Origin: Diplosphaera chodatii
Lineage: Eukaryota > Chlorophyta > Trebouxiophyceae > Prasiolales > Stichococcaceae
Assembly (NCBI GenBank): GCA_032358165.1
Contig: JAALGY010000041.1
Coordinates: 2,046,001 to 2,110,000 of the forward strand
Length of the DNA stretch: 64,000 nucleotides
Reading direction: 5' to 3'
A program made the position numbers and the translations under genes. Below are positions 1 through 64,000 of this stretch, one piece after another (the first letter of the stretch is position 1; every line of letters starts with the position of its first letter). The notes beneath the pieces were generated by a model, which had not been told where the DNA came from, searched no databases, and saw only the letters and a list, made by a program, of their open reading frames with translations.

Positions 1-231
1 TGCGATGGCTGTGGCATGCTGCAAAAAGACATATTGCTGACATCCTCTGGACCGTGAGTGATGCACATCCTACCCTGCACACACAGAGAACGTGCGCTGG
101 CGGCTGTGAAGATCAGCCAGGAGGACGTGGGCATCATCGCCACGGAGTTTGAGGTCGACAAGAAGAAGGCGGAGCTGCGGTTGCGGGAGCGCGACGGCAA
201 CGTAGTGGCTGCTCTAGAGTCGTTTTTGTGA
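1..231 (+). CDS. HYPK: HYPK-like protein, C-terminal end (partial)
   Basis: The 3' end of a gene that begins outside the window. The last exon is 87-231, preceded by an acceptor at 85-86, and ends with TGA 229-231. It encodes ERALAAVKISQEDVGIIATE and then a helical stretch ending in VVAALESFL. This matches the NAC-alpha/UBA-like C-terminal domain of Huntingtin-interacting protein K and its plant orthologues, which have the same AAVK-x-DV-II spacing and a terminal AL-x-x-L. HYPK partners the NatA N-terminal acetyltransferase on ribosomes (family knowledge). A GTGAGT donor at 54 suggests a preceding exon running from the window edge to 53 with an intron 54-86; the reading frame there is plausible but unverified. 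Confidence 0.75.
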
Positions 232-1034
232 TGCGCGGTGGCTGACACCCAACCAGCCTGATGCCTGTGCGAGCAGTTGACGTTCGCATAACATTGCTTT
301 GCAACATTCAGGTGTACCGCACCTTACTCATGCACACAGTAGCCTGTTTGTCGATGCCAATACAGTCGGGAATGCAGTCGGGAATGCAGCGCAACGGTGT
401 GGCGGAGCAAGTGCTGAGTGAAGGTCCTGCCAGAGGTGTCATCAGCAGGAGCTCGAGCGACCTCGATGATGCACTACTTCGCGCCTGTGCGCCATGTGGC
501 AAGGTATCTGAGCAGTGCAAGCGCGGGGCACACCTGACGTCAGCCGTGTCGTCAGAACTGAAATTACACATTGCACCCCCTAACCAAGATCGCGCGTCAG
601 GTTCGCTACGTGTGCAGTGCCCACGGCCGCAGACGCATCGCATCGTCAAGTCACGCAGCCTGAGTCGTTGCGCGTGGGTTTCGAGGCTCCACACGCCCTG
701 TCCTGCATCAACACATTCCAGCGCTTGGCCGGCAGTAATGAGACCAGACAGCGTCGCAGCGGTTGCACCACGGCTGTTAATGACATCGTGACGAGGCATC
801 GCATTGTCGGTGCGGCTGGCTGGACTCTGCTGACAAACTCCTCGGATGTCAGTACCAGGAGAGGCAGTGCAAGCTGGCCACGCGGGCGACTGTGGCGCTC
901 ACCAGATATGAAGGCAGGCTGAACCTGCATCCTGGAGGACGTAAGGGCGCTCCTTCCTGCTTGCCGGGCGTGCTACCCTGCGTCGTAACTGAGGCCCATC
1001 AGCTGGCACTTGACAGTGGTCAGCCGCTGGCCGC
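232..1034. other. Intergenic region, HYPK to kinase gene A
   Basis: About 800 bases. Open frames on both strands overlap each other and show no recognisable motifs or consistent splice logic, so I call no gene. There is a short tandem repeat of a 12-base unit near 363-386. The region presumably carries the promoter of kinase gene A. Confidence 0.5.
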
Positions 1035-4000
1035 ATGGGCTCCTGCCTCAGCAAAGGAGAGCCTGGTGCTCAGCAAGCGGCCCCGAACAACACGAACGGC
1101 GTCAATCACCACGAGGCAGTCCATGAAAAGGTGCAGCCGCTGCCAGCAGGTGCTGCTGTGGCAGCAGATGCACACCTACAGTCGGCAGCGCAGCCCAACG
1201 GCAACGTCGCGAAAGCTCCAGCACCTGCAGATCCCGCTGCACCTGCGACAGCTGCCCTGCCGGCCGAGCGTGCAGCTGATCCGGCTGCTGATGGCGGCAG
1301 CAAGCCAGACGCCGCAGCCACAGCACAGGCAGCAGTATTGGATGGCAACCCTTATCTGTCCAGCCAGTTCGGGCCTCCTCGCCCCTCATTTCAGGTTCAT
1401 CCAAAGCAACATCTTACAATGGACCACACGGATGATGCACAAGGGCATACGGCGGTCAGCTGACATATGGTGTGTGCTCCGGTCCAGGATGAGCGACTTG
1501 CAGTTGTCAGGGCCATCAAGGAGTCTGCCTCCAAGCATGATCCAGACATAGGTACGACGGTACTGCGTTGCCAATCTCATCAAGTGAGTGTTGGTTGTGT
1601 GCATCTTGCTGGTCCGGCAAGCAACATCCCTTGATGGTCAGCAGCGCTGTTGCAGCCAACGTGCTGGAGCTGGCGCTGTCCATATTCGGCACGGAGTCGG
1701 CTGTGGTCACGCTGGTGGAGCAGGTGACAAGCGTGGCAGCATCTGCGTCACACTCGCCGACTTGATATCACCTGCATGCAGACCTGCACTGCTGTGCACC
1801 TGCTGTGGCTGCCAACCATCAGGTTTGCTGCTCCCACAACAGGATGACTTCACAGTGCACTCGGCAGCGGGCAAGGTGGGCGGCTTCAAGGGCGCCGCGC
1901 TGCCATGGCTCATCGGCATGTGTGCATACACAATGACGCCCGCGATCCACGAGGTGCTGGTCGTCGAGGACATGGCCGCGGATGCGCGCTTCAACTTCAT
2001 GTGAGAATAGGCGCATGCAAATGGATCGAGCATGCTGTTCGCAATCCTGGGACTGTTTCTGAATAGGTGTGCATGCCATGCTAGACGTTTCATGGAGTGC
2101 ATAAGACCAATGACATGGCATGCCACGTTTTAGGGCACCTTACCAAGATGGCTGCACCTGCAATGCAGGGAGCGCGGTGGCTTTGAGCGCTTTTATTGCG
2201 GAGCCCCGCTGGTGTCTGCGAATGGCCACCGCCTTGGGACGCTCTGCTTGGGCGGCTCACGGCCGAAGGAGATCAACGCACACGAGGCACGCTGTCACGC
2301 CAGCGTCACTGCTGCTGCTGGTCCTGGGATCTGCTGTGTCAGGATGCTCATGTGGCTTCATGCATGCAGCACTTTGCTGCGCCCCCCTACTTTCTTTCAA
2401 GTACCCTAGGGTCTGCATGCATTTGGTCGATGTCAATTGCACTGTCTGGCGCACAGGATATTTCTTGAACGAACGTAGGGTCTGCATGCATCCGATGTAT
2501 GCCATCCGATGTATGCATGATTTGGCACACGGGATGTGTCATCACCAAATCTGTTGATCCATGCAGGTGGGTGTGCTGTGCAACATGGCGGAGCTGGTGG
2601 TGCGGCAGCTGGAGAAGGCCTGGGCAGCGGAGCAGCTGCAGAAGGCGCAGGACGCCAACAGGCAGCTGGTGAGGGCTGCCCCCCGGGCTGTGCTGCTTTG
2701 CTGCCTCATGCCTGCCTTCCTCGGGCATGTGTTGCGTACCCAGCATGGTTTTACCAGGCTTGTGCTGACGATGGCCCCGTCTACAGTGGACATGGCTGAT
2801 GATGTTGGTGTGCTGGCTGCGTCATCAGGAACGGTCTGCCAGTGCCTATGAGCAGCCTTTCTTGTTTGTGGAGATTGGGGACAAGGAGGGCGAGTGGGAC
2901 ATCATCTTCTCCAACACACGCGCCACCCAAGTGTCAGGTGCAACGATGTCCTGTGCCCCGCCGAGGACCTCAGCGCACCCTGAAGATGTGCTCAACAGTG
3001 TGTGCAGCAAGCACTAGTTGTAGGTGGTCATGCGGGTCTTGCTCTCTTGCAGGCTCTTCAGTGCCGGTGGGCCAGCGCAAGCCATTCTGGGATGTTGTCA
3101 CCTCTGCTGTCGGCTCTTCGGTGTGTTGCAGCACACTGCAAGTGAACTGAGACTGCATGCATGTGCTGATGTAGGCTGCTGCACTGGCTTATGTACCTCT
3201 TGGCACTGTGAAGCCGGCACTGTTCGGCCTGGGTTTGACGTGTCACACTGTGCTGCCAGACGCCGTGGTCGCCGTTCCAGAGCGCTATTGAGCGTGGCGT
3301 GCGCTTCACAGTCACAGGCAGACTCAGTGGCGGTACCAGCATGTGGTACCTGCACTTCCGGTGGGTCCTCAGGGACATTGGAGCAATCAGTGTATATATG
3401 AAGCCTGCATTGCCAGCGAACATGCCTCGCATTGCACTGCCTGATGTCTAGTCACTGTTGCTGATGCGCATCAGCGTTGGTATCTGTCCTTGATGCAGAC
3501 CCACCTCACCATGACAGTGGCCTGAGTGCTGTGCACGTCAACTGCAGGCCAGCAGCAAAGGACTCCTTGGACCCAGAGTCTGCGATGGTCGGCATCCCGG
3601 CACATGTGCACCCTGGTGACCAGAGTAGCGGCTCCCGGTTCTATGTGGTGCAGCTGGCCGAACACCAGGAGCCCTCTGCTCACGATGCAGGCAGCCGGCA
3701 GGACGTCGTCAGGTGGAGCTCGTGCAAGTGCTCATGATCCGGCATGTAGTATCTTTTCGACCATTGCTTCAGGCCATCGAGTGTCCATGTTGTGCAGCAA
3801 TCATGCATTTCCATGTACCCTTGTATGTGTGCCAAGGGCTTGTATGGATAACAGCCCACCTCAGAGCAAGGGTATCGCCGTCAAGCACTGTTTGGATTCA
3901 TGATCACCAATTCCTATTTCATCAACAGCGCGCTCATGGACACCGGCGGGGGAAGCGGGCCGTTCACTGCGCTGGTGCCCGCAGTTGTGCCAAAGGAGTT

Positions 4001-6217
4001 TGAAGGTCTGGAGCTGGGGCCGCTGCTGGGCAAGGGCTCCTACGGCCGCGTGTACCGCGGCGTGTATCACGGCGAGAATGTTGCTGTGAAGGTGAGGTCG
4101 TTTAGCAGGGAGCCTGTGCTTCAGGAGTGTGCACGACCAGCACACACACGCCTAGCCCTGCTTTCGGAACATTGTTGGGTCTGTCGATGATGTGAATGGC
4201 ACCTTCCGTGAGTTTGCGACAGCCACATAAGGGACTACTCCGGTTTGCAGATCATGGACACCGAGAAGGTGGAGATGAATGAGAATGGCGAGCCTCTGGA
4301 GGCGGTGCTGACCGGTACCAAGCGTCACCCGGCCCTGGTCAGCACCATCGCCTGGTGAGGAGCGATGATAACCATGGCCTTGCCTTGTGCTGTCGTGTAT
4401 GCCTGCAGCATGACTGAGCAGCACACGCTTACTCAGCTCACATGTGAGATGGATCTGTTTTGTCAAGCATGCTGCTTGTGCAGCATGGTCGAGCCGTCAT
4501 TGCATGTGCAGACCACCATTGCGTGTGCAGATGCGCAGAACCTGGCCAAGCGGCAGCACAGCCAGCATATGAGCAACGTAGCTTCGTCCTATATTTGAAG
4601 ATGGGGTGGCAGTCCAGTTTTCACGCTGCTTGTCTGCAGGACGGTCACGTCGCCGCCGCTTCCCTACCCGGGTGAGGACGCGCACCAGGAGGCAGAACGG
4701 CTGAAGAAGCTGCCACCCGGCGGGTCGCAGACGTGGCTCCTACTAGAGTTCTGCGACAAGCCCTGCTTGCAGGTGACACCTGCGATGCATCCGAAACCTG
4801 TTGTCCGTTTTCGGTTAGGACATCAGTTCCATCCAGACCTGTGAATTGCTTGCCTTTGTTCCATCTCAATGATCAGTGTCAGTCTCCTGGCAGCTGTTCC
4901 TGATTTGTTAGGGTATAGTCCTGGTTTTCTGCAGGATGCCGTTGATCGAGGACTGTTCAGGACAAAGGATGCAGCCGGCATCGCCAAGCAGACCAGCCCG
5001 CCTGACATGGAGGCCATCTGCCGCACGGCGTACGACATTGCTCGTGGCATGGCGCACTTGCACTCCCAAAAGGTCGTGCATGGAGGTAGGGCCTGCTCTT
5101 GCTCTGAAAAGCATCGTAAAGCAGGTACAAGTATCGTGACATCTCGTGCATAGTCCGCACACCTGCCTACTAGCAGAGGAGTGCACAAAAAGTTGAGCGG
5201 ATCTCAGGTCTGTGTCAAGGCATCATCATCGAGTCCTCTGCTGCATGCCTGCAGACCTGAAGGGCGGGAACGTGCTGCTGAAGTCTGCGCAAAACTCCCG
5301 GGGCTTCGAGGCCAAGGTGGCAGACTTTGGGCTGGCACGCCAGCTGGGCATCGAGTCGCGGGTGCAGTCCAACAAGTACGGCACCGTCACGCACTGCCCG
5401 CCCGAGCTGCTGCTGAACGGCACCGTCAGCAAGGTAACAAGCACTGCATGTCCTGTTCGTTCAGCCACTGCTAATGTCTACTGTCTGCACTGCGGGCACA
5501 TTCCTGCATCGTGCAACGGTGGCTGGCAGATGCGAGCATCCCTGCTGCCTGGGTGCCGAGAAGTGCATGGCTGTTCGTCACCCGCATCATGCCCCCGCGC
5601 AGGCAGTGGATATCTGGGCGTTTGGCGTGATGTTATGGGAAATGTTCCACGGCACGCGCGCCTGGGCCGGCCTCACGCACCCCCAGGCACTCACTCAGCT
5701 CCTGCACTATCATGCATAGTGCATTCATGATGTCTGTAGCACTAGGCAGGCAAGGGGGTCGTTTGGTGTGGTGGCCGGCGCCGAGCTGCAGGCAATCTCA
5801 CTCTGCAGGTCATGCATGCGATCGGCATCGCGGGCAAGCGGCTGACGTTCGACCGCTCAGACGCGCTGCCGGCGCACGAGACGTACTTCGAGCTGGCCGA
5901 GACGTGCATGGCGCGCGACCCCGACAAGCGACCCGACTTTGATGCCATGCAGCTGGTGAGCCTGCTGTCGGATCGCACTGTGGGCGTCTCTCCCCAAGAT
6001 CTCTTGCAGGCGAGCAGGCTTTGCCACGTTTGCTGACAGCAGAACTGGGCACATGTGCTCGCCTGCCAGGATGCAGTCACCTCAACGGTGCGGGCCATAA
6101 AACGAGATGTCTGGTGTGCAGGTCCTCAAGTTATCGGCTGAGGCGTGGTGTAAATTGAAGCTCGGCCCAAATGGAGGTACTTTTAGGGTTCAAGGTCTAC
6201 AGTATGCATTCAGCTAG
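1035..6217 (+). CDS. Predicted N-myristoylated GAF-PAS protein kinase (gene A)
   Basis: Exons 1035-1394, 1488-1551, 1656-1723, 1843-2000, 2169-2286, 2567-2668, 2829-2937, 3053-3141, 3260-3360, 3548-3712, 3929-4091, 4251-4354, 4640-4772, 4935-5085, 5255-5433, 5603-5686, 5809-5955, 6122-6217 give 796 codons plus stop. The N-terminus MGSCLSKG fits N-myristoylation (Gly2, Ser6) with a palmitoylatable Cys4, followed by an Ala/Pro-rich linker. Residues about 121-256 form a GAF domain (FYCGAPLVSANGHRLGTLC). A PAS-like sensor follows to about 400. The kinase domain has P-loop GKGSYGRV at 479-486, Lys499 in VAVK, a catalytic loop HGDLKGGN at 627-634 with Gly replacing the usual Arg of HRD, and DFG at 652-654. 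It resembles plant/algal TKL kinases. Introns 2287-2566 and 5687-5808 use GC donors. Their placement is supported by paralogue gene B, whose matching exons have identical lengths (118 and 84 nt). Ligand and substrate are unknown. Confidence 0.88.
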
Positions 6218-7175
6218 GTTATGATCAGTGAATGGGCTAGGTTGATATCACTGAGAGAGCCCCTCGGTGCCTAACGGACTAACACCTTTCTGTGGAATGC
6301 GGTTGGGTAGGAGCCGCGCCACGGAGTCTTGTGGACAATGACTGCACACGCTGCGTCGGTTGAGCTGGCCGAAGGCGTCACCAGCATTGCCTCAAGTGAT
6401 GTCCGGAGGACGGGCTTGTGACGCAGCTATCGTGATGTGCATGATTGGAAATTCAGTGGAAAACCAGCGAAGAGAGGCAGCCAGCCGGTGGCAGAGCAGG
6501 AGGCAGCAGTATGTGCGACGTAGCCAGCAAGGATTGTAGGTAAGTACTCCAGCACTTGGGCTGCATACACTATTCGGGGCACCTGTGACCAGCTTAGGGT
6601 ACCGCAGCAATCGATCATTCTTACACCGAGCATTGGCTCCAGGCTAGCACACTACTGCTGATGGCAGCACATCAGACATGCAGCCGTAGTCCGTATTCGT
6701 CACAAATGGAGCTAGGCTGTTACCTTTGCGTGCCATTGCAGTCGTCTGTGGATAGTCAGTCAGGACTTTGGTTTTGAGAGGGTGCTGGCTGTGCCAGTCC
6801 CGTGAAGCATATTCACCGCAGTTAGCAGTGGTGGCGGAGGCAGACAGTACTGTGATGGGCGCTTGCCACCTTGCCGCCTGGTAGGCCTATCCTGCCCTAC
6901 AGAGCATGATGAAGCCTTGGGCACACCCTGCCGGCGCACAATGATAACCCAAGGCCATCTGCGACGTTCGGTTAGTTGATTGGGACTGGTTGGGACTGCA
7001 GTTGGCTGGTGGAGTCGTACTTGCTGGCTCGTGGCTCCACTAGCTGCATCCTGTGTTGTCGGACTTCCATCACAGGAGGCAGCATGCTGGCAACCTTGGG
7101 CAGAGCCCAGCTTCCCTGATCTGCTTACGATCAGTGCATTCAGAGTGCTGGCTGTGTCCACACCCATACGTGGGC
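6218..7175. other. Intergenic region, kinase A to EamA transporter
   Basis: About 960 bases with no frame showing a recognisable domain or a set of compatible splice sites. It holds the 3' end of kinase A and the upstream region of the transporter. The transporter frame stays open upstream to 7053, so its start could lie before 7176. Confidence 0.45.
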
Positions 7176-10100
7176 ATGCGCTACGCGCAGTTGCTTCAAT
7201 GTAGGTGCATCCGTGATCTTAGGCCATCACAGCTGGGTCCACGACGTGCAGGCCTAAGATCGTATGTCTCTACAGCACTGTCATCGGTTAGATTCTCATC
7301 GAATCCTACCACAGCACACGGCACAGCGCATGCACGACTGCGCAGCGGCACTCCATGCCAGCGAGCGGATCAGCAGCGGTCTGTGCTCAACCGCGTGCAG
7401 CAGCGCCGTGGGTGCGGCACGGTAGGCCGGCGCGGGTTGATGGTACAGGGTCGCAGCGAAGCGACCGACGACAGCCCACAGATACCCAGCGCTGTGCCGG
7501 CAAAGGACATGCCAGATGATGGACAGAGCGCAGGAAGCACAACTGGCGATGACATGAGTTCCGGCCCCGGCTCCACGCCGCTGCAGCGGCCGCGCTTTGC
7601 TGTGCCGGGGCAGCTCATCATCCTGACGGTAGCGCTGCTCTGGGGCACCAACCCGCCTGCGCTGCGGTACCTCTACGCTTCTGACGGTACAACAGACTTG
7701 GCCCGATCCACATGGATGAGCCTCACTGCTTGCAAGTTTGCCTCTGCATTTTCACATTGCCTGCTGCCTGGTGCTCTCTGTTAACTGCAGCAAAGGTGCG
7801 AAGTCGAGGGCTCTGCCCACTGCAGGTCCGCCCTCCCCCGCCGCGCTCGCTGGGGTGCAGGCGACCGCCGCTGCGGCGCTGCTGCTGCTCCTCAGCGCGG
7901 CGCGCAGCCGGCTGCAGGGCGCCGGCAGCGGCGGCCGGCAGGGCGACGGCAGCGGCCGGAGCCTGGCCGACGGCGGCGGCGGCAGCGGGCAGCGCGGGGG
8001 CGGGGCAGCAGCGGGGCAGCCACCGCCCCGCCGCTGGAGGCGCGACGAGCCGTCCGACCTTGCGGATGCGGATCCAGAGGCGCCGGACCCAGAGCGCAGG
8101 GACCCGCAGCTGCAGCGGCTGATAGACCTGGAGCCCGCGGGCAGCGGCGGCAGCCCCTCCATCCGCAGGTCCGTCTGCCCTTAGCTGGACTACCCTAACC
8201 TGTGAGGTCAGTCAGCAGACCTTGTAAAATATCTGCCATCGGGCATACGATCCGTGTTGGCCATGCTGCACCATCACCTTTCCTGTGGTGTTACCGCAGG
8301 CGGCATAGCCTCAGCATTGAGCGTAGCCCAGATGTCGATGGCGGTGCGGGCAGCCGAGTGATGTCGCTGAAAGGAGCGCTCAACTCTTCAACAGATCGCC
8401 TGCTGCTTGCAGGTGCCGAGGTGAGGTTTGATAATCCTTGTTGCTAGTGCAGTGTGCTGCACCCACATTGGCCGCACTGCATCACACAAGCACGCGCATC
8501 AGCATGCAGCTGCTTGGCATGCGACCACCATCAACCCTTGCAGCTGATGTTGAGCTGTGTCATGGTCAACCACAAGGTGGGCGCCTGGGGCTTCCTGGCT
8601 AATGCAGCAACTGTGTCGGGGTTCCAGAACACAGCGGCGTCCCGCGGCGCCTTCCTCATCAGGCTGTCTGCCATTCTCACGCCCCTGATCGCAAGCCTAG
8701 CAGGTAAGCTAAACACGCCAAGGGGGTTCATGCTGCAGACTTGCTTGCCATCTCTCGGCGAGGTTGACACGGCAAGGTCATCTTTAAATCCCGGGTGTGC
8801 AGGCGAGAGCATTTCGCTGCGAATCTGGGGGGGCTGCGTTGCCGCGCTGGCGGGCGGGGTGCTGATGACGCTTTCGCACTCTGGACCGGACGCGACGAGC
8901 GCCTTCAGCGGTCTCGCAGCGGGGGACGCCCTCCTCATCGTGGCAGCCCTGCTGTGGTCCGTCCAGGTGCGAAGCTCAGAGCTGCTCTTTCTGATGGAGA
9001 CCACCAACAGTGAGCTGGGGTCAGTTCCTCGTGCATCAGGCCATGGGTCCCCCCGATACCATGCATGTACCAGCTTTGCTACATGCATTTTGCTCATCTT
9101 TGCAGTTGTCATTCACAGGGTATGGTGTCACAGCAGTAATCGCTCTTGCAGTGCCTGCTCGCCTCGTGAGTTTGAAGAGGCTGGTTGTAAACTGCAGACG
9201 GTGCGCCTGGGGCGGCATGCCATGAAGTTTGAGCCGCTGGCGATGGCTGCGGCATCCATGACGGCCATGGCGGTGTTGTCGGATGTGTGGCTGGCGGCGG
9301 ACATCTCCTCAGCCGTCCTCAGCGGCAAGTCAGCCGACAGCGTGTGGGCTGGCTGCAGGTACAGTGCTTCGAGGGGCATTGCAGCCCACCAGTCGTGATG
9401 ATGGTGTGTCCAGTCTGCAGCGCCATGAGAATCATGCTATGGTGTGTCGTCACAGTAAACCATGAATTCATCTGCTGCCCTTGGCCAGAGCCAGTAGGAC
9501 ATCCAGAGGTGCGGGCTGCAGGTGTGTCGACACTGTGACAGGCCCTTTTATTTTCCCCATCTGTGTGCCCGTCTCGTGACGCAGGGTGCCGCTCAACTGG
9601 GCGGTGATGCTGTGGCCGGCGGTGGCGCCCTGGGGCGCGGGGCAGGCGCTGCAGGTCGCCGGCCAGAGCATGATCTCCTCGTCCCAGACGCAGGTGCTCA
9701 ACTGAACCGGCCACAGTTTCCGAGCGCACGCGAGCTGGCACCAGGCGCAGGTCTGCGCAGGTCTGCTATGTTGACCAGTTGGGCGGGGTGCTTGTCTTGT
9801 GGTCCGGCACTGCATCCTGCACCACCCCTGATCCAGCTGCCATACGGGCCATGCGCACTAGGACTGTATGTGGTAATCTGTGGTAATCCCGCGTGGCTCC
9901 GGGCCCAGATCCTGATGGCGTCGGACCCGCTGTGGGCGACGCTGTTCGCGGGGGTGCTGGGCGCCGCGGAGCAGGACCTGGGGCCCGCCGGCTGGGCGGG
10001 CGGAGGCCTCATCATTGCGGTGAACTATCGAGTTCCCTTGCGAGCTTAGTATGATGGCAAGCTCAACATGATAGAGTATAGAATTTGTCCATCACAAGAC

Positions 10101-10201
10101 TTCAGGAATGCTGAATCATTCATTGGCTCCAGGGCGCGGTGCTGGCGGGCACAGGCGGCTCGACGCCCCACGGCCAGCGGCCGCCGGACGAGCTGGAGTG
10201 A
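7176..10201 (+). CDS. EamA/DMT-family transporter, probably plastid-targeted
   Basis: Exons 7176-7686, 7826-8168, 8300-8420, 8544-8703, 8803-8966, 9198-9358, 9585-9693, 9909-10019, 10133-10201 give 582 codons plus stop. The first about 140 residues are Arg/Ser/Ala-rich with few acidic residues, like an organelle transit peptide. ATG 7176 was chosen because the targeting-like run starts there; an in-frame ATG at 7053 is an alternative. TM1 is around residues 143-166 (ALLWGTNPPALRYLY). Residues about 197-325 are a Gly/Arg/Ala low-complexity loop. The EamA signature then continues with GAWGFLANAATVSGFQNT and ASRGAFLIRLSAILTPLIAS, and a second EamA half ends near LIIAGAVLAGTGG. Substrate unknown; the family exports metabolites or amino acids. 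The long hydrophilic loop after TM2 is unusual for a DMT protein. Confidence 0.85.
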
Positions 10202-10534
10202 ATGCAGCTCGCCTTGTTGTAGCACTGTAGTAGACACATGGCAGGGCTGCTGCCCACATTGGGCGTGTATATGACCATACATGTTGGAGCATCTGCCGGG
10301 CTGGTGCGACTGCACGGAGTGCATACAGGAGCTTTTCATCTGGACTTTGTCTAGACTGTTCATTCAGATGAACCGGCCTTGCATCTGTATGGGCCCGTGC
10401 GTGTACAATCAATTGCAGTCAGCGAAAACGCTATGTTGGACAGATGCCTAGGTTGGTTTGGCGGCTGAGTCTTTGCATCCGCACAGCTACGCATTGTTGT
10501 GAAACCTTGAGGTTGGCTGGTGGGCGGGCTGGCA
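10202..10534. other. Convergent intergenic region
   Basis: The 333 bases between the stop codons of the EamA gene (+) and the DUF427 gene (-). I see no gene or clear poly(A) motif in it. Confidence 0.5.
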
Positions 10535-11508
10535 TCAAGACACCTGGACGCCGTTCCAGAAGGCATAGTAGCCCTGCGCAGCAAGCCACATGTGGTCAGC
10601 ACAGTCTGCAAATGCCAGTGACGTCGACGCACTGCTCGGCGCTAACAGATGTCGGGCCCACCTTGATGTTCTCGGCTGCAGACTTCGGCGTAGCATAGTA
10701 CCACGCGGCGTCCTTGTTTACGTTGCCGTCAACCTACGAGCAGAACACTGCTTCTGTACCCTCAGCTGGTGCAGTTTGCACACGGGCGCGCTGCAGTGTC
10801 AGGAGCTTACTGAGCGTGCGCCAGCCATAAATTCCTCGGCACTGGACATCTGCAGCAACTAGCATTTGACGCAGGGGCGCACCTCGACGGACTTGTAGTT
10901 CGCCGTCCCCTTCCTGGTAAATCAAAAGGAGCTCTGTTGGTTTCGGCTAAACATGATATGAAAAACATAATTAAAACTGGAAACAACGGTACACAAAACC
11001 AAACTTTTTGCTGAGCTAGTACCAGCCACAGACTGTCGTCTTGCCGCTGTCCTGCAGACACACTGTGCAGGTCAGTACCAAGACGTCCATCTTTAAGTCA
11101 TCGTGAAGTTAGCTGTGTCAGTTCCATCAGGACCACCTTGAAGTACTCCTGCTTGATGGAGTCGGGCGGGAAGTAGTGGTTGCCTGCATCAGAGCATGGT
11201 GTGGTGTCATGCCCTGGCACTCCACTCAGCATGCAACTCCTGCGTTTCAGTGCATGCACGGAACATAGTTGTGACGATGACGCTGTTTTGAGGCATGCAA
11301 CACAAGGATGTCAAGGCGAGATGCCATCGATTGAACTCACCCTCGACCTTCTCGGTCTTGTCACTCTCCGCCAGCACCCTCCCATCTACATGGTTCCACA
11401 AAGCACCCCATGAAGTGCAGGCGTGAACGTACTCACCACCACAAGCAGCATTTCGGGATAAATTGCGTCTCAAAGGCGCTGCAGCTCACTCCAGGTGGCC
11501 TTCACCAT
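10535..11508 (-). CDS. DUF427 (NTP_transf_9) family protein
   Basis: Seven tiny exons on the minus strand: 11508-11490, 11385-11341, 11183-11137, 11051-11023, 10913-10883, 10733-10662, 10573-10535, giving 93 codons plus stop. The protein starts [18 protein letters not shown], continues through [35 protein letters not shown] and [20 protein letters not shown], and ends [12 protein letters not shown]. That covers the complete DUF427 fold (Pfam PF04248), whose biochemical role is unknown. All phases agree. The usual CPWKG of the family reads CGWKG here. Intron 4 (11022-10914) is mitochondrial nad1 sequence and is listed separately. If it were retained, translation would stop at a TAG two codons past the exon end. 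Confidence 0.9.
10914..11022 (-). other. nad1: Intron derived from mitochondrial nad1 (NUMT intron)
   Basis: On the minus strand this 109-nt intron reads, from its first base, as NADH dehydrogenase subunit 1: [20 protein letters not shown] followed by [16 protein letters not shown]. This is the highly conserved ND1 segment ending just before the Glu of DLPE. The donor GT is the first two bases of the Val codon and the acceptor AG comes from the Pro codon plus the first base of the Glu codon. Codon choice is AT-rich, unlike the flanking GC-rich exons. The flanking exons join in phase to give GWKG, as DUF427 requires, so the fragment must be spliced out. I see no further nad1 sequence on either side. 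Confidence 0.9.
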
Positions 11509-12474
11509 CTTGCTGGTCCCCGCTGCGGCTGTGATGAGTGACCGCCTGGGTGGTGCAACACGCACCGAACGGACGATGCGAAGCGGTGCAACTGATGTGC
11601 GCGCTGCTGCAAGCATGAGTGGCGGGGAGCTGGCCGGAGTGAAAGTGCAATGGTGATGCGCACCGCTCCATCATGTGTCCTGATTATGCGGAGGGGACCC
11701 CGTCTGGAGAGTCCCCTCTTCGTCATCGCCCTGCCAATCTGGCGAGGCGCACATGGGTCTGCCTGCAGGTGCAGCTGGCGCACAGTGGCCATTCCGCGGT
11801 GGAGGCCGCCCCGAATCATACTGACCCCGCTTCACAGCCGTAACGACTGGTACGAGACGGTGCAAACGACTATGCGTGCTGCACGCATGGCTGTCGGAAG
11901 ATCGTGCTGTGCCATGCTACGCTAATTCTCGGCAGCCCGAGGAGCCAGCAATAGCACATGCATGCTGCGGCCGTGCTGGTAACAACCTGTGGGGCTTTGG
12001 GTGCCTTTTGCTCGCGCGGTCAGACTGCCGATTGCAAGGGCACGTGAGGTGGCAGTCACTTAGAACCAGCATGGTTAGCATCATAATCCAGATCCGTCGG
12101 CATGCTCGAGGCATGCGAGGCTCCCCTGCGGACCTAGAACTTCCTTCATTGCCAACTGTGAAGCGCCAGCAGGCCTGAAGCGACAGCATTTGGGCTGTAG
12201 GTGAGACATTAGTGGAGATCAAGTCGAGAATATGCCAGATTTCGGTGGCTGACCGGCTTGTTCGCTCACAGTGCCCATGTGAGCTGTTGCGGAAGGCTCG
12301 CGATGCTGTAAAGCGTGGCGGCTGTGTCCCGATCATGCAGAAGGACTTGCTGCACCTACCAGTTTCTGCTGCAAGCCGAGTGAAAACACCGAACGCTGAT
12401 CCCAGCGTCCCAGGGACACTTGCAGCGACTGATTGAGAGCTCTGTGACCGCTTGTGCTCGCCAGGTGCGCGAGC
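11509..12474. other. Divergent intergenic region, DUF427 and EGT1
   Basis: About 970 bases between the DUF427 start (-) and the EGT1 start (+). Open frames here lack recognisable domains. It likely contains both promoters. Confidence 0.45.
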
Positions 12475-15400
12475 ATGGGTGCTACAGATGGTGCACCGGT
12501 GGCGGCAGCCGCGCAGCCGGCAGGAGCTGATGCAGATGCAGCTGCACAGCCCCCAGCAGTGGACGGCGCCTACAGCGGCCTGCTGGACGCCCTGCGACGC
12601 AGCCCGAAGCAGCTGCCGTGCTCCTACCTCTATGACGCCGCCGGCAGCGAGCTGTACGAGCGGATAACGGAGCTGGATGAGTACTATCCGTTCCGCACTG
12701 AGCAGGCGATGCTGCGGCAGCATGCCCGGGAGATCGTGTCCTACGTCGCACCAGGTGAGTGTGCTGGGCTAGCTGACCAGAACATGCTAAAGCAGATTGA
12801 CAGTGCAAGTGCTCACTGCATCTCTGCCGTTCTCATGCTATCTGCGGCGCAGGTGCAATGATGGCAGCACCTCGGTAACGCTTGAGGCAACGATGCCGTG
12901 TGCTCATGCAGGCAGCGTGGTTGTGGAGCTGGGCTGCGGCAGCGCGCAGAAGACCAGCATCCTGCTGAACCAGCTGCTGGCGCGCGACGGCCCCGAGCAG
13001 GCAGGACACCGCTCCCCCTGCTGTGTCCTACATCCTGCACCGCACCTGCATCTACAGCAGGGCTGACGCCAGACCTGGGCGCGCCATCAGGCTTGGCGGC
13101 ATCACCCTGCAGATGCAGCGATGGGTACTGGCTCCTCAAACGATCTCAACGTAACCGTGGTGATGCCTGTGCAACGCGGCAGGTGCCGGTCAGTGAGTGG
13201 CCGATGTCCAAAACCCTGTTCGCACTCCAAGCAGGTGCGGTTTGCGGGCATCGACTGCTCCGCCGCGGCGCTGGACATGGCCAAGACGGCGCTGCTGGGC
13301 AGCTGCGAGGGGCTAGCGCCCCGCAACATCTCCCTGGTGTGCCGCGAGTATACCCAAGGTGGGGATGCGGTTCAGCATGTGGTGTGCACCTGCAGGTCTA
13401 CACCAATGGGCGTGCTTTGATCTTGACAGCAAAAGCTACCAGCAATGCCGTCAAGACCAAGCATGGCAAGGTATGAGAGTGTCGGAGCACTGCTTTGGGG
13501 ATGCGCTCTCCCTCCGAACCAGCATAATGAGGGCCACCATCGCTACCTCAGGCGTGGCGGAGTGTCGGCGGCTGTTCCCCAACCAGCAGCTGGTGGTGCT
13601 GTGGCTGGGCAGCTCAGTCGGCAACCTCAACCCATCCGAGGCGGTGCAGTTCTTCCGGGACATGACCGCTGGCGCTGGCTCGAACATCCAGGTACGCGCT
13701 GAGACCAGCCAATGCAGGAGTCCTGCTGCTGTGGCACAGCCTGCTGCAACCTATTGTATCGCCTAACGCACCGGTATGCCACCGTTGGGGGTGACATAGG
13801 ACTGCACTCGCATCTATGATTTCTGTTGGCTTTGCTGGCGTGTGGAAGTCGTTGATGTGGGATATCTTGCCCATTGATGCAGGTGCTGCTGTGCGCGGAC
13901 ATGTGGAAGCAGCGCGAGGTGCTGCATGCGGCGTATCATGATCGCGAGGGCGTCACGGAGGCCTTCATCAAGAATGGCCTGCGCCATGCATTTGGCTCAC
14001 TGAGCTGTGCTGCCGCCGCCGACCCCGACAACTGGGATTACGAGGTATGATCCTGGACAGTTTACTGCTGTGCCAGGCTGTTCGATGACTTGAGCACTGC
14101 ACATAAACCTGTCATTTCGCATGTTGTCTCATATGACTGCAGCACTGTGCAGGCGCCGGCTTGCACAGTGTTGCAGCAGTCGCCAGTCAGTTTAGGCTGA
14201 TATTGGTTTCTTCATCACACAGGTGGATGTCAATGCGGATGACACACAGGTCGAGATGTGGCTGCGTGCAAAGACGGACATCGGGCGGGTGGCAGATGGT
14301 AAGCAGCTTTGTGGTTCACCGCGCAACTTGAGTAGCCGCGTTCTGCTTGTCACAGGTTGGGCGCATGTGCCAGGACGGCTGCGCTGTGCTGACGCCCACA
14401 AGTCCCATGTGGATTCCGCACCGCCGCGTGACTGTCCTGCCGACTGCTGCATCAGGCGTGCGCATTGTGGCCAATGAGCGGGTGCTGGTGGAGGTGTCCC
14501 GCAAATTCACGCCGGGCAAGCTGGCGGGCCTCGCCTACAACTCCGGCCTGTACATTCAGGTACTTGCCTGCAGCTGTGCTCTATGCCCATATGTGTGACC
14601 TGCACACGGGGTCAAACCCAGCTCCCATCAGACACGCGGAGCAAGGGCGGCACGTGCAGCAAGGCAACAGCAGGCAGAAGCAACAGCCGAGCAGCACCTC
14701 TTGCAACGCCCAAGCGTTGTGCGTCACAGGCGGCGTGGCGCACGGACATGTACAGCGTGCAGCTGCTGGTGTCGCCCGAGGAGGCGCTGTGGCGGTGTTG
14801 GGCCGACGCTGACGCCTTCTTCAGCAGGTGCGCTGTACCCTCACATCGCAGACTTACAGCTGCATGGCAGCCGGGGCGCTGCTCAGAATGGCACCGTATG
14901 CTTCGCTTTCTGTTGCATCGATGCTCTGCACCATGCAGTCACATCACTGCAGGACGCGCTCATTGCTGCCAGTCGCCATGCAGGATACCAGACTGGAGTG
15001 CGCATCCCATCGCTGTACGCCACCCCTTCTGCTTCTACTACGGCCACATCGCGTCGTTTGCCAAGATCAAGATGCTGCCAGACATGCCCATGGTGAGCGT
15101 AGCAAGTCTTGATCCGACTCATGTATGCTACGAATCTGGCTCGTGAGTCTCAGCGATGCAAGCAGTCAGTGGACATGCAAGCAGCAGGCATGTTCAGCTG
15201 GAAGGTTTGCCACGAATTGGTCCTTCAGTTGCTGAGTCGCATGATGCACTGCCAATGATGCACACGTCATATGCACAACTGCACTTCGACACTGCTGACA
15301 GGCATACTTGCCACAGTCAAATGCATACCGACTTCGCCTCCCCTGCTCTGCAGAGTCGCATGGATGAGATGATGTCTCGGGGCATCGACCCCGACGTGGC

Positions 15401-17664
15401 AGACCCGTCCCACTGCCACTCGCACCCGGAGGTCCCAGACAAGTGGCCCAGCCGGCAGGAGCTGCGCGCTTACGTGTCACAAACACGCAGCGCCATCCTG
15501 CAGCACGGCGGCCTCGACAGCTGCTGCAGCCACGCGGAGACAATGCGGAAGGTGTGTCGAGATTTTGCCCTCACATGTGATCTGCTTGCAGCGCTCAGGT
15601 GTGGGATGCTGCACTTGCAGCTGCCTTGAGATACCGTGCAATGCGATACGCCCATCGTTGCAGGTGTGCCTGGCACTGGAGCACGAGCGCATGCACCTGG
15701 AGACACTGATGTACATGGCGGTCCAGCAGGTGGGGCAGGCCTTGGTAATGTTGTTATCTCACCTCAGCGTAAACGGGGCAGACGGCGGACACATGGAAGG
15801 TTTTCACATGCGCGGCGGACTCCCAGCTCATTGCTGCGGCCCTGTTACCGCTGGCGGCAGCGGCCAAGGCAGCTGCTGGTCTGATTGCAGGTCAAGGCGG
15901 ACTTTCTAGCAGGCCCAGAGCGGCCGGCCACGCCGCGCGGCAGCCAGTCTGCCAAGGTGACGGCCGCCGACAGCAAGGCCGCCGCCTGCAACGCCATCTC
16001 CGTCCCAGGTGAGGCCTGGATGTACAGCTCCAACACGAGTTGATGGGTGCGCGCACCACTGGAGCAGTGTGCACAACAGCTCCGCAGGCAGCGCCCGGCG
16101 GATGTGGGCTGTGACGCGAGCTGAGCAGCTTAGCCGCTGACAATGCTGAACGTGCAGAGGGCGCGGTGCAGCTGGGCGTGCCGACGGACGGCAGCGCCGG
16201 CTTCGTGTGGGACAACGAGGGGCCCCCGCAGCCCCCGCAGCAGGTACTTCCTGCTGCCACCAGCCGCCTGTGCCTCTTGTGCTGCCGTGCCGGGCAGGAG
16301 GCGTTGTGCTCGTCATCCCATCACCCGATCTCTATGCTGCAGCACTGTGGCACCCGCTGCGCAGGTGGCACCTTTCCGCGTGGCGGCCGGCCCGGTCACC
16401 ATTGGCGAGTTCTACGCCTTTGCCGTCACGGCCCGCGGCTACGAGCAGCCGGAGTTCTGGGACCCCGAGGACCATGCGCTGTTTGCCGGCCGGGGCCAGG
16501 TGACTGCTCATGCGCAGTGCGAATCTCTGTGTGTCTCACGCTTGCGGTATGCTGCATGCATTGCTGGGCGCCCACTGGGCACAGTGGTGTACGACAGGCC
16601 AGGTGCAGTTTGCCACATGCCAGGCGGCAGATGACATCTTCTGCCCCTACGGAACAGGCTGTCCCGTCGTTCAGCACACAGTCGTGCATGGCACCGGTGG
16701 ATCTGGATCTAACACTGCATGCTGTGATGCAGATGCTGCCGGCGACCTGGTCACAAGCGTATGAGGGCGCCTCAGTGTTTGTGCACTGGCCCAATGGCAG
16801 CACCTGCGGCTGGCGGGATGTCATGGACGAGCCCGTGCTCTGCAGGTTCGCCTCGTACTGATTCTTGGCGGGCGGCAAGCCCAGCGCCTGTTGCAGCATG
16901 TGGCCTTGGCCTATCGCGAGCAATGCTGCGCAGGCTGAATTGCTGCAGCAGAGGCCTTCGTAACAGGGACGACTCTCGGATCGGCTGAGCCTTCAGATGG
17001 AGCTGAGCCGTTGTTGCTCTGGCTCGCAGCTTGGCGGAGGCGCAGGCGTACTGCCGCTTCCGCGGCGCCGGCGCCCGCGTCATGAGCGAGCCGGAGTACC
17101 AGCGCCTGCTGCTGCCAGACGTGCATGCCAGGTGCAGATGTTGCTTGGTGCAGCGCTGCACAGAGCGCTCCGGGTCGGATGGGCAATCTGCTGCTGATCA
17201 TGCTGTGCCATTGCCAAGGTCTCATCTGCAGACGTTCCATCAGCTGCTCCGCAGCATTGTCACAGTAGTCACCTGTCATGCTGCAGGGTGCAGCAGCTGC
17301 GGTCTGGCGGCTGGGAATGGACGTCCACACCATTCGAGCCGCTGCCGGGCTTCCAACCCATGGAAGAGTATCCTGAGTATAGCACAGGTCAGTGCTGCAC
17401 CATGAACCTCAATCAGGCATTGCTTCCGACACAACTTGTGTCCATGTCACATGCTTCATGCTGACCTAGATGCTAGCTTCGGAACCGCCCTGACACTGTG
17501 CTCGCTCTGGTGCAGACTTTTTTGACGGCAAGCACTATGTGCTGCGGGGTGCCTCGTCGGTGACTGACCCCGCCATGCGCCGCGACAGCTTCCGCAACTT
17601 CTACCAGAAGCAGTACCCATATGTCTTCGCCAAGTTCCGCCTGTGCTATGACGCGGCATCATAG
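12475..17664 (+). CDS. EGT1: EGT1-type ergothioneine biosynthesis fusion (EgtD-EgtB)
   Basis: Exons 12475-12754, 12912-13000, 13235-13358, 13552-13691, 13883-14044, 14223-14298, 14456-14559, 14730-14827, 14984-15092, 15354-15551, 15664-15729, 15891-16008, 16158-16243, 16365-16499, 16733-16845, 17030-17131, 17287-17387, 17516-17664 give 749 codons plus stop. Residues 1-357 are an EgtD-type histidine methyltransferase (YDAAGSELYERITELDEYYP, SAM site VVVELGCGSAQKTS). Residues about 358-482 are the DinB-like part of a sulfoxide synthase with iron ligands His379 (HPFCFYYGH), His467 and His471 (HERMHLE). Residues about 520-749 are the FGE-sulfatase-like part, ending WEWTSTPF and FFDGKHYVLRGAS. Methyltransferase-first order is that of fungal Egt1, not OvoA, so ergothioneine from histidine and cysteine is the likely product. 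Intron 13001-13234 has a GC donor. The segment expected just before GWEWTS seems short; a small exon could hide in 17132-17286. Confidence 0.93.
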
Positions 17665-18429
17665 CACAGTCAGTTCGGTCAGACAGCAAAGCAGCAGGTG
17701 ATGATTGCCAGGCTGCAATCCTACGAGACTGGCCATTGGTAGCTCCGGCAGCCCAACATTACTACGCTTTGATGCCGACAACAATATACCAGCATGCGGC
17801 GGAGCATCCAAAAGGAAGCCACAATCAGCACAGCAGCAGCAAAGGGTTGAGGCTTCACAATTGCAACATCACAGCAGCGGTGTGCCTGCGCAATTTTGCC
17901 GTTCGGGTGGAGCCAGGAGCCGAGAGCGACATCTGCATGCTTCACCTTAATTTCAGTTGCCATCTGGGGCCCGACGAGGGGATGCATATGGTGCGCGATG
18001 TGTACTGAGCAACATCAGGCTATGGTTTGGGGCATCTGCGCCCTTGTCAGGTGCCAGCACTTCAAGGCTTTTCATTCACTGCATTGCTTGACCATGTGGG
18101 ATTTGCATGGGGTTGACCGCCATGCTCAGTGCTTGATTCGCGCAGTTTGTCGCATTTATGGCGGCAAGCAGGGACTAAGCGTGTGCTATCTGCAGTGTTC
18201 GACAGGAGTATGCAGTCTGCACAGACTAGTGAGACCAATTGTTGATGCTGGATCGTTCCAGAGATTGATATGTTGTAGGCAGCAATGTGCAACATCTGAA
18301 GTGTATCTGACATTGATGATTCGCTCGTTCTCCTCAGCCTCTATCATCCCATCCTTGCCCTGCTGACAGGCTGCTGACCATGACGACATACACATGCGGC
18401 ATGAGCAACCGTCCTACAGAGGTCCATCC
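17665..18429. other. Convergent intergenic region, EGT1 and NmrA-like gene
   Basis: About 765 bases between two stop codons. It is less GC-rich than the flanking exons and I see no supported gene. Confidence 0.5.
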
Positions 18430-19392
18430 TCATTGCTGCTGCTGCTTGTCGAACTGCGCCAGGAGCTCGTCCTTGTGGTCTGCCGCCCACTCCTCGAAAC
18501 TCTGCCCCTTTACAATCGCCTTGTCCAGGGGGCGCGCATCGTTGAAGTAGGGAAAGTACTTGTAAAACGCCCACATGTTGGCCAAATCATCAGCGCCAGG
18601 GTAGCCTGCTGAAGCCGCCTGCTCGTCTGAGACATCAGCGTACTTGAGGGTCTTCCCAGTGACCTTGCTGATGCTCGCTGCGACGCGGTCCATGTTCCAA
18701 TGCTCGCCAACCACGTGCTCTGTCTTGCCAATGTATTTGTCGGGGTTCTCCAAGATGACTGCTGTCGCATTGCCGATGTCAGCAACCGAGTTTGCCGCGT
18801 GGCCCTTCTCCGTGCCCACATTCAGGTAGAAGACATATGAGCCATCATCCTGCTTGAAGAATGGCATGAAGCCCACGAGGAAGTTTTCGTAAAAGATAGA
18901 TGTGTGCAAAATCGTGTGTGGCACCCCTGAAGCCTTCAGGTACTCTGCGATTTCATCCTTGGCCTCCCAGTGGCCCACGTAGCGGCCCGGCGCGCCCTTG
19001 ATCTCGGGCAGCTTGTCCGTGACGCCCGGATACTTGCGCACGTCCTCCAGGCTTGAGAAGACCAGGTGCTTGACGCCCGCCTGCTTCGCAGCATCGACGG
19101 CGTCGATGCCCTGCTGCCGCTCCTTGTCGGCGTTCGCTTGTGCGGCGCCATAGAAGTCGGTCACCAAAAAGCCGCCGTAGGCGCCCTCAAACGCCTTCGC
19201 CAGCGATGCCTTGTCGTTGAAATCGGCCTGCACCAGCTCCGCCCCGCGAGCGGCCAGCGCCTTGGCCTTGTCAGAGCTGGGGTTGCGGCTTACGGCGCGC
19301 ACTTTGAACTTGCCACTCTGCAGCAGACAGTCCGCCACCGCCCCTCCCTGGCTGCCGGTTGCGCCGAAAACCACAACCGTCTTGTCTCCCAT
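18430..19392 (-). CDS. NmrA-like NAD(P)-binding protein, intronless
   Basis: One uninterrupted frame of 320 codons from ATG 19392. It opens MGDKTVVVFGATGSQGGAVA, so the Rossmann GxxGxxG-type loop starts within 15 residues, as in NmrA/HSCARG proteins. An upstream in-frame ATG at 19452 would add 20 residues without a clear signal. Other NmrA-family features are the FKVRAVSRNPSSDKAKALAA segment, VKHLVFSSLEDVRKYPGV, and EYLKASGVPHTILHTSIFYE. These proteins are usually redox (NADPH) sensors or atypical reductases; catalytic function is not shown here. It lies 485 bp downstream of, and in tandem with, an 11-exon paralogue. Absence of every intron suggests a retroposed copy. Confidence 0.92.
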   Translation of the reverse strand: MGDKTVVVFGATGSQGGAVADCLLQSGKFKVRAVSRNPSSDKAKALAARGAELVQADFNDKASLAKAFEGAYGGFLVTDFYGAAQANADKERQQGIDAVDAAKQAGVKHLVFSSLEDVRKYPGVTDKLPEIKGAPGRYVGHWEAKDEIAEYLKASGVPHTILHTSIFYENFLVGFMPFFKQDDGSYVFYLNVGTEKGHAANSVADIGNATAVILENPDKYIGKTEHVVGEHWNMDRVAASISKVTGKTLKYADVSDEQAASAGYPGADDLANMWAFYKYFPYFNDARPLDKAIVKGQSFEEWAADHKDELLAQFDKQQQQ

Positions 19393-19877
19393 GATCTCGA
19401 GTTCTTGTAATCTTGAGAGACTGACTTGCTGCAGACTGGCTTTGAGACACACGCAGCTTGATCAGTGGATCACCTGACAACGTAATTTGGATGCATGTGT
19501 CAGACACAGGTCCTTGCACAGCAGCTGCAATGACTAACAGCTCGATTGCTCGAGGGCGGGTGGCTGAGGTCGTGTGTGAGAAGGCCGGGGGACATGGGCT
19601 GCCTACCACGCTGAGTGTCGAGTGTACAGGCCAAGGTAGAATCACAGGACGTTGTCACAGTAAAGCAGTGCATACAACAGTTTCCTAAACTCAGTCAATG
19701 GGTAACATCTCGAGATTCTCGACAACCCCTGACCAGCACGCTGCATTCCTGACCAGCACATACATGCAACGCCGGTGGACCCCAAAAGGCCGTTCAGCTT
19801 GTGCAATAATACGAACACTCCAGTATTCAACCTGTGCATCTTGCATTACTGACATACAGCCTCGCAGCAAGCAATGC
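19393..19877. other. Spacer between tandem NmrA-like genes
   Basis: 485 bases between the stop of the intron-containing copy and the start of the intronless copy. There is no gene in it, and I see no obvious poly(A) tract or flanking direct repeat of the kind a fresh retrocopy would leave. Confidence 0.5.
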
Positions 19878-22397
19878 TCATGGGAACCGCCCTGCCAACT
19901 CCTCCTTGTGGTCCTCCGCCCACTCGGCGAACGTCACGCCTCGGCTGACCACCTTGTCGATCGGCCGCAGCTCTGCACAAGTAGAATTCGACAACAGTTC
20001 GCACGTACACTTTGTTGTGGCATGCTAATCGAATTGGCTGTCCGAGCCGCCTGTGCACACTGACGGAGCCTGATGCTGTCAGAGTGTGTACCGTTGTAGT
20101 GGTCAAAGTGCGTGTAGTACGCGAACATGTTGCAGATGTCCTCGGCCCCTGCATGGTACACGATACGATATCAACCATCTTGACCTTGGAAGTGGGAAAG
20201 CCCCCCGTTTCGACAGAATGCCCAAGCTGATGTCACTTGCACAAACTGTCACGGGCATCAGCAGGATGGTCTCATGAGCTGTAGTGTGCAGCAGGCAGTC
20301 AAGCGAGGCGCACCAGGATACCCAGCATTCCACGCCGCCTCGTCAGGGATGCCCACATACCTGCAGGAAGGGCATGAGCAGGTAGCGTCACAGAGCAACG
20401 GGGAATCATCAACAGAGGGGGTCTGCTGACCTGGCTTGGACCAGACTCGTGCTTGGGCCAGATGGAGGCCATCACAACAAGGATCACAGCTTTGAACAGC
20501 GGCAGCATCGCACTTGAGGGTCTTGCCCGTCACATTGCTGATGCTTGCCGCCACCTGGTCCATCGAGATGTAGTCGCCAACCACTGCAAGACAACGAGAC
20601 CAGGCAATGAGTGATGGAAGGGGCAGGCTCAGCCTTTTGCCGATGCAATCGGGCAATCCACGGTGGGGGGCGCACGCTGAACTGCATGACAGCAAGCAAG
20701 GGGCTCGCTCGAGTATTGCCATTGAATGTGCACCTGGGAACGTTTGGCCGGAGTACTTCTCGGGGTCTGCCAGGACAACTGCAGGCAGGAAGCACATGTT
20801 ACGCTCATTGACAACGGCACCTAACAAGACGAGGTCAAAGCTGAGCAGGAGGCGCATCAGAACCAACGATGCGGGGTTTTGATGTGCAACAGAGGTTTGT
20901 GTCACACCAGTGCCTGCTGCTGCATCTCACCTGCCGCAGCCGCGCCAACATCGTCGACGTCATGCGCAGCATGGCTCTTGGTGCCGGCGTTGATGAAGAA
21001 GGCAGCGCCGTCCTCTTGGGCGATATATGGGAAGACATTGAGCCAGTTGTTGTAGAACATGGACGTGAGCAGCACCTGCAACGACAATGTCACCATGTTG
21101 TCAGCCCCTGTAGAGACCAGGTCCTAGGTAGCAGGCGCATGTGTGTGTGTCAAGGCGCGGACCAGTACGGCGTACCGTGTACGGTACGCCCGACGCCTTC
21201 AGGTACTCTGTGATTTGACCTTTCGATTCGAAATGGGCGACGACATGGCCTGGAGACACCTGAGCGGCACAACACAGCACGGTCGGCACAATACAGCACG
21301 GTCGGCGTGTTCCCATTCTGCAAAAGGTGCTGTCCTGAAACATAGATTCAAGTACGCTCTGCTGGGTGTCACTCAGACTGTGGCTGGCGCAATCTAGTGT
21401 CCTTTTCATGCACATCAGCACTGGTGTGGTTTCCGTGTGTATACCGACCTCCTTGAGCGTCTTCGGCACTTCAGGGAACTGGCGCACATCCTCCAGCCCA
21501 CTGTACACCAGCAGCTTGACGCCCGCCTGCAAGAAACCGCGCAGTATCTCAGTTTGGTCGGCGCAGGATACCACTGAGGCGATGCACATCAGTACACCGG
21601 GGCACTCGAGCGCTGCGTGCAGTCTGTGCACAGCCGAGCGGCGTGCCTGTTTGGCGGCGTCGATGGCCGCGCGTCCCTGTTCGAACTCCTTGTCTGGGTT
21701 GTGGCCGGAGCCCTTGTTGTCGGTGTTCAGGAACACGCCGTCCGCGCCGTCCAGCGCCTGCGCAGGTGACAAGGGGGGCACTTCGGCCTCAGTTTGCACT
21801 TTCAGTGCAGTGTGCAATTTCACTACAGTGCCGTGTTGCTCACAGTTTCGAGCACACGCAAGGAGGCGTTTCATGCCGCCGGCGACACGCATGAGAGTCT
21901 ATCATTGCATATTAGGAGCCTCTGCAATGCGTCATTTTTATTTAGTGCAGCATACCAAGGCGGTGGCCATCTCGATGTCCAGATCACTGCCAGAAGTCGG
22001 TCACTAATTCAAGGCACTTCAGCGGTGAGGAGCGCAGCGTTGGGGTCAGACAATGGAAATGAAAGACCACATACGTTTTTGAGCGACGCCGGATCGTCCA
22101 GGGAGGCCTGCACCACCTCTACGCCCCGGGCAGCCAGCGCCTTGGCCTTGTCGGAGGCTGAATCTCGAGTCACGGCGCGCACTTTGAAGTTGCCTGTTTT
22201 CAACAATGCGTTGACAACGCCGCCTCCCTGTGTACAACGTAGGAGTGGCGCGGATCAGCTGGTGCTCACACACACAGCCCTTCACATGCAGCAGTGCGAG
22301 GGTGCAGCGGGTGCGCGGCGGTTGCAAGCTCGTGAAACTTATGTAAAACAGATACCTGCTGGCCGGAGGCTCCGAACACGGCGACCTTGGCGGCCAT
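19878..22397 (-). CDS. NmrA-like NAD(P)-binding protein, intron-rich paralogue
   Basis: Eleven exons on the minus strand: 22397-22356, 22227-22075, 21757-21647, 21526-21449, 21259-21176, 21075-20931, 20778-20734, 20583-20514, 20360-20314, 20148-20092, 19972-19878, giving 308 codons plus stop. It starts MAAKVAVFGASGQQGGGVVN (NAD(P)-binding loop) and continues with KVRAVTRDSASDKAKALAAR, VKLLVYSGLEDVRQFPEVPK, EYLKASGVPYTVLLTSMFYN and a C-terminal EWAEDHKEELAGRFP. Every segment aligns with the intronless neighbour. The intron 21646-21527 has a GC donor, the placement of which is fixed by the AAKQAGVK junction seen in the paralogue. Upstream it faces CNX2 head-to-head. Family role: NADPH-sensing or reductase-like; substrate unknown. 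Confidence 0.9.
21272..21306. repeat. Short tandem repeat in an intron
   Basis: Two copies of a unit containing acagcacggtcggc (21274-21287 and 21293-21306, period 19) inside the intron between exons 4 and 5 of the intron-rich NmrA-like gene. Confidence 0.8.
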
Positions 22398-22846
22398 GGT
22401 GTTGTCCGCGGAGTGCAGCTGGGGTCAGTCGAGTAGCAGGAGGCTAGAAGCAGGGATGCAAGCACAGCGTGAAAGTGCAAGTGTGCAGTGATGTGCGCAT
22501 CTGAGAGCTTTTGAAGGCACAGTGCATACCGCAACGTAAGAAACGCAGGCCATGCACCACAGATCGGCGCCTGAGTTAAGCTGGCTATCCATGTGGAGCG
22601 GGCGTGAACAGGGTTTGGCCCCGTTGGTGTGCTCCAGGCTGTGCAGGGTTCCATTTTGTGCCTCTATTAGCTGGCAACAACACCGCCTCTGGCACACTGC
22701 CCGGATCAACATCAAGCCTTGTTCCAATCCCAGTGTGTCCACGTGCTTCTGTTAGCACCCTACGTTTGCAATCCACCAAAGCCAAAACCCATCGTGTGAA
22801 GTCCTGCGTGTGAGCCTTAGTGGTGCACCTTGACAAAAAGGCGCTG
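22398..22846. promoter_or_regulatory. Shared divergent promoter region, NmrA-like gene and CNX2
   Basis: 449 bases separate the two start codons, which point away from each other, so both promoters must lie here or in the 5' ends. I recognise no specific motif; the assignment rests on gene orientation only. Confidence 0.4.
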
Positions 22847-25485
22847 ATGTCGTCGGCTAGGATCGCACAGCGGCTGCTGAAATCTGCATTCAACAGCTCG
22901 GCGTGCGTTGCGCAGCAGGCAGGATGCGCTCAGCAAGCAGAATCACGGTTTGCTGCAGCTCTCTCTACCACATGCAGCGCTCCTGGCGGTCAGCACAGCA
23001 GGCAGCAAACGGCAGAGCTGTCGACTAATCCACAGTTCAGCCATTGCATGCATTCAGACCTGCAGACAACGTCCGCCAACTGCTCGGCGGTCATAGGTCA
23101 CAGGCACATTTTCCACAGGCCAACACAGCACCGCGGGTTTGCAGCCCTGGCACAGCCCATGCATGACGATGCAACAGAGCCTGACCAGCAGGTTCAGGAC
23201 TGGCAGCAGCGGCAGCAGCAGCAGCATCACTATCTGCACCAGGCAGCGGCTGAGTTGCGCCCAGAGCGGCAACGTGTGCCACCACTGCCCTCTATCGAGG
23301 AGGTCAGGCAGCGGCTGCGGTCCGGCGGCGGCGCGGGCTGCTCCTCGGCAGGCAGCCCGCCGCAGCAGGCGCAGCCGCCCAGCACGGACGGCGGCACGTT
23401 CGACTGGCGGCGCCTGGTGGCCGCGATCCGCAGCGGGCAGCAAGCGCTGCCGCAGCAGGGCGCCATGCTGACGGACACCTTCCAGTGAGGCCCACACCCT
23501 GTTGTCCCCTGCCAACGATGGTGTGCACTGCATGTGCGACCCGATCGACCAAAGGAGTCTCCAGGGTCCATGCACCGCTGATCGGTCTTTGTCATGGCCA
23601 GCTGATGATATCTGCCCGCCACCGCTGCACGCAGGCGGCAGCACACCTACCTGCGCATCTCGCTGACCGAGCGCTGCAACCTGCGGTGCCTGTACTGCAT
23701 GCCGGCGGAGGGCGTGGACCTGTCGCCCTCCGAAGAGCTGCTCACCTCCGGCGAGATACTGCGGCTGGTGAGCCACTTAGTAGGTTCCCGTGCCTGCTGA
23801 TGTCGCTGGAGAGAATCCACTTCCTCCTGGTCTGCAGACGAATGCACCGATCGCCAGCTCATGTCGGTTGTCCATGTCGCCGCAGGTCGGGCTGTTTGCG
23901 GGTGCGGGGATCACGAAGATCCGGCTGACGGGGGGCGAGCCCACGCTGCGGCGGGACATCACGGAGCTCACGGCGCAGCTGGCCGGCGTGCCGGGCGTCG
24001 CGGACGTGGGGATCACCACCAACGGCATCGCGCTCGCCCGCAAGCTGCCCGACCTGCAGGCTGCAGGTGCAAAGTGTCAACGTACATTGACTGCCCTCAC
24101 GATGGAGGGGTCGTGCATGCTGTAGGCAAACTGCTGCAGCATGACCTGTTTGAACATGTCACTGCGTAGCCTTCGTGTCGCATTGTATCAGACAGCCTGG
24201 CATGTTGCGCACATCCTCCCTTGCTCGCCTGCTGCAGGGCTGAGCCTGCTGAACATCAGCCTGGACACGCTGCGGCCGGAGCGCTTCGAGGCGATGACGC
24301 GGCGGCGGGGCCTGCACCGCGTCCTGGCCACCCTGCAGCAGGCGGTCGACCTCGGCTACGACCCCGTCAAGGTGGGCCTTGCGCATTGCTCCGGAATCCG
24401 TCATGAGCATGTGCTGCACTGCAGACTCAGTGAGTGGCCGACCACCACCTTGCCATGGCACACAGCTGCAACATTGCTGAGCCTCGTGTGCAAGTTGAGG
24501 AGGAGCAGATGGAAGCTGGCTGTGTCTGAACTCCAGCATCTTGACACATACGCCGTCAACTCGCACAGGTGAATGTGGTGGTGATGCGGGGCCAGAACGA
24601 CGACGAGCTGCTGGACTTTGTGGAGCTGACGCGTGACGCGCCGCTGAACGTGCGCTTCATCGAGTACATGCCCTTTGACGGCAACGTGTGGGCGGAGCCC
24701 AAGATGGTGCCCTACCGCGAGATGCTGGCCGCCGTCCGGGCGGCATACCCCCAGGGCCTCGACCGCTGCCAGGTGTGCTGGCTGCTCCTGCAGGCATGCG
24801 GTGGCCTGCACTGTTCATGAAGCAGTGCGTGGTTGGCTGCTGCATCCACATAGACGACACACAACTGGCGCTTCTCGCCTCTGCAGGACGCGCGCGGCGA
24901 GGTGGCAAAGAACTTCAGGGTGCGCGGCTTCCGCGGCAGCGTGAGCTTCGTGACGAGCATGACCAGCGCCTTCTGCGGCGACTGCAACCGGCTGCGCCTC
25001 ATGGCCGATGGGAACCTTAAGGTCGGCAGCTTGCTCCGGAGACCCTGTACTGCTTGTATGTATCCTGTGATGACTGTCATTGCGGGAAGTCCTTATTAAG
25101 TTGATGCAACCCTGATACACGCTGCAACCGGTGCTTTGCATTCAGCCGAGCTGGCAAGCGTGTCAAACCGGTGCTCATAGTCCGCGTCACTCCGCAGGTG
25201 TGCCTCTTTGGCGCAAATGAGGTTAGTCTGCGAGATGCCATGCGGGAGGGCGCGAAAGACGAAGAGCTGGCAGCGATCATCTCGGCCGCGGTAGACAGGA
25301 AGAAGGCAAGTGCAGCAGTTGCTTCACCAGACTGTTGCACATTGTGCTTGCTCATTATGCGGCCAATAGGGACTGACAGCGAGCATCACCAGCATACTGT
25401 GTGATGTGCTGAACAGGCCGCGCATGCTGGTATGTTTGAGCTGGCGCGTACGCCCAATCGCTCCATGGTCAAAATTGGCGGCTGA
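22847..25485 (+). CDS. CNX2: GTP 3',8-cyclase, molybdenum cofactor biosynthesis (CNX2/MoaA)
   Basis: Exons 22847-23484, 23635-23767, 23886-24066, 24238-24371, 24569-24772, 24887-25021, 25198-25305, 25417-25485 give 533 codons plus stop. This radical-SAM enzyme converts GTP to (8S)-3',8-cyclo-7,8-dihydroguanosine triphosphate, the first Moco step, in mitochondria in plants. The first 4Fe-4S cluster ligands are Cys227, Cys231 and Cys234 in [12 protein letters not shown]. The second are Cys460, Cys463 and Cys477, the last two separated by an intron. [12 protein letters not shown] is the GGE motif, and the protein ends in the conserved Gly-Gly. Residues 1-210 are a basic presequence ([15 protein letters not shown]) plus a Gln-rich linker. 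The last intron 25306-25416 has a GCAAGT donor. ATG 22847 is the first ATG in the frame. Confidence 0.95.
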
Positions 25486-25943
25486 AGGGGCAAAGCTTAT
25501 CTGCCCCACAAAGCCGGCAGATGCCATGCACCAGGGTGAAAGCAGGAGACTCAGAAACACCGGGATGATCGCGAGCAGGGTGCACCACCCCTACCGATCT
25601 GAGTGGTGGCGGCAAACAGCAGCAGCTAGTCCGATGGCTGATTCGCCATTTTGCAAGGCTTAACTTGAAGCACATCTTGCGCAGAGGGGTGTCTGTTGTT
25701 GGCTTGCGGCATGCTGCCGCAGGCATACGTTGATTCAGGGAGGGTATTCAACAAGGGTTTCTACATATGTGTACATCGTCAGCATGCCAATGTTCTTGAT
25801 ACAAATAATACATGTACATCGTCAGCACGCTAGCGGGTTTCAATACAAATCAATGTAAACAGCTGCCGACAAACCGGATCAACGCCAGCATATGGTACAA
25901 AGTGCCAAAGCGGACCGCTATGATGACACGCAAAAAGAACAGG
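25486..25943. other. Convergent intergenic region, CNX2 and VOC gene
   Basis: 458 bases, relatively AT-rich. It contains an imperfect direct repeat (25770-25850) and a TGTAA at 25854-25858 that could serve CNX2 mRNA 3' end formation. No gene is seen. Confidence 0.5.
25770..25850. repeat. Imperfect direct repeat
   Basis: Two copies with period 43 sharing tgtacatcgtcagca (25770-25784 and 25813-25827) and an atacaaat tail. AT-rich and noncoding. Confidence 0.7.
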
Positions 25944-27345
25944 TCATGACTCCACAGTGTACTTCGCGAACAGGTTCTCCGGTGTCGTCATCGCCTGCAT
26001 CAGCAAACATCCACGACTCTTCGTGTAAACTGCTTGGCATGACAGCAATGGCGTCAGTGGCCCCAGTACACATAGTGCTTGCAAGCTGCTTGGCGGAGAT
26101 AGTACACCTACTGCGACGCACCTTGAACTCGAGCGAGTTGCCACTGGGGTCCTGGAAGAACATCGTGAATTGCTCGCCAGGCTGGCCTGCAGCGGGCCAT
26201 TACCAACATGCGCAAGCGCCGAGAATGCAACCGTGCATGTACAGTGGCAGTGCCCGCACTTGCATGGCAGTCAACACAACCTCGTATGCGATCGTGCCTT
26301 CCAGAGTGCAGCAGGGTAGCCAGACGATGAGCACCCACCCGGAAAGCGCAGGTGCGGTTCTATGATGAATGTGATGCCTGCATCCTGCACCCGCTGCGCC
26401 AGGTCGTGGAACTGCAGGCAGCACAAACAGAAGCACTCGGAGCTTGGCTACTGCATGTGCTGCTACACAGCCTGTCGGCCAGATGCCGCCTGCAGTCCAC
26501 ATGACAACAGCTGGCAGGAGGACTTACGAAGGTGGACGTCTGCCTGTTGGATCGGTCAAGCTGCAGACGATATTCTACCACACACGATCAAAGGATCATT
26601 GGCCGCACCTGGGGCACAGAGAGCGCAAGGCCGAAGTGTGGGACCGGCACCGCGTCACCATCGACGGCATTGGCGGTTCTCGCAGCCTCGTAACCCTCAA
26701 CGTGATGGCACACGATCTGCATTTGACCGAACAATCAGTCAGCTTCACCTCGCCATCTCTCTAACTACCTTGCGGCCCTGCATTTACTGACGGTCATCGA
26801 GGCAATGGGTAGCACAGGTTGTGGAGGTATCGATCCACAACCTGCACACCTGATGGCCGTACAGGCTGAAGTCCACCCACGTCTTTGCGGACCGCCCCTC
26901 TGGACATCCCAGCTTCCTGCGTGCATGGGACGACTGCGGCGCTCGCCATCACATCATGCGACAGGTGCAGGCATAATGCTGCGCTTGCTGCGGGTTAAGG
27001 CGATCACCCTCCGTAGAAGGCGCGGGCGGCTTCAATACTGTGCACAGGGAAGGCCAGGTGAAACGGCGGCATTGCAGGTCCTGGGGTGACAGCATCCATT
27101 GCATCCTCAGGCGCGGTTAGCAGCGCGATTTTGCTGCCGGCACGATCTCTTCCAGTCGCGCTGCAAGAAACTGCTCTGTCTCTGTGTCTGCTGGGAACAC
27201 CCGCGCAGGCTGCTCGTCTGTCTGCTGCTCCGCTGCTCGCCTCCTGGGATGCCGGTCCCAAGAGGAGCATGCGTTCTGGCACCGACATGCTTCGCCACAT
27301 GCTAGGCCGCATGTTGCCATTGCAGCCCAGCAGTGTTCCGCTCAT
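25944..27345 (-). CDS. VOC (glyoxalase/dioxygenase superfamily) protein
   Basis: Exons on the minus strand: 27345-27008, 26916-26850, 26716-26609, 26411-26339, 26186-26122, 25994-25944, giving 233 codons plus stop. The conserved part starts [19 protein letters not shown], then [50 protein letters not shown] and [17 protein letters not shown]. That is the paired beta-alpha-beta-beta-beta pattern of the vicinal oxygen chelate fold with candidate metal ligands His and Glu. The family includes glyoxalase I and extradiol dioxygenases; the substrate cannot be told. The N-terminal 90 residues before PPFHLAF are Ser/Arg/Ala-rich and may be a targeting peptide; a start at ATG 27072 is the alternative. 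Confidence 0.85.
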
Positions 27346-28215
27346 GCGGCGTGCTGATCAAGCTGTGTGCCTAATAGTCAAGCTCCAACCACTCTACTGC
27401 TGGTAATCGAATGCACTGATGATGCCCCAGAAGTGTGCGCAACCAGGGTCGAACTGCTTTGTGATGCCTGCTGCTTGATTGTCTGTTCAAGCTCACTCAA
27501 CTGTACGCTGTGCTCGAAATGTATGCTGCTGTGATGCACTTTATGCGAGCGCAGCCATGGGCTCTGAGCCATCTCCTAAACTGGGGTGCAAACCCTAGCG
27601 CCGGCACTGAGTAAAGCCTATTCCAGCATGCAAGCATGTCGTAGGTGGGTGGGGTGTCAGGAGGACTAACGGCAGCATCAGACATGTTTGGATTTCCTCA
27701 GTTGTACAGGCAGTTGCAGCAGCTTGACTGTGCCAGCACGCATAGCAGCATCAATATGCTGCCGGTCACGGCAGTGCATGGTATAATTCACACCCAGTTC
27801 AACATCATCTGAAGACAGCAGGCGTTGCAACGAAGGCGTTTTGGCTCGCACACTATTGCTGGCAGCGTTGAAACCCCTCTGCGTCAGTGGCGTGTTGCGC
27901 AACTCGCAGATCACTCGTTCTTGCACACGAATTGCAGCCTCCCGGCCATGGTGGCGTCACGTCGATAAACACGGTACCAAGCCAGCCTCGAAGGCCAGCC
28001 GACGTCCAGCGCCTAGATCACTTCCTCTCGCGGCTGAAGCTGGGGCTGGGGCTGGACCTGAGCATGCGGCTGGGATCGCCGCCGCCCAGAATTGCATGCC
28101 TGCAGCACACCACCCCAATGGTGATCTGAGTACACCAGCACCAGTATGCCGGCAATGCCACAGCGTGAAGGTGACAGGCTGCCGAGAACAAACCATCACA
28201 GCCGACAACACAATG
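27346..28215. other. Intergenic region, VOC gene and coiled-coil gene
   Basis: About 870 bases. Minus-strand stretches around 28010-28110 and 27690-27930 look mildly coding (a Ser/Arg-rich run SRMLRSSPSPSFSRERK and a second open segment), but I could not join them to a gene. They might be 3' alternative exons of the coiled-coil gene or chance. Confidence 0.3.
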
Positions 28216-30411
28216 TTATAAACATGTCAGTGGCTGCAGCTCCTGGTAGTTTGGGACGCACATGCGGGACATTTTGGAGGACACCGCGCGGTCCTTGGCC
28301 TCGCGGCGGTGCAGGTCGCGCCTGACGCGCGCGTAGCTCTCCGACAGCTCCGCCAACGCCATCTTCTTCTGCACCAGCTCCACCATCAGCGCCTCGTTCT
28401 CGTCCCGCAGCTGCTCCACCTGCGGCGCACAGAGGATGGCAGAGCTTGGGAGTACAGTTCGTCTTGGCTGTTGACCCAACAATGTGAGGGTGTGCTGAGC
28501 AGCGCAGCAGGCGCCGACCTGCACTCAGGCAGCAGCAAAAGGCAGGGCGCCAGCCGTCTCTGCAAGCGATCTTGTACGCATGACAGCTGCAGCTGCCTGG
28601 TGGGTGTGCACCTCGTTCTCGAGCAGGCTGTTGAAGAAGGGGTGTCCCGCGCGGCGGGCGCTGCTGGGCGGCGTGCCCGGGGACTCCAGCAGGGGACCGG
28701 CCCCAGAGTCGTCCTCGCCCTCGCGCGGGCTGTCTGAGGCGAAGGCGCTGGCACCACCGTTCGTCACGTCCTTGGGCCGCTCTGCATGCACGAAGGACGC
28801 AGGGGAGTCGTGCATCTGGCTCGCTGCTCGCACTCCCTCTCCAACGGCACCAGCGCAGCCCTGGCTGTGCAGATGACGCTGCGCAGGTCTCAGCTACGCT
28901 ACTGCTGATGGCTGCAGCAAGTCCCTCAGTGTCCCCCACCTGCAGCCCGCCGGGCGTTGGCTGTGATGAGCTGGCGCTCGCACTCCATGAGCTGCTGGCC
29001 CGTCTCCTGTAGCTGGGCCTCCACCATCTGCTTGGCGCTCTCCATCTGCCGCCTGCATTGCAACACGGACGCGTGAATGCAGGCTGGAAGGACATGCAAT
29101 GCAACCAGCAAAGCAGTGTCTGCCTGAACCTTGTTCAGTTTCGAACCAAAGCTGCTCTTTTCTCGCTGAAGAGCAACCATAGCGCATGACTGTTGTGAGC
29201 GCTATGATGCCTTCGCTGCAGCAGTAGGCGCCTGTGATAGGCTGCAGCTGGGGGACGACAGAGCGGGGACAGCTGTCTGCCCACCGTTTGGCCTCGCTCT
29301 CGTTGAGCGACTGCTGCAGCTCGTGCACCCGCTGCTGCGCGTTGAACAGCTGCTCGTTGAGCTCCTCAAACTCCTGCTCCACCTCCATCTGCAGTAGCGC
29401 AATGAGTGGGTAGGTTGCGGGACGCCTGCCACTATGCATCCTTGGCTGCCTGCTATCCAAGGGCTCTGGACTCTGGTCTGCTGCGGACGGGAATATGTGC
29501 CAGTCTTCAAAATTTGACTGCGTTCTTAGGGCACATGTAGTGCAGACGCCAACAGAGTGCTGAGGCAATCACATCACAGTAGCGAAGAGTACACCCCACA
29601 CTACAGCGCGTGCCGGAAGATGCAGCACACCTCGAATTGGATACACCGCTGTTGCAGGAAGCTGAGCTCCTGCTCCTTGGCTGCAAAGGCCTCTTGCGAG
29701 AAGCGGCCGCTGATGCGTCTGGTCAGGCCACCGCTGCCACTCACGCGCTGTGCTTTGACGTCATTGACTGGCGTTGCCACGCCGTCGGCGCTGTCCCTCG
29801 CAGTTGGCGACCCGCTGTCCGACGACACATCGCCACCCGAATCGTTCTGCAGCTCCTGCACCGATCGAGTTGAGGAGCATCAGCATCTGCCTCCGCACGC
29901 GTGCTGCTTGCAGCACAGCGTTTGCGCCACTTGTGGGACCACAGCAGTGTGCTGCTGGTGCACGGTTGGCAGTCGCAAAACTGAGCCAGCGTGCCTGCCA
30001 GAGGGCTACGTTCTGATCCTCCAGCTGCGAGATGCGGGCCAGCGCCTGCTGCAATTCTGTCTGGGCATCCTGCCCCTCTGACGGCAACCCATTTGAATCT
30101 GGTTGCAAGGCAAATGCATCGTTGCCATCCGGACCATCGCTGTCTGGATAGATGGACTCGCCGTCCGACGCCTCTTCGGCGTCTGCCGCTGCGTTTGCAG
30201 GTGCTCCCTGCTGGAAGTCCACCGCTGCCTGCCCACTGGCGTCGCCACGCTCACTGACATCCCCGCTGTTGCCGGCATCACCTGCCAGCGCCGACGCGGC
30301 TGAGGGGCTGCCCGGCACCGACGTGGTGGCGCTGCCACGCATGGTGCCGCTGCGCTGCTTGGCCAGGGGGCTCTCGGGTGCCTGCACACCATCGCTGGCG
30401 TCGCTGCCCAT
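28216..30411 (-). CDS. Coiled-coil protein of unknown function
   Basis: Exons on the minus strand: 30411-29995, 29855-29631, 29388-29285, 29052-28940, 28781-28612, 28419-28216, giving 410 codons plus stop. I do not recognise the family. Residues 1-110 are acidic and Ser/Gly/Ala-rich and probably disordered. Heptad-like segments follow: TELQQALARISQLEDQNVAL, EVEQEFEELNEQLFNAQQRV, VEAQLQETGQQLMECERQLI and EQLRDENEALMVELVQKKMA, with a basic C-terminus. This suggests a long coiled coil, such as a cytoskeletal or vesicle-tether protein (inference). The intron 29994-29856 has a GC donor. The start is uncertain: the frame is open upstream of ATG 30411 through an acceptor near 30500, so further 5' exons up to about 31100 are possible. 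Confidence 0.65.
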
Positions 30412-31227
30412 CGCCAGATGGCCACACTGCTCCGCGGAGCCGGCACTCTGGGCCGGCACTGGGGCCTGAAGCGCAGCCGCTGGGTTGTGTCGGCAGACCT
30501 GCGGCGCAGGTAGTGTGTGGGTTGGCAGGCTGGAATGCTGAGCAAGGCCCCAGGCTGGCATGCCTACGCAGCAGCAGGGCACACGCCGCTGCTGCTGACA
30601 TAGCAGATCTATGAGCATCTGGTCAATGTGGGCTGCAGGTTGCAATGCCCGTGAGCAACGACTGCAGCTCAGGCGCTCACAGATCGCTCGCAACGGGTGC
30701 CCCGCCAGTCAACACGCTTGCCAACTCTGACGATTGAGCAACAGACAGCAGATAGACAGAGGGCCACATGCAGAGCTGCACATGCATATGTCCGACGGGG
30801 GATATGAACAAACCTTGTACTAGAGCCGGTCTGCAGCTGAGTCGACAAGCGTGGTGACTGACAGAAGCTTGTTGCTGGACACACCGCGCACGACCACCGA
30901 TGAACAGCTGGATACAACGCTCGACAGCCACAAACGATGCAAGGGACTGGTGGCAGTCCTACAGATTTGCACACTACCGCCCGGTCGTGCTCGCAACAGC
31001 TGACGTCCCTTCCACCTCAGGGTGGGCGTACGCCTCCCACTGCTTCCAGATGCCAGCTTCGCGTCACGTCCTGCCCTGTTGGCCAGCATCCTGTTGCTAT
31101 ACATGCCATCACACTGCACAATATCTTGGTTTGGCAGCTGATTGGAACCGCTGCAACAAAGGCATAAGTAAGTTTACGGCACAGTGCATCCGGAGCTGAC
31201 TGTTGTGCTGTCACACACATACCCACC
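30412..31227. other. Divergent region, coiled-coil gene and F-box/LRR gene
   Basis: About 815 bases between opposite starts. It may contain unresolved 5' exons of the coiled-coil gene on the minus strand. No other supported feature. Confidence 0.4.
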
Positions 31228-33811
31228 ATGCCGGGCGCTGACGTCGGAGCTGACGAGCCTCAGCCAACGCACGAGTGGGGCAAACTGCCCTTCGACATCC
31301 TGGAGAACGTTGGCCGTTTGCTCAGCCACTCTGGGGACCTGGCCGCTGCCCGCCTGACCTGCTCCGCGTGGCGCACCGGCATCTCGTTCGGCGTGACACG
31401 CCTGCGGCCGCGCACCGTGCCAAACGCAGGTGCGTTACCTGCTTGGAATTGATACATCCACGGTCGGCAGACGCTGCCGATGCTGCACAATCTGCTGGTT
31501 GACGCCCTGCGCCGGCGATGCTGACTGTGCTGCGGCTCCTGCTGCAGGGGCGCTGTCGGCGGTGGCGGGCGCCGGCCCCGCGCAGCTGGACGGCTTCCCC
31601 AACATCCAGGTGCTGGACCTGCGCCGCACCAGCATCAGCCCCTTCCAGCTGCCGGCCCTGCAGCGCCTGGCGGGCCGGCTGCGGGAGCTGCAGCTGACCT
31701 ACCTGGAGCGCGTCGGCCGGCCCCACGAGTATTTCGCCCAGCTCGAGGTGCCGCTTCAGCATACCGCCCTGCTCACACTGGACACTCACTGCTCGTGGCT
31801 GTCATCAAATCACATGCGCCACTCGCTCCAACACCTAAGGACTGCAGGCATGGGCGTTGGCTGCTGCCTGTGGCAAGCGCGCGCTGCAGGTGTGCAGACG
31901 CGCTGACTTCATGCATGTGTGCTGACTCGGCTTCTGCCGTGCCTGGCCGCAGGCATTGTACCAGGGCCTGGAGCAGCTGGCGGGGCGCATGGACGTGCAG
32001 CTGGAGATGCACGTCAACGAGGCGCCCTTCGCCCGCAGCTTCATCCTGTCCGACTGCGACCTGGCGCGGGTCAGCAATACCACATGTTTTGCTATAATTG
32101 TTGAGTCGTTACGTGTTATCATATGCTGCTGTGCAGCGTTCACTGAATGAAGCGCACCGAGCAGACCAAGGCTTGCTGAAGGCATGGCTGCAGCATCAGT
32201 GGGGACGACCCTGCTGATGCTGGGTCCCGTCGTGCTGCAGATTGTGGCGGCGCCGCCGTCGCTGTCCATCACCTCGCTGCACGTCAGCCACCAGATGTCC
32301 TACAGCATCTCGCAGGTGAGCTTCTGACCCCGCTGCATGCAGGGCAAGGCGCACAGCCAGCTGCACCCGAGTCTGCATGCACGCCACGTGTGCTGGGCGT
32401 TCAGTGATGCTCTTGACCTGGCGCCTGCTGCAGGTGGGGCTGCAGGCGCTCACCGGGCTGTCCACCCTGCGGAGCCTGAACCTGGTGTCCTATGGCGGCC
32501 GCTCGCACCACTGCCTGGACAACCGCAGCTTTGGGTGCGTAGGCTGCTGCGTTGCAATCCCCATGCCATGAGCACCTTTCCCAGCTGTGTTCAAGCCGCA
32601 TAGCAATGAACATCAACGCGCTGGACGAATGGATCAATTACATGGCTGTCGTCTGTATGCAGGGACTTCTCAGCACTGAGTAACCTCCAGCAACTCCACA
32701 TTGGCATCGTCAAGCATGTGACTGGCGATGGCTTTGCAGAGGGGCTGGTGAGTTGAGGATCATGGCGGTCGCACTTTCAAAGCCTCCTGTGCGCGCGACA
32801 ACCTGAATGCTGCTACATATGACATTGACATCAGACACGTGCCCTGGCATGCAGCGAACGACGGCGGGGCTCACAGACCTTACGCTAGTCGACTGCTCTT
32901 CGCTGCAAAACCGTGGCCTGGTGAGTGCATGCTTCACTAACGAGGTCCAGCACTGTATCGGGTTGCACCCTGTGACCATCATACGCCTTGGTTGCTGGGG
33001 TGCTCGCCGCTTCACCTTTCTCTCAGGCCCAAAAGTGCACCTGTGTAGCTTCACAGGTACCTGTCCATCCACTGTGCGCCGGCAATGCCTGCTCATCTTC
33101 CAACTGATGTACTGCTGATGCTGCGTTACAGGGCCAGCTGGTGGAGGCAGCACCCCAGCTGACCAGCCTGACGCTTATCAAGTGCCCGTGGCTCACCAAC
33201 TCAGCCGTCAGGCACCTGCAGCACCTGCGGGACCTTGCAGCCATCAGCCTGGCTGACAACGGCAACATCAGGTCAGTGGGCAGTGCCCTGAGCACTGTTG
33301 GACGATCCGAGCTGGCTCTAGGCAGTGAACTTGTCAGATGTCTAGAATTCAGAAAGGGAGACAGCCACATGAACATGCTCGCCTTGGTTGAATGTGTGAC
33401 CCTGTTTGGTGCATGTGCAGCTATGACAGCGGGCTAGAAAAGCTGGCGTCGCTGCCGCACCTGAGGCAGGTAGACATCAAGCGCTTCCCGCACTTTGGGC
33501 CGGACGAAACAGAGCAGCTGCTGCAGGTAGCTCCCTTGTACCATGGTCTTCGAGCCCATTTTCGTCGGTGGATTCTAGCAACTGTATGAGCAGGGATGCA
33601 CTTTCAAGGCTCTGCCCGGCTGAGGCCTGAGCGACTTTGCATCTGCGAATAGCTTACTGTGCTGCAGCGATGCCGCAAAGTGGGCTGTGTTACGTACCCA
33701 CAGGCAGAGGGCATCGAGCAGGTGAACGATCGCTGCAAGCTGGTGCAACGGCACCAGGTCGCTCCGCAGCGAGCCCTCGACACAAAGCTGCAGAGCTTTG
33801 GCCTGGCATGA
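31228..33811 (+). CDS. F-box-like leucine-rich repeat protein
   Basis: Exons 31228-31429, 31548-31747, 31953-32069, 32241-32315, 32434-32534, 32663-32747, 32855-32920, 33132-33271, 33421-33535, 33704-33811 give 402 codons plus stop. Residues about 16-60 resemble an F-box (WGKLPFDILENVGRLLSHSG then AARLTCSAWRTGI). Leucine-rich repeats follow, for example FPNIQVLDLRRTSISPFQL, LTGLSTLRSLNLVSYGG, RTTAGLTDLTLVDCSSLQNR and APQLTSLTLIKCPWLTNSAV. The last has the cysteine-containing LRR pattern typical of F-box/LRR substrate receptors. Such proteins usually recruit targets to SCF ubiquitin ligases. The F-box is weak, so SCF membership is an inference. Confidence 0.78.
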
Positions 33812-34283
33812 CCAGGGTCGGGAGGCGTCTGCTTGTGTGTTGCTAAGCCATGGGCGGCACCCACTCTCGAGCAGCATCATGGAATTCAGGGTTGTCAAGG
33901 TTGAATAGATCAGTTGCTGGCATTTCGTCACGTTATCACGTTGATAAAACGTGGCTCAATCCTCCTGAATTTCAGTTTTGTCAACTAACTAAAGTGTGGC
34001 GCACTTCAGGTTTGACATCTGATACAACCTACTACACGACGCTCGAGTATACAAACCTTAACGCCAATCAGATTGGAAGTGGACGGGATCACTGACGCGA
34101 CACCAGTACACGCTGCAGGCATCACCTTTGAGGTTGTGCTCATGGTATGCCCTGGTGACAGGCAGCGACTTGCCTAATGAGCTGCCCCGGCAGCCTTGCA
34201 CACAACAGCCAGCAACTCTGCGCGGCGCAGCCTCACGGAGAGATCAGCTGGAGCTGAAGGGTAGCACTGCAGGTCGGGTCAGG
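33812..34283. other. Convergent intergenic region with an AT-rich block
   Basis: 472 bases between the F-box/LRR stop and the minus-strand channel stop. The block 33890-34090 is clearly AT-richer than its surroundings. I found no organelle gene or transposon motif in it. Confidence 0.45.
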
Positions 34284-37200
34284 TCAGAGCCGCAGCGTCG
34301 ACACCAGCTCCGAGACGCGCTTGCGCTTGGCCGCCGTCCGCCGCCGCCGCGGCGGCCGGGGCGGCTGCCCGTCTGCCGGCTGCTCCTTCTTTGACAGCGT
34401 CACCTGTTCAAATGTGAAGAGTGACGTCACGGTTAGTGAACACGAGCCGTCTACTGGCACGATACTTGCATGAGATAAAGCAAGCAGGAACGCTCTCACC
34501 AGCTTGAGGCGCTGGTGGCCCTCGTTCCAGACGCGCGGCTCAGAGCGCGTGCGGTTGCCGATGGGGTTGATGGTGACCTCCAGCGCCCGGTCCATGGTGT
34601 CCGGGATGACGAAGTAGCCGCACAGCACCTGGCTCGCCGTCTGCACGCGCACCTGCGCAGGCCAGCTTGCACCGCGTCACAGTCCACGTGACCTCTAGGG
34701 GGTGTGCAACCCATTATCTGGGGTCAGTACTGCTGGCCCTTGGTGCGCGGCCACAGTTCGACAGGCTGAATCCCTGTCGCTACCTGTGATTTGCCAGCTG
34801 GACGTGCGAGCCTGTGTCGCGGAATCTAGCAGCGTGACTGGAGGTTCTCAATGCAGCTCCTCCCCACAGACGCAATATGGCTAGTGGCGACTGGCTTATG
34901 ATGGGCGCACCAGCAGCTCCCAGTACGACAGCTCCTCGTGGATGGCGCAGAAGGAGGAGGCGTCCTGCACCCGGAACTCGTCCTGCTCCCCGATGTGGCT
35001 CAGCGGCAGCAGCACCTTGGGGTTGAACGCCACCTGCGGCCGGGCACTGGTTGCTGCATTACACGCAACAGGCACACTGCCTGCAGTTCGTCAGTATGTC
35101 TTCTGCAACGAGGCCCGAGCGCCACCTCAAAGCTGACACATGCCAAACCAGTACCCATGGAGTTACACACCTAGCATGCCCCTGCTTCCGCGCTATCTGC
35201 GTGTCATAGGTCTGCTATGAGCTGGCTTGTGAGAAGCTGCCAGCACGACAGCCTCACCCAGCACCTGCACGACTACACACGGAGGCGGGGTGCAGGAGGG
35301 ACTGCCCCGGGTCCTGCACGCACCTCGGCCAGCAGCTTGGCCGCGTACGAGGTGCAGTTCATGGAGATGCTGACGGGCAGCCGGTAGCGGTCCTCGAACC
35401 GCGTCACGCCCTCAAACGCCAGCTTCTCGCAGATGATGTTCAGGTCCGGCAGCTGCTGCTCCTGCACATGACGTGTGCATATGGTTGTGCGGCTGGTGTG
35501 CGCCATCAGGTTTGCAGCCCGATGCGCCGGTTGCGCCTAAACGTGCCGTGTTCGGAGGGTCAGAAGCGGCCAAGGAGCGACTTGCTGTGGCAGGCTATGT
35601 GCACCCTGCCTGATCGTCATGTGATCATCACCTGGTAGACCTTTGACATGACAGCCGCACACGGGACAACCCTACAGAGAGCGGGCGGGTCACCTCCACC
35701 AGCTTGCGGATGTTGAGCTGCACCATCAGGATCATGGCGTCCAGCCGCAGCATGTCCGACTGCTCCGTGGCGGCGATGCCGTTGGCCACCTCCATGTCCG
35801 GGTCCAGCCAGCTCATGTCGCACAGCACCACCGCGCACTTGTAGCTGCGCAGTGTAAGAGTGCACCTTCATGCCAAGGAGTGCAGCTGGGGGCTCGCAGC
35901 ATCATGAAATGCCAGGAAGTCAGCTTTGGGTCACGCATGTGCGGCTGAGTACACTGGGTTGACAGTGCAGCCTTCAGCTGTCAGCCGGCCGGACCTGCTG
36001 ATGTCGACATGCTTGGCCATGTCCTTCCGTATGAGCGGGTTGCCGCGGATGTGCGTCAGCTTGATGCGGTCCAGGCTCGCAAACTCGAGCGCCTGTTGGG
36101 GCAGCAACGAGGACGGCTGGAAGAGAACAGGCATATGGCTGCCAGTGCATCTTGACGACACCCTGAGCAACATCTGCTACTGTGGAAAGGCTTTGCGCCC
36201 CGCAAAGCAATGGCAGTCAAGCGACACCACACCCCGTCTTTGCCACTAATATGCTGCGTCAGGCTGGTCGGCGCACCGACGGCAGCTGGTCTGGAGGGTC
36301 GTGCTGGTTGAACAGCACCACTTCCGAGCCGTGCGGCAGCGCTGCCGGGCCGTGGTCCAGCTCCCGCAGCACGCTGGCCATGAACGCCGCCTCGCCCCAC
36401 CCGCAGATCAGGATGCGCTGCGGGCAGGCAAGGCACGTGCGTCCGCACATTGCACTGGTGTCCGCCGTGCTGTCTGTTGCTGCCTCTGGGCCTGGACAAG
36501 ATCGTGACACAGGCATGCGGGAGAACGAGACTGTGGTCTGGGGTGACACCTGCGACTCGGTGCTGCTGGAGGTGTACTCCAGGGGCAGCAGGTACTTGTC
36601 GTTCTGCGACGGCGAGGTGCTGCGCAGGTCCTGCGTCTTCACCGGCGACAGTGCACTCCCGGCGATCGTCACCCTGCAGCAAAGTTGTGTGATCTGGACT
36701 GTATCCGGACGTATCCGGCATCCGGTGCGCAGACACCAGCACAGTTCAAACAGCAGGAAGCTACTGCTGGCACGGACTCAGCGCGCTCATAAGGCAGAAT
36801 CTCCTGCGCCTACTGCAGCAGTATAAGTAGCAGCAGTATAAGTGCATCGTTTGCCACCCACCTGCTGGTGGGCTCAGTGCCCAGGACCTCAGCGGGGTCG
36901 AAGCTTCGAAACACATACTGCGACGACTGCCAGTTGCCTGCACAGCGCCAACGCATGACGAGTGTTATTTGAAGTGTTGCATATGCAGCGAGGTGCGTCT
37001 TCCTTCAGGCTTGGCACGCTCAGTAGTAACCTGGCCCAGCTGTGGCGTACTCACTGATGTCGACCTCGGCCACAGGCACTGGCGAGCCACGGTAGGAGTT
37101 CTTGCCGATGGCTGTTGGCCGCATCATGATGAGCTCGTCGCGCTCCATAATGCGCTGTGTCGGCGCTGGGTTCACCACGCACACGCCGCTGCAGGTGGTT

Positions 37201-39896
37201 GACACATATCAGCGTGAGCAATCATCGATATACGACTTGCCTATGAGATCCTGTGACACAAAGGAGGACTTCAGAGTACCTGTTAGCCTGCACAAGGGCT
37301 ATGGGTGTTGCGTCTGGATAGTAGAAGGCGGCCTCCCCGAAGGTGCGGCCAGCCAGCTGTGGGCAGCGCTCAAGATAGCCCTGCAGTGGGAGCACGAATG
37401 GTCCAGCCCATGGTGAGAGGGGAGGTGTGCAGCATAGCGGGTGCGACCAAGGCCATGCAGACAGGGCAAGACTGCCCTGCAGTGCCACCACGAACCTGGG
37501 ACGCTGAATTAAAGTTCAGCAGGTTGTTGGACATGATGCCGACAACTGGGCTGAGCACACACCGTGCGATCCTGCAGGTTCCAACGACGGCTCAGAAACC
37601 CACGCACTGGCTGTCTCGAAACATTTTGCGTTCATGACTACATTGGTGCAGGCCAGCAACACCGGAGGTCATGCCCAGGAGATCGTGTACCGCCGGGCAT
37701 TCAGCTGCGCGGTGGGCAGGGAGATGATGCGGCTGGAGCAGCTGTAGCGCAGCAGCGGCATCGCGTTGGCGGTCTTGAGCTCCACCACGATGTTGCCGGT
37801 GCGCGGGTCGGGCACGCCCGCCCCCGGGAAGTCCAGCTCGTCCAGCAGCACCCCCACCCGCAGCGTCTGGGCATCTGCCTCCTCTGGATACCTGTCGCAC
37901 GTTTTAGTGTGAAACAGTCAGTTCAACGTTGGTCACCAGACAGCGCTCCTATATAGACTGATGGCCGATGTAGCTCAAAGTGACGATGGCATGCACTTCG
38001 GCTGTTCCGGAACGGGGATCTTGAGTGAGGTTATCCAACTCACGGGGCCTGCACTGAAGGTATACAGACTCTGCAACATCTGTCAGACCAAGCCATAGGC
38101 ACCTGGAGGTGTCTGACACCACGCAGGTGACCGCCGCCCTCGATGCTGCCACCATGCGCAAGTCATCCGGTATGAGCGGGTTGCCCTGCAGCGGATATTG
38201 GAAAATGCAGTCAAGAGCAACCTCTGCATTGCAGAGCAACCACTGCATTGCAAAGGAGCAGCTGTGAATGTCAGCATCACTTTTCAACCAGTCAGATAGA
38301 CTGCTGCTTCGTGCCTCAGAAGGGCCTCGAGTTCACCTGTCTGAAAACGAAGCGAGTTCCATAGCGTGCCTCTGGAGGGATGGTGCGTCTGAACATAGCC
38401 TCCATTTCCTGCAGGGTCAAACTTGTTAGGCTTGCAAGTATGCCATACGATATGGGCAGGTCTCCTAGGAGGCACTACGAAAGCAATGACATGCAAATAC
38501 GATGCAAGTGTCGTACGCACCAGCTTTTCCCTGCAGCTGAGCACCACAATGGTGCGGCCGCCATCGCCTCGATAGGCCAGGCAGAACTGGCTGAGCAGCT
38601 TCCAGACTACCTCCAAATCCTTCCGGTTATCAGCCCACGCCAGCACCAGGACCTTGATGATCAAATGCAAAGGGGTGTGTGTGACACCAGGCATGGTCAC
38701 ATCAGATTAGAGTACCGCCAGCTCAGGTGCATGTCACAGCAGTTTGCATGCTTTTGCAGAGATGCTTAAGATGCTTACATGTCCTTCCTCATATACACGG
38801 CTGCCCTGGGCGACATTCTCGTCAATGACTTCCAGCACCACCTGCGGCAGCATGGGTCTCGTCATGCATGCACAGGGCGCTGACCAAACAATTGTTTGGC
38901 GGGGATAGGCCCGACCTTGCATCAGGTTGAGTTCGGAGATCAGCCATCTTGCACTGCATGCGTGAGCATGTGCAACTCGTCACCTGCTGCAGCAGCGCCA
39001 GTACAAGGGCGAAGGTGGCGAGGCCAAGCAGTGCGACGCACAGTCCAAAGACCTGTGATGCCAGGCTGGCTGTTGCTTCTGGCAATTCCTGCCCGAAGAT
39101 GACAACCAGCACCTGCAGACACCGCAGCCCTTATGAGGCAGAGGCAGCTGCTGTATGTGCTGCCATACCCCATGCTAAGACACGGTAGCTTGGTGCATGC
39201 TGCTGCTGCAGCAGTCTGTGGCCTCACATCGTAGATGTCGATCCACAGGCTGTCGTGGTCTCCTTCCAGCGGGTCTATCAGAGCACGCTTGGCAATGGAG
39301 CCCAAAAACACCAGCAGGACGTTGAGGCCCAGAATGAGCTGCAGATCGCTGGTTGTGTCTGTTCGCCAGTCTGCAGAAGATCGTCAACCCTCACAAGATC
39401 AGCCAAGGCTATGGTGCCTGCTAGTCCGCTTGCTTGCCTGCACGAGCTGTGCTAGGCAGGACATAAGCGTAGGCAACACAGCTTCCGCCATGGGTCGGCA
39501 GCACAGCAGGCGGGACTACGCACTGTAGTACTGGTAGCTGAAGCGGCCCCAGAGGTCATTGAAGAAACGCAGCGGGCCGCTGCCGCTGTCCTTGAGGCTG
39601 AGGTTTGTCCTACATCGAGCAAGTAAGGGTGCCTCAATTGTTGGTGAACAAAGCCGTGCAGAGGATGACCTTTCATTGGTTAAAACGTGCGAAACCTTCA
39701 ACCTCAGAGCAACATGTGACAGTACCTGGAGCGCAGCTCACGGATGTCCTCAGCGCTCTGCAGGACGACATCCTCGGTGCTGCTGTACGCGTCACGCTCA
39801 TCCTGATATGAGCTGGCTGCAGCTGGACCCCTCTTCTCCGGCGGCAAGTCCACTGTGGCGTCCGGAGCGATGCCGTTCCTTGTTTCCTCCTCATCA
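34284..39896 (-). CDS. CASTOR/POLLUX-like RCK-domain ion channel, minus-strand copy
   Basis: Exons on the minus strand: 39896-39726, 39609-39524, 39370-39228, 39112-38984, 38841-38779, 38652-38521, 38408-38337, 38185-38103, 37891-37691, 37571-37496, 37380-37280, 37188-37055, 36937-36862, 36673-36550, 36417-36277, 36092-35995, 35844-35694, 35461-35324, 35033-34911, 34652-34500, 34403-34284, all phase-compatible. The first exon enters in phase 2, so at least one N-terminal exon above 39896 is missing (perhaps up to about 40300). Membrane segments are LILGLNVLLVFLGSIA and a pore-like stretch with VVIFGQELPE. First RCK-type Rossmann unit: VLVLAWADNRKDLEVVWKLL; second: RILICGWGEAAFMASVLREL. Domain order matches plant nuclear or plastid-envelope CASTOR/POLLUX-type channels. 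The C-terminus is Arg/Lys-rich (RRRRTAAKRKR). The stop is at 34284. Confidence 0.85.
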
Positions 39897-40817
39897 CTGC
39901 AGTGAATGTTGTGCGATGTGGTTTCCAAGCCAGTGACAATGAAGTGACATGATCTCATGGTTGTTTTCAGGAGCTGCAGCAGCACCTGCTGTACCCAGAC
40001 AATGCCGCCGCCCCAGGCTGCTCTGGGCCAGCGCCATTCTCCTCTGGATTGCCGCTGCCATTTCCTGATGCACATGTGATGATTGTTGGACACCGACTGC
40101 ATCGCCGCTGTTTGTTTTCTGCAACTCCTCGTCTGACGGTGAGGCGGTGGTACACTGCATGCCGACTGCTGGCTCTAGTCTGGTGCGGCGGGTGGGTCCC
40201 GCACCGCAGTGCTAACATGACGATATAGGTCACATGCCTGGGAGCTACATCGACGCTTCTTTGTCGTTGGATTGAGCACTGTTGAGTAGACGCGCTGAGC
40301 ACATAGGTTTCCTTCGCGAACTTGGGTGGCGAGGGGCAGGTGTGCAAAGTCAAGCAAGTCAACACTGCAGGCTGTGAAGCGCAATGGATTGGATGCAGTA
40401 TCGCCTGATGTAATCCACTCTTGTATCGCCCAGATCAGTCACACGACGGTATTGAAACAGTACAACCAGCAAATAATTGCTTGTGCTGTGAGAATGCCAG
40501 CGCAGGCCACGGTGGCCAGACCAAGCACTGATCGCAGTTGGCACCTGCGACGGTGCTCCCCTGCCACGCTATTGTGTCGCATTGTTTCGTCAGTGCCGTT
40601 GTAGCTGAAGCTTAGGAAGCTTAGGTCTGTGCTCGTTAGCTGGCGCAGCATGCACGACAGCATCGTGTAGCATGTGGCTAGCTCTGGCCAATGTGATTGC
40701 TTGCCCGTTATTCTCCAAAATCAAAACCTGTCATGCCGATGGCGGATGTCATAAGGCCGGCAATTCAGTTGGATGCAGCGCTTGTTACTTCGCTCCGGAT
40801 GCTGTAGACACGGTATC
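39897..40817. promoter_or_regulatory. Shared divergent region between the two channel genes
   Basis: About 920 bases between head-to-head paralogues. It holds the unresolved first exon(s) of the minus-strand copy, roughly 39900-40300, and the promoters of both genes. A minus-strand open stretch near 40000-40160 (MAAAIQRRMALAQSSL) could be part of that first exon, but I could not find a phase-compatible junction. Confidence 0.4.
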
Positions 40818-43800
40818 ATGCCCAGCAGTCAACCGCTGCTGTTGCGGTCATGTACCGGTAGCGTGCACTCAGTATTAAGCTCTCTGAGCCAACGGCATGC
40901 CCGGCCAGCACGACGCCAAGAGTCCTGCAGGTCGAGCAGGCCGTTGCGGATTTGTGTGTATGCCCGCGAGACAGCAGCTGATGAAGAGCCAGTGCAGAGC
41001 GCCGATGCAGCACCAGCTAATCACAGTGCAGCGAGCACAGCACCAAATCCTGTGCAGTGCTCGCCTAGCATCGACCCGACGCTGTGCGACGAGGTCTCAG
41101 ACCCTGCGCAGCCGCAGCCGTATGCCTCTGATGCCGCAGAAGCGCCTGCTGCGACTCCTGTGAACTTTGATAGCAGCAGCAGTGGCAGCAGCGAGGATGC
41201 AGCAGCAAACGGGAATGGGGCCAATGCACAAGAGGACTTGGGCGCGAGGCTCTGGGCGGAGGCGCAGCAGGGGCAGCAAATACGGGATGACTATGAGCAG
41301 AAGGCCCCACCTCCTAAGAGGTTGAGCGGACTCGCGGAGTATGCAGGCGTTGCACGTGTCTGTCAATGTCCTGTCGCATGAAGCTGCCACCGGAGGCTGA
41401 ACTTCGTGCTAACGAGCAAGCGCCAGACTCTTCACACCTGGGCATGCTTGCAGGCGAAAAAAGAAGCGGAAAAGCGCTGGGTTCTTGGACACCATGGCAG
41501 ATGTGGAGGCCAGCCAGAATGCCTTCCTGTCGCAGACCAGCGATGAGGGCGATAGCTCGCCACTTGCGTCTGTCGAGCAGACCGGCAGCTACGATGACCC
41601 CGCAACCTGGTCGTCAGTCGACTGGGACGAGTTTGCAGCCCAGGTGGCCCCCACCAGCAGCGCTGAGCAGCTTCGGGAGTCGCGCTCAAGGTACAACACA
41701 TCCCACCAGCACCAGCAACAGTCAGGTGTTAGATATATTACCAAAGATGCATCTTTGACCAGGTGTCCATCTGCTCTGCAGTACGCGGTCAGTGGTACAG
41801 ATGGGGCAATCTGCCCCGATCCGGTGGGTGTTTGACACATGGGGGAGAATCCGCTACAACTACTTCAACTGGAGGTACTTGACCAGAAAGATGCCACTTA
41901 CTCCCTGTCATCTCCGCAACAGCAGCTGCTGAACCATTTTGCTTGCAAGCACTGATCTTCAAGTCAGCATATGCAGGAAGAATTCAATCAGCGACTTGCT
42001 GCTCATTATAGCCCTTAACATTGGCCTGCTCGGTTTTGGCGGCCTGTTGAAGGTGCCTCGAGCCCTTCAAACATGAGCGCTTCCCAGAACTTGGTTTACA
42101 TCTTCAGCACAAGAGCAAGCACAACTGACTCACAACAGCTGGTGTCTCGATGCAGATGGTCCTTGTTGATCCGTTGGAAAACACGCCTGAGGGCTTCTGG
42201 GCAAATATCTATGACGTGCGTGCTGCACCCTGCAGCTGCTTCCAAGCTGTGTCAGCGTGGTTGCTAGCTCAGAACGCTTAAGGTTGATGTGCACTTGCAG
42301 ATCATGATCATTGTCTTCGGACAGCAGCTGCCAGATGCTGATGCCGGCCTGCCTTCACAGCTGTTTGGCGTGGCAGCGGCCTCAACCGGTCTTGCCAGCT
42401 TTGCCTTGGTGTTGGCGCTTGTCGAGCAGGTTTGCCAGTGCTGCACCCGCTCCACGAATCTGTCGACAGTTAACATGCAGGGTGCTCTGGACGGCAGTTG
42501 TGAGCGAATGACCGTTTGATGTGAGCATGCAGATTGTGCTGCAAGTCATTGAGAGCAACGTTAAGCGTGGCAGCAGCGTATACGAGCAAGATCATGTGGG
42601 TTCACATCTGCCTAGTGTGTGAGGTCCCTCTTGTGTAGGCGACACATTGCTATCATATTATATGCCAGACCAATGTGCACCAGTGGTGACACTGTACCGT
42701 GCAGATTCTGGTGTTGGCATGGGCAGACAACCGAAAGGATCTAGAGGTGGTCTGGAAGGTGCTCAGCCAGGTGTGCTTGGCATACCGAGCAGACGGCGGC
42801 CGGGTGGTGGTGGTGCTGTGCTCCCGTGACAAGCTGGTGCGCACCAATATGTGTGCATGCGGGTGCAGTCGTTCCCTCACTTCATCAGCACTTGGAGTAG
42901 ATGCATGTCGGCATCAAGCATGGGCAAATGGTATATATTATGATAGGCGGGTGCTATTGGGACATCGCAGGAGATGGAGGACTTGTTCAGGCGGACGATC
43001 CCGGAGGAGGCGCGGTATGGCACTCAGTTTGTGTTCCGCCAGGTGCGCCATGCACTCCTGTGCCATGCATGCAGTCTGCCTGCCGTTGCCAGTGGCCAGA
43101 GCAGGCGCAGAGCACCATGAATTCCGAAATCTAAATGCGGCAGGGCAACCCGCTTGTGCCAGACGACCTGCGGTCCGTGGCAGCCTCCAGCGCTTCAGCC
43201 ATCTGTGTGGTGTCAGACACCTCCAGGTGGGTTGTTGTTAGATCTACCACAAGGTTCAGAGTCTGCATGCACATGCAGCTGCATGTGTACAGCATCATCA
43301 ATGTCCAGCTTGCCAGTATGGCTGCGGGCACCTGTGCAACAGCCATGCCTGCTACCCTGCTATAGGTATCCCAGCGAGGCCGACGCACAGGCACTTCGAG
43401 TGGCGGTCCTGCTGGACGAGCTGGACTTTCCCGGCATGGGGCAGCCCGACCCTCGCGTCGGCCACATCGTGGTGGAGCTCAAGACTGCCAACGCAGTGCC
43501 GCTGCTGCGCTACAGCTGCTCCAAGCGCATCATTGGCCTGCCCACCGCCCAGCTCAATGCCCGGCGGTGAGTCCAGATGCTTTGACGACTGCATGCCACC
43601 TTACATGCAGAGGCAGATAATGCTGCTGTGCTTGCAAGGACTGCATGCACCAAGCATGCAGATGGTGCATGTTGCTGGTTCTGCCACAGCTACATACGGT
43701 GTGCGACGCTGTGCAGGATGGCGCGCATTGTCAAAAGCCCAGTGGTCGGCTTGGTATCCAGCTTCATGTGGAGCTTCAACTCACAGTCACAGGTGCTGCG

Positions 43801-46800
43801 CCGCAGCTCGAGCAGTTTGGACCCTGCGCAAGCACGGCATGCAGCTGTCAACTTTGGCAAGAGTCTGCATGGTTGGTCAGTATCGGGCGCTTGTGAATAG
43901 TCACCCACTTGTGCAGGTGTATCTGGAGCGTCTGCCGCAGCTTGTGGGCCGCACATTTGGCAGCCTTGCATTCCAGCTGCCTGACGGGATCCCCTTTGGC
44001 CTCGTCAATCACTTCAGGTGTGGCATTGTCTGGTGTACACGGCAGAGAGCTTCCGAAGTGTCTGTTGAACTGTCACGTCCACAGGTGTGGACAAATTAGG
44101 ATCAGAGTGTGAGATCTGTGACAGAGGCAGACCCCTGTCACTTGTTTGCGTGCAGCGGCAAGTGCACGATCAACCCGCCAGTCAACACGTTCGTCCAGGA
44201 GGGTGACGAGATCGTGCTGCTACGGCCGACCGGCTTCAAGCCGGGCGACTATCAGCCACTGGATCAGCCAGTGCAGCTGCCACACAGTACGTCACGCTAC
44301 ACAGTCGACCAAACACCCATGCAGTCCAGCAGATTGCAGCGTATGACCTGTGCACATTGTGCCATGCGGACTAGAAGGCCGTGTTCGGCACTGCAGGTGA
44401 TTGGAGCGAGTCCGACTATGTGTGCTCCGAGTGGGACCTCTCATCCGAGGACATCCTGACGATGAGGTACGGCACACCTCGTGTCGCAGTGATGTGACCA
44501 AGGTCAAAGTCTTGGCATACCTGGGGGTACACTACCTTGTAAACCCTTACGGTCTGTCTTGGCAGCTCCAGGAAGTGTGGTATGGTGCGCATAGATACCC
44601 GGGGTGTGCGCACGGCATGTGGTTGCAAGGAGTCAACTACAATGTCAAATGTGTCAACACTGGCTCCACGCTGGCTTTGCAGCCAAGACGGCTTGGACTC
44701 GCCGGCGCGCGCCATGTTTGAGGCCAGCGCCGACGATCAGCCCGCCAGCCCGCAGTACCTGCTGCCCATGGAGTACACCCACGCTGACGCCGATGCCGAG
44801 GTGACTACAAAATCCTAACCCTTAGCGTGCAGAGGCTCTGCAGTGCACGCAGCAGGCGGAAGAGGCTCAACAACGTGGCGACTTGGGTGTTCCCACCACG
44901 TCACGAAGGGTGCCAGCATGCTGGCTGTGACAGTTTTGTGTGTGTAATGCAGCGCATCCTGGTCTGCGGCTGGGGCGAGCCCACCTTCATGAGCAACCTG
45001 CTTCGGGAGCTGGACCACGGGCCAGCAGCGCTGCCCAGAAACTCGGAGGTCGTCATGTTCAACCGCCTGGAGACAGAGCAGCAGCAGGCCATGCTGTCGG
45101 TGAGCGCAGTGGTTGGAGCTGCGTTACTTGGCTGTGGACTGCTGGCCAGGACATTCCTGAGCAGTTGTTCATGCGGCTATTCAGCCGGCACAGTACTGCC
45201 TTGTCTGTGCACTGCCGTCACTGAACATGCTCTCATGACATCAGGCCTGCTGTTTTGCAGGACTTTGGCAAGCTGCGCAACATCCGCCTGCTGCATCTGA
45301 AGGGCAACCCGCTCAACCGCAAGGAGCTGGCAGACAAGATCGACATCGCCACGTGCGCCATGGTTCTGTGGAGGACTCTGGGTCTTGCACCGTTGCCCGT
45401 CACAGATGGCCTGGGCGCAGCAGCCCTGGGCGCATCAGGCACACCTATGCTGATTCTGGCATTGGTCTTTCCTGGTGTTGCTGTGAGCGCATGGTTGTGG
45501 GGGGACAAACTGCATTGCTGGATGACCAGGTACAAGAGTGCGGTGGTGCTGTGTGACATGGAGTGGGTGGACCCCGATCTGCGCGTCGCCAACGGTATCG
45601 CCATCTCAGACCAGGGCGACATGCTGCGGCTGGACGCGATGCTCATGACAGTGCAGCTGAACCTGCGCAAGATGCTGGAGGTGCGCCCATCACTCATGTG
45701 TCATATGCACTGCGATTGCAGCCCTCTGGCACGATGTAGCAGCTGCCTGAAGAGCACATTGCTGTAGTAGGCCCTGGCGCAGCAGCCCGGCGCAGCAGGC
45801 CAATACTGCACTCACTGACATGCGCCCAGCCTGACATCGTGCAGGAGGCCGGCATGCACACCACCATCCTCATCAGCGAGAAGTGCGCATTTGAAGGCAC
45901 GACGCGCTTCGAGGACGGGCTGCGGCTGCCGCTGGGCATCTCCGTCAACTTCCCCTCCTTTGCAGCCGGCATCCTGACCGAGGTGAGCGGCACTCACTGT
46001 TCAAGGTCTCCCCCTTGACACAGTGCATGCAAGTGGGGGCTGTCTGCACCAACACTCGCATGCGAGGGGGCTCTGCACGTTCAAGCAACAGTCTGATGTT
46101 TGAGCATCACTTACAGAGCTGCTGTACACGAGCGTGCAGGTGGCTTACAACCCCAAGGTGCTGCTGCCATTCAGCCACCTGGGCGAGACGGACGAGATGC
46201 GGGTGCAGGACGCCTCCTGCCTCGCGGCGCGCGACGAGCACGTCAGCTTCTGGGAGCTGCAGGTGGGACAACAGTCTTTCGCCAATACGCTCGAGGGGCA
46301 TGCTGCGTGCTCTTGAAACCCGGGCCGGTCAGCTGCATCCAGTAACTGGCCCTGGTCCGAGCTGGCAATTCAGACGGGAAAAGATGTTGTTTTGCAGTTG
46401 TGCGCAGCCCGACTCTTCGACACATGTGCACATTGCAGCGGCGGGCGCAGTGCGTGGGGCAGGTGCTGCTGGGATACCTGGAGGTGCCGGCCGCCATGGA
46501 CCAGCGGCTGTCCTTCGTGGTGAACCCGGCGTCGGCGGCGCGCCACGAGGAGCGCGTCTGGAACGCCGGCGACCAGCGCACCAAGCTGATCACGATATCA
46601 CCCAAGGAGGAGGCAGCCAGGGGTGGGCGGCTGCGCTCGCGGCTGGCGCAGTCGGCAATCCGGGAGACGCTGGGCAGCTCGGGCGGCTCGCAGCGCAAGT
46701 CCTATGTCATGGAGCCACCCCTCAGGGTGAGCCCAGGCCCCTTGATTTACACCCATGCCCTTTGACATAGTGACATAGTGACATAGCAAATTGCAGATCT

Positions 46801-47060
46801 GGCATCCCGCGACAGCACATCACATGAAAAAGGAGCATATGGCGGGAGTATGTGGCGGCAGCATGCGTCCTATGCACTGGGGGAATTCAGTGGACAAGGT
46901 CTCAGTTCACCCTGTGCCCATTTATCTGTCATTTATCTATCCATTGCAGGCCACCAGCACCCTGACTGACGAACTGTTGGAAGCTGCGTCACTCAATGCT
47001 GCGTCAGCTGTGGACAGCGCCGATACAAGGGACAAGAAGCAAAGATTTTCGTCGCTGTGA
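40818..47060 (+). CDS. CASTOR/POLLUX-like RCK-domain ion channel, plus-strand copy
   Basis: Exons 40818-41338, 41454-41690, 41782-41874, 41977-42052, 42156-42215, 42301-42429, 42533-42595, 42705-42836, 42971-43042, 43144-43226, 43366-43566, 43717-43792, 43917-44017, 44156-44286, 44397-44466, 44683-44800, 44953-45099, 45261-45352, 45530-45680, 45830-45982, 46140-46262, 46439-46726, 46950-47060 give 1075 codons plus stop. The N-terminus (MPSSQPLLLRSCTGSVHSVL, Ser/Arg-rich to about residue 55) looks like a chloroplast transit peptide. Membrane segments occur at about 287-310 and 330-372, the latter with IIVFGQQLPD. RCK-type Rossmann units start near 394 (ILVLAWADNRKDLEVVWKVL) and 722 (RILVCGWGEPTFMSNLLREL). 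CASTOR/POLLUX proteins are cation channels of nuclear or plastid envelopes. The exon at 46140 could start at 46119 instead. Confidence 0.88.
46764..46786. repeat. Intronic microsatellite
   Basis: About three copies of the 8-base unit gacatagt in the last intron of the plus-strand channel gene. Confidence 0.9.
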
Positions 47061-47191
47061 TGCGGTGCTACAGCATGAGTGCACCACCGTGCGCGATGGT
47101 TACTGCTAACACTTAAACGGGAGCGCCGGAAACAACCTGACCCACGGGTGATGAGCTTCATGTGAGGTGAAGTTGTATGGCAGTTTATTGC

Positions 47192-47196
47192 TGTAA
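47192..47196 (+). terminator. TGTAA poly(A)-type signal, plus-strand channel gene
   Basis: TGTAA, the usual chlorophyte polyadenylation motif, lies 132 bases after the channel stop codon. Confidence 0.45.
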
Positions 47197-47452
47197 CTTC
47201 CTGCACCGCATTGTATGCTTTGCTGTTCAGCATAGAGGAGTTACCAAGTATTGCCTGGCATGTTCGCTACTTCCTGCAAAGCCGGCATGCACCTGTTTAC
47301 CCGACCCTGCGGACATCACACGCGCAGCTGCAAACTTCTGGTTTCATCTTTGTCTCCTACCACTTGCTGCACTTGGTTGTACGTCCACTGGTCCGCTGAT
47401 GTCCTCTACCTCGAGGGGTAGATATGCCCCAGCGTTGAATGTCGCACCTACG

Positions 47453-47617
47453 CTAAACCCTAAAAACGCCGCACGCTGCAATCAGACCACGCGAGCGCCC
47501 GTTTGCACTTGCAAACAGCTTGCAGATGTCATAGATGACCTTCTCGATCAGGCTATACGTGCGCGCGGCGCAGGACCTCGAGTTTTGCGCCGTGCAGCCT
47601 AAACCCTAAACCCTAAG
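47453..47617. repeat. Short interstitial telomeric repeats (CCCTAAA)
   Basis: ctaaaccctaaaa at 47453-47465 and cctaaaccctaaaccctaag at 47598-47617: about 1.5 and 2.7 units of the plant/algal telomere repeat TTTAGGG in reverse orientation. They lie inside the chromosome between two genes, so this is not a chromosome end. Confidence 0.75.
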
Positions 47618-47998
47618 GCAATGTCCGCACCATTTCGCGCTGCGCGCCTTTCTAGCCATCGATCTCTACATTGCATTTGCGCAACGTGTTCCTAGACGTC
47701 AACTTGGTCAGTGGGGCTGCTGGTAGCGTGTAGACATGTCTGCGTGGGCATATTTTGGACGTCCCGTGTGGCCAACTATCATTGCACTACAGCTTCCAGC
47801 TTCCAATCTGGGTGCGAGATTCAACGCTTGGGGTAGACCCCGATTTGGCAGTGGTTCAATATTTGCCTGCCCTGCGGGGGTGTCCATCCGTGCTGCCGTC
47901 CAGCTTCCTAGGCAGCCATGCCACAGATCCGGGTGAGTGCAGTGAGTCACAGCAACGCTTGCGTGTGCCCGACTGTGTCCCAAACTCACATCAACACC

Positions 47999-49865
47999 AT
48001 GAAGGTCATATTGCTGTGCGTCGCCTTGGCGCTGAGCTTTGCGACCGGCGGTGAAGCTTCGTTGCGAAGCAATCTGCTGTCGCTGCACCTCCCAAGCCTA
48101 CAGGCTCACGGAAAGGCTCCCTGGTGCGCACCGCAAGCGTGATGTCGGTCTTTTTATGGGTCACATGGAATATGGCAGCTGCAGCTGGCCCCTGCAGCCT
48201 ACCGCCAATATGCTATATGCACCGTGCTGTGCAAGATGCTGCATGGCTATGGTTTGAGCAAACACCGTCGAGTGCATCTCCAGAAGCCATGTGACCTCGC
48301 ACATGTCTCGAAAAGCATGGGGCCCTTGCAAACACCAACATACGTCTGCGTATGCAGACCTAACTGAGAGTGTGCATCGCAAAATACTCGCAGGTTCTGC
48401 CACGGGCTGGACTGCCCAGGTGCAGCCCGCATGCCTCAAGGAGTCATGTTCATGCCTGAGCATGTAGTCACGTCAAGGCCAGTGCCGCTGCACAGGCAAT
48501 GCAGGCAACTGACTGGTGCCTGTTGACGCAGAGTACACTGTGGTCAATAAGACATGTGCTTACGAGGTCCGTGAGTACAAGGGAGGTGAGAGCATGACGC
48601 TGGGCAATCACGACGGACGGCTGCGTGTGCTTTGGGATGTTGCTCAATGTTAGGCAGCCGGAGCAGTATACACGTGTGCAGAGGCAAACCTTGTGAACTG
48701 GTGTGCGTTGTGGCGCAGGCGAGTGGGCGGCCACCCATGTGGACGGCAGCGGCTTCACTGTGGCCATGACACGGGGCTTTGCAAGGCTGTTCCGGTACAT
48801 CAGCGGTACGTGCTAACGGTGCAGCTGCTGACTGTGCATGCACCTCGTGAACACCTCATGCATGCCGGTGTGCTGCTGCTTCTGAATGTCAAGCGTCAAC
48901 CTACCAGGTGACAATGAGGAGAAGCAGAAGATCAAGATGACGACGCCTGTGGCAATGCAAATCAAGACAGAGCCGGTGTTTGCAAAGACCACGAACAACT
49001 ACACTATCGCCTTCTGGGTGCCAGAGATCTTCCAGGTGCACATGCAATCACACCCCTGCAAGACACCACCCAGATACAGACATAATGTCACGTGTTGCCT
49101 ATATGTATGTCACCGCGTCTTTATCGAGCCGCACCACGATTCACTGTCTCATCCCACATCCTACATCGTCACTTTGCAGGGGAGAGCGCCACAGCCTACG
49201 GCTGATGATGTGTTTGTCCGGGACGTCCCAAAGATGACGGCGTATGTAGGGCAATTCGGCGGGTTTGCGACCGAGGAGAGCCTGCTGAAGAAGGCAGCTG
49301 AGCTGGCGGGTGCTGCAAAGGTGGGGCTGAGGGCACGGTTTCTGAGCATGCCCATGGTCTGGACCGCTGTCAACGTGCCAACATGACATCCGGACCAAAG
49401 TAACGTCTCATTATCATTGCATGGCTTCACCATGGGACATGTGCATATGTGCAAACCTGGGTTTTCTGCATTCAGGCTGACGGCGTGGAACTCAACACAG
49501 ACGGCTTCTTCTGGTGCGCGTCTTTTGACAGCACTTAATGCGGTGCTGCTGGTGCCCTGGCCTGTGTAGCGACAGAGTTCCATGTTTCCAGTATCCTCAA
49601 TGTGACTGGAATTGCACTGCAGGGCCAGCTATGACCCGCCCTACAGGCTGACTGGCAGGCACAACGAGGTGAGACTGTGACACTCCAGCCTGTTGCTAAG
49701 CGTCAAGTGCAGCATCCAGTTGCTGTATGCACATGGCGGGCAATGGCAGCAGGAAGCCGGCCCTAGGCAGGCAGGCTACATAACCCCGTGCAATCTATTG
49801 GGCTCACACTAGTTTATCCGCTGCAGATCTGGCTGTCATCTAAGGAGGCCGACGCAACGCGCTGA
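47999..49865 (+). CDS. SOUL-family haem-binding protein with signal peptide
   Basis: Exons 47999-48123, 48394-48419, 48532-48585, 48719-48805, 48908-49035, 49180-49320, 49476-49513, 49623-49668, 49827-49865 give 227 codons plus stop. The start MKVILLCVALALSFATGGEA is a clear secretory signal peptide. The SOUL domain follows: APWFCHGLDCPEYTVVNKT, YEVREYK, EWAATHVDG, GFARLFRYISG, KIKMTTPVAMQI, FVRDVPKMTAYVGQFGGFA and a final YRLTGRHNEIWL. The 26-nt exon 48394-48419 is needed to restore the PWFCHGLDCP motif and fits by phase. SOUL/HEBP proteins bind haem or other tetrapyrroles. The signal peptide suggests a secreted, vacuolar or luminal location rather than plastid stroma. Confidence 0.92.
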
Positions 49866-50013
49866 AGCTCAGTCGAAGTGCCAGTGCTTCACGAGCATAT
49901 TCAAGTGATCAGGCCACAATGATGTGAACCGTGCGTGGTGCCATGCACTGGCTGCGCTGTTGTATTGGAATGTTTTCAGTGGTCGACAATGCATACCGTT
50001 TTGGGCAATTGAT

Positions 50014-50018
50014 TGTAA
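50014..50018 (+). terminator. TGTAA poly(A)-type signal, SOUL gene
   Basis: TGTAA lies about 150 bases after the SOUL stop codon, a typical chlorophyte spacing. Confidence 0.45.
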
Positions 50019-50028
50019 TTTCTTGACC

Positions 50029-50584
50029 GTCAGAGCCCGGCCGTGGTGCGCTTGTCGCCGGTGAGAAATTGCTCAACCCAGTGCCCAGCGCCCCAGCCTT
50101 TCTTGCGGTAAACTCATGCCGTGTATTACGTAACATGTTGTTGCACTATCTACCCTGTTCCACGCGCTGGAAGCCTGGAGCGTCTAGGAGTGCGGGAACA
50201 TCCACCGCCGCAGCTGCGCATTGCCGCCTGCAAGGCTGTGATCGCTTCTGACTCTGCGATTGCCAACACTCCGCCTTTAGCTGTAGCCTCGGGAGCAACG
50301 AGAGGCATCGCTTGCAAAGGGATTTGTCAGACAGACACGCGCTGTGAGCTCCCGTGGCGCACCTTCTCCGCGGTGGTCACGCATTTGAACTATTATTTTC
50401 ATACGTCAGCAGGACTGTGCAGTGCTTGAACTTCTGGCACCGCTGGCGGCTTGTTCGCTGCGGCCGTCTGAGCCTGGCGCACAAATCAGCCAGGTGGGCA
50501 CCGCCTTGTTTGAGCAACATCCCGCGTCGCTACGCTGCGCAATGCCGTGCTGCTGATGGTGCTGGCTGTCAGGGTTGTGCACAT
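50029..50584 (-). CDS. Unresolved small gene, possibly plastid-targeted
   Basis: I do not recognise this gene and the splice model is incomplete. On the minus strand, ATG 50584 opens MCTTLTASTISSTALRSVAT, a Ser/Thr-rich start typical of chloroplast transit peptides. Further stretches with compatible splice signals read TAAANKPPAVPEVQALHSPA ending in D and a GTATGA donor, then FKCVTTAEK with a GTGCGC donor. A last stretch reads KGWGAGHWVEQFLTGDKRTT followed by AGL and a stop. The middle exon near 50160-50320 can be read in two frames, so I give no full protein. These could also be two unrelated fragments. Confidence 0.3.
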
Positions 50585-51174
50585 CTTGCAGTTCGCACTC
50601 CACCAGAGACCGTGTGCCTGTCCTGGCGTTGTGAGTGCACATTTTTGGCAGGCTTATACCGGGCTGGGTAGCCTGCCTTGGCGTTGCACGTATCTGCTTC
50701 AACACAATCATGTGCTGAGCATGAGGTGCTGTGCAATGCGCGAGGCTCAGACAATGTGTGCCTTCGCAGGTGCCCTAAGGGTACTGGCCAGCCGAGGTCA
50801 GCTACGGTTGTACGTCGCACGCAGCTTAGCAGCTGTGAAATTCTCCAGGCAGAATCGCAGCAGACGGGCGTAGCAGCGCATTAGTGCAGGCTACAGCGGA
50901 CCAACCCTACTATTGGGGCACTGCTGCTCAGCTGCTCAGCACCAGCGGCGACGGCAGATCTACCATCACAGGCGTTGACAGCTGGAACAACATAGCAGCG
51001 TGTCCATCTGCGGAGTGCCTTCAGGCGACAGCGGCGTTGTAGAGGAGCGCGTGAGCATTGTAGCAGGGGGCTGCGGCATCGCAACCCGGGGGGCTGCATC
51101 GCTGCGGCCCCACGGTGGTCACTGCGTGCCTGCAGCGCTGACAGCCCACCCGCGCCTGCTGTGACAGCGGCACC

Positions 51175-53151
51175 ATGGCGGAGTGGCTGGCAGCTGCCGG
51201 CGGCCGCCTCCAGTGGTCGGCAGCCGCCTGCCGCACATGCATCAGCAACGCCGGCCCACGCACCCGCATGTGCGGCCTGTTCGTGCTGGCGGTCGTGCTG
51301 ACGGCGTTGCTCATCGCCACGCCCTGGCTGCCCTACTCGCCGTGGAACAAGCCGGTGGCCAGGTGAAGTTCAGTCCCAGGCCGTTCTGCAAGAGCAAGGC
51401 AACCTTGGTTGCCACTTGTCACCGCTGAAGTTTCGTTCTGCCTGCAGCAGCGTCTGACAGCCCTGAGTTCTACCTGTGCATCACCCGCTTGTCACACATC
51501 TGGCCATTGCTAGAGATTCTTGCTGGAGACCTTGAGCCGCTGCAAGGACGACTGCCTGGCATGGCATAGCGTTTCCAGTGTGGACGAGCAACACTCCTGA
51601 ATGCAGCGTGACCCTGCATCTGCTTGCATGCAGGTTCGGCCTGGTAGAGGAGCCAGCACCCATGAACTCCACGGTGGTGGTGCCGCGCATCATCCACCAG
51701 ACGTGGAAGACAGCAGATGTCCCTGAGATCTGGCACCATGCCCGCAGGTACGCCACTCCGTGGCCTGCGGTGCTTACAGCCTGCACTGTGCACGCATCGC
51801 AGGGGCATCGCTGCCATCATTCCGGTCAGCCAGGCAGCCTGCAGAGTGCGAAGTGTGCACAGCATCGATGCACTCGCACAGCAGTGCCGGCAATCAGCTG
51901 TGGACCCCTGCTTGGCACAGGGAGTGTCAGCGGCTGCACCCCGGGTACGAGTTCAAGCAGTGGACGGACGCCAGCGCCCGGGAGCTGGTCGCCACGGAGT
52001 ACCCCGAGTACCTGCAGATGTATGACGGCTACGGCTACGGCATTCAGGTCGGTAGGGTCGGTGCTCATCTGCTTCCGACCCGCATGCACGACGTTGAAAT
52101 GGTTTGCCACTTGCCAGTCGCACTGCAGTCTGGAGGGATGCAGGAAAGCGCTCTGTTCCTCGCTTGTGCATCCTGCCGACTCTCCTGCGCTCATGTTTGC
52201 AGCGTGCGGATGCGATGCGGCTGTTCTTCCTGCACAAGTATGGCGGCATCTACATTGACCTGGACATCGAGTGCCTGCGCTCGTTGGACTTCCTGCGCCA
52301 CTATGGCTGGGTGATGCCGCAGGTCAGTCAGACCCTGTTCGCATGTTAGCTTAGGTGATTGCATCGCACACCTGCTGGTCCACCTTTTTCTCTGTGACAC
52401 GTCAGAAGTCGATGATGCGGTGTCATCATGCAGACCAAGCCGGTGGGCTTCAGCAATGACTTCATGGTGGCGACAGCTGGGCATCCGTTTCTGGCACAAA
52501 TGGTTGCAGCGCTGCCGAAGTGGAACAGGCGGTTTGGCAGCAAGTACCCGACCGTCATGTTCAGCACCGGGCCCATGTTCGTATCGTATCAGGTAGGTTG
52601 GCCTCTGTGGCATCAACCGCTATGCTTACACTGCATCAGTTGCGGTGGGCTGATCCTTGTGCTGTGTCGGGGTGCAGTCCACAGGGTGAAGCTACCTGCA
52701 GCCCTGACATCTGCTGGTGTTGTGGTCCACAGGCATCGCACTATCAGAAGCAGTCAGAACTGTTTGTGCTTCCCGAATGCTTGTACGGCAAGTACACACC
52801 ATGCGAAGAGGTATGTCCTGAAGCGTCACAGCAGATGTGCTGTGCAATGCGCCAGCAGGCTGTGCGTGCAGTGCATCTGCATGCTGCGAATCGCATCATG
52901 GTGGTGGTGAAGGGCGTTCATGTTGGGCGTCTTGCTGCGTACAGACGCTGTTCAAGCATTACACGGGGTCCACATGGCACGGCTCAGACGCCAGCACGCT
53001 GAAGTGGGTGTTCCGGGAGCGGCTGCCGCTGCTGGCGGCCATTGCAGTGGCCGCTGCTGTGCTGACTGGGATAGCCGTCTCCCGCGGCTGGCTGGCTGCA
53101 TGGGCGGGCGGCGGCAGCGGCACAGGCACACAGGGCGACAAAGCGCATTGA
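51175..53151 (+). CDS. GT32-family glycosyltransferase, IPC mannosyltransferase-like
   Basis: Exons 51175-51362, 51634-51747, 51885-52047, 52203-52322, 52434-52592, 52733-52810, 52945-53151 give 342 codons plus stop. TM segments lie at about 30-53 (FVLAVVLTALLIA) and 304-322 (LLAAIAVAAAVLTGIAV). The catalytic domain has the OCH1/GT32 start PRIIHQTWKT (80-89) and ADAMRLFFLHKYGGIYIDLD with the DxD metal/sugar-nucleotide motif at 174-176. The later segments GFSNDFMVATAGHPF, YPTVMFSTGPMFVSYQ and GSTWHGSDA match the SUR1/CSH1 mannosyl-inositolphosphoceramide synthase group. Likely a Golgi enzyme using a nucleotide sugar on a sphingolipid head group; the acceptor is inferred from similarity only. 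Exon 3 starts at 51885, because the nearer acceptor before 51901 breaks the frame. Confidence 0.87.
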
Positions 53152-53438
53152 CGGAGTTATCACCACAGTCCCTGTTTTGGCAGCGGCAACCGCCGGCTGA
53201 ATCGATGGGGTGTGGCGTCGGTGTATCCAGCCCGTACCATCCCATGCAATGTCTTGATGCAAGCAGACGCTGCTGGCACAGCGGCTGCCATCTGGAGGAC
53301 CATGTCGACATGATGGGTGGTGGCGGTTCAAGACAGTGATGCACTGCCGACTGGCACATTGAAGGCTTGAAGTATTCTGTACGGTCATCGACCAGGCATC
53401 GCATGCTGTCATCATGGTGATTGGTACTGGTCAGGGTC

Positions 53439-53560
53439 GGGATGTGCGCTGTCAGGGTCATGCAGGTCGGCTGTCCTTGTACAGCCGCCTGTGGTGATCG
53501 GGATGTGCGCTGTCAGGGTCATGCAGGTCGGCTGTCCTTGTACAGCCGCCTGTGGTGATT
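53439..53560. repeat. 61-bp tandem duplication
   Basis: Two nearly identical adjacent copies. The start gatgtgcgctgtcagggtca occurs at 53441 and 53502, and both copies run through to tgtggtgat. Noncoding. Confidence 0.9.
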
Positions 53561-53737
53561 CGGATCGGGATTTTTTCTACCAGGCAGGGACACATCAGTC
53601 AGATATCGTCACCGTCTCAGAGCAGTGACCTGCCTAAGGCAGCAACATCTGTTTTGGAGCTAGGGTGTACACTCCTGTGGAACGTGCTCACATGTGCTTG
53701 AACAGTGGACCCTGTGGCCAATGAGTGTTTGACCATG

Positions 53738-53742
53738 TTACA
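53738..53742 (-). terminator. TGTAA poly(A)-type signal, GGCT-like gene
   Basis: TGTAA on the minus strand, about 80 bases after the stop codon of the GGCT-like gene. Confidence 0.45.
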
Positions 53743-53821
53743 ACAACCCCTACAACAACGAATTAGCCATGCAGCAAACCCGGTGTTCGAAGCTAGTTTC
53801 ACTGCACTTGTTTCATATTGG

Positions 53822-54538
53822 TCACAACCACATGCAGGCTGCTCCCACCACAGCACAAAGCACTACGGCTGCCGCAACACTTGCGGATGGTGTGTCAAAG
53901 TATTCGCCAGGCAATCCACCTGGCCGTGCGGTTGGCACCCTACCCAGCCTCTGAATGTATTTCTCTGACAGCTGCCACGACCTGGCGCCGCTGAGCATCA
54001 GGTGGAGGTACCGCTGCGTCGGTGGCAGTGGCTTTCGCAAGCGCAGCATCCGCTGCGACATGAACACATGGGCGGCCACTGACTCTTCCACACCATACGG
54101 TGTCACAGGCATCACCGCCAGTCTGTACCCCGTCTCCCGCTTCGCCAGCCTGGCCAGCTCGGCGTCTGACAGGCTGTACAGCATGCCATGCGGCTGCACA
54201 ATGCTGCATGGCTCGGACGCTCTTCTGGGGGCAGGCGCAGCCACCCCCGACTGCCTTGCTGCACTGCTTCCTGCCGCGTCCGCGGTGTGACTGACGTACG
54301 CTGTGTTGTTGGTGGTTCGGTCCTCAAGTTCGATGGTCGCAAAGCCGCCTCTGTGACAGAAGCTCAGCACGGCGGTGGCGGGTGCGACCGCCGGCACCGC
54401 CCGCTGCACAGGCCAGACGCCCCGCTTCCGCAGCACCGCCGGGCTGAGATTGGCGCCGTACACGAACAGTAGGTTGGTGTGGGAGGTGGGAACCCCCAGG
54501 CTCGCAGATCCTTGTGTGAGGATGGTGCGTCGAGACAT
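53822..54538 (-). CDS. Gamma-glutamylcyclotransferase-like protein, tail-anchored, intronless
   Basis: A single frame of 238 codons plus stop from ATG 54538. The GGCT/AIG2 fold is shown by NLLFVYGANLSPAVLRKRG (YGxNL loop at 27-31), a Gly-rich FCHRGGFATIELE, HGMLYSLSDAELARLAKRET followed by GYRL (the family's acid residue is the Glu of this ETGY), and SEKYIQRLGRV near the end. Family members cyclise gamma-glutamyl dipeptides to 5-oxoproline or act on gamma-glutamylamines. The last about 22 residues (SVAAAVVLCAVVGAACMWL) are one hydrophobic helix ending at the stop, which predicts a tail-anchored membrane protein. That is uncommon in this family. It is one of only two complete intronless genes in an intron-dense window. 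Confidence 0.85.
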   Translation of the reverse strand: MSRRTILTQGSASLGVPTSHTNLLFVYGANLSPAVLRKRGVWPVQRAVPAVAPATAVLSFCHRGGFATIELEDRTTNNTAYVSHTADAAGSSAARQSGVAAPAPRRASEPCSIVQPHGMLYSLSDAELARLAKRETGYRLAVMPVTPYGVEESVAAHVFMSQRMLRLRKPLPPTQRYLHLMLSGARSWQLSEKYIQRLGRVPTARPGGLPGEYFDTPSASVAAAVVLCAVVGAACMWL

Positions 54539-55109
54539 GTGCGGAGCAGTGGCAACTGATTGGAAGTGCAGGACGTCGTCAGGTCGGCAGCTCCTACTCC
54601 AGGCACACCTCTATCTGTGCGGGCGTGGTGATGCGCTGCAAGCGGGTTATGCTGGGGAAGCAAGGCCTATGACCATCAGAAATTGTCCAGGGCTCCAGCC
54701 GGGGCGATGTGGGTTGCCAGCCCAGTGGCGGATTTGTCACTGATGCCCAGATTGATCGCTCGCTCCTCGGCTGTCGATCACCAGGTGTCCGAAACACGTG
54801 GTCCAAAGTGTCCAGGCTAAGGGCGTCTTTTGTCAAAATAGCACACCGCTGCGGCTCTCAGGTCATCACACGTATCGCGCTCGCCGCAGGCTGCGTCGAA
54901 GCACGGCTAGCGGCTGCTTACGCACGGTGGCGCCCTGCTGTGATCCTGTGCGACACCCGGACGACAGGCCAGATCGCCTGCATGCGTTTACGCCAGGATA
55001 TGCTGCAAACACGCGACGTCATGCGGCCGTGCGTAGGGCGCACGCCTGCCGGCGGCGGATAGCCTGCCGTATTGCTGGGCTCTGACAGCGCAGCGGACGG
55101 GCGGCTCAC
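54539..55109. other. Divergent intergenic region, GGCT-like gene and kinase B
   Basis: 571 bases between opposite starts, presumably carrying both promoters. No gene is supported. Confidence 0.45.
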
Positions 55110-58100
55110 ATGGGCACATGCGGCTCCAAACCTGCCGCAGAGCGCCCCGACGGCAAGCCTGACATACATGTCACCACTTCAGCATACGCAGCGCGCGAAA
55201 GCGATCAGAAGGTGGGGCTCAGCGGGGCTTGTACAAGCAACGACCTACAGGTACAACACCAACTCTGCAATATCGTGCCTGCGGAACTGCCAAGCTTCCC
55301 AGGGAGGCTGCTCCCAGGTACTTCAAGTCACTCTGCAAGATGTGCTCTGGTTGCAGGCAGCAGCCAGTGCTGCAGAATGCGCACAGCTGCCAGCAGACGC
55401 CGGCAGCGGCGCTGCAGGACACCCAGCCGCCAAGGCAGGCAGCACATCGGCCAGCCCAGCAGCCGAACCAGACGAGCCTGTGGCGCCGGAGACGCCGTCG
55501 CCCAGCGGGGAGCACCCGCCGCAGCGGCACGGCGATGCCAGGGCTGCGGCGGCCATCTGCGCTGCGGCGGATGCGACGGCAGCATCGCAGCCCAGCAGCG
55601 AGCCGGCACTGCAGCCGGACCCCGCTGAGGTCAAGCGCCTGGCGGAGCTGCAGGTGCAGCGTCCGCCATGCCGCATCTGGTCCAGGCTATGCACACCGTC
55701 AGCATGAGAACATGGCAGCCCATCCCGGGCCCCGCACCTGAAATAGGGCGGCACAGCACCGGATGCTGCACGCATGCACACTGCATGGTATCAGCGTGAC
55801 AAGCACTACGTCCCACCGTCTACGCGCAGCACGAGATAGTATTTGTCAGCAGTCCACACTGACCTGGCGCGGTGATGTCGGCAGGTGCGGGAGTCGGAGC
55901 AGCATGTGGCAGCCGGGCGCCCGTTCCAGGCGCACCTGCACGGCGCGCCCAAGCCTCCCTGCCAGGCGGAGCGGTGGCAGACGCTGCAGGAGATCTACAA
56001 GACGCAGGGCGGCATGGTCATCACCGACCCCGACATCAGTGCGTCCTACCCCCGCTGCCATGGCCGTGTCAAACCTGGCTCCTGCATCGGCTGCATCGCG
56101 TGCCGTCAGGACATGCCGTGCATGCTGCAGCAAGCCCTTTTGTGACCCTGTGTCGAACCATGTGCATCCATCTGTGTGTGCAGACCACCTGCTAAGCCTG
56201 GCGTGCTCGGTGCTGCAAAGCGACTGGGCGATGATCACCGTGCTGGAGGACACCACCGCCTCACTGGCAGGTGAGAGCAAGTGGAGAGGCATGACAGTGG
56301 GTCCAAGTGGATCCCCCCGGCTTGTCAGCATGCACGGTGGCGAGTGGCAGCTGCAGACACGGCGGCGGCGGTGACGGTGGCGGGGGTCGACCGCTATATC
56401 TTCAAACCAACGCCCATCCCCTGTCGCAGCCACGGCGGGCGCGATGGCGCCGTACGTGGGCGCCGAGTTCCCGTGGATCATGTCCGGCTGCACCTACACG
56501 CTGACGCCCCAGCACCACGAGGTGCTGGTGGTGGAGGACCTCACCCTGGACGCGCGCTACAGCCAGGACGCCTTTCTCCAGGTCATCCACAGGTGGGTGC
56601 TAACGAAAACTTTCAGGGAAACAGCAGTCAGGAGTCAGTGGGATCGCTTACACACTGTCATCCATGCATGGGAGCCCTGCAAGGTGCTGTTGAGCTGGTG
56701 CAAGAGCGTGAGGGCGCAGGATGTGCACACGGCAATGCAACATCGGGTTTGACGGCTGACAGTGGCATGCCGTGTGTGTCTGCCGCAGCATCCGCAACAA
56801 GACGGAGCGCTTCTACTGCAGCGCGCCCCTCGTGGCTGCCAACGGCCACCGCCTGGGCACCATGTGCATCGGCGGCGAGAATGCGCGCAAGATGGACGCA
56901 CATCAGGTGGAGACATGAACGAGTACTTGGCGCCGTGTTGATGTGCCTGTCATACATCCATCAGGTGTCCAGCATGCTGAGAATGGGTGCACATCTAGTC
57001 CCCTTCTTTGCAGTGCTTAAAAGTGCATTGGAAGCCTTTGTCTGATGCTGCTCTCACACGAGTGGATCCACACCTTGTCTTCGCAGCCATACACAGCACA
57101 GCGTGCAGCGTGGCCATGCGAGCCAGCGCAAGGTATACGAGTGTGGGACCACGATGCAGCTAATATGCTGGCTATTGACATGTGCAGGTCAACATCCTGT
57201 GCAACTTGGCGGAGCTGGCGGTGCGGCGGCTGGAGCGCAGGTGGGCCGCGCAGCAGTGGGCGCGATCTGCGGGCGCGGGCCTCGCGCGCACGCTGGCCAC
57301 ATACGTGCGCCCCCTGCTGCTGGTGGAGGTGTCCAGCCCCGCGTCGTGGGAGGTGCTGTACGCCAGCCCCGCAGCCGCGCAGCTCACAGGTGCGCGGCAA
57401 GAATGTTGATGTGGCAGGATGCATACTCTCAGTCCCTGCTGGCTGCTGTGTGCAGATGCTCTTGGTCTGCTGATGCCGGTGCTGGGTTGCCGGGTGTGCA
57501 TACCCTTGACGCTGCTGCAAGCACACAACACCACACACGCTGCTGTGCACTGCAGGCATCGATTCGGTGTCTGGGAGCCGCACATCGTTGTGGGACGCCA
57601 TGGACTCCAACATGCCAGTGCAGGTGATGCCTGCAGCTCTGACAGAGTCCTTCCATTGCACCCTGGGTCACAGCTTGTGCTGCAGCCGATGCAGGATCAG
57701 AGTAGCAGCTGAATCGCCATCTTCACATGCAAGCAGCAACACTACATGCCGACTGCATGCTGCCTGGCAACTGCACAGGAGCGGTGGTCACGGTGTCTCA
57801 GCGCCTTCAAGCAGAACGCGCGCTTCAGCATTGGTGGCAGGAGGAAAGCCGATGGGGCTCCAAGCACGGACCCCTGGACACTGCACTTCAGGTTGCCTGC
57901 TGCATCAACACTCCGTACCCTTACGCACTCTAGCACTGCCTGGTCTTGATGCTACACCTCGGGCCTACTCCCAACATGGCTTATCCATTCGGAGATCGTG
58001 TCTTATGGACGCTGATAAATCTAATTGCGCATCTGTTCACAGCCTCAATCTGCGTGTGTGCAGGCCAGCAGCCAAGGATGCAGTAGACAAAGATGCAGCG

Positions 58101-61100
58101 CTGCTGGGGATTCCGCCGCACGTCATGCCGCGGGGCGACGCCGACTGGGCAGCCCGCTTCTTCATCATCGAGATCGAGGAGGCGCCGCTGCCAGAGCCGC
58201 AGCCGCTGCGCGAGGACGCCACGCACAGGCAGGCAGCTGCTGCACCCTTGCAATATCATCACGCCAGCTGCAAACGTTACCTGTTGCCCCTGTCTGTGCA
58301 GTGTTAGCGCCCAAAACGCATACACGCAGCGAAATTGCCAGAAAGATTTTCTGCTGTGCATGGTCCGCACTTTGCCGTCTGGCTCAGGGCATCTGCAAAG
58401 CCTCTGAAGGCTGCTGCAGAGCGCGTGATCCTCTTGTTTGGGCATGCAGTGTGATGCTGGCAGACGGCGGGGCAAGGGGCTCGGCGCTCGTCCCGGCGGT
58501 CATCCCCAAGGCCTTCGAGGGCCTGGAGCTGGGCCCGCTGCTGGGCAAGGGCTCCTACGGCCGCGTGTACCGCGGCGTCTACAAGGGCGAAGACATCGCC
58601 GTGAAAGTGGGACACTTGCTTCGGTCTGTCTGCCTCACAGGATGATGCGCTATGTCTGGGGTGTCAGGATCCTGTCAGGGTTGCATACTGGGAGCCTCAG
58701 GTGCTGGCCAGCACATGGCAGCTTGTCTTGCACTCAACATATACATTGAACGCACCGCATCTACCGGTCTGCAGATCATGGACACGGACTCGGTGGAGAT
58801 GGATGATGACGGCGAGCCAATGGAGGCGGTGCTGTCGAGCGGCAAGCTCCACGCCAACTTGGTTGCCACCATCGCCTGGTGAGGCCACTCAACGATGCCT
58901 GAGCTTAGCCGTGTACACGGTCAGCTGGCATGCTTGCAGGATCCGACATGGCGATAGCACCTGGCGATGTGTGGGTCCCTTCAATGCAAAAGAGCAGGTG
59001 TGTACAACTCGGTTTCATGCAGGACGGTGACCAAGCCGCCGCTGCCATACCCTGGAGAGGATGCCGAGAAGGAGGCGGCGCGCATCTCGGCGCTGCCCGA
59101 CCACGAGTCGCAAACGTGGCTGCTGCTGGAGTACTGCGACAAGCCCTGCCTACAGGTAAAGTTCAGCACCCCGGCATGGAGCTTGCTATTGGCGTCGCAG
59201 TACGGTGCCTCATGCGACCCGCAGGCTCCCGCTGGCATGTACTGTCTAACTGCTTAGGTCCTACATCCTGTCTTGAGACTGCACATGGACGCCGCTGGGA
59301 CAACCTCCGGAGTTGGGACCGTGCTGTGAGCCTGCGACAGAGCGACACCATGCCGGGGACCCCTGCTGCTGATGCAGTAGTCCTGCAACGTCTCGTGACG
59401 AACCCCTTGCGAACCCCTCGCCACTCTGCCAGTGTTTCACTGCTCTACCTCGTTGGGTGCGTACATAGCTTACCCCGCTAACTGGGAGTGCAGTGTGCCC
59501 CAGTTAGCCGTCGAGTCTAGAACCCCTCGCAAACCCTTCGCGAACCCTGCACAGTGTTTGGTACACATTGTCAGGCAGATAGCACCCTGACAGCCCCTGC
59601 GTGACATTTGCGGGACTTCATTGTGCTGCTACACCGGCACAACCGCCTCCGGTGCACAGCTACAGCTTTCAGGAGCATCTGATGAGCGCTTCCCGCTCGG
59701 CTTGCAGGATGCCATGGATCGCGGCTACTTCAAGCAGAAGGAGGAGCTGGGCTTCGGGGGCAGCAGGGAGCTGGTGCCGCGCATGACGATGGGCCCCGAC
59801 ATGACCGCCATCAGCTGGACGGCGTACGAGATCGCCTGCGGCATGGCGCACCTGCACTCCCGCAACGTCGTGCATGGCGGTGAGCTGGCAGTGCATAATG
59901 CATGCGCACTCTCAGCTCTGCAGCAGCTGTCAGCGCTGGTCAGTCGAGCAGTACATTGCTAATTGCACTCATTGCTGCAGCAGTAGAAAAGGGGTGAGGA
60001 ACCGGCCTGCTAGGCAACTACGTGCGGTCTATGCTTGAGTTTCTGAGCGGGCAGCTGACACTTGCAATCGATCCTCAAGTGCAGACCCCAAAGCATGCAG
60101 CACGCCGCCTTGGCCTGCAACGTTGCAGCGGGGAGGAGATTGGTTACAGCTATAGATTAAGCCATGCACACCCTCACTCACCCCATTCGACATGCAGATC
60201 TGAAGGGGGGCAACATCCTGCTGAAGACGGCGCAGACGCAGCGGGGGTACCAGGCCAAGGTCGCGGACTTTGGCACCGCGCGCGCCCTGGGGCCGCAGCA
60301 GCGCCTGCAGTCCGAGAAGTACGGCACCGTCACCCACTGCCCGCCCGAGCTGCTGTGCGAGGGCACCTTCAGCAAGGTGGGGCGCACCTGCCAAAACCCC
60401 ATGCCTGATGTGCCTCGGCGAAGCCTGCGCAGTACAGCGCCTGCCCTGACTGCTTGCTTGGCGCCCCGCTTGGACAGCAGAGACTGTTGACAAGCAGAAC
60501 ACCTGGCAACACCCCTGACGGCGCAAGGCTGAGCTGTGCGTTTGCTGTGGCTGCAGGCAGTGGACATCTGGGCGTTTGGCGTGCTGCTGTGGGAGCTGTA
60601 CCACGGCGCCCGAGCCTGGGCCGGGCTGTCGCAGCCGCAGGTGGGTCTGAGCGGCATGGCTGGCCACCACCTGCTGGCTGACACGCACAGCTTGCTATGT
60701 GATGCAGGCAAAGCAGGTGCAGCAAGTGTCTTTTGGCAGCTGCAGCCGCACTCTGGAACTGAAATTTGCTGCTGGAATGCGCAGGTCATGCATGCGATTG
60801 GCATCGCGGGCACGCGGCTGAGCTTCGACCACGAGAAATCGCAGCTCTCGCACTCGGCGTACCTGGAGCTGGCCGAGGCGTGCATGTCGACCGACCCCAG
60901 TGACCGGCCGCCGTTCCACACCATGCACATCGTGAGTGCCAGCCCACTGGATGCAGCCACTGGACGTTGCCCTGAGACAGCGGCTGGCAAGCCGCACGCA
61001 TACATCATCCACACTAGGCAGACGCCTTGTTCTCAACAGCGTATTGCCTCTGGCCGTGAGGGTGATGGTGATGGGCAGGTGTGCTCTGATTGCAGGTGCT

Positions 61101-61125
61101 GAAAGCGCTGGCGGAGGCGCGGTAG
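55110..61125 (+). CDS. Predicted N-myristoylated GAF-PAS protein kinase (gene B)
   Basis: Exons 55110-55250, 55357-55653, 55885-56038, 56184-56270, 56430-56592, 56789-56906, 57188-57389, 57556-57623, 57779-57891, 58064-58228, 58450-58606, 58775-58878, 59023-59155, 59708-59879, 60198-60376, 60557-60640, 60785-60931, 61096-61125 give 837 codons plus stop. The N-terminus MGTCGSKP has Gly2, Cys4 and Ser6 for myristoylation and palmitoylation, then an Ala/Pro-rich linker. The GAF domain (about 147-320) includes VLVVEDLTLDARYSQDAFLQ and FYCSAPLVAANGHRLGTMCI. The PAS-like unit starts near 321 (LLLVEVSSPASWEVLYASPA). Kinase motifs: P-loop GKGSYGRV at 535-542, Lys555, HGDLKGGN from 690, DFG at 715-717. 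It is a paralogue of gene A: the last exons match in length (165, 104, 133, 179, 84, 147 nt). The intron 58229-58449 has a GC donor. Confidence 0.9.
59380..59560. repeat. Degenerate GAACCCCTCG-type repeats in an intron
   Basis: Several imperfect copies of cgaacccctcg-like motifs (for example near 59400, 59521 and 59540) inside the unusually long 552-nt intron 59156-59707 of kinase gene B. No known function. Confidence 0.5.
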
Positions 61126-61811
61126 CGAGCGCTGCTTGGGGACAGTGCGCGCACTGGAACATCGCCATGCTGCGCAGATGTGCTGGCCCGCAGTTCGCAG
61201 CTGCACAATTGCCAGCAGCGTCAAGTCTTCCTCAGATACCTGTTCTTCGTCAACGCTTTTGCGCCTCTGCTGGGCTGTGGTTTCAGATGCTTTCCAACTG
61301 GTGGTTCTGTTGTCATGTGGTTTCCTGCTGACAGACACACATCTAGGTGTTGGCCAGGCACGTTTACAGCTGCATTGTCATGCACCAGCCGACGCTGCAG
61401 TCATTGCGTGCACGGCATTGCTTCTTGTCATCGATTACGGAGCTGCATCGGGGTCAGAGAGCTCAAGCTGCAGGTCTGCGTTCATCTGTACGCTACATCT
61501 GTGCAAAATCTTAAACACGCACTGAACATCTCTAACCGAGGAGATTGCCTACCATACGGTACATTCGGCTTGGACCAGGACAGTAGGGCTGATATTATCG
61601 ATTTGCCGATCAAATTGCACTTGCATGCCGTCACGCAAAGCGCTTGCAGCCTCGTAGATCAGCTGTGACGATCGAAGCACAATCGGTGATCGACAAACGT
61701 CGCATTGACATGGTGCAGCAACACAGATGACCTGATCGTGCATGCATGCGCCCGCACATCAGTCACTTGGACCACAGCCTGAGCCAGCCCTGCTCACCGC
61801 AAGAGTAGCAG
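61126..61811. other. Intergenic region, kinase B to RRP43
   Basis: About 690 bases, same-strand genes on both sides. Nothing supportable beyond 3' and 5' flanks. Confidence 0.5.
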
Positions 61812-63537
61812 ATGGGGGACGCAGGACCCTCGGATGATCTGCAGAGCGAAGCCTTCAGGCGGCTGTACCCAGAGGAGTTCTATGCAAAGTTCATTGCCGA
61901 GGGGGTGCGCCCTGACGGCAGACCGCTGGGGCGGCCGCGGCCCGTCAGCGTTGGCCTGGGCTCGATCGGCACAGCAGACGCGTCCGCGCACGTGAAGGTG
62001 AGGGTTCGCAAGCAGCGTCCAGCTGCAATAGCGCCACCGCTGCTGCTCATGTGGCGCCCAGCATGGATGATATGACCAGTGCCGGCCGTTGGCATGGTCG
62101 TTCCATTCAGCGACACTCTCGCTGTCCGGCCTCGAGCAGTATTGCGCACAGTCACCCGCTTGTCGGACGCAGATCGGGAAGGTGACGGCATTGGCGGCAA
62201 TTAAGGTGGAGACGATGCAGCCGGCGGACTCGGCGCCAGATGCTGGGCAGGTGATCCGCCATGTTGCTGTGACGCAGAGGCATCAGCCCTGCCACGGCGG
62301 CTCTCACGACCACAGCGTTCACCTGTGACAGTCCTGATCCGTGCGGTGCATCTGGGCAGGTGTTGACCACAGTGGAGCTCGCGCCCCTGTGCGCACCGCA
62401 CACACGCCCGGGGCGGCCGTCGCCTGTTGCTCAGGTGCGACTCTGTGATGCCAGCCGTGCATGTTGCAAGGCCCGAATCACGCACATGTACGATGCTTTT
62501 CAACGATTGGGTTGCTGTGCACATCAAGCCTGCAGCCTTCCCAGCGGTTCTCGGCATGCAACAGGTGCTGACGGAGCAGGTTGGCAGCATCGTGGCGCGG
62601 CTGGTGGACACGAAGCAGCTGTGCATCGCGGCAGGCAGGGCGGCGTGGCTGGCGTACCTGGACATCTACATCCTCGACGCAGGTGGGACCACGCTGGGCC
62701 CTCCCACCATGTGCGATGTCCATAGTCAACACCACAATCAGCGCGTCACCTTTGCTGCGGACCCGGTGTCATTTCCGGGGTGGTGGAATGGTGAACAACA
62801 GGGTAAAAGGACATGCAACCTGCTACAGATGGGTCGCTCCTGGACGCCGCACTGCTGGCGGCGGTCGCTGCGCTGCGCAGCCTGCAGCTCCCGGCGGTAG
62901 CGGTGAACGATGAGGGCGCCATCGTGCCGTCGTCAGAGGCGGGGGCAGCCGCAGATGCGCAGCCAGACAGGCAGTGAGCTGTGGCGCCTGCCTGCCTGTA
63001 CTGCACGGCAGCATTGCCCGTGCGCTGCTCAGTGCATGCTGCTGCAAATGCTATGCTGGCAGGGTGTGCTGACTGCAGCGTGACTGCATGCAGAAGCCTA
63101 AGCCTGGCATGCACGCCGGTCAGCCTGACCTGCGGCTTCCATGAGTCCGTACTCATTGTGGACCCATCAGCCGCTGAGGAGCCCCTCCTCAGCTCCACGG
63201 TCGCTGTCATCCTGGACGAAGCCGGAGATCTGCTGGGTGCGGAGTCATCCGCCGAGTTGCCTGCCGTGTGCAGTAGACAGAGCATAGCATATAGGCAGTG
63301 TACAGTGTGCGGCACGTGCCTTGCTCGATGTGGTCATGCATAACCCCGTCTGCATGTGCAGGGCTGCAGAAGCTCGGTGGGCAGCCGCTAAGCACCACAG
63401 CGCAGCTACAGGACTGCATAGCACACGCGCGTCTGCGGCATAGAGAGGTGTCCCACATGCTGCAGCAGCAGCTAGGAGCAGCGGCAGGACCAGCTGCAGG
63501 GACATCAGCAGATGACATGGTCCCCGATGCAACCTGA
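61812..63537 (+). CDS. RRP43: Exosome core subunit RRP43 (EXOSC8-like)
   Basis: Exons 61812-61997, 62173-62250, 62360-62434, 62565-62682, 62829-62973, 63094-63236, 63362-63537 give 306 codons plus stop. RNase-PH-fold features in order: FRRLYPEEFYAKFIAEGVRP followed by DGRPLGR; IGKVTALAAIKVE; LAPLCAPHTRPGRPSPVAQ; LVDTKQLCIAAGRAAWLAYL then DIYILDADG; LLDAALLAAVAALRSLQLPA; and VSLTCGFHESVLIVDPSAAE with VAVILDEAGDL. This is the pattern of Rrp43/EXOSC8, a non-catalytic member of the six-subunit RNase PH ring of the nuclear and cytoplasmic RNA exosome. A Gln/Ala-rich tail follows. ATG 61812 sits two residues before conserved sequence and gives the expected family length. Confidence 0.92.
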
Positions 63538-63798
63538 GACGTGTCCAGCTGTGCTGTTTAGTGTACTGATCAAGATGGCGACTGCATCAGGATGAGTGTT
63601 GAGGTGGCTGGTGGTTTGGCATCATGTTGCCCTGATGACCCATGAATACAGCACCAACAACCACCACAGCAATCGAGCTGACTTGTCCACGAGTATTCGG
63701 CAGCATCAGCGACAGCCTTGTTCATGTGTGCACCAAAACATCCCAGTGTGACCCTGCCCTGCCGGTGCACGATAGACAAGCACACGATGATGCCATCT

Positions 63799-64000
63799 TC
63801 ACATATCGTCGTTCATGTTCTCCAGCAGGAAGTTGGCTGCCGCCTCCTCGTTGCGGTCGCATGCGATGAAGGCCTCGATGCACGCCGCGCGTTCGAAGCC
63901 CATGCCCTGCAGCCGCTCGATTGCCGCCGCCTCCTCCTCCGTGACGGCAATCTCTGCAAGAGCATGGTGACAAGTCTTGCTGCAGATAGACGGAGCGCAG
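63799..64000 (-). CDS. RAD23: RAD23-like ubiquitin receptor, C-terminal UBA2 (partial)
   Basis: The last exon on the minus strand is 63953-63799, preceded by a TTGCAG acceptor; the rest lies beyond the window. It encodes [20 protein letters not shown], then [20 protein letters not shown] and [10 protein letters not shown] before the stop. This is the RAD23 UBA2 domain with its MGF loop and conserved [16 protein letters not shown]23 shuttles ubiquitylated proteins to the proteasome and stabilises XPC/Rad4 in nucleotide excision repair. 63954-64000 is intron. Confidence 0.88.

Follow-up and report, generated by a model that had tools for sequence, protein, structure and literature searches.

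A recently inserted mitochondrial nad1 fragment as a candidate new intron in the green alga Diplosphaera chodatii

Where introns come from is an old question, and most introns are too old for their source still to be readable. Curtis and Archibald (2010) reportedly described an intron derived from mitochondrial DNA (mtDNA) in a GTPase-superfamily gene of Bigelowiella natans, and Li et al. (2009) are said to have found a new intron in Daphnia pulex that is similar to mitochondrial 16S rRNA. These two introns are cited elsewhere (PMC4757882 for Bigelowiella natans; PMC3443670 and PMC4202315 for Daphnia), and the Daphnia intron is ascribed to end joining at staggered breaks. A 2012 review tabulates five unambiguous intron gains by break repair, in Drosophila, Daphnia, Aspergillus, Bigelowiella and human (PMC3443670), and a 2022 paper names mtDNA insertion among the proposed routes of intron birth (PMC9860276). 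In Amorphochlora, plastid- and nucleomorph-derived inserts lie mostly in introns (PMC12730881). Introns derived from mtDNA are known as single cases, and their recurrence in one genome is a stronger finding than the individual intron from which we start here. Our literature search, which left subscription papers mostly outside its scope, did not turn up any green alga for which more than one intron born from mtDNA had been described.

The intron in question is the fourth of a nuclear DUF427-domain gene of D. chodatii. It resembles the Bigelowiella natans intron in that each derives from a piece of mtDNA of its own cell, and the Daphnia pulex intron in that both are new and have mtDNA content. 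It differs from the former in its trebouxiophyte green algal host, in a gain that is dated by an empty site in a duplicate within the same genome, in the presence of several cases per genome and in splicing that is predicted from the sequence. It differs from the latter, whose source is rRNA and whose host is an animal, in that protein-coding mtDNA was inserted and that the insertion distinguishes two duplicates within a single genome. The origin, short size and composite pieces of such inserts are shared with nuclear mtDNA insertions (NUMTs) in general; however, NUMTs do not have to match the bounds of an intron, as 4 of the 20 loci tested here (mostly picked for GT and AG close to their ends) do. 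Introners also create new introns in coding exons, but the multi-copy nuclear family that would mark one is absent for the DUF427 insert. The case gains interest from the empty site in the duplicate, from the dating and from its recurrence: one genome holds at least four cases with a readable donor, an empty site and readable junctions, one of them dated. With four readable cases in a single genome, a break-repair route from mtDNA to introns therefore becomes testable.

The DUF427 gene occupies positions 10535..11616 on the minus strand of the window (the whole 64,000-nt stretch of DNA analysed) and is modelled with seven exons, six GT-AG introns and a 129-aa product, in which the DUF427 domain (PF04248) spans residues 38-124 (1.2e-31). 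Exon 1 (11490..11616) encodes a putative transit peptide, MLAAARTSVAPLRIVRSVRVAPPRRSLITAAAG, and is followed by exon 2 (11341..11385), exon 3 (11137..11183), exon 4 (11023..11051), exon 5 (10883..10913), exon 6 (10662..10733) and exon 7, which includes the stop codon (10535..10573). The N-terminal extension, read by eye, looks like an organelle transit peptide. Among the best 120 of 7,983 protein matches to the spliced product, coverage of the query is mostly about 72%, 13 of the 18 that carry an organism name are cyanobacterial and the alga's own product is absent. A divergent neighbouring gene, starting at 12454-12756 of the window, matches histidine-specific methyltransferases (PF10017, 3.2e-19) and is presumably EgtD-like.

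Intron 4 (10914..11022, minus strand) is 109 nt long, has a GC content of 36% and is derived from mtDNA throughout. Read on the minus strand from 11022 to 10914 it runs GTACTAGC...TTTACCAG, opening with GTACTA and closing with TTACCAG, and corresponds to nad1 codons 177-212 plus one base; the ND1 translation starts at base 1 of the insert and yields 36 aa. As a query against the assembly (85.6 Mb, 55 contigs; E <= 0.001), these 109 nt found two places: themselves and C54:32170-32278, with 106/109 identical positions (97.2%) and zero gaps. The source on C54 is an open frame with a Pfam NADHdh match (5.6e-126); among the matches listed for its protein, the named ones are Chloroidium (88%) and Jaagichlorella (86%), and other listed proteins reach up to 100%, and the named matches point to a probable trebouxiophyte source. 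C54 is 83,919 bp long with 26.5% GC (window: 59.5%) and carries 21 tRNA genes (ARAGORN, run on nine pieces), bacterial-type rRNA matches and group I and group II introns; its LSU rRNA match spans the contig ends. Because of its size, low GC, tRNA genes, rRNA matches and introns, C54 is taken as the mitogenome of the assembly.

The mtDNA that flanks this nad1 segment (AAGTA before, AAGCGG after) is unlike the nuclear flanks, and homology therefore stops at the splice dinucleotides GT and AG; the BLAST extension of the match to 10900 is a low-identity tail. The match is not due to chance, scoring 184 bits compared with 44.6 bits for the best of 500 Markov-resampled controls, and none of the other five introns of the gene matches the mtDNA at E 1e-3. 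These results bear out the initial annotation, which had read intron 4 as nad1 coding sequence throughout, lying in the direction of the host gene with its ends at the splice sites: the near-identical match in the nad1 of the same genome ends precisely at GT and AG, which stand in the orientation of the gene. The locus is thus a nuclear sequence clearly like the cell's own mtDNA, within nuclear flanks that are collinear with contig C38, and mtDNA makes up the entire intron from GT to AG over all 109 nt. An introner, that is, an intron-generating element, was ruled out on the same search, since the insert matches only itself and the mtDNA and has no nuclear family. Transfer of a group II intron was also ruled out; the source is nad1 coding sequence, and C54:32170-32278 has no Rfam match at the gathering threshold.

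Three positions of the insert (4, 63 and 84) differ from the mtDNA, each with T in the mtDNA and C in the nucleus, and by its letters the insert is not a copy of present-day mtDNA, because of these differences. All three are synonymous, for which the probability, in relation to which lineage changed, is 0.08 if only T-to-C changes are considered and 0.009 for any change. Mitochondrial DNA is usually abundant in sequencing libraries and is a possible source of artefacts, so that a library or assembly error could in principle have fused it to a nuclear contig. We give such an artefact a negligible probability here: against it stand the three differences, the length of just 109 nt between nuclear flanks that align to C38 on both sides, and a host contig (C35) of 3.5 Mb.

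The site of the insertion is empty in a duplicate of the gene. Positions 6438..15478 of the window are collinear with C38:316554-325500, with 77% identity over 8,590 aligned bases, and the largest one-sided gap of this ~9-kb alignment is the 109-nt insert. The C38 copy has the five other introns at the same positions and exons 4 and 5 as one unbroken exon, TGCGGCTG-GAAAGGG; in the C35 copy exon 4 ends in ...TGTGGCTG, exon 5 starts with GAAGGGGACG, and joining the two restores CGWKGTA. The two contigs match again, in the same order, at 45-50 kb of the window, and identity over the collinear stretches at 6438-15478 and 45000-50000 is about 68-79%. Single-locus matches pair other contigs as well (C19/C25, C13/C44 and C33/C50), and the pairing of contigs suggests an old genome duplication or a hybrid origin.

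The insertion is recent and postdates the C35/C38 split. The two gene copies differ by a dS of 0.34 and a dN of 0.026, and divergence in the other introns and the 3' flank is 0.32-0.74. An insert present before the split would be expected to have gathered about 17-18 changes on its own branch alone, and it has no more than 3 (P 1.2e-5 to 2.8e-5); if the fastest intron sets the rate, the expectation rises to 40 changes (P 3e-14). Insert and mtDNA are separated by roughly one sixth of the per-branch dS, which sets a maximum for the relative age provided that the three changes all arose in the nucleus and that rates are similar. It is because the C38 exon is unbroken and at most 3 changes are found where 17-18 are expected that we place a recent entry into an existing exon. 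Both points had been anticipated in the initial annotation, which proposed insertion into an existing exon as a recent event; the related gene in which this exon runs through is the C38 duplicate of the same genome, and not a gene of a sister species.

A different history, in which an older intron at the site was refilled with mtDNA or an intron was lost from the C38 copy, is very improbable. A possible parallel is a gene elsewhere in the genome: two of its copies share an insertion site but not the mtDNA piece found there, perhaps through turnover of an older intron (L122, below). At the site of intron 4, by contrast, the C38 exon is unbroken, and two events would be needed, the complete replacement of an older intron by mtDNA and a loss from C38. 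The insert carries no more than 3 changes, which makes it much younger than the split and its loss from the C38 copy very unlikely.

At the junctions, an ancestral CTGGAAG, reconstructed from the C35 and C38 copies, became CTG-GTAC...CCAG-GAAG. GG flanks the insert on both sides and is either a 2-bp target duplication or part of the mtDNA. Either 109 nt were inserted cleanly, or 107 nt of mtDNA (TAC...CCA) came to lie between duplicated GG; with a G on both sides in the mtDNA, the sequence fits the two readings equally. If the 107-nt reading holds, the host supplied the G of both splice sites. Exact GT...AG ends arise by chance in about 0.2% of fragments per orientation, or 0.5% for nad1 sense fragments, so that one exact pair among a hundred or more insertions in two orientations is not remarkable. 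We therefore rejected the exact ends alone as proof of an intron, the number of insertions being large enough for chance pairs now and then.

Removal of intron 4 by splicing is likely from the reading frame. If the insert is retained, the frame reads GGC TGG TAC TAG, with a stop at insert bases 5-7; if it is removed, the flanking exons join in phase, as originally proposed, and the complete 129-aa frame results. The splice signals at the donor and branch site look weak. The donor, GTACTA, is without G at +5, as is that of intron 3 (GTGGTC), and the good branch-site match that the mtDNA has at -24, CTAAC, is CCAAC in the insert; introns 3 and 6 have CTGAC at -21 and -23. Such weak signals would suit a mtDNA fragment that simply broke the gene and is hardly or not at all spliced, with the C38 copy doing the work and the GT...AG ends a coincidence. 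The many mtDNA-like insertions that would now and then have such ends by chance, the presence of the duplicate gene on C38 and an exon elsewhere that was broken by an mtDNA insertion (L030, below) all lend this account some weight. We nonetheless regard it as unlikely: GT and AG fall exactly at the two ends and in the direction of the gene, removal restores the frame with no base too many or too few, the remaining splice sites and frame of the gene are intact, and three further insertions in coding exons form whole introns. The intact exons carry little weight, because not much time has elapsed since the insertion.

We consider it likely that a nad1 fragment was captured in the uninterrupted DUF427 exon after the C35/C38 split and has persisted as a spliced new intron. 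A break would have occurred inside a coding exon of the nuclear gene when the C35 and C38 copies had already diverged, and a fragment of the cell's own nad1 would have been captured there, most likely by end joining. The piece starts with GT and ends with AG in the gene's sense (or with TA...CA between duplicated host GG). The spliceosome would then remove exactly what was added, and because it can do so the protein would be unchanged and the insert could persist as a new intron. Composite inserts made of several mtDNA pieces, found at other loci, fit end joining.

These other loci came from a genome search with four 10-kb mtDNA pieces, 40 of the 83.9 kb. Outside C54 and C55 (the latter guessed to be the plastid), the pieces gave at least 33, 36, 23 and 32 matches by our own count, with only the best candidates scored; some places occur more than once among them, and some matches, the tRNA-like L103 for one, may be something other than mtDNA insertions. 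Junctions were scanned at 103 loci and printed for 43. Duplicate copies were compared for 20 of the 103 (DUF427 and 19 others), chosen in most cases because GT and AG lie close to their ends; 4/20 is not a rate because of that choice, and 4/103 is a lower bound for the scanned loci. The 20 comparisons gave four whole introns with an unbroken duplicate exon, one ambiguous case, nine insertions in older introns or flank, one broken exon and five uninformative loci.

The four whole introns (DUF427, L068, L139 and L047) consist of one to three mtDNA pieces. L068 (C19:1086384-1086490; 107 nt) is one mtDNA piece at 96% identity, with an unbroken duplicate exon on C25. L139 (C13:918147-918261; 115 nt) joins three pieces end to end (98/91/94%), has an unbroken duplicate exon on C44 and, once removed, leaves a joined peptide that matches SBP56 (2.8e-11). 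L047 (C17:1827996-1828137; 142 nt) consists of two pieces (86 and 89%); the exon is unbroken in two C17 paralogues, which are only 72-74% alike and show small length differences at the site, and the gene's LRR matches lie below the Pfam cut-off. The mitochondrial frames of origin look like cob (L068, L139) and atp1 (L139). The mtDNA pieces of the candidate introns score 47-184 bits, whereas the top score among 500 resampled controls for each intron is 34-45 bits. These bit scores replaced a coverage control with lax scoring, which we rejected as poor evidence: 1-8 of 50 resampled controls per intron were partly covered, up to a maximum of 127 nt. In an earlier set of 60 controls for L139, 2/60 had any cover.

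On balance, we lean slightly towards mtDNA as a recurrent source of new introns in D. chodatii, with exon breaks patched by one to three pieces and no transposon involved. The acceptor G is host-derived in L068 and L139, where T follows the final A in the mtDNA, and in L047 the host provided the whole CAG of the acceptor. A patch between host Gs would receive the G of each splice site from the host and the rest from AT-rich mtDNA, so that T first and A last would be enough. By base frequency about 13% of fragments have these ends, compared with about 0.2% for full GT...AG; this mechanism is drawn from four cases, which came from searches that covered roughly half of the mtDNA.

The ambiguous case is a gene family with a 138-nt intron made of two mtDNA pieces in one copy (L122, C33:613999-614290), an intron of 83 nt in the same place, 49 to 56 bases of which match another mtDNA piece, in a second (L145, C50:682097-682498) and no intron at the site in a third (L144, C33:924774-925092). 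A sequence at C33:932.7 kb matches straight across the L122 site, and the matches of five further members of the family begin precisely at the edge of that exon. A first reading as two separate gains in one place was not upheld, as family matches often start at that edge, and an old intron with replaced content appears as likely as parallel gain.

Nine loci (L045, L057, L070, L083, L091, L103, L120, L125 and L130) lie, in our reading, inside older introns, at their edges or in other non-coding flank, with L083, L091 and L103 placed by one-sided matches only. L120, L125 and L130 were dropped as new introns, their duplicates indicating a pre-existing intron edge. Five loci (L081, L089, L113, L117 and L137) had no usable duplicate. 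At L030 (C33:446106-446185) an mtDNA piece lies in an exon of an NFU-like gene copy (NifU match below the Pfam cut-off), and three bases of the duplicates are missing. It failed as an intron, with a good donor (GTAAGC), no in-frame acceptor and a frame that is not restored; this gene copy is probably broken.

Nine mtDNA pieces, from the four whole introns, L122 and its C50 counterpart, fall in frames at least about 280 codons long; six have the sense of their frame and three are antisense to it. A sense-strand bias, which a first count of 6/7 had suggested, was dropped when two antisense pieces were added (6/9, no clear bias). At C26:1768586-1768865 (L025), two mtDNA pieces (140 and 109 nt) are bridged by a third match (39 nt) into a composite. 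Mitochondrial-like pieces also sit at the donor or acceptor end of apparently older introns at L045, L103, L108 and L125, where they may supply a splice site in use.
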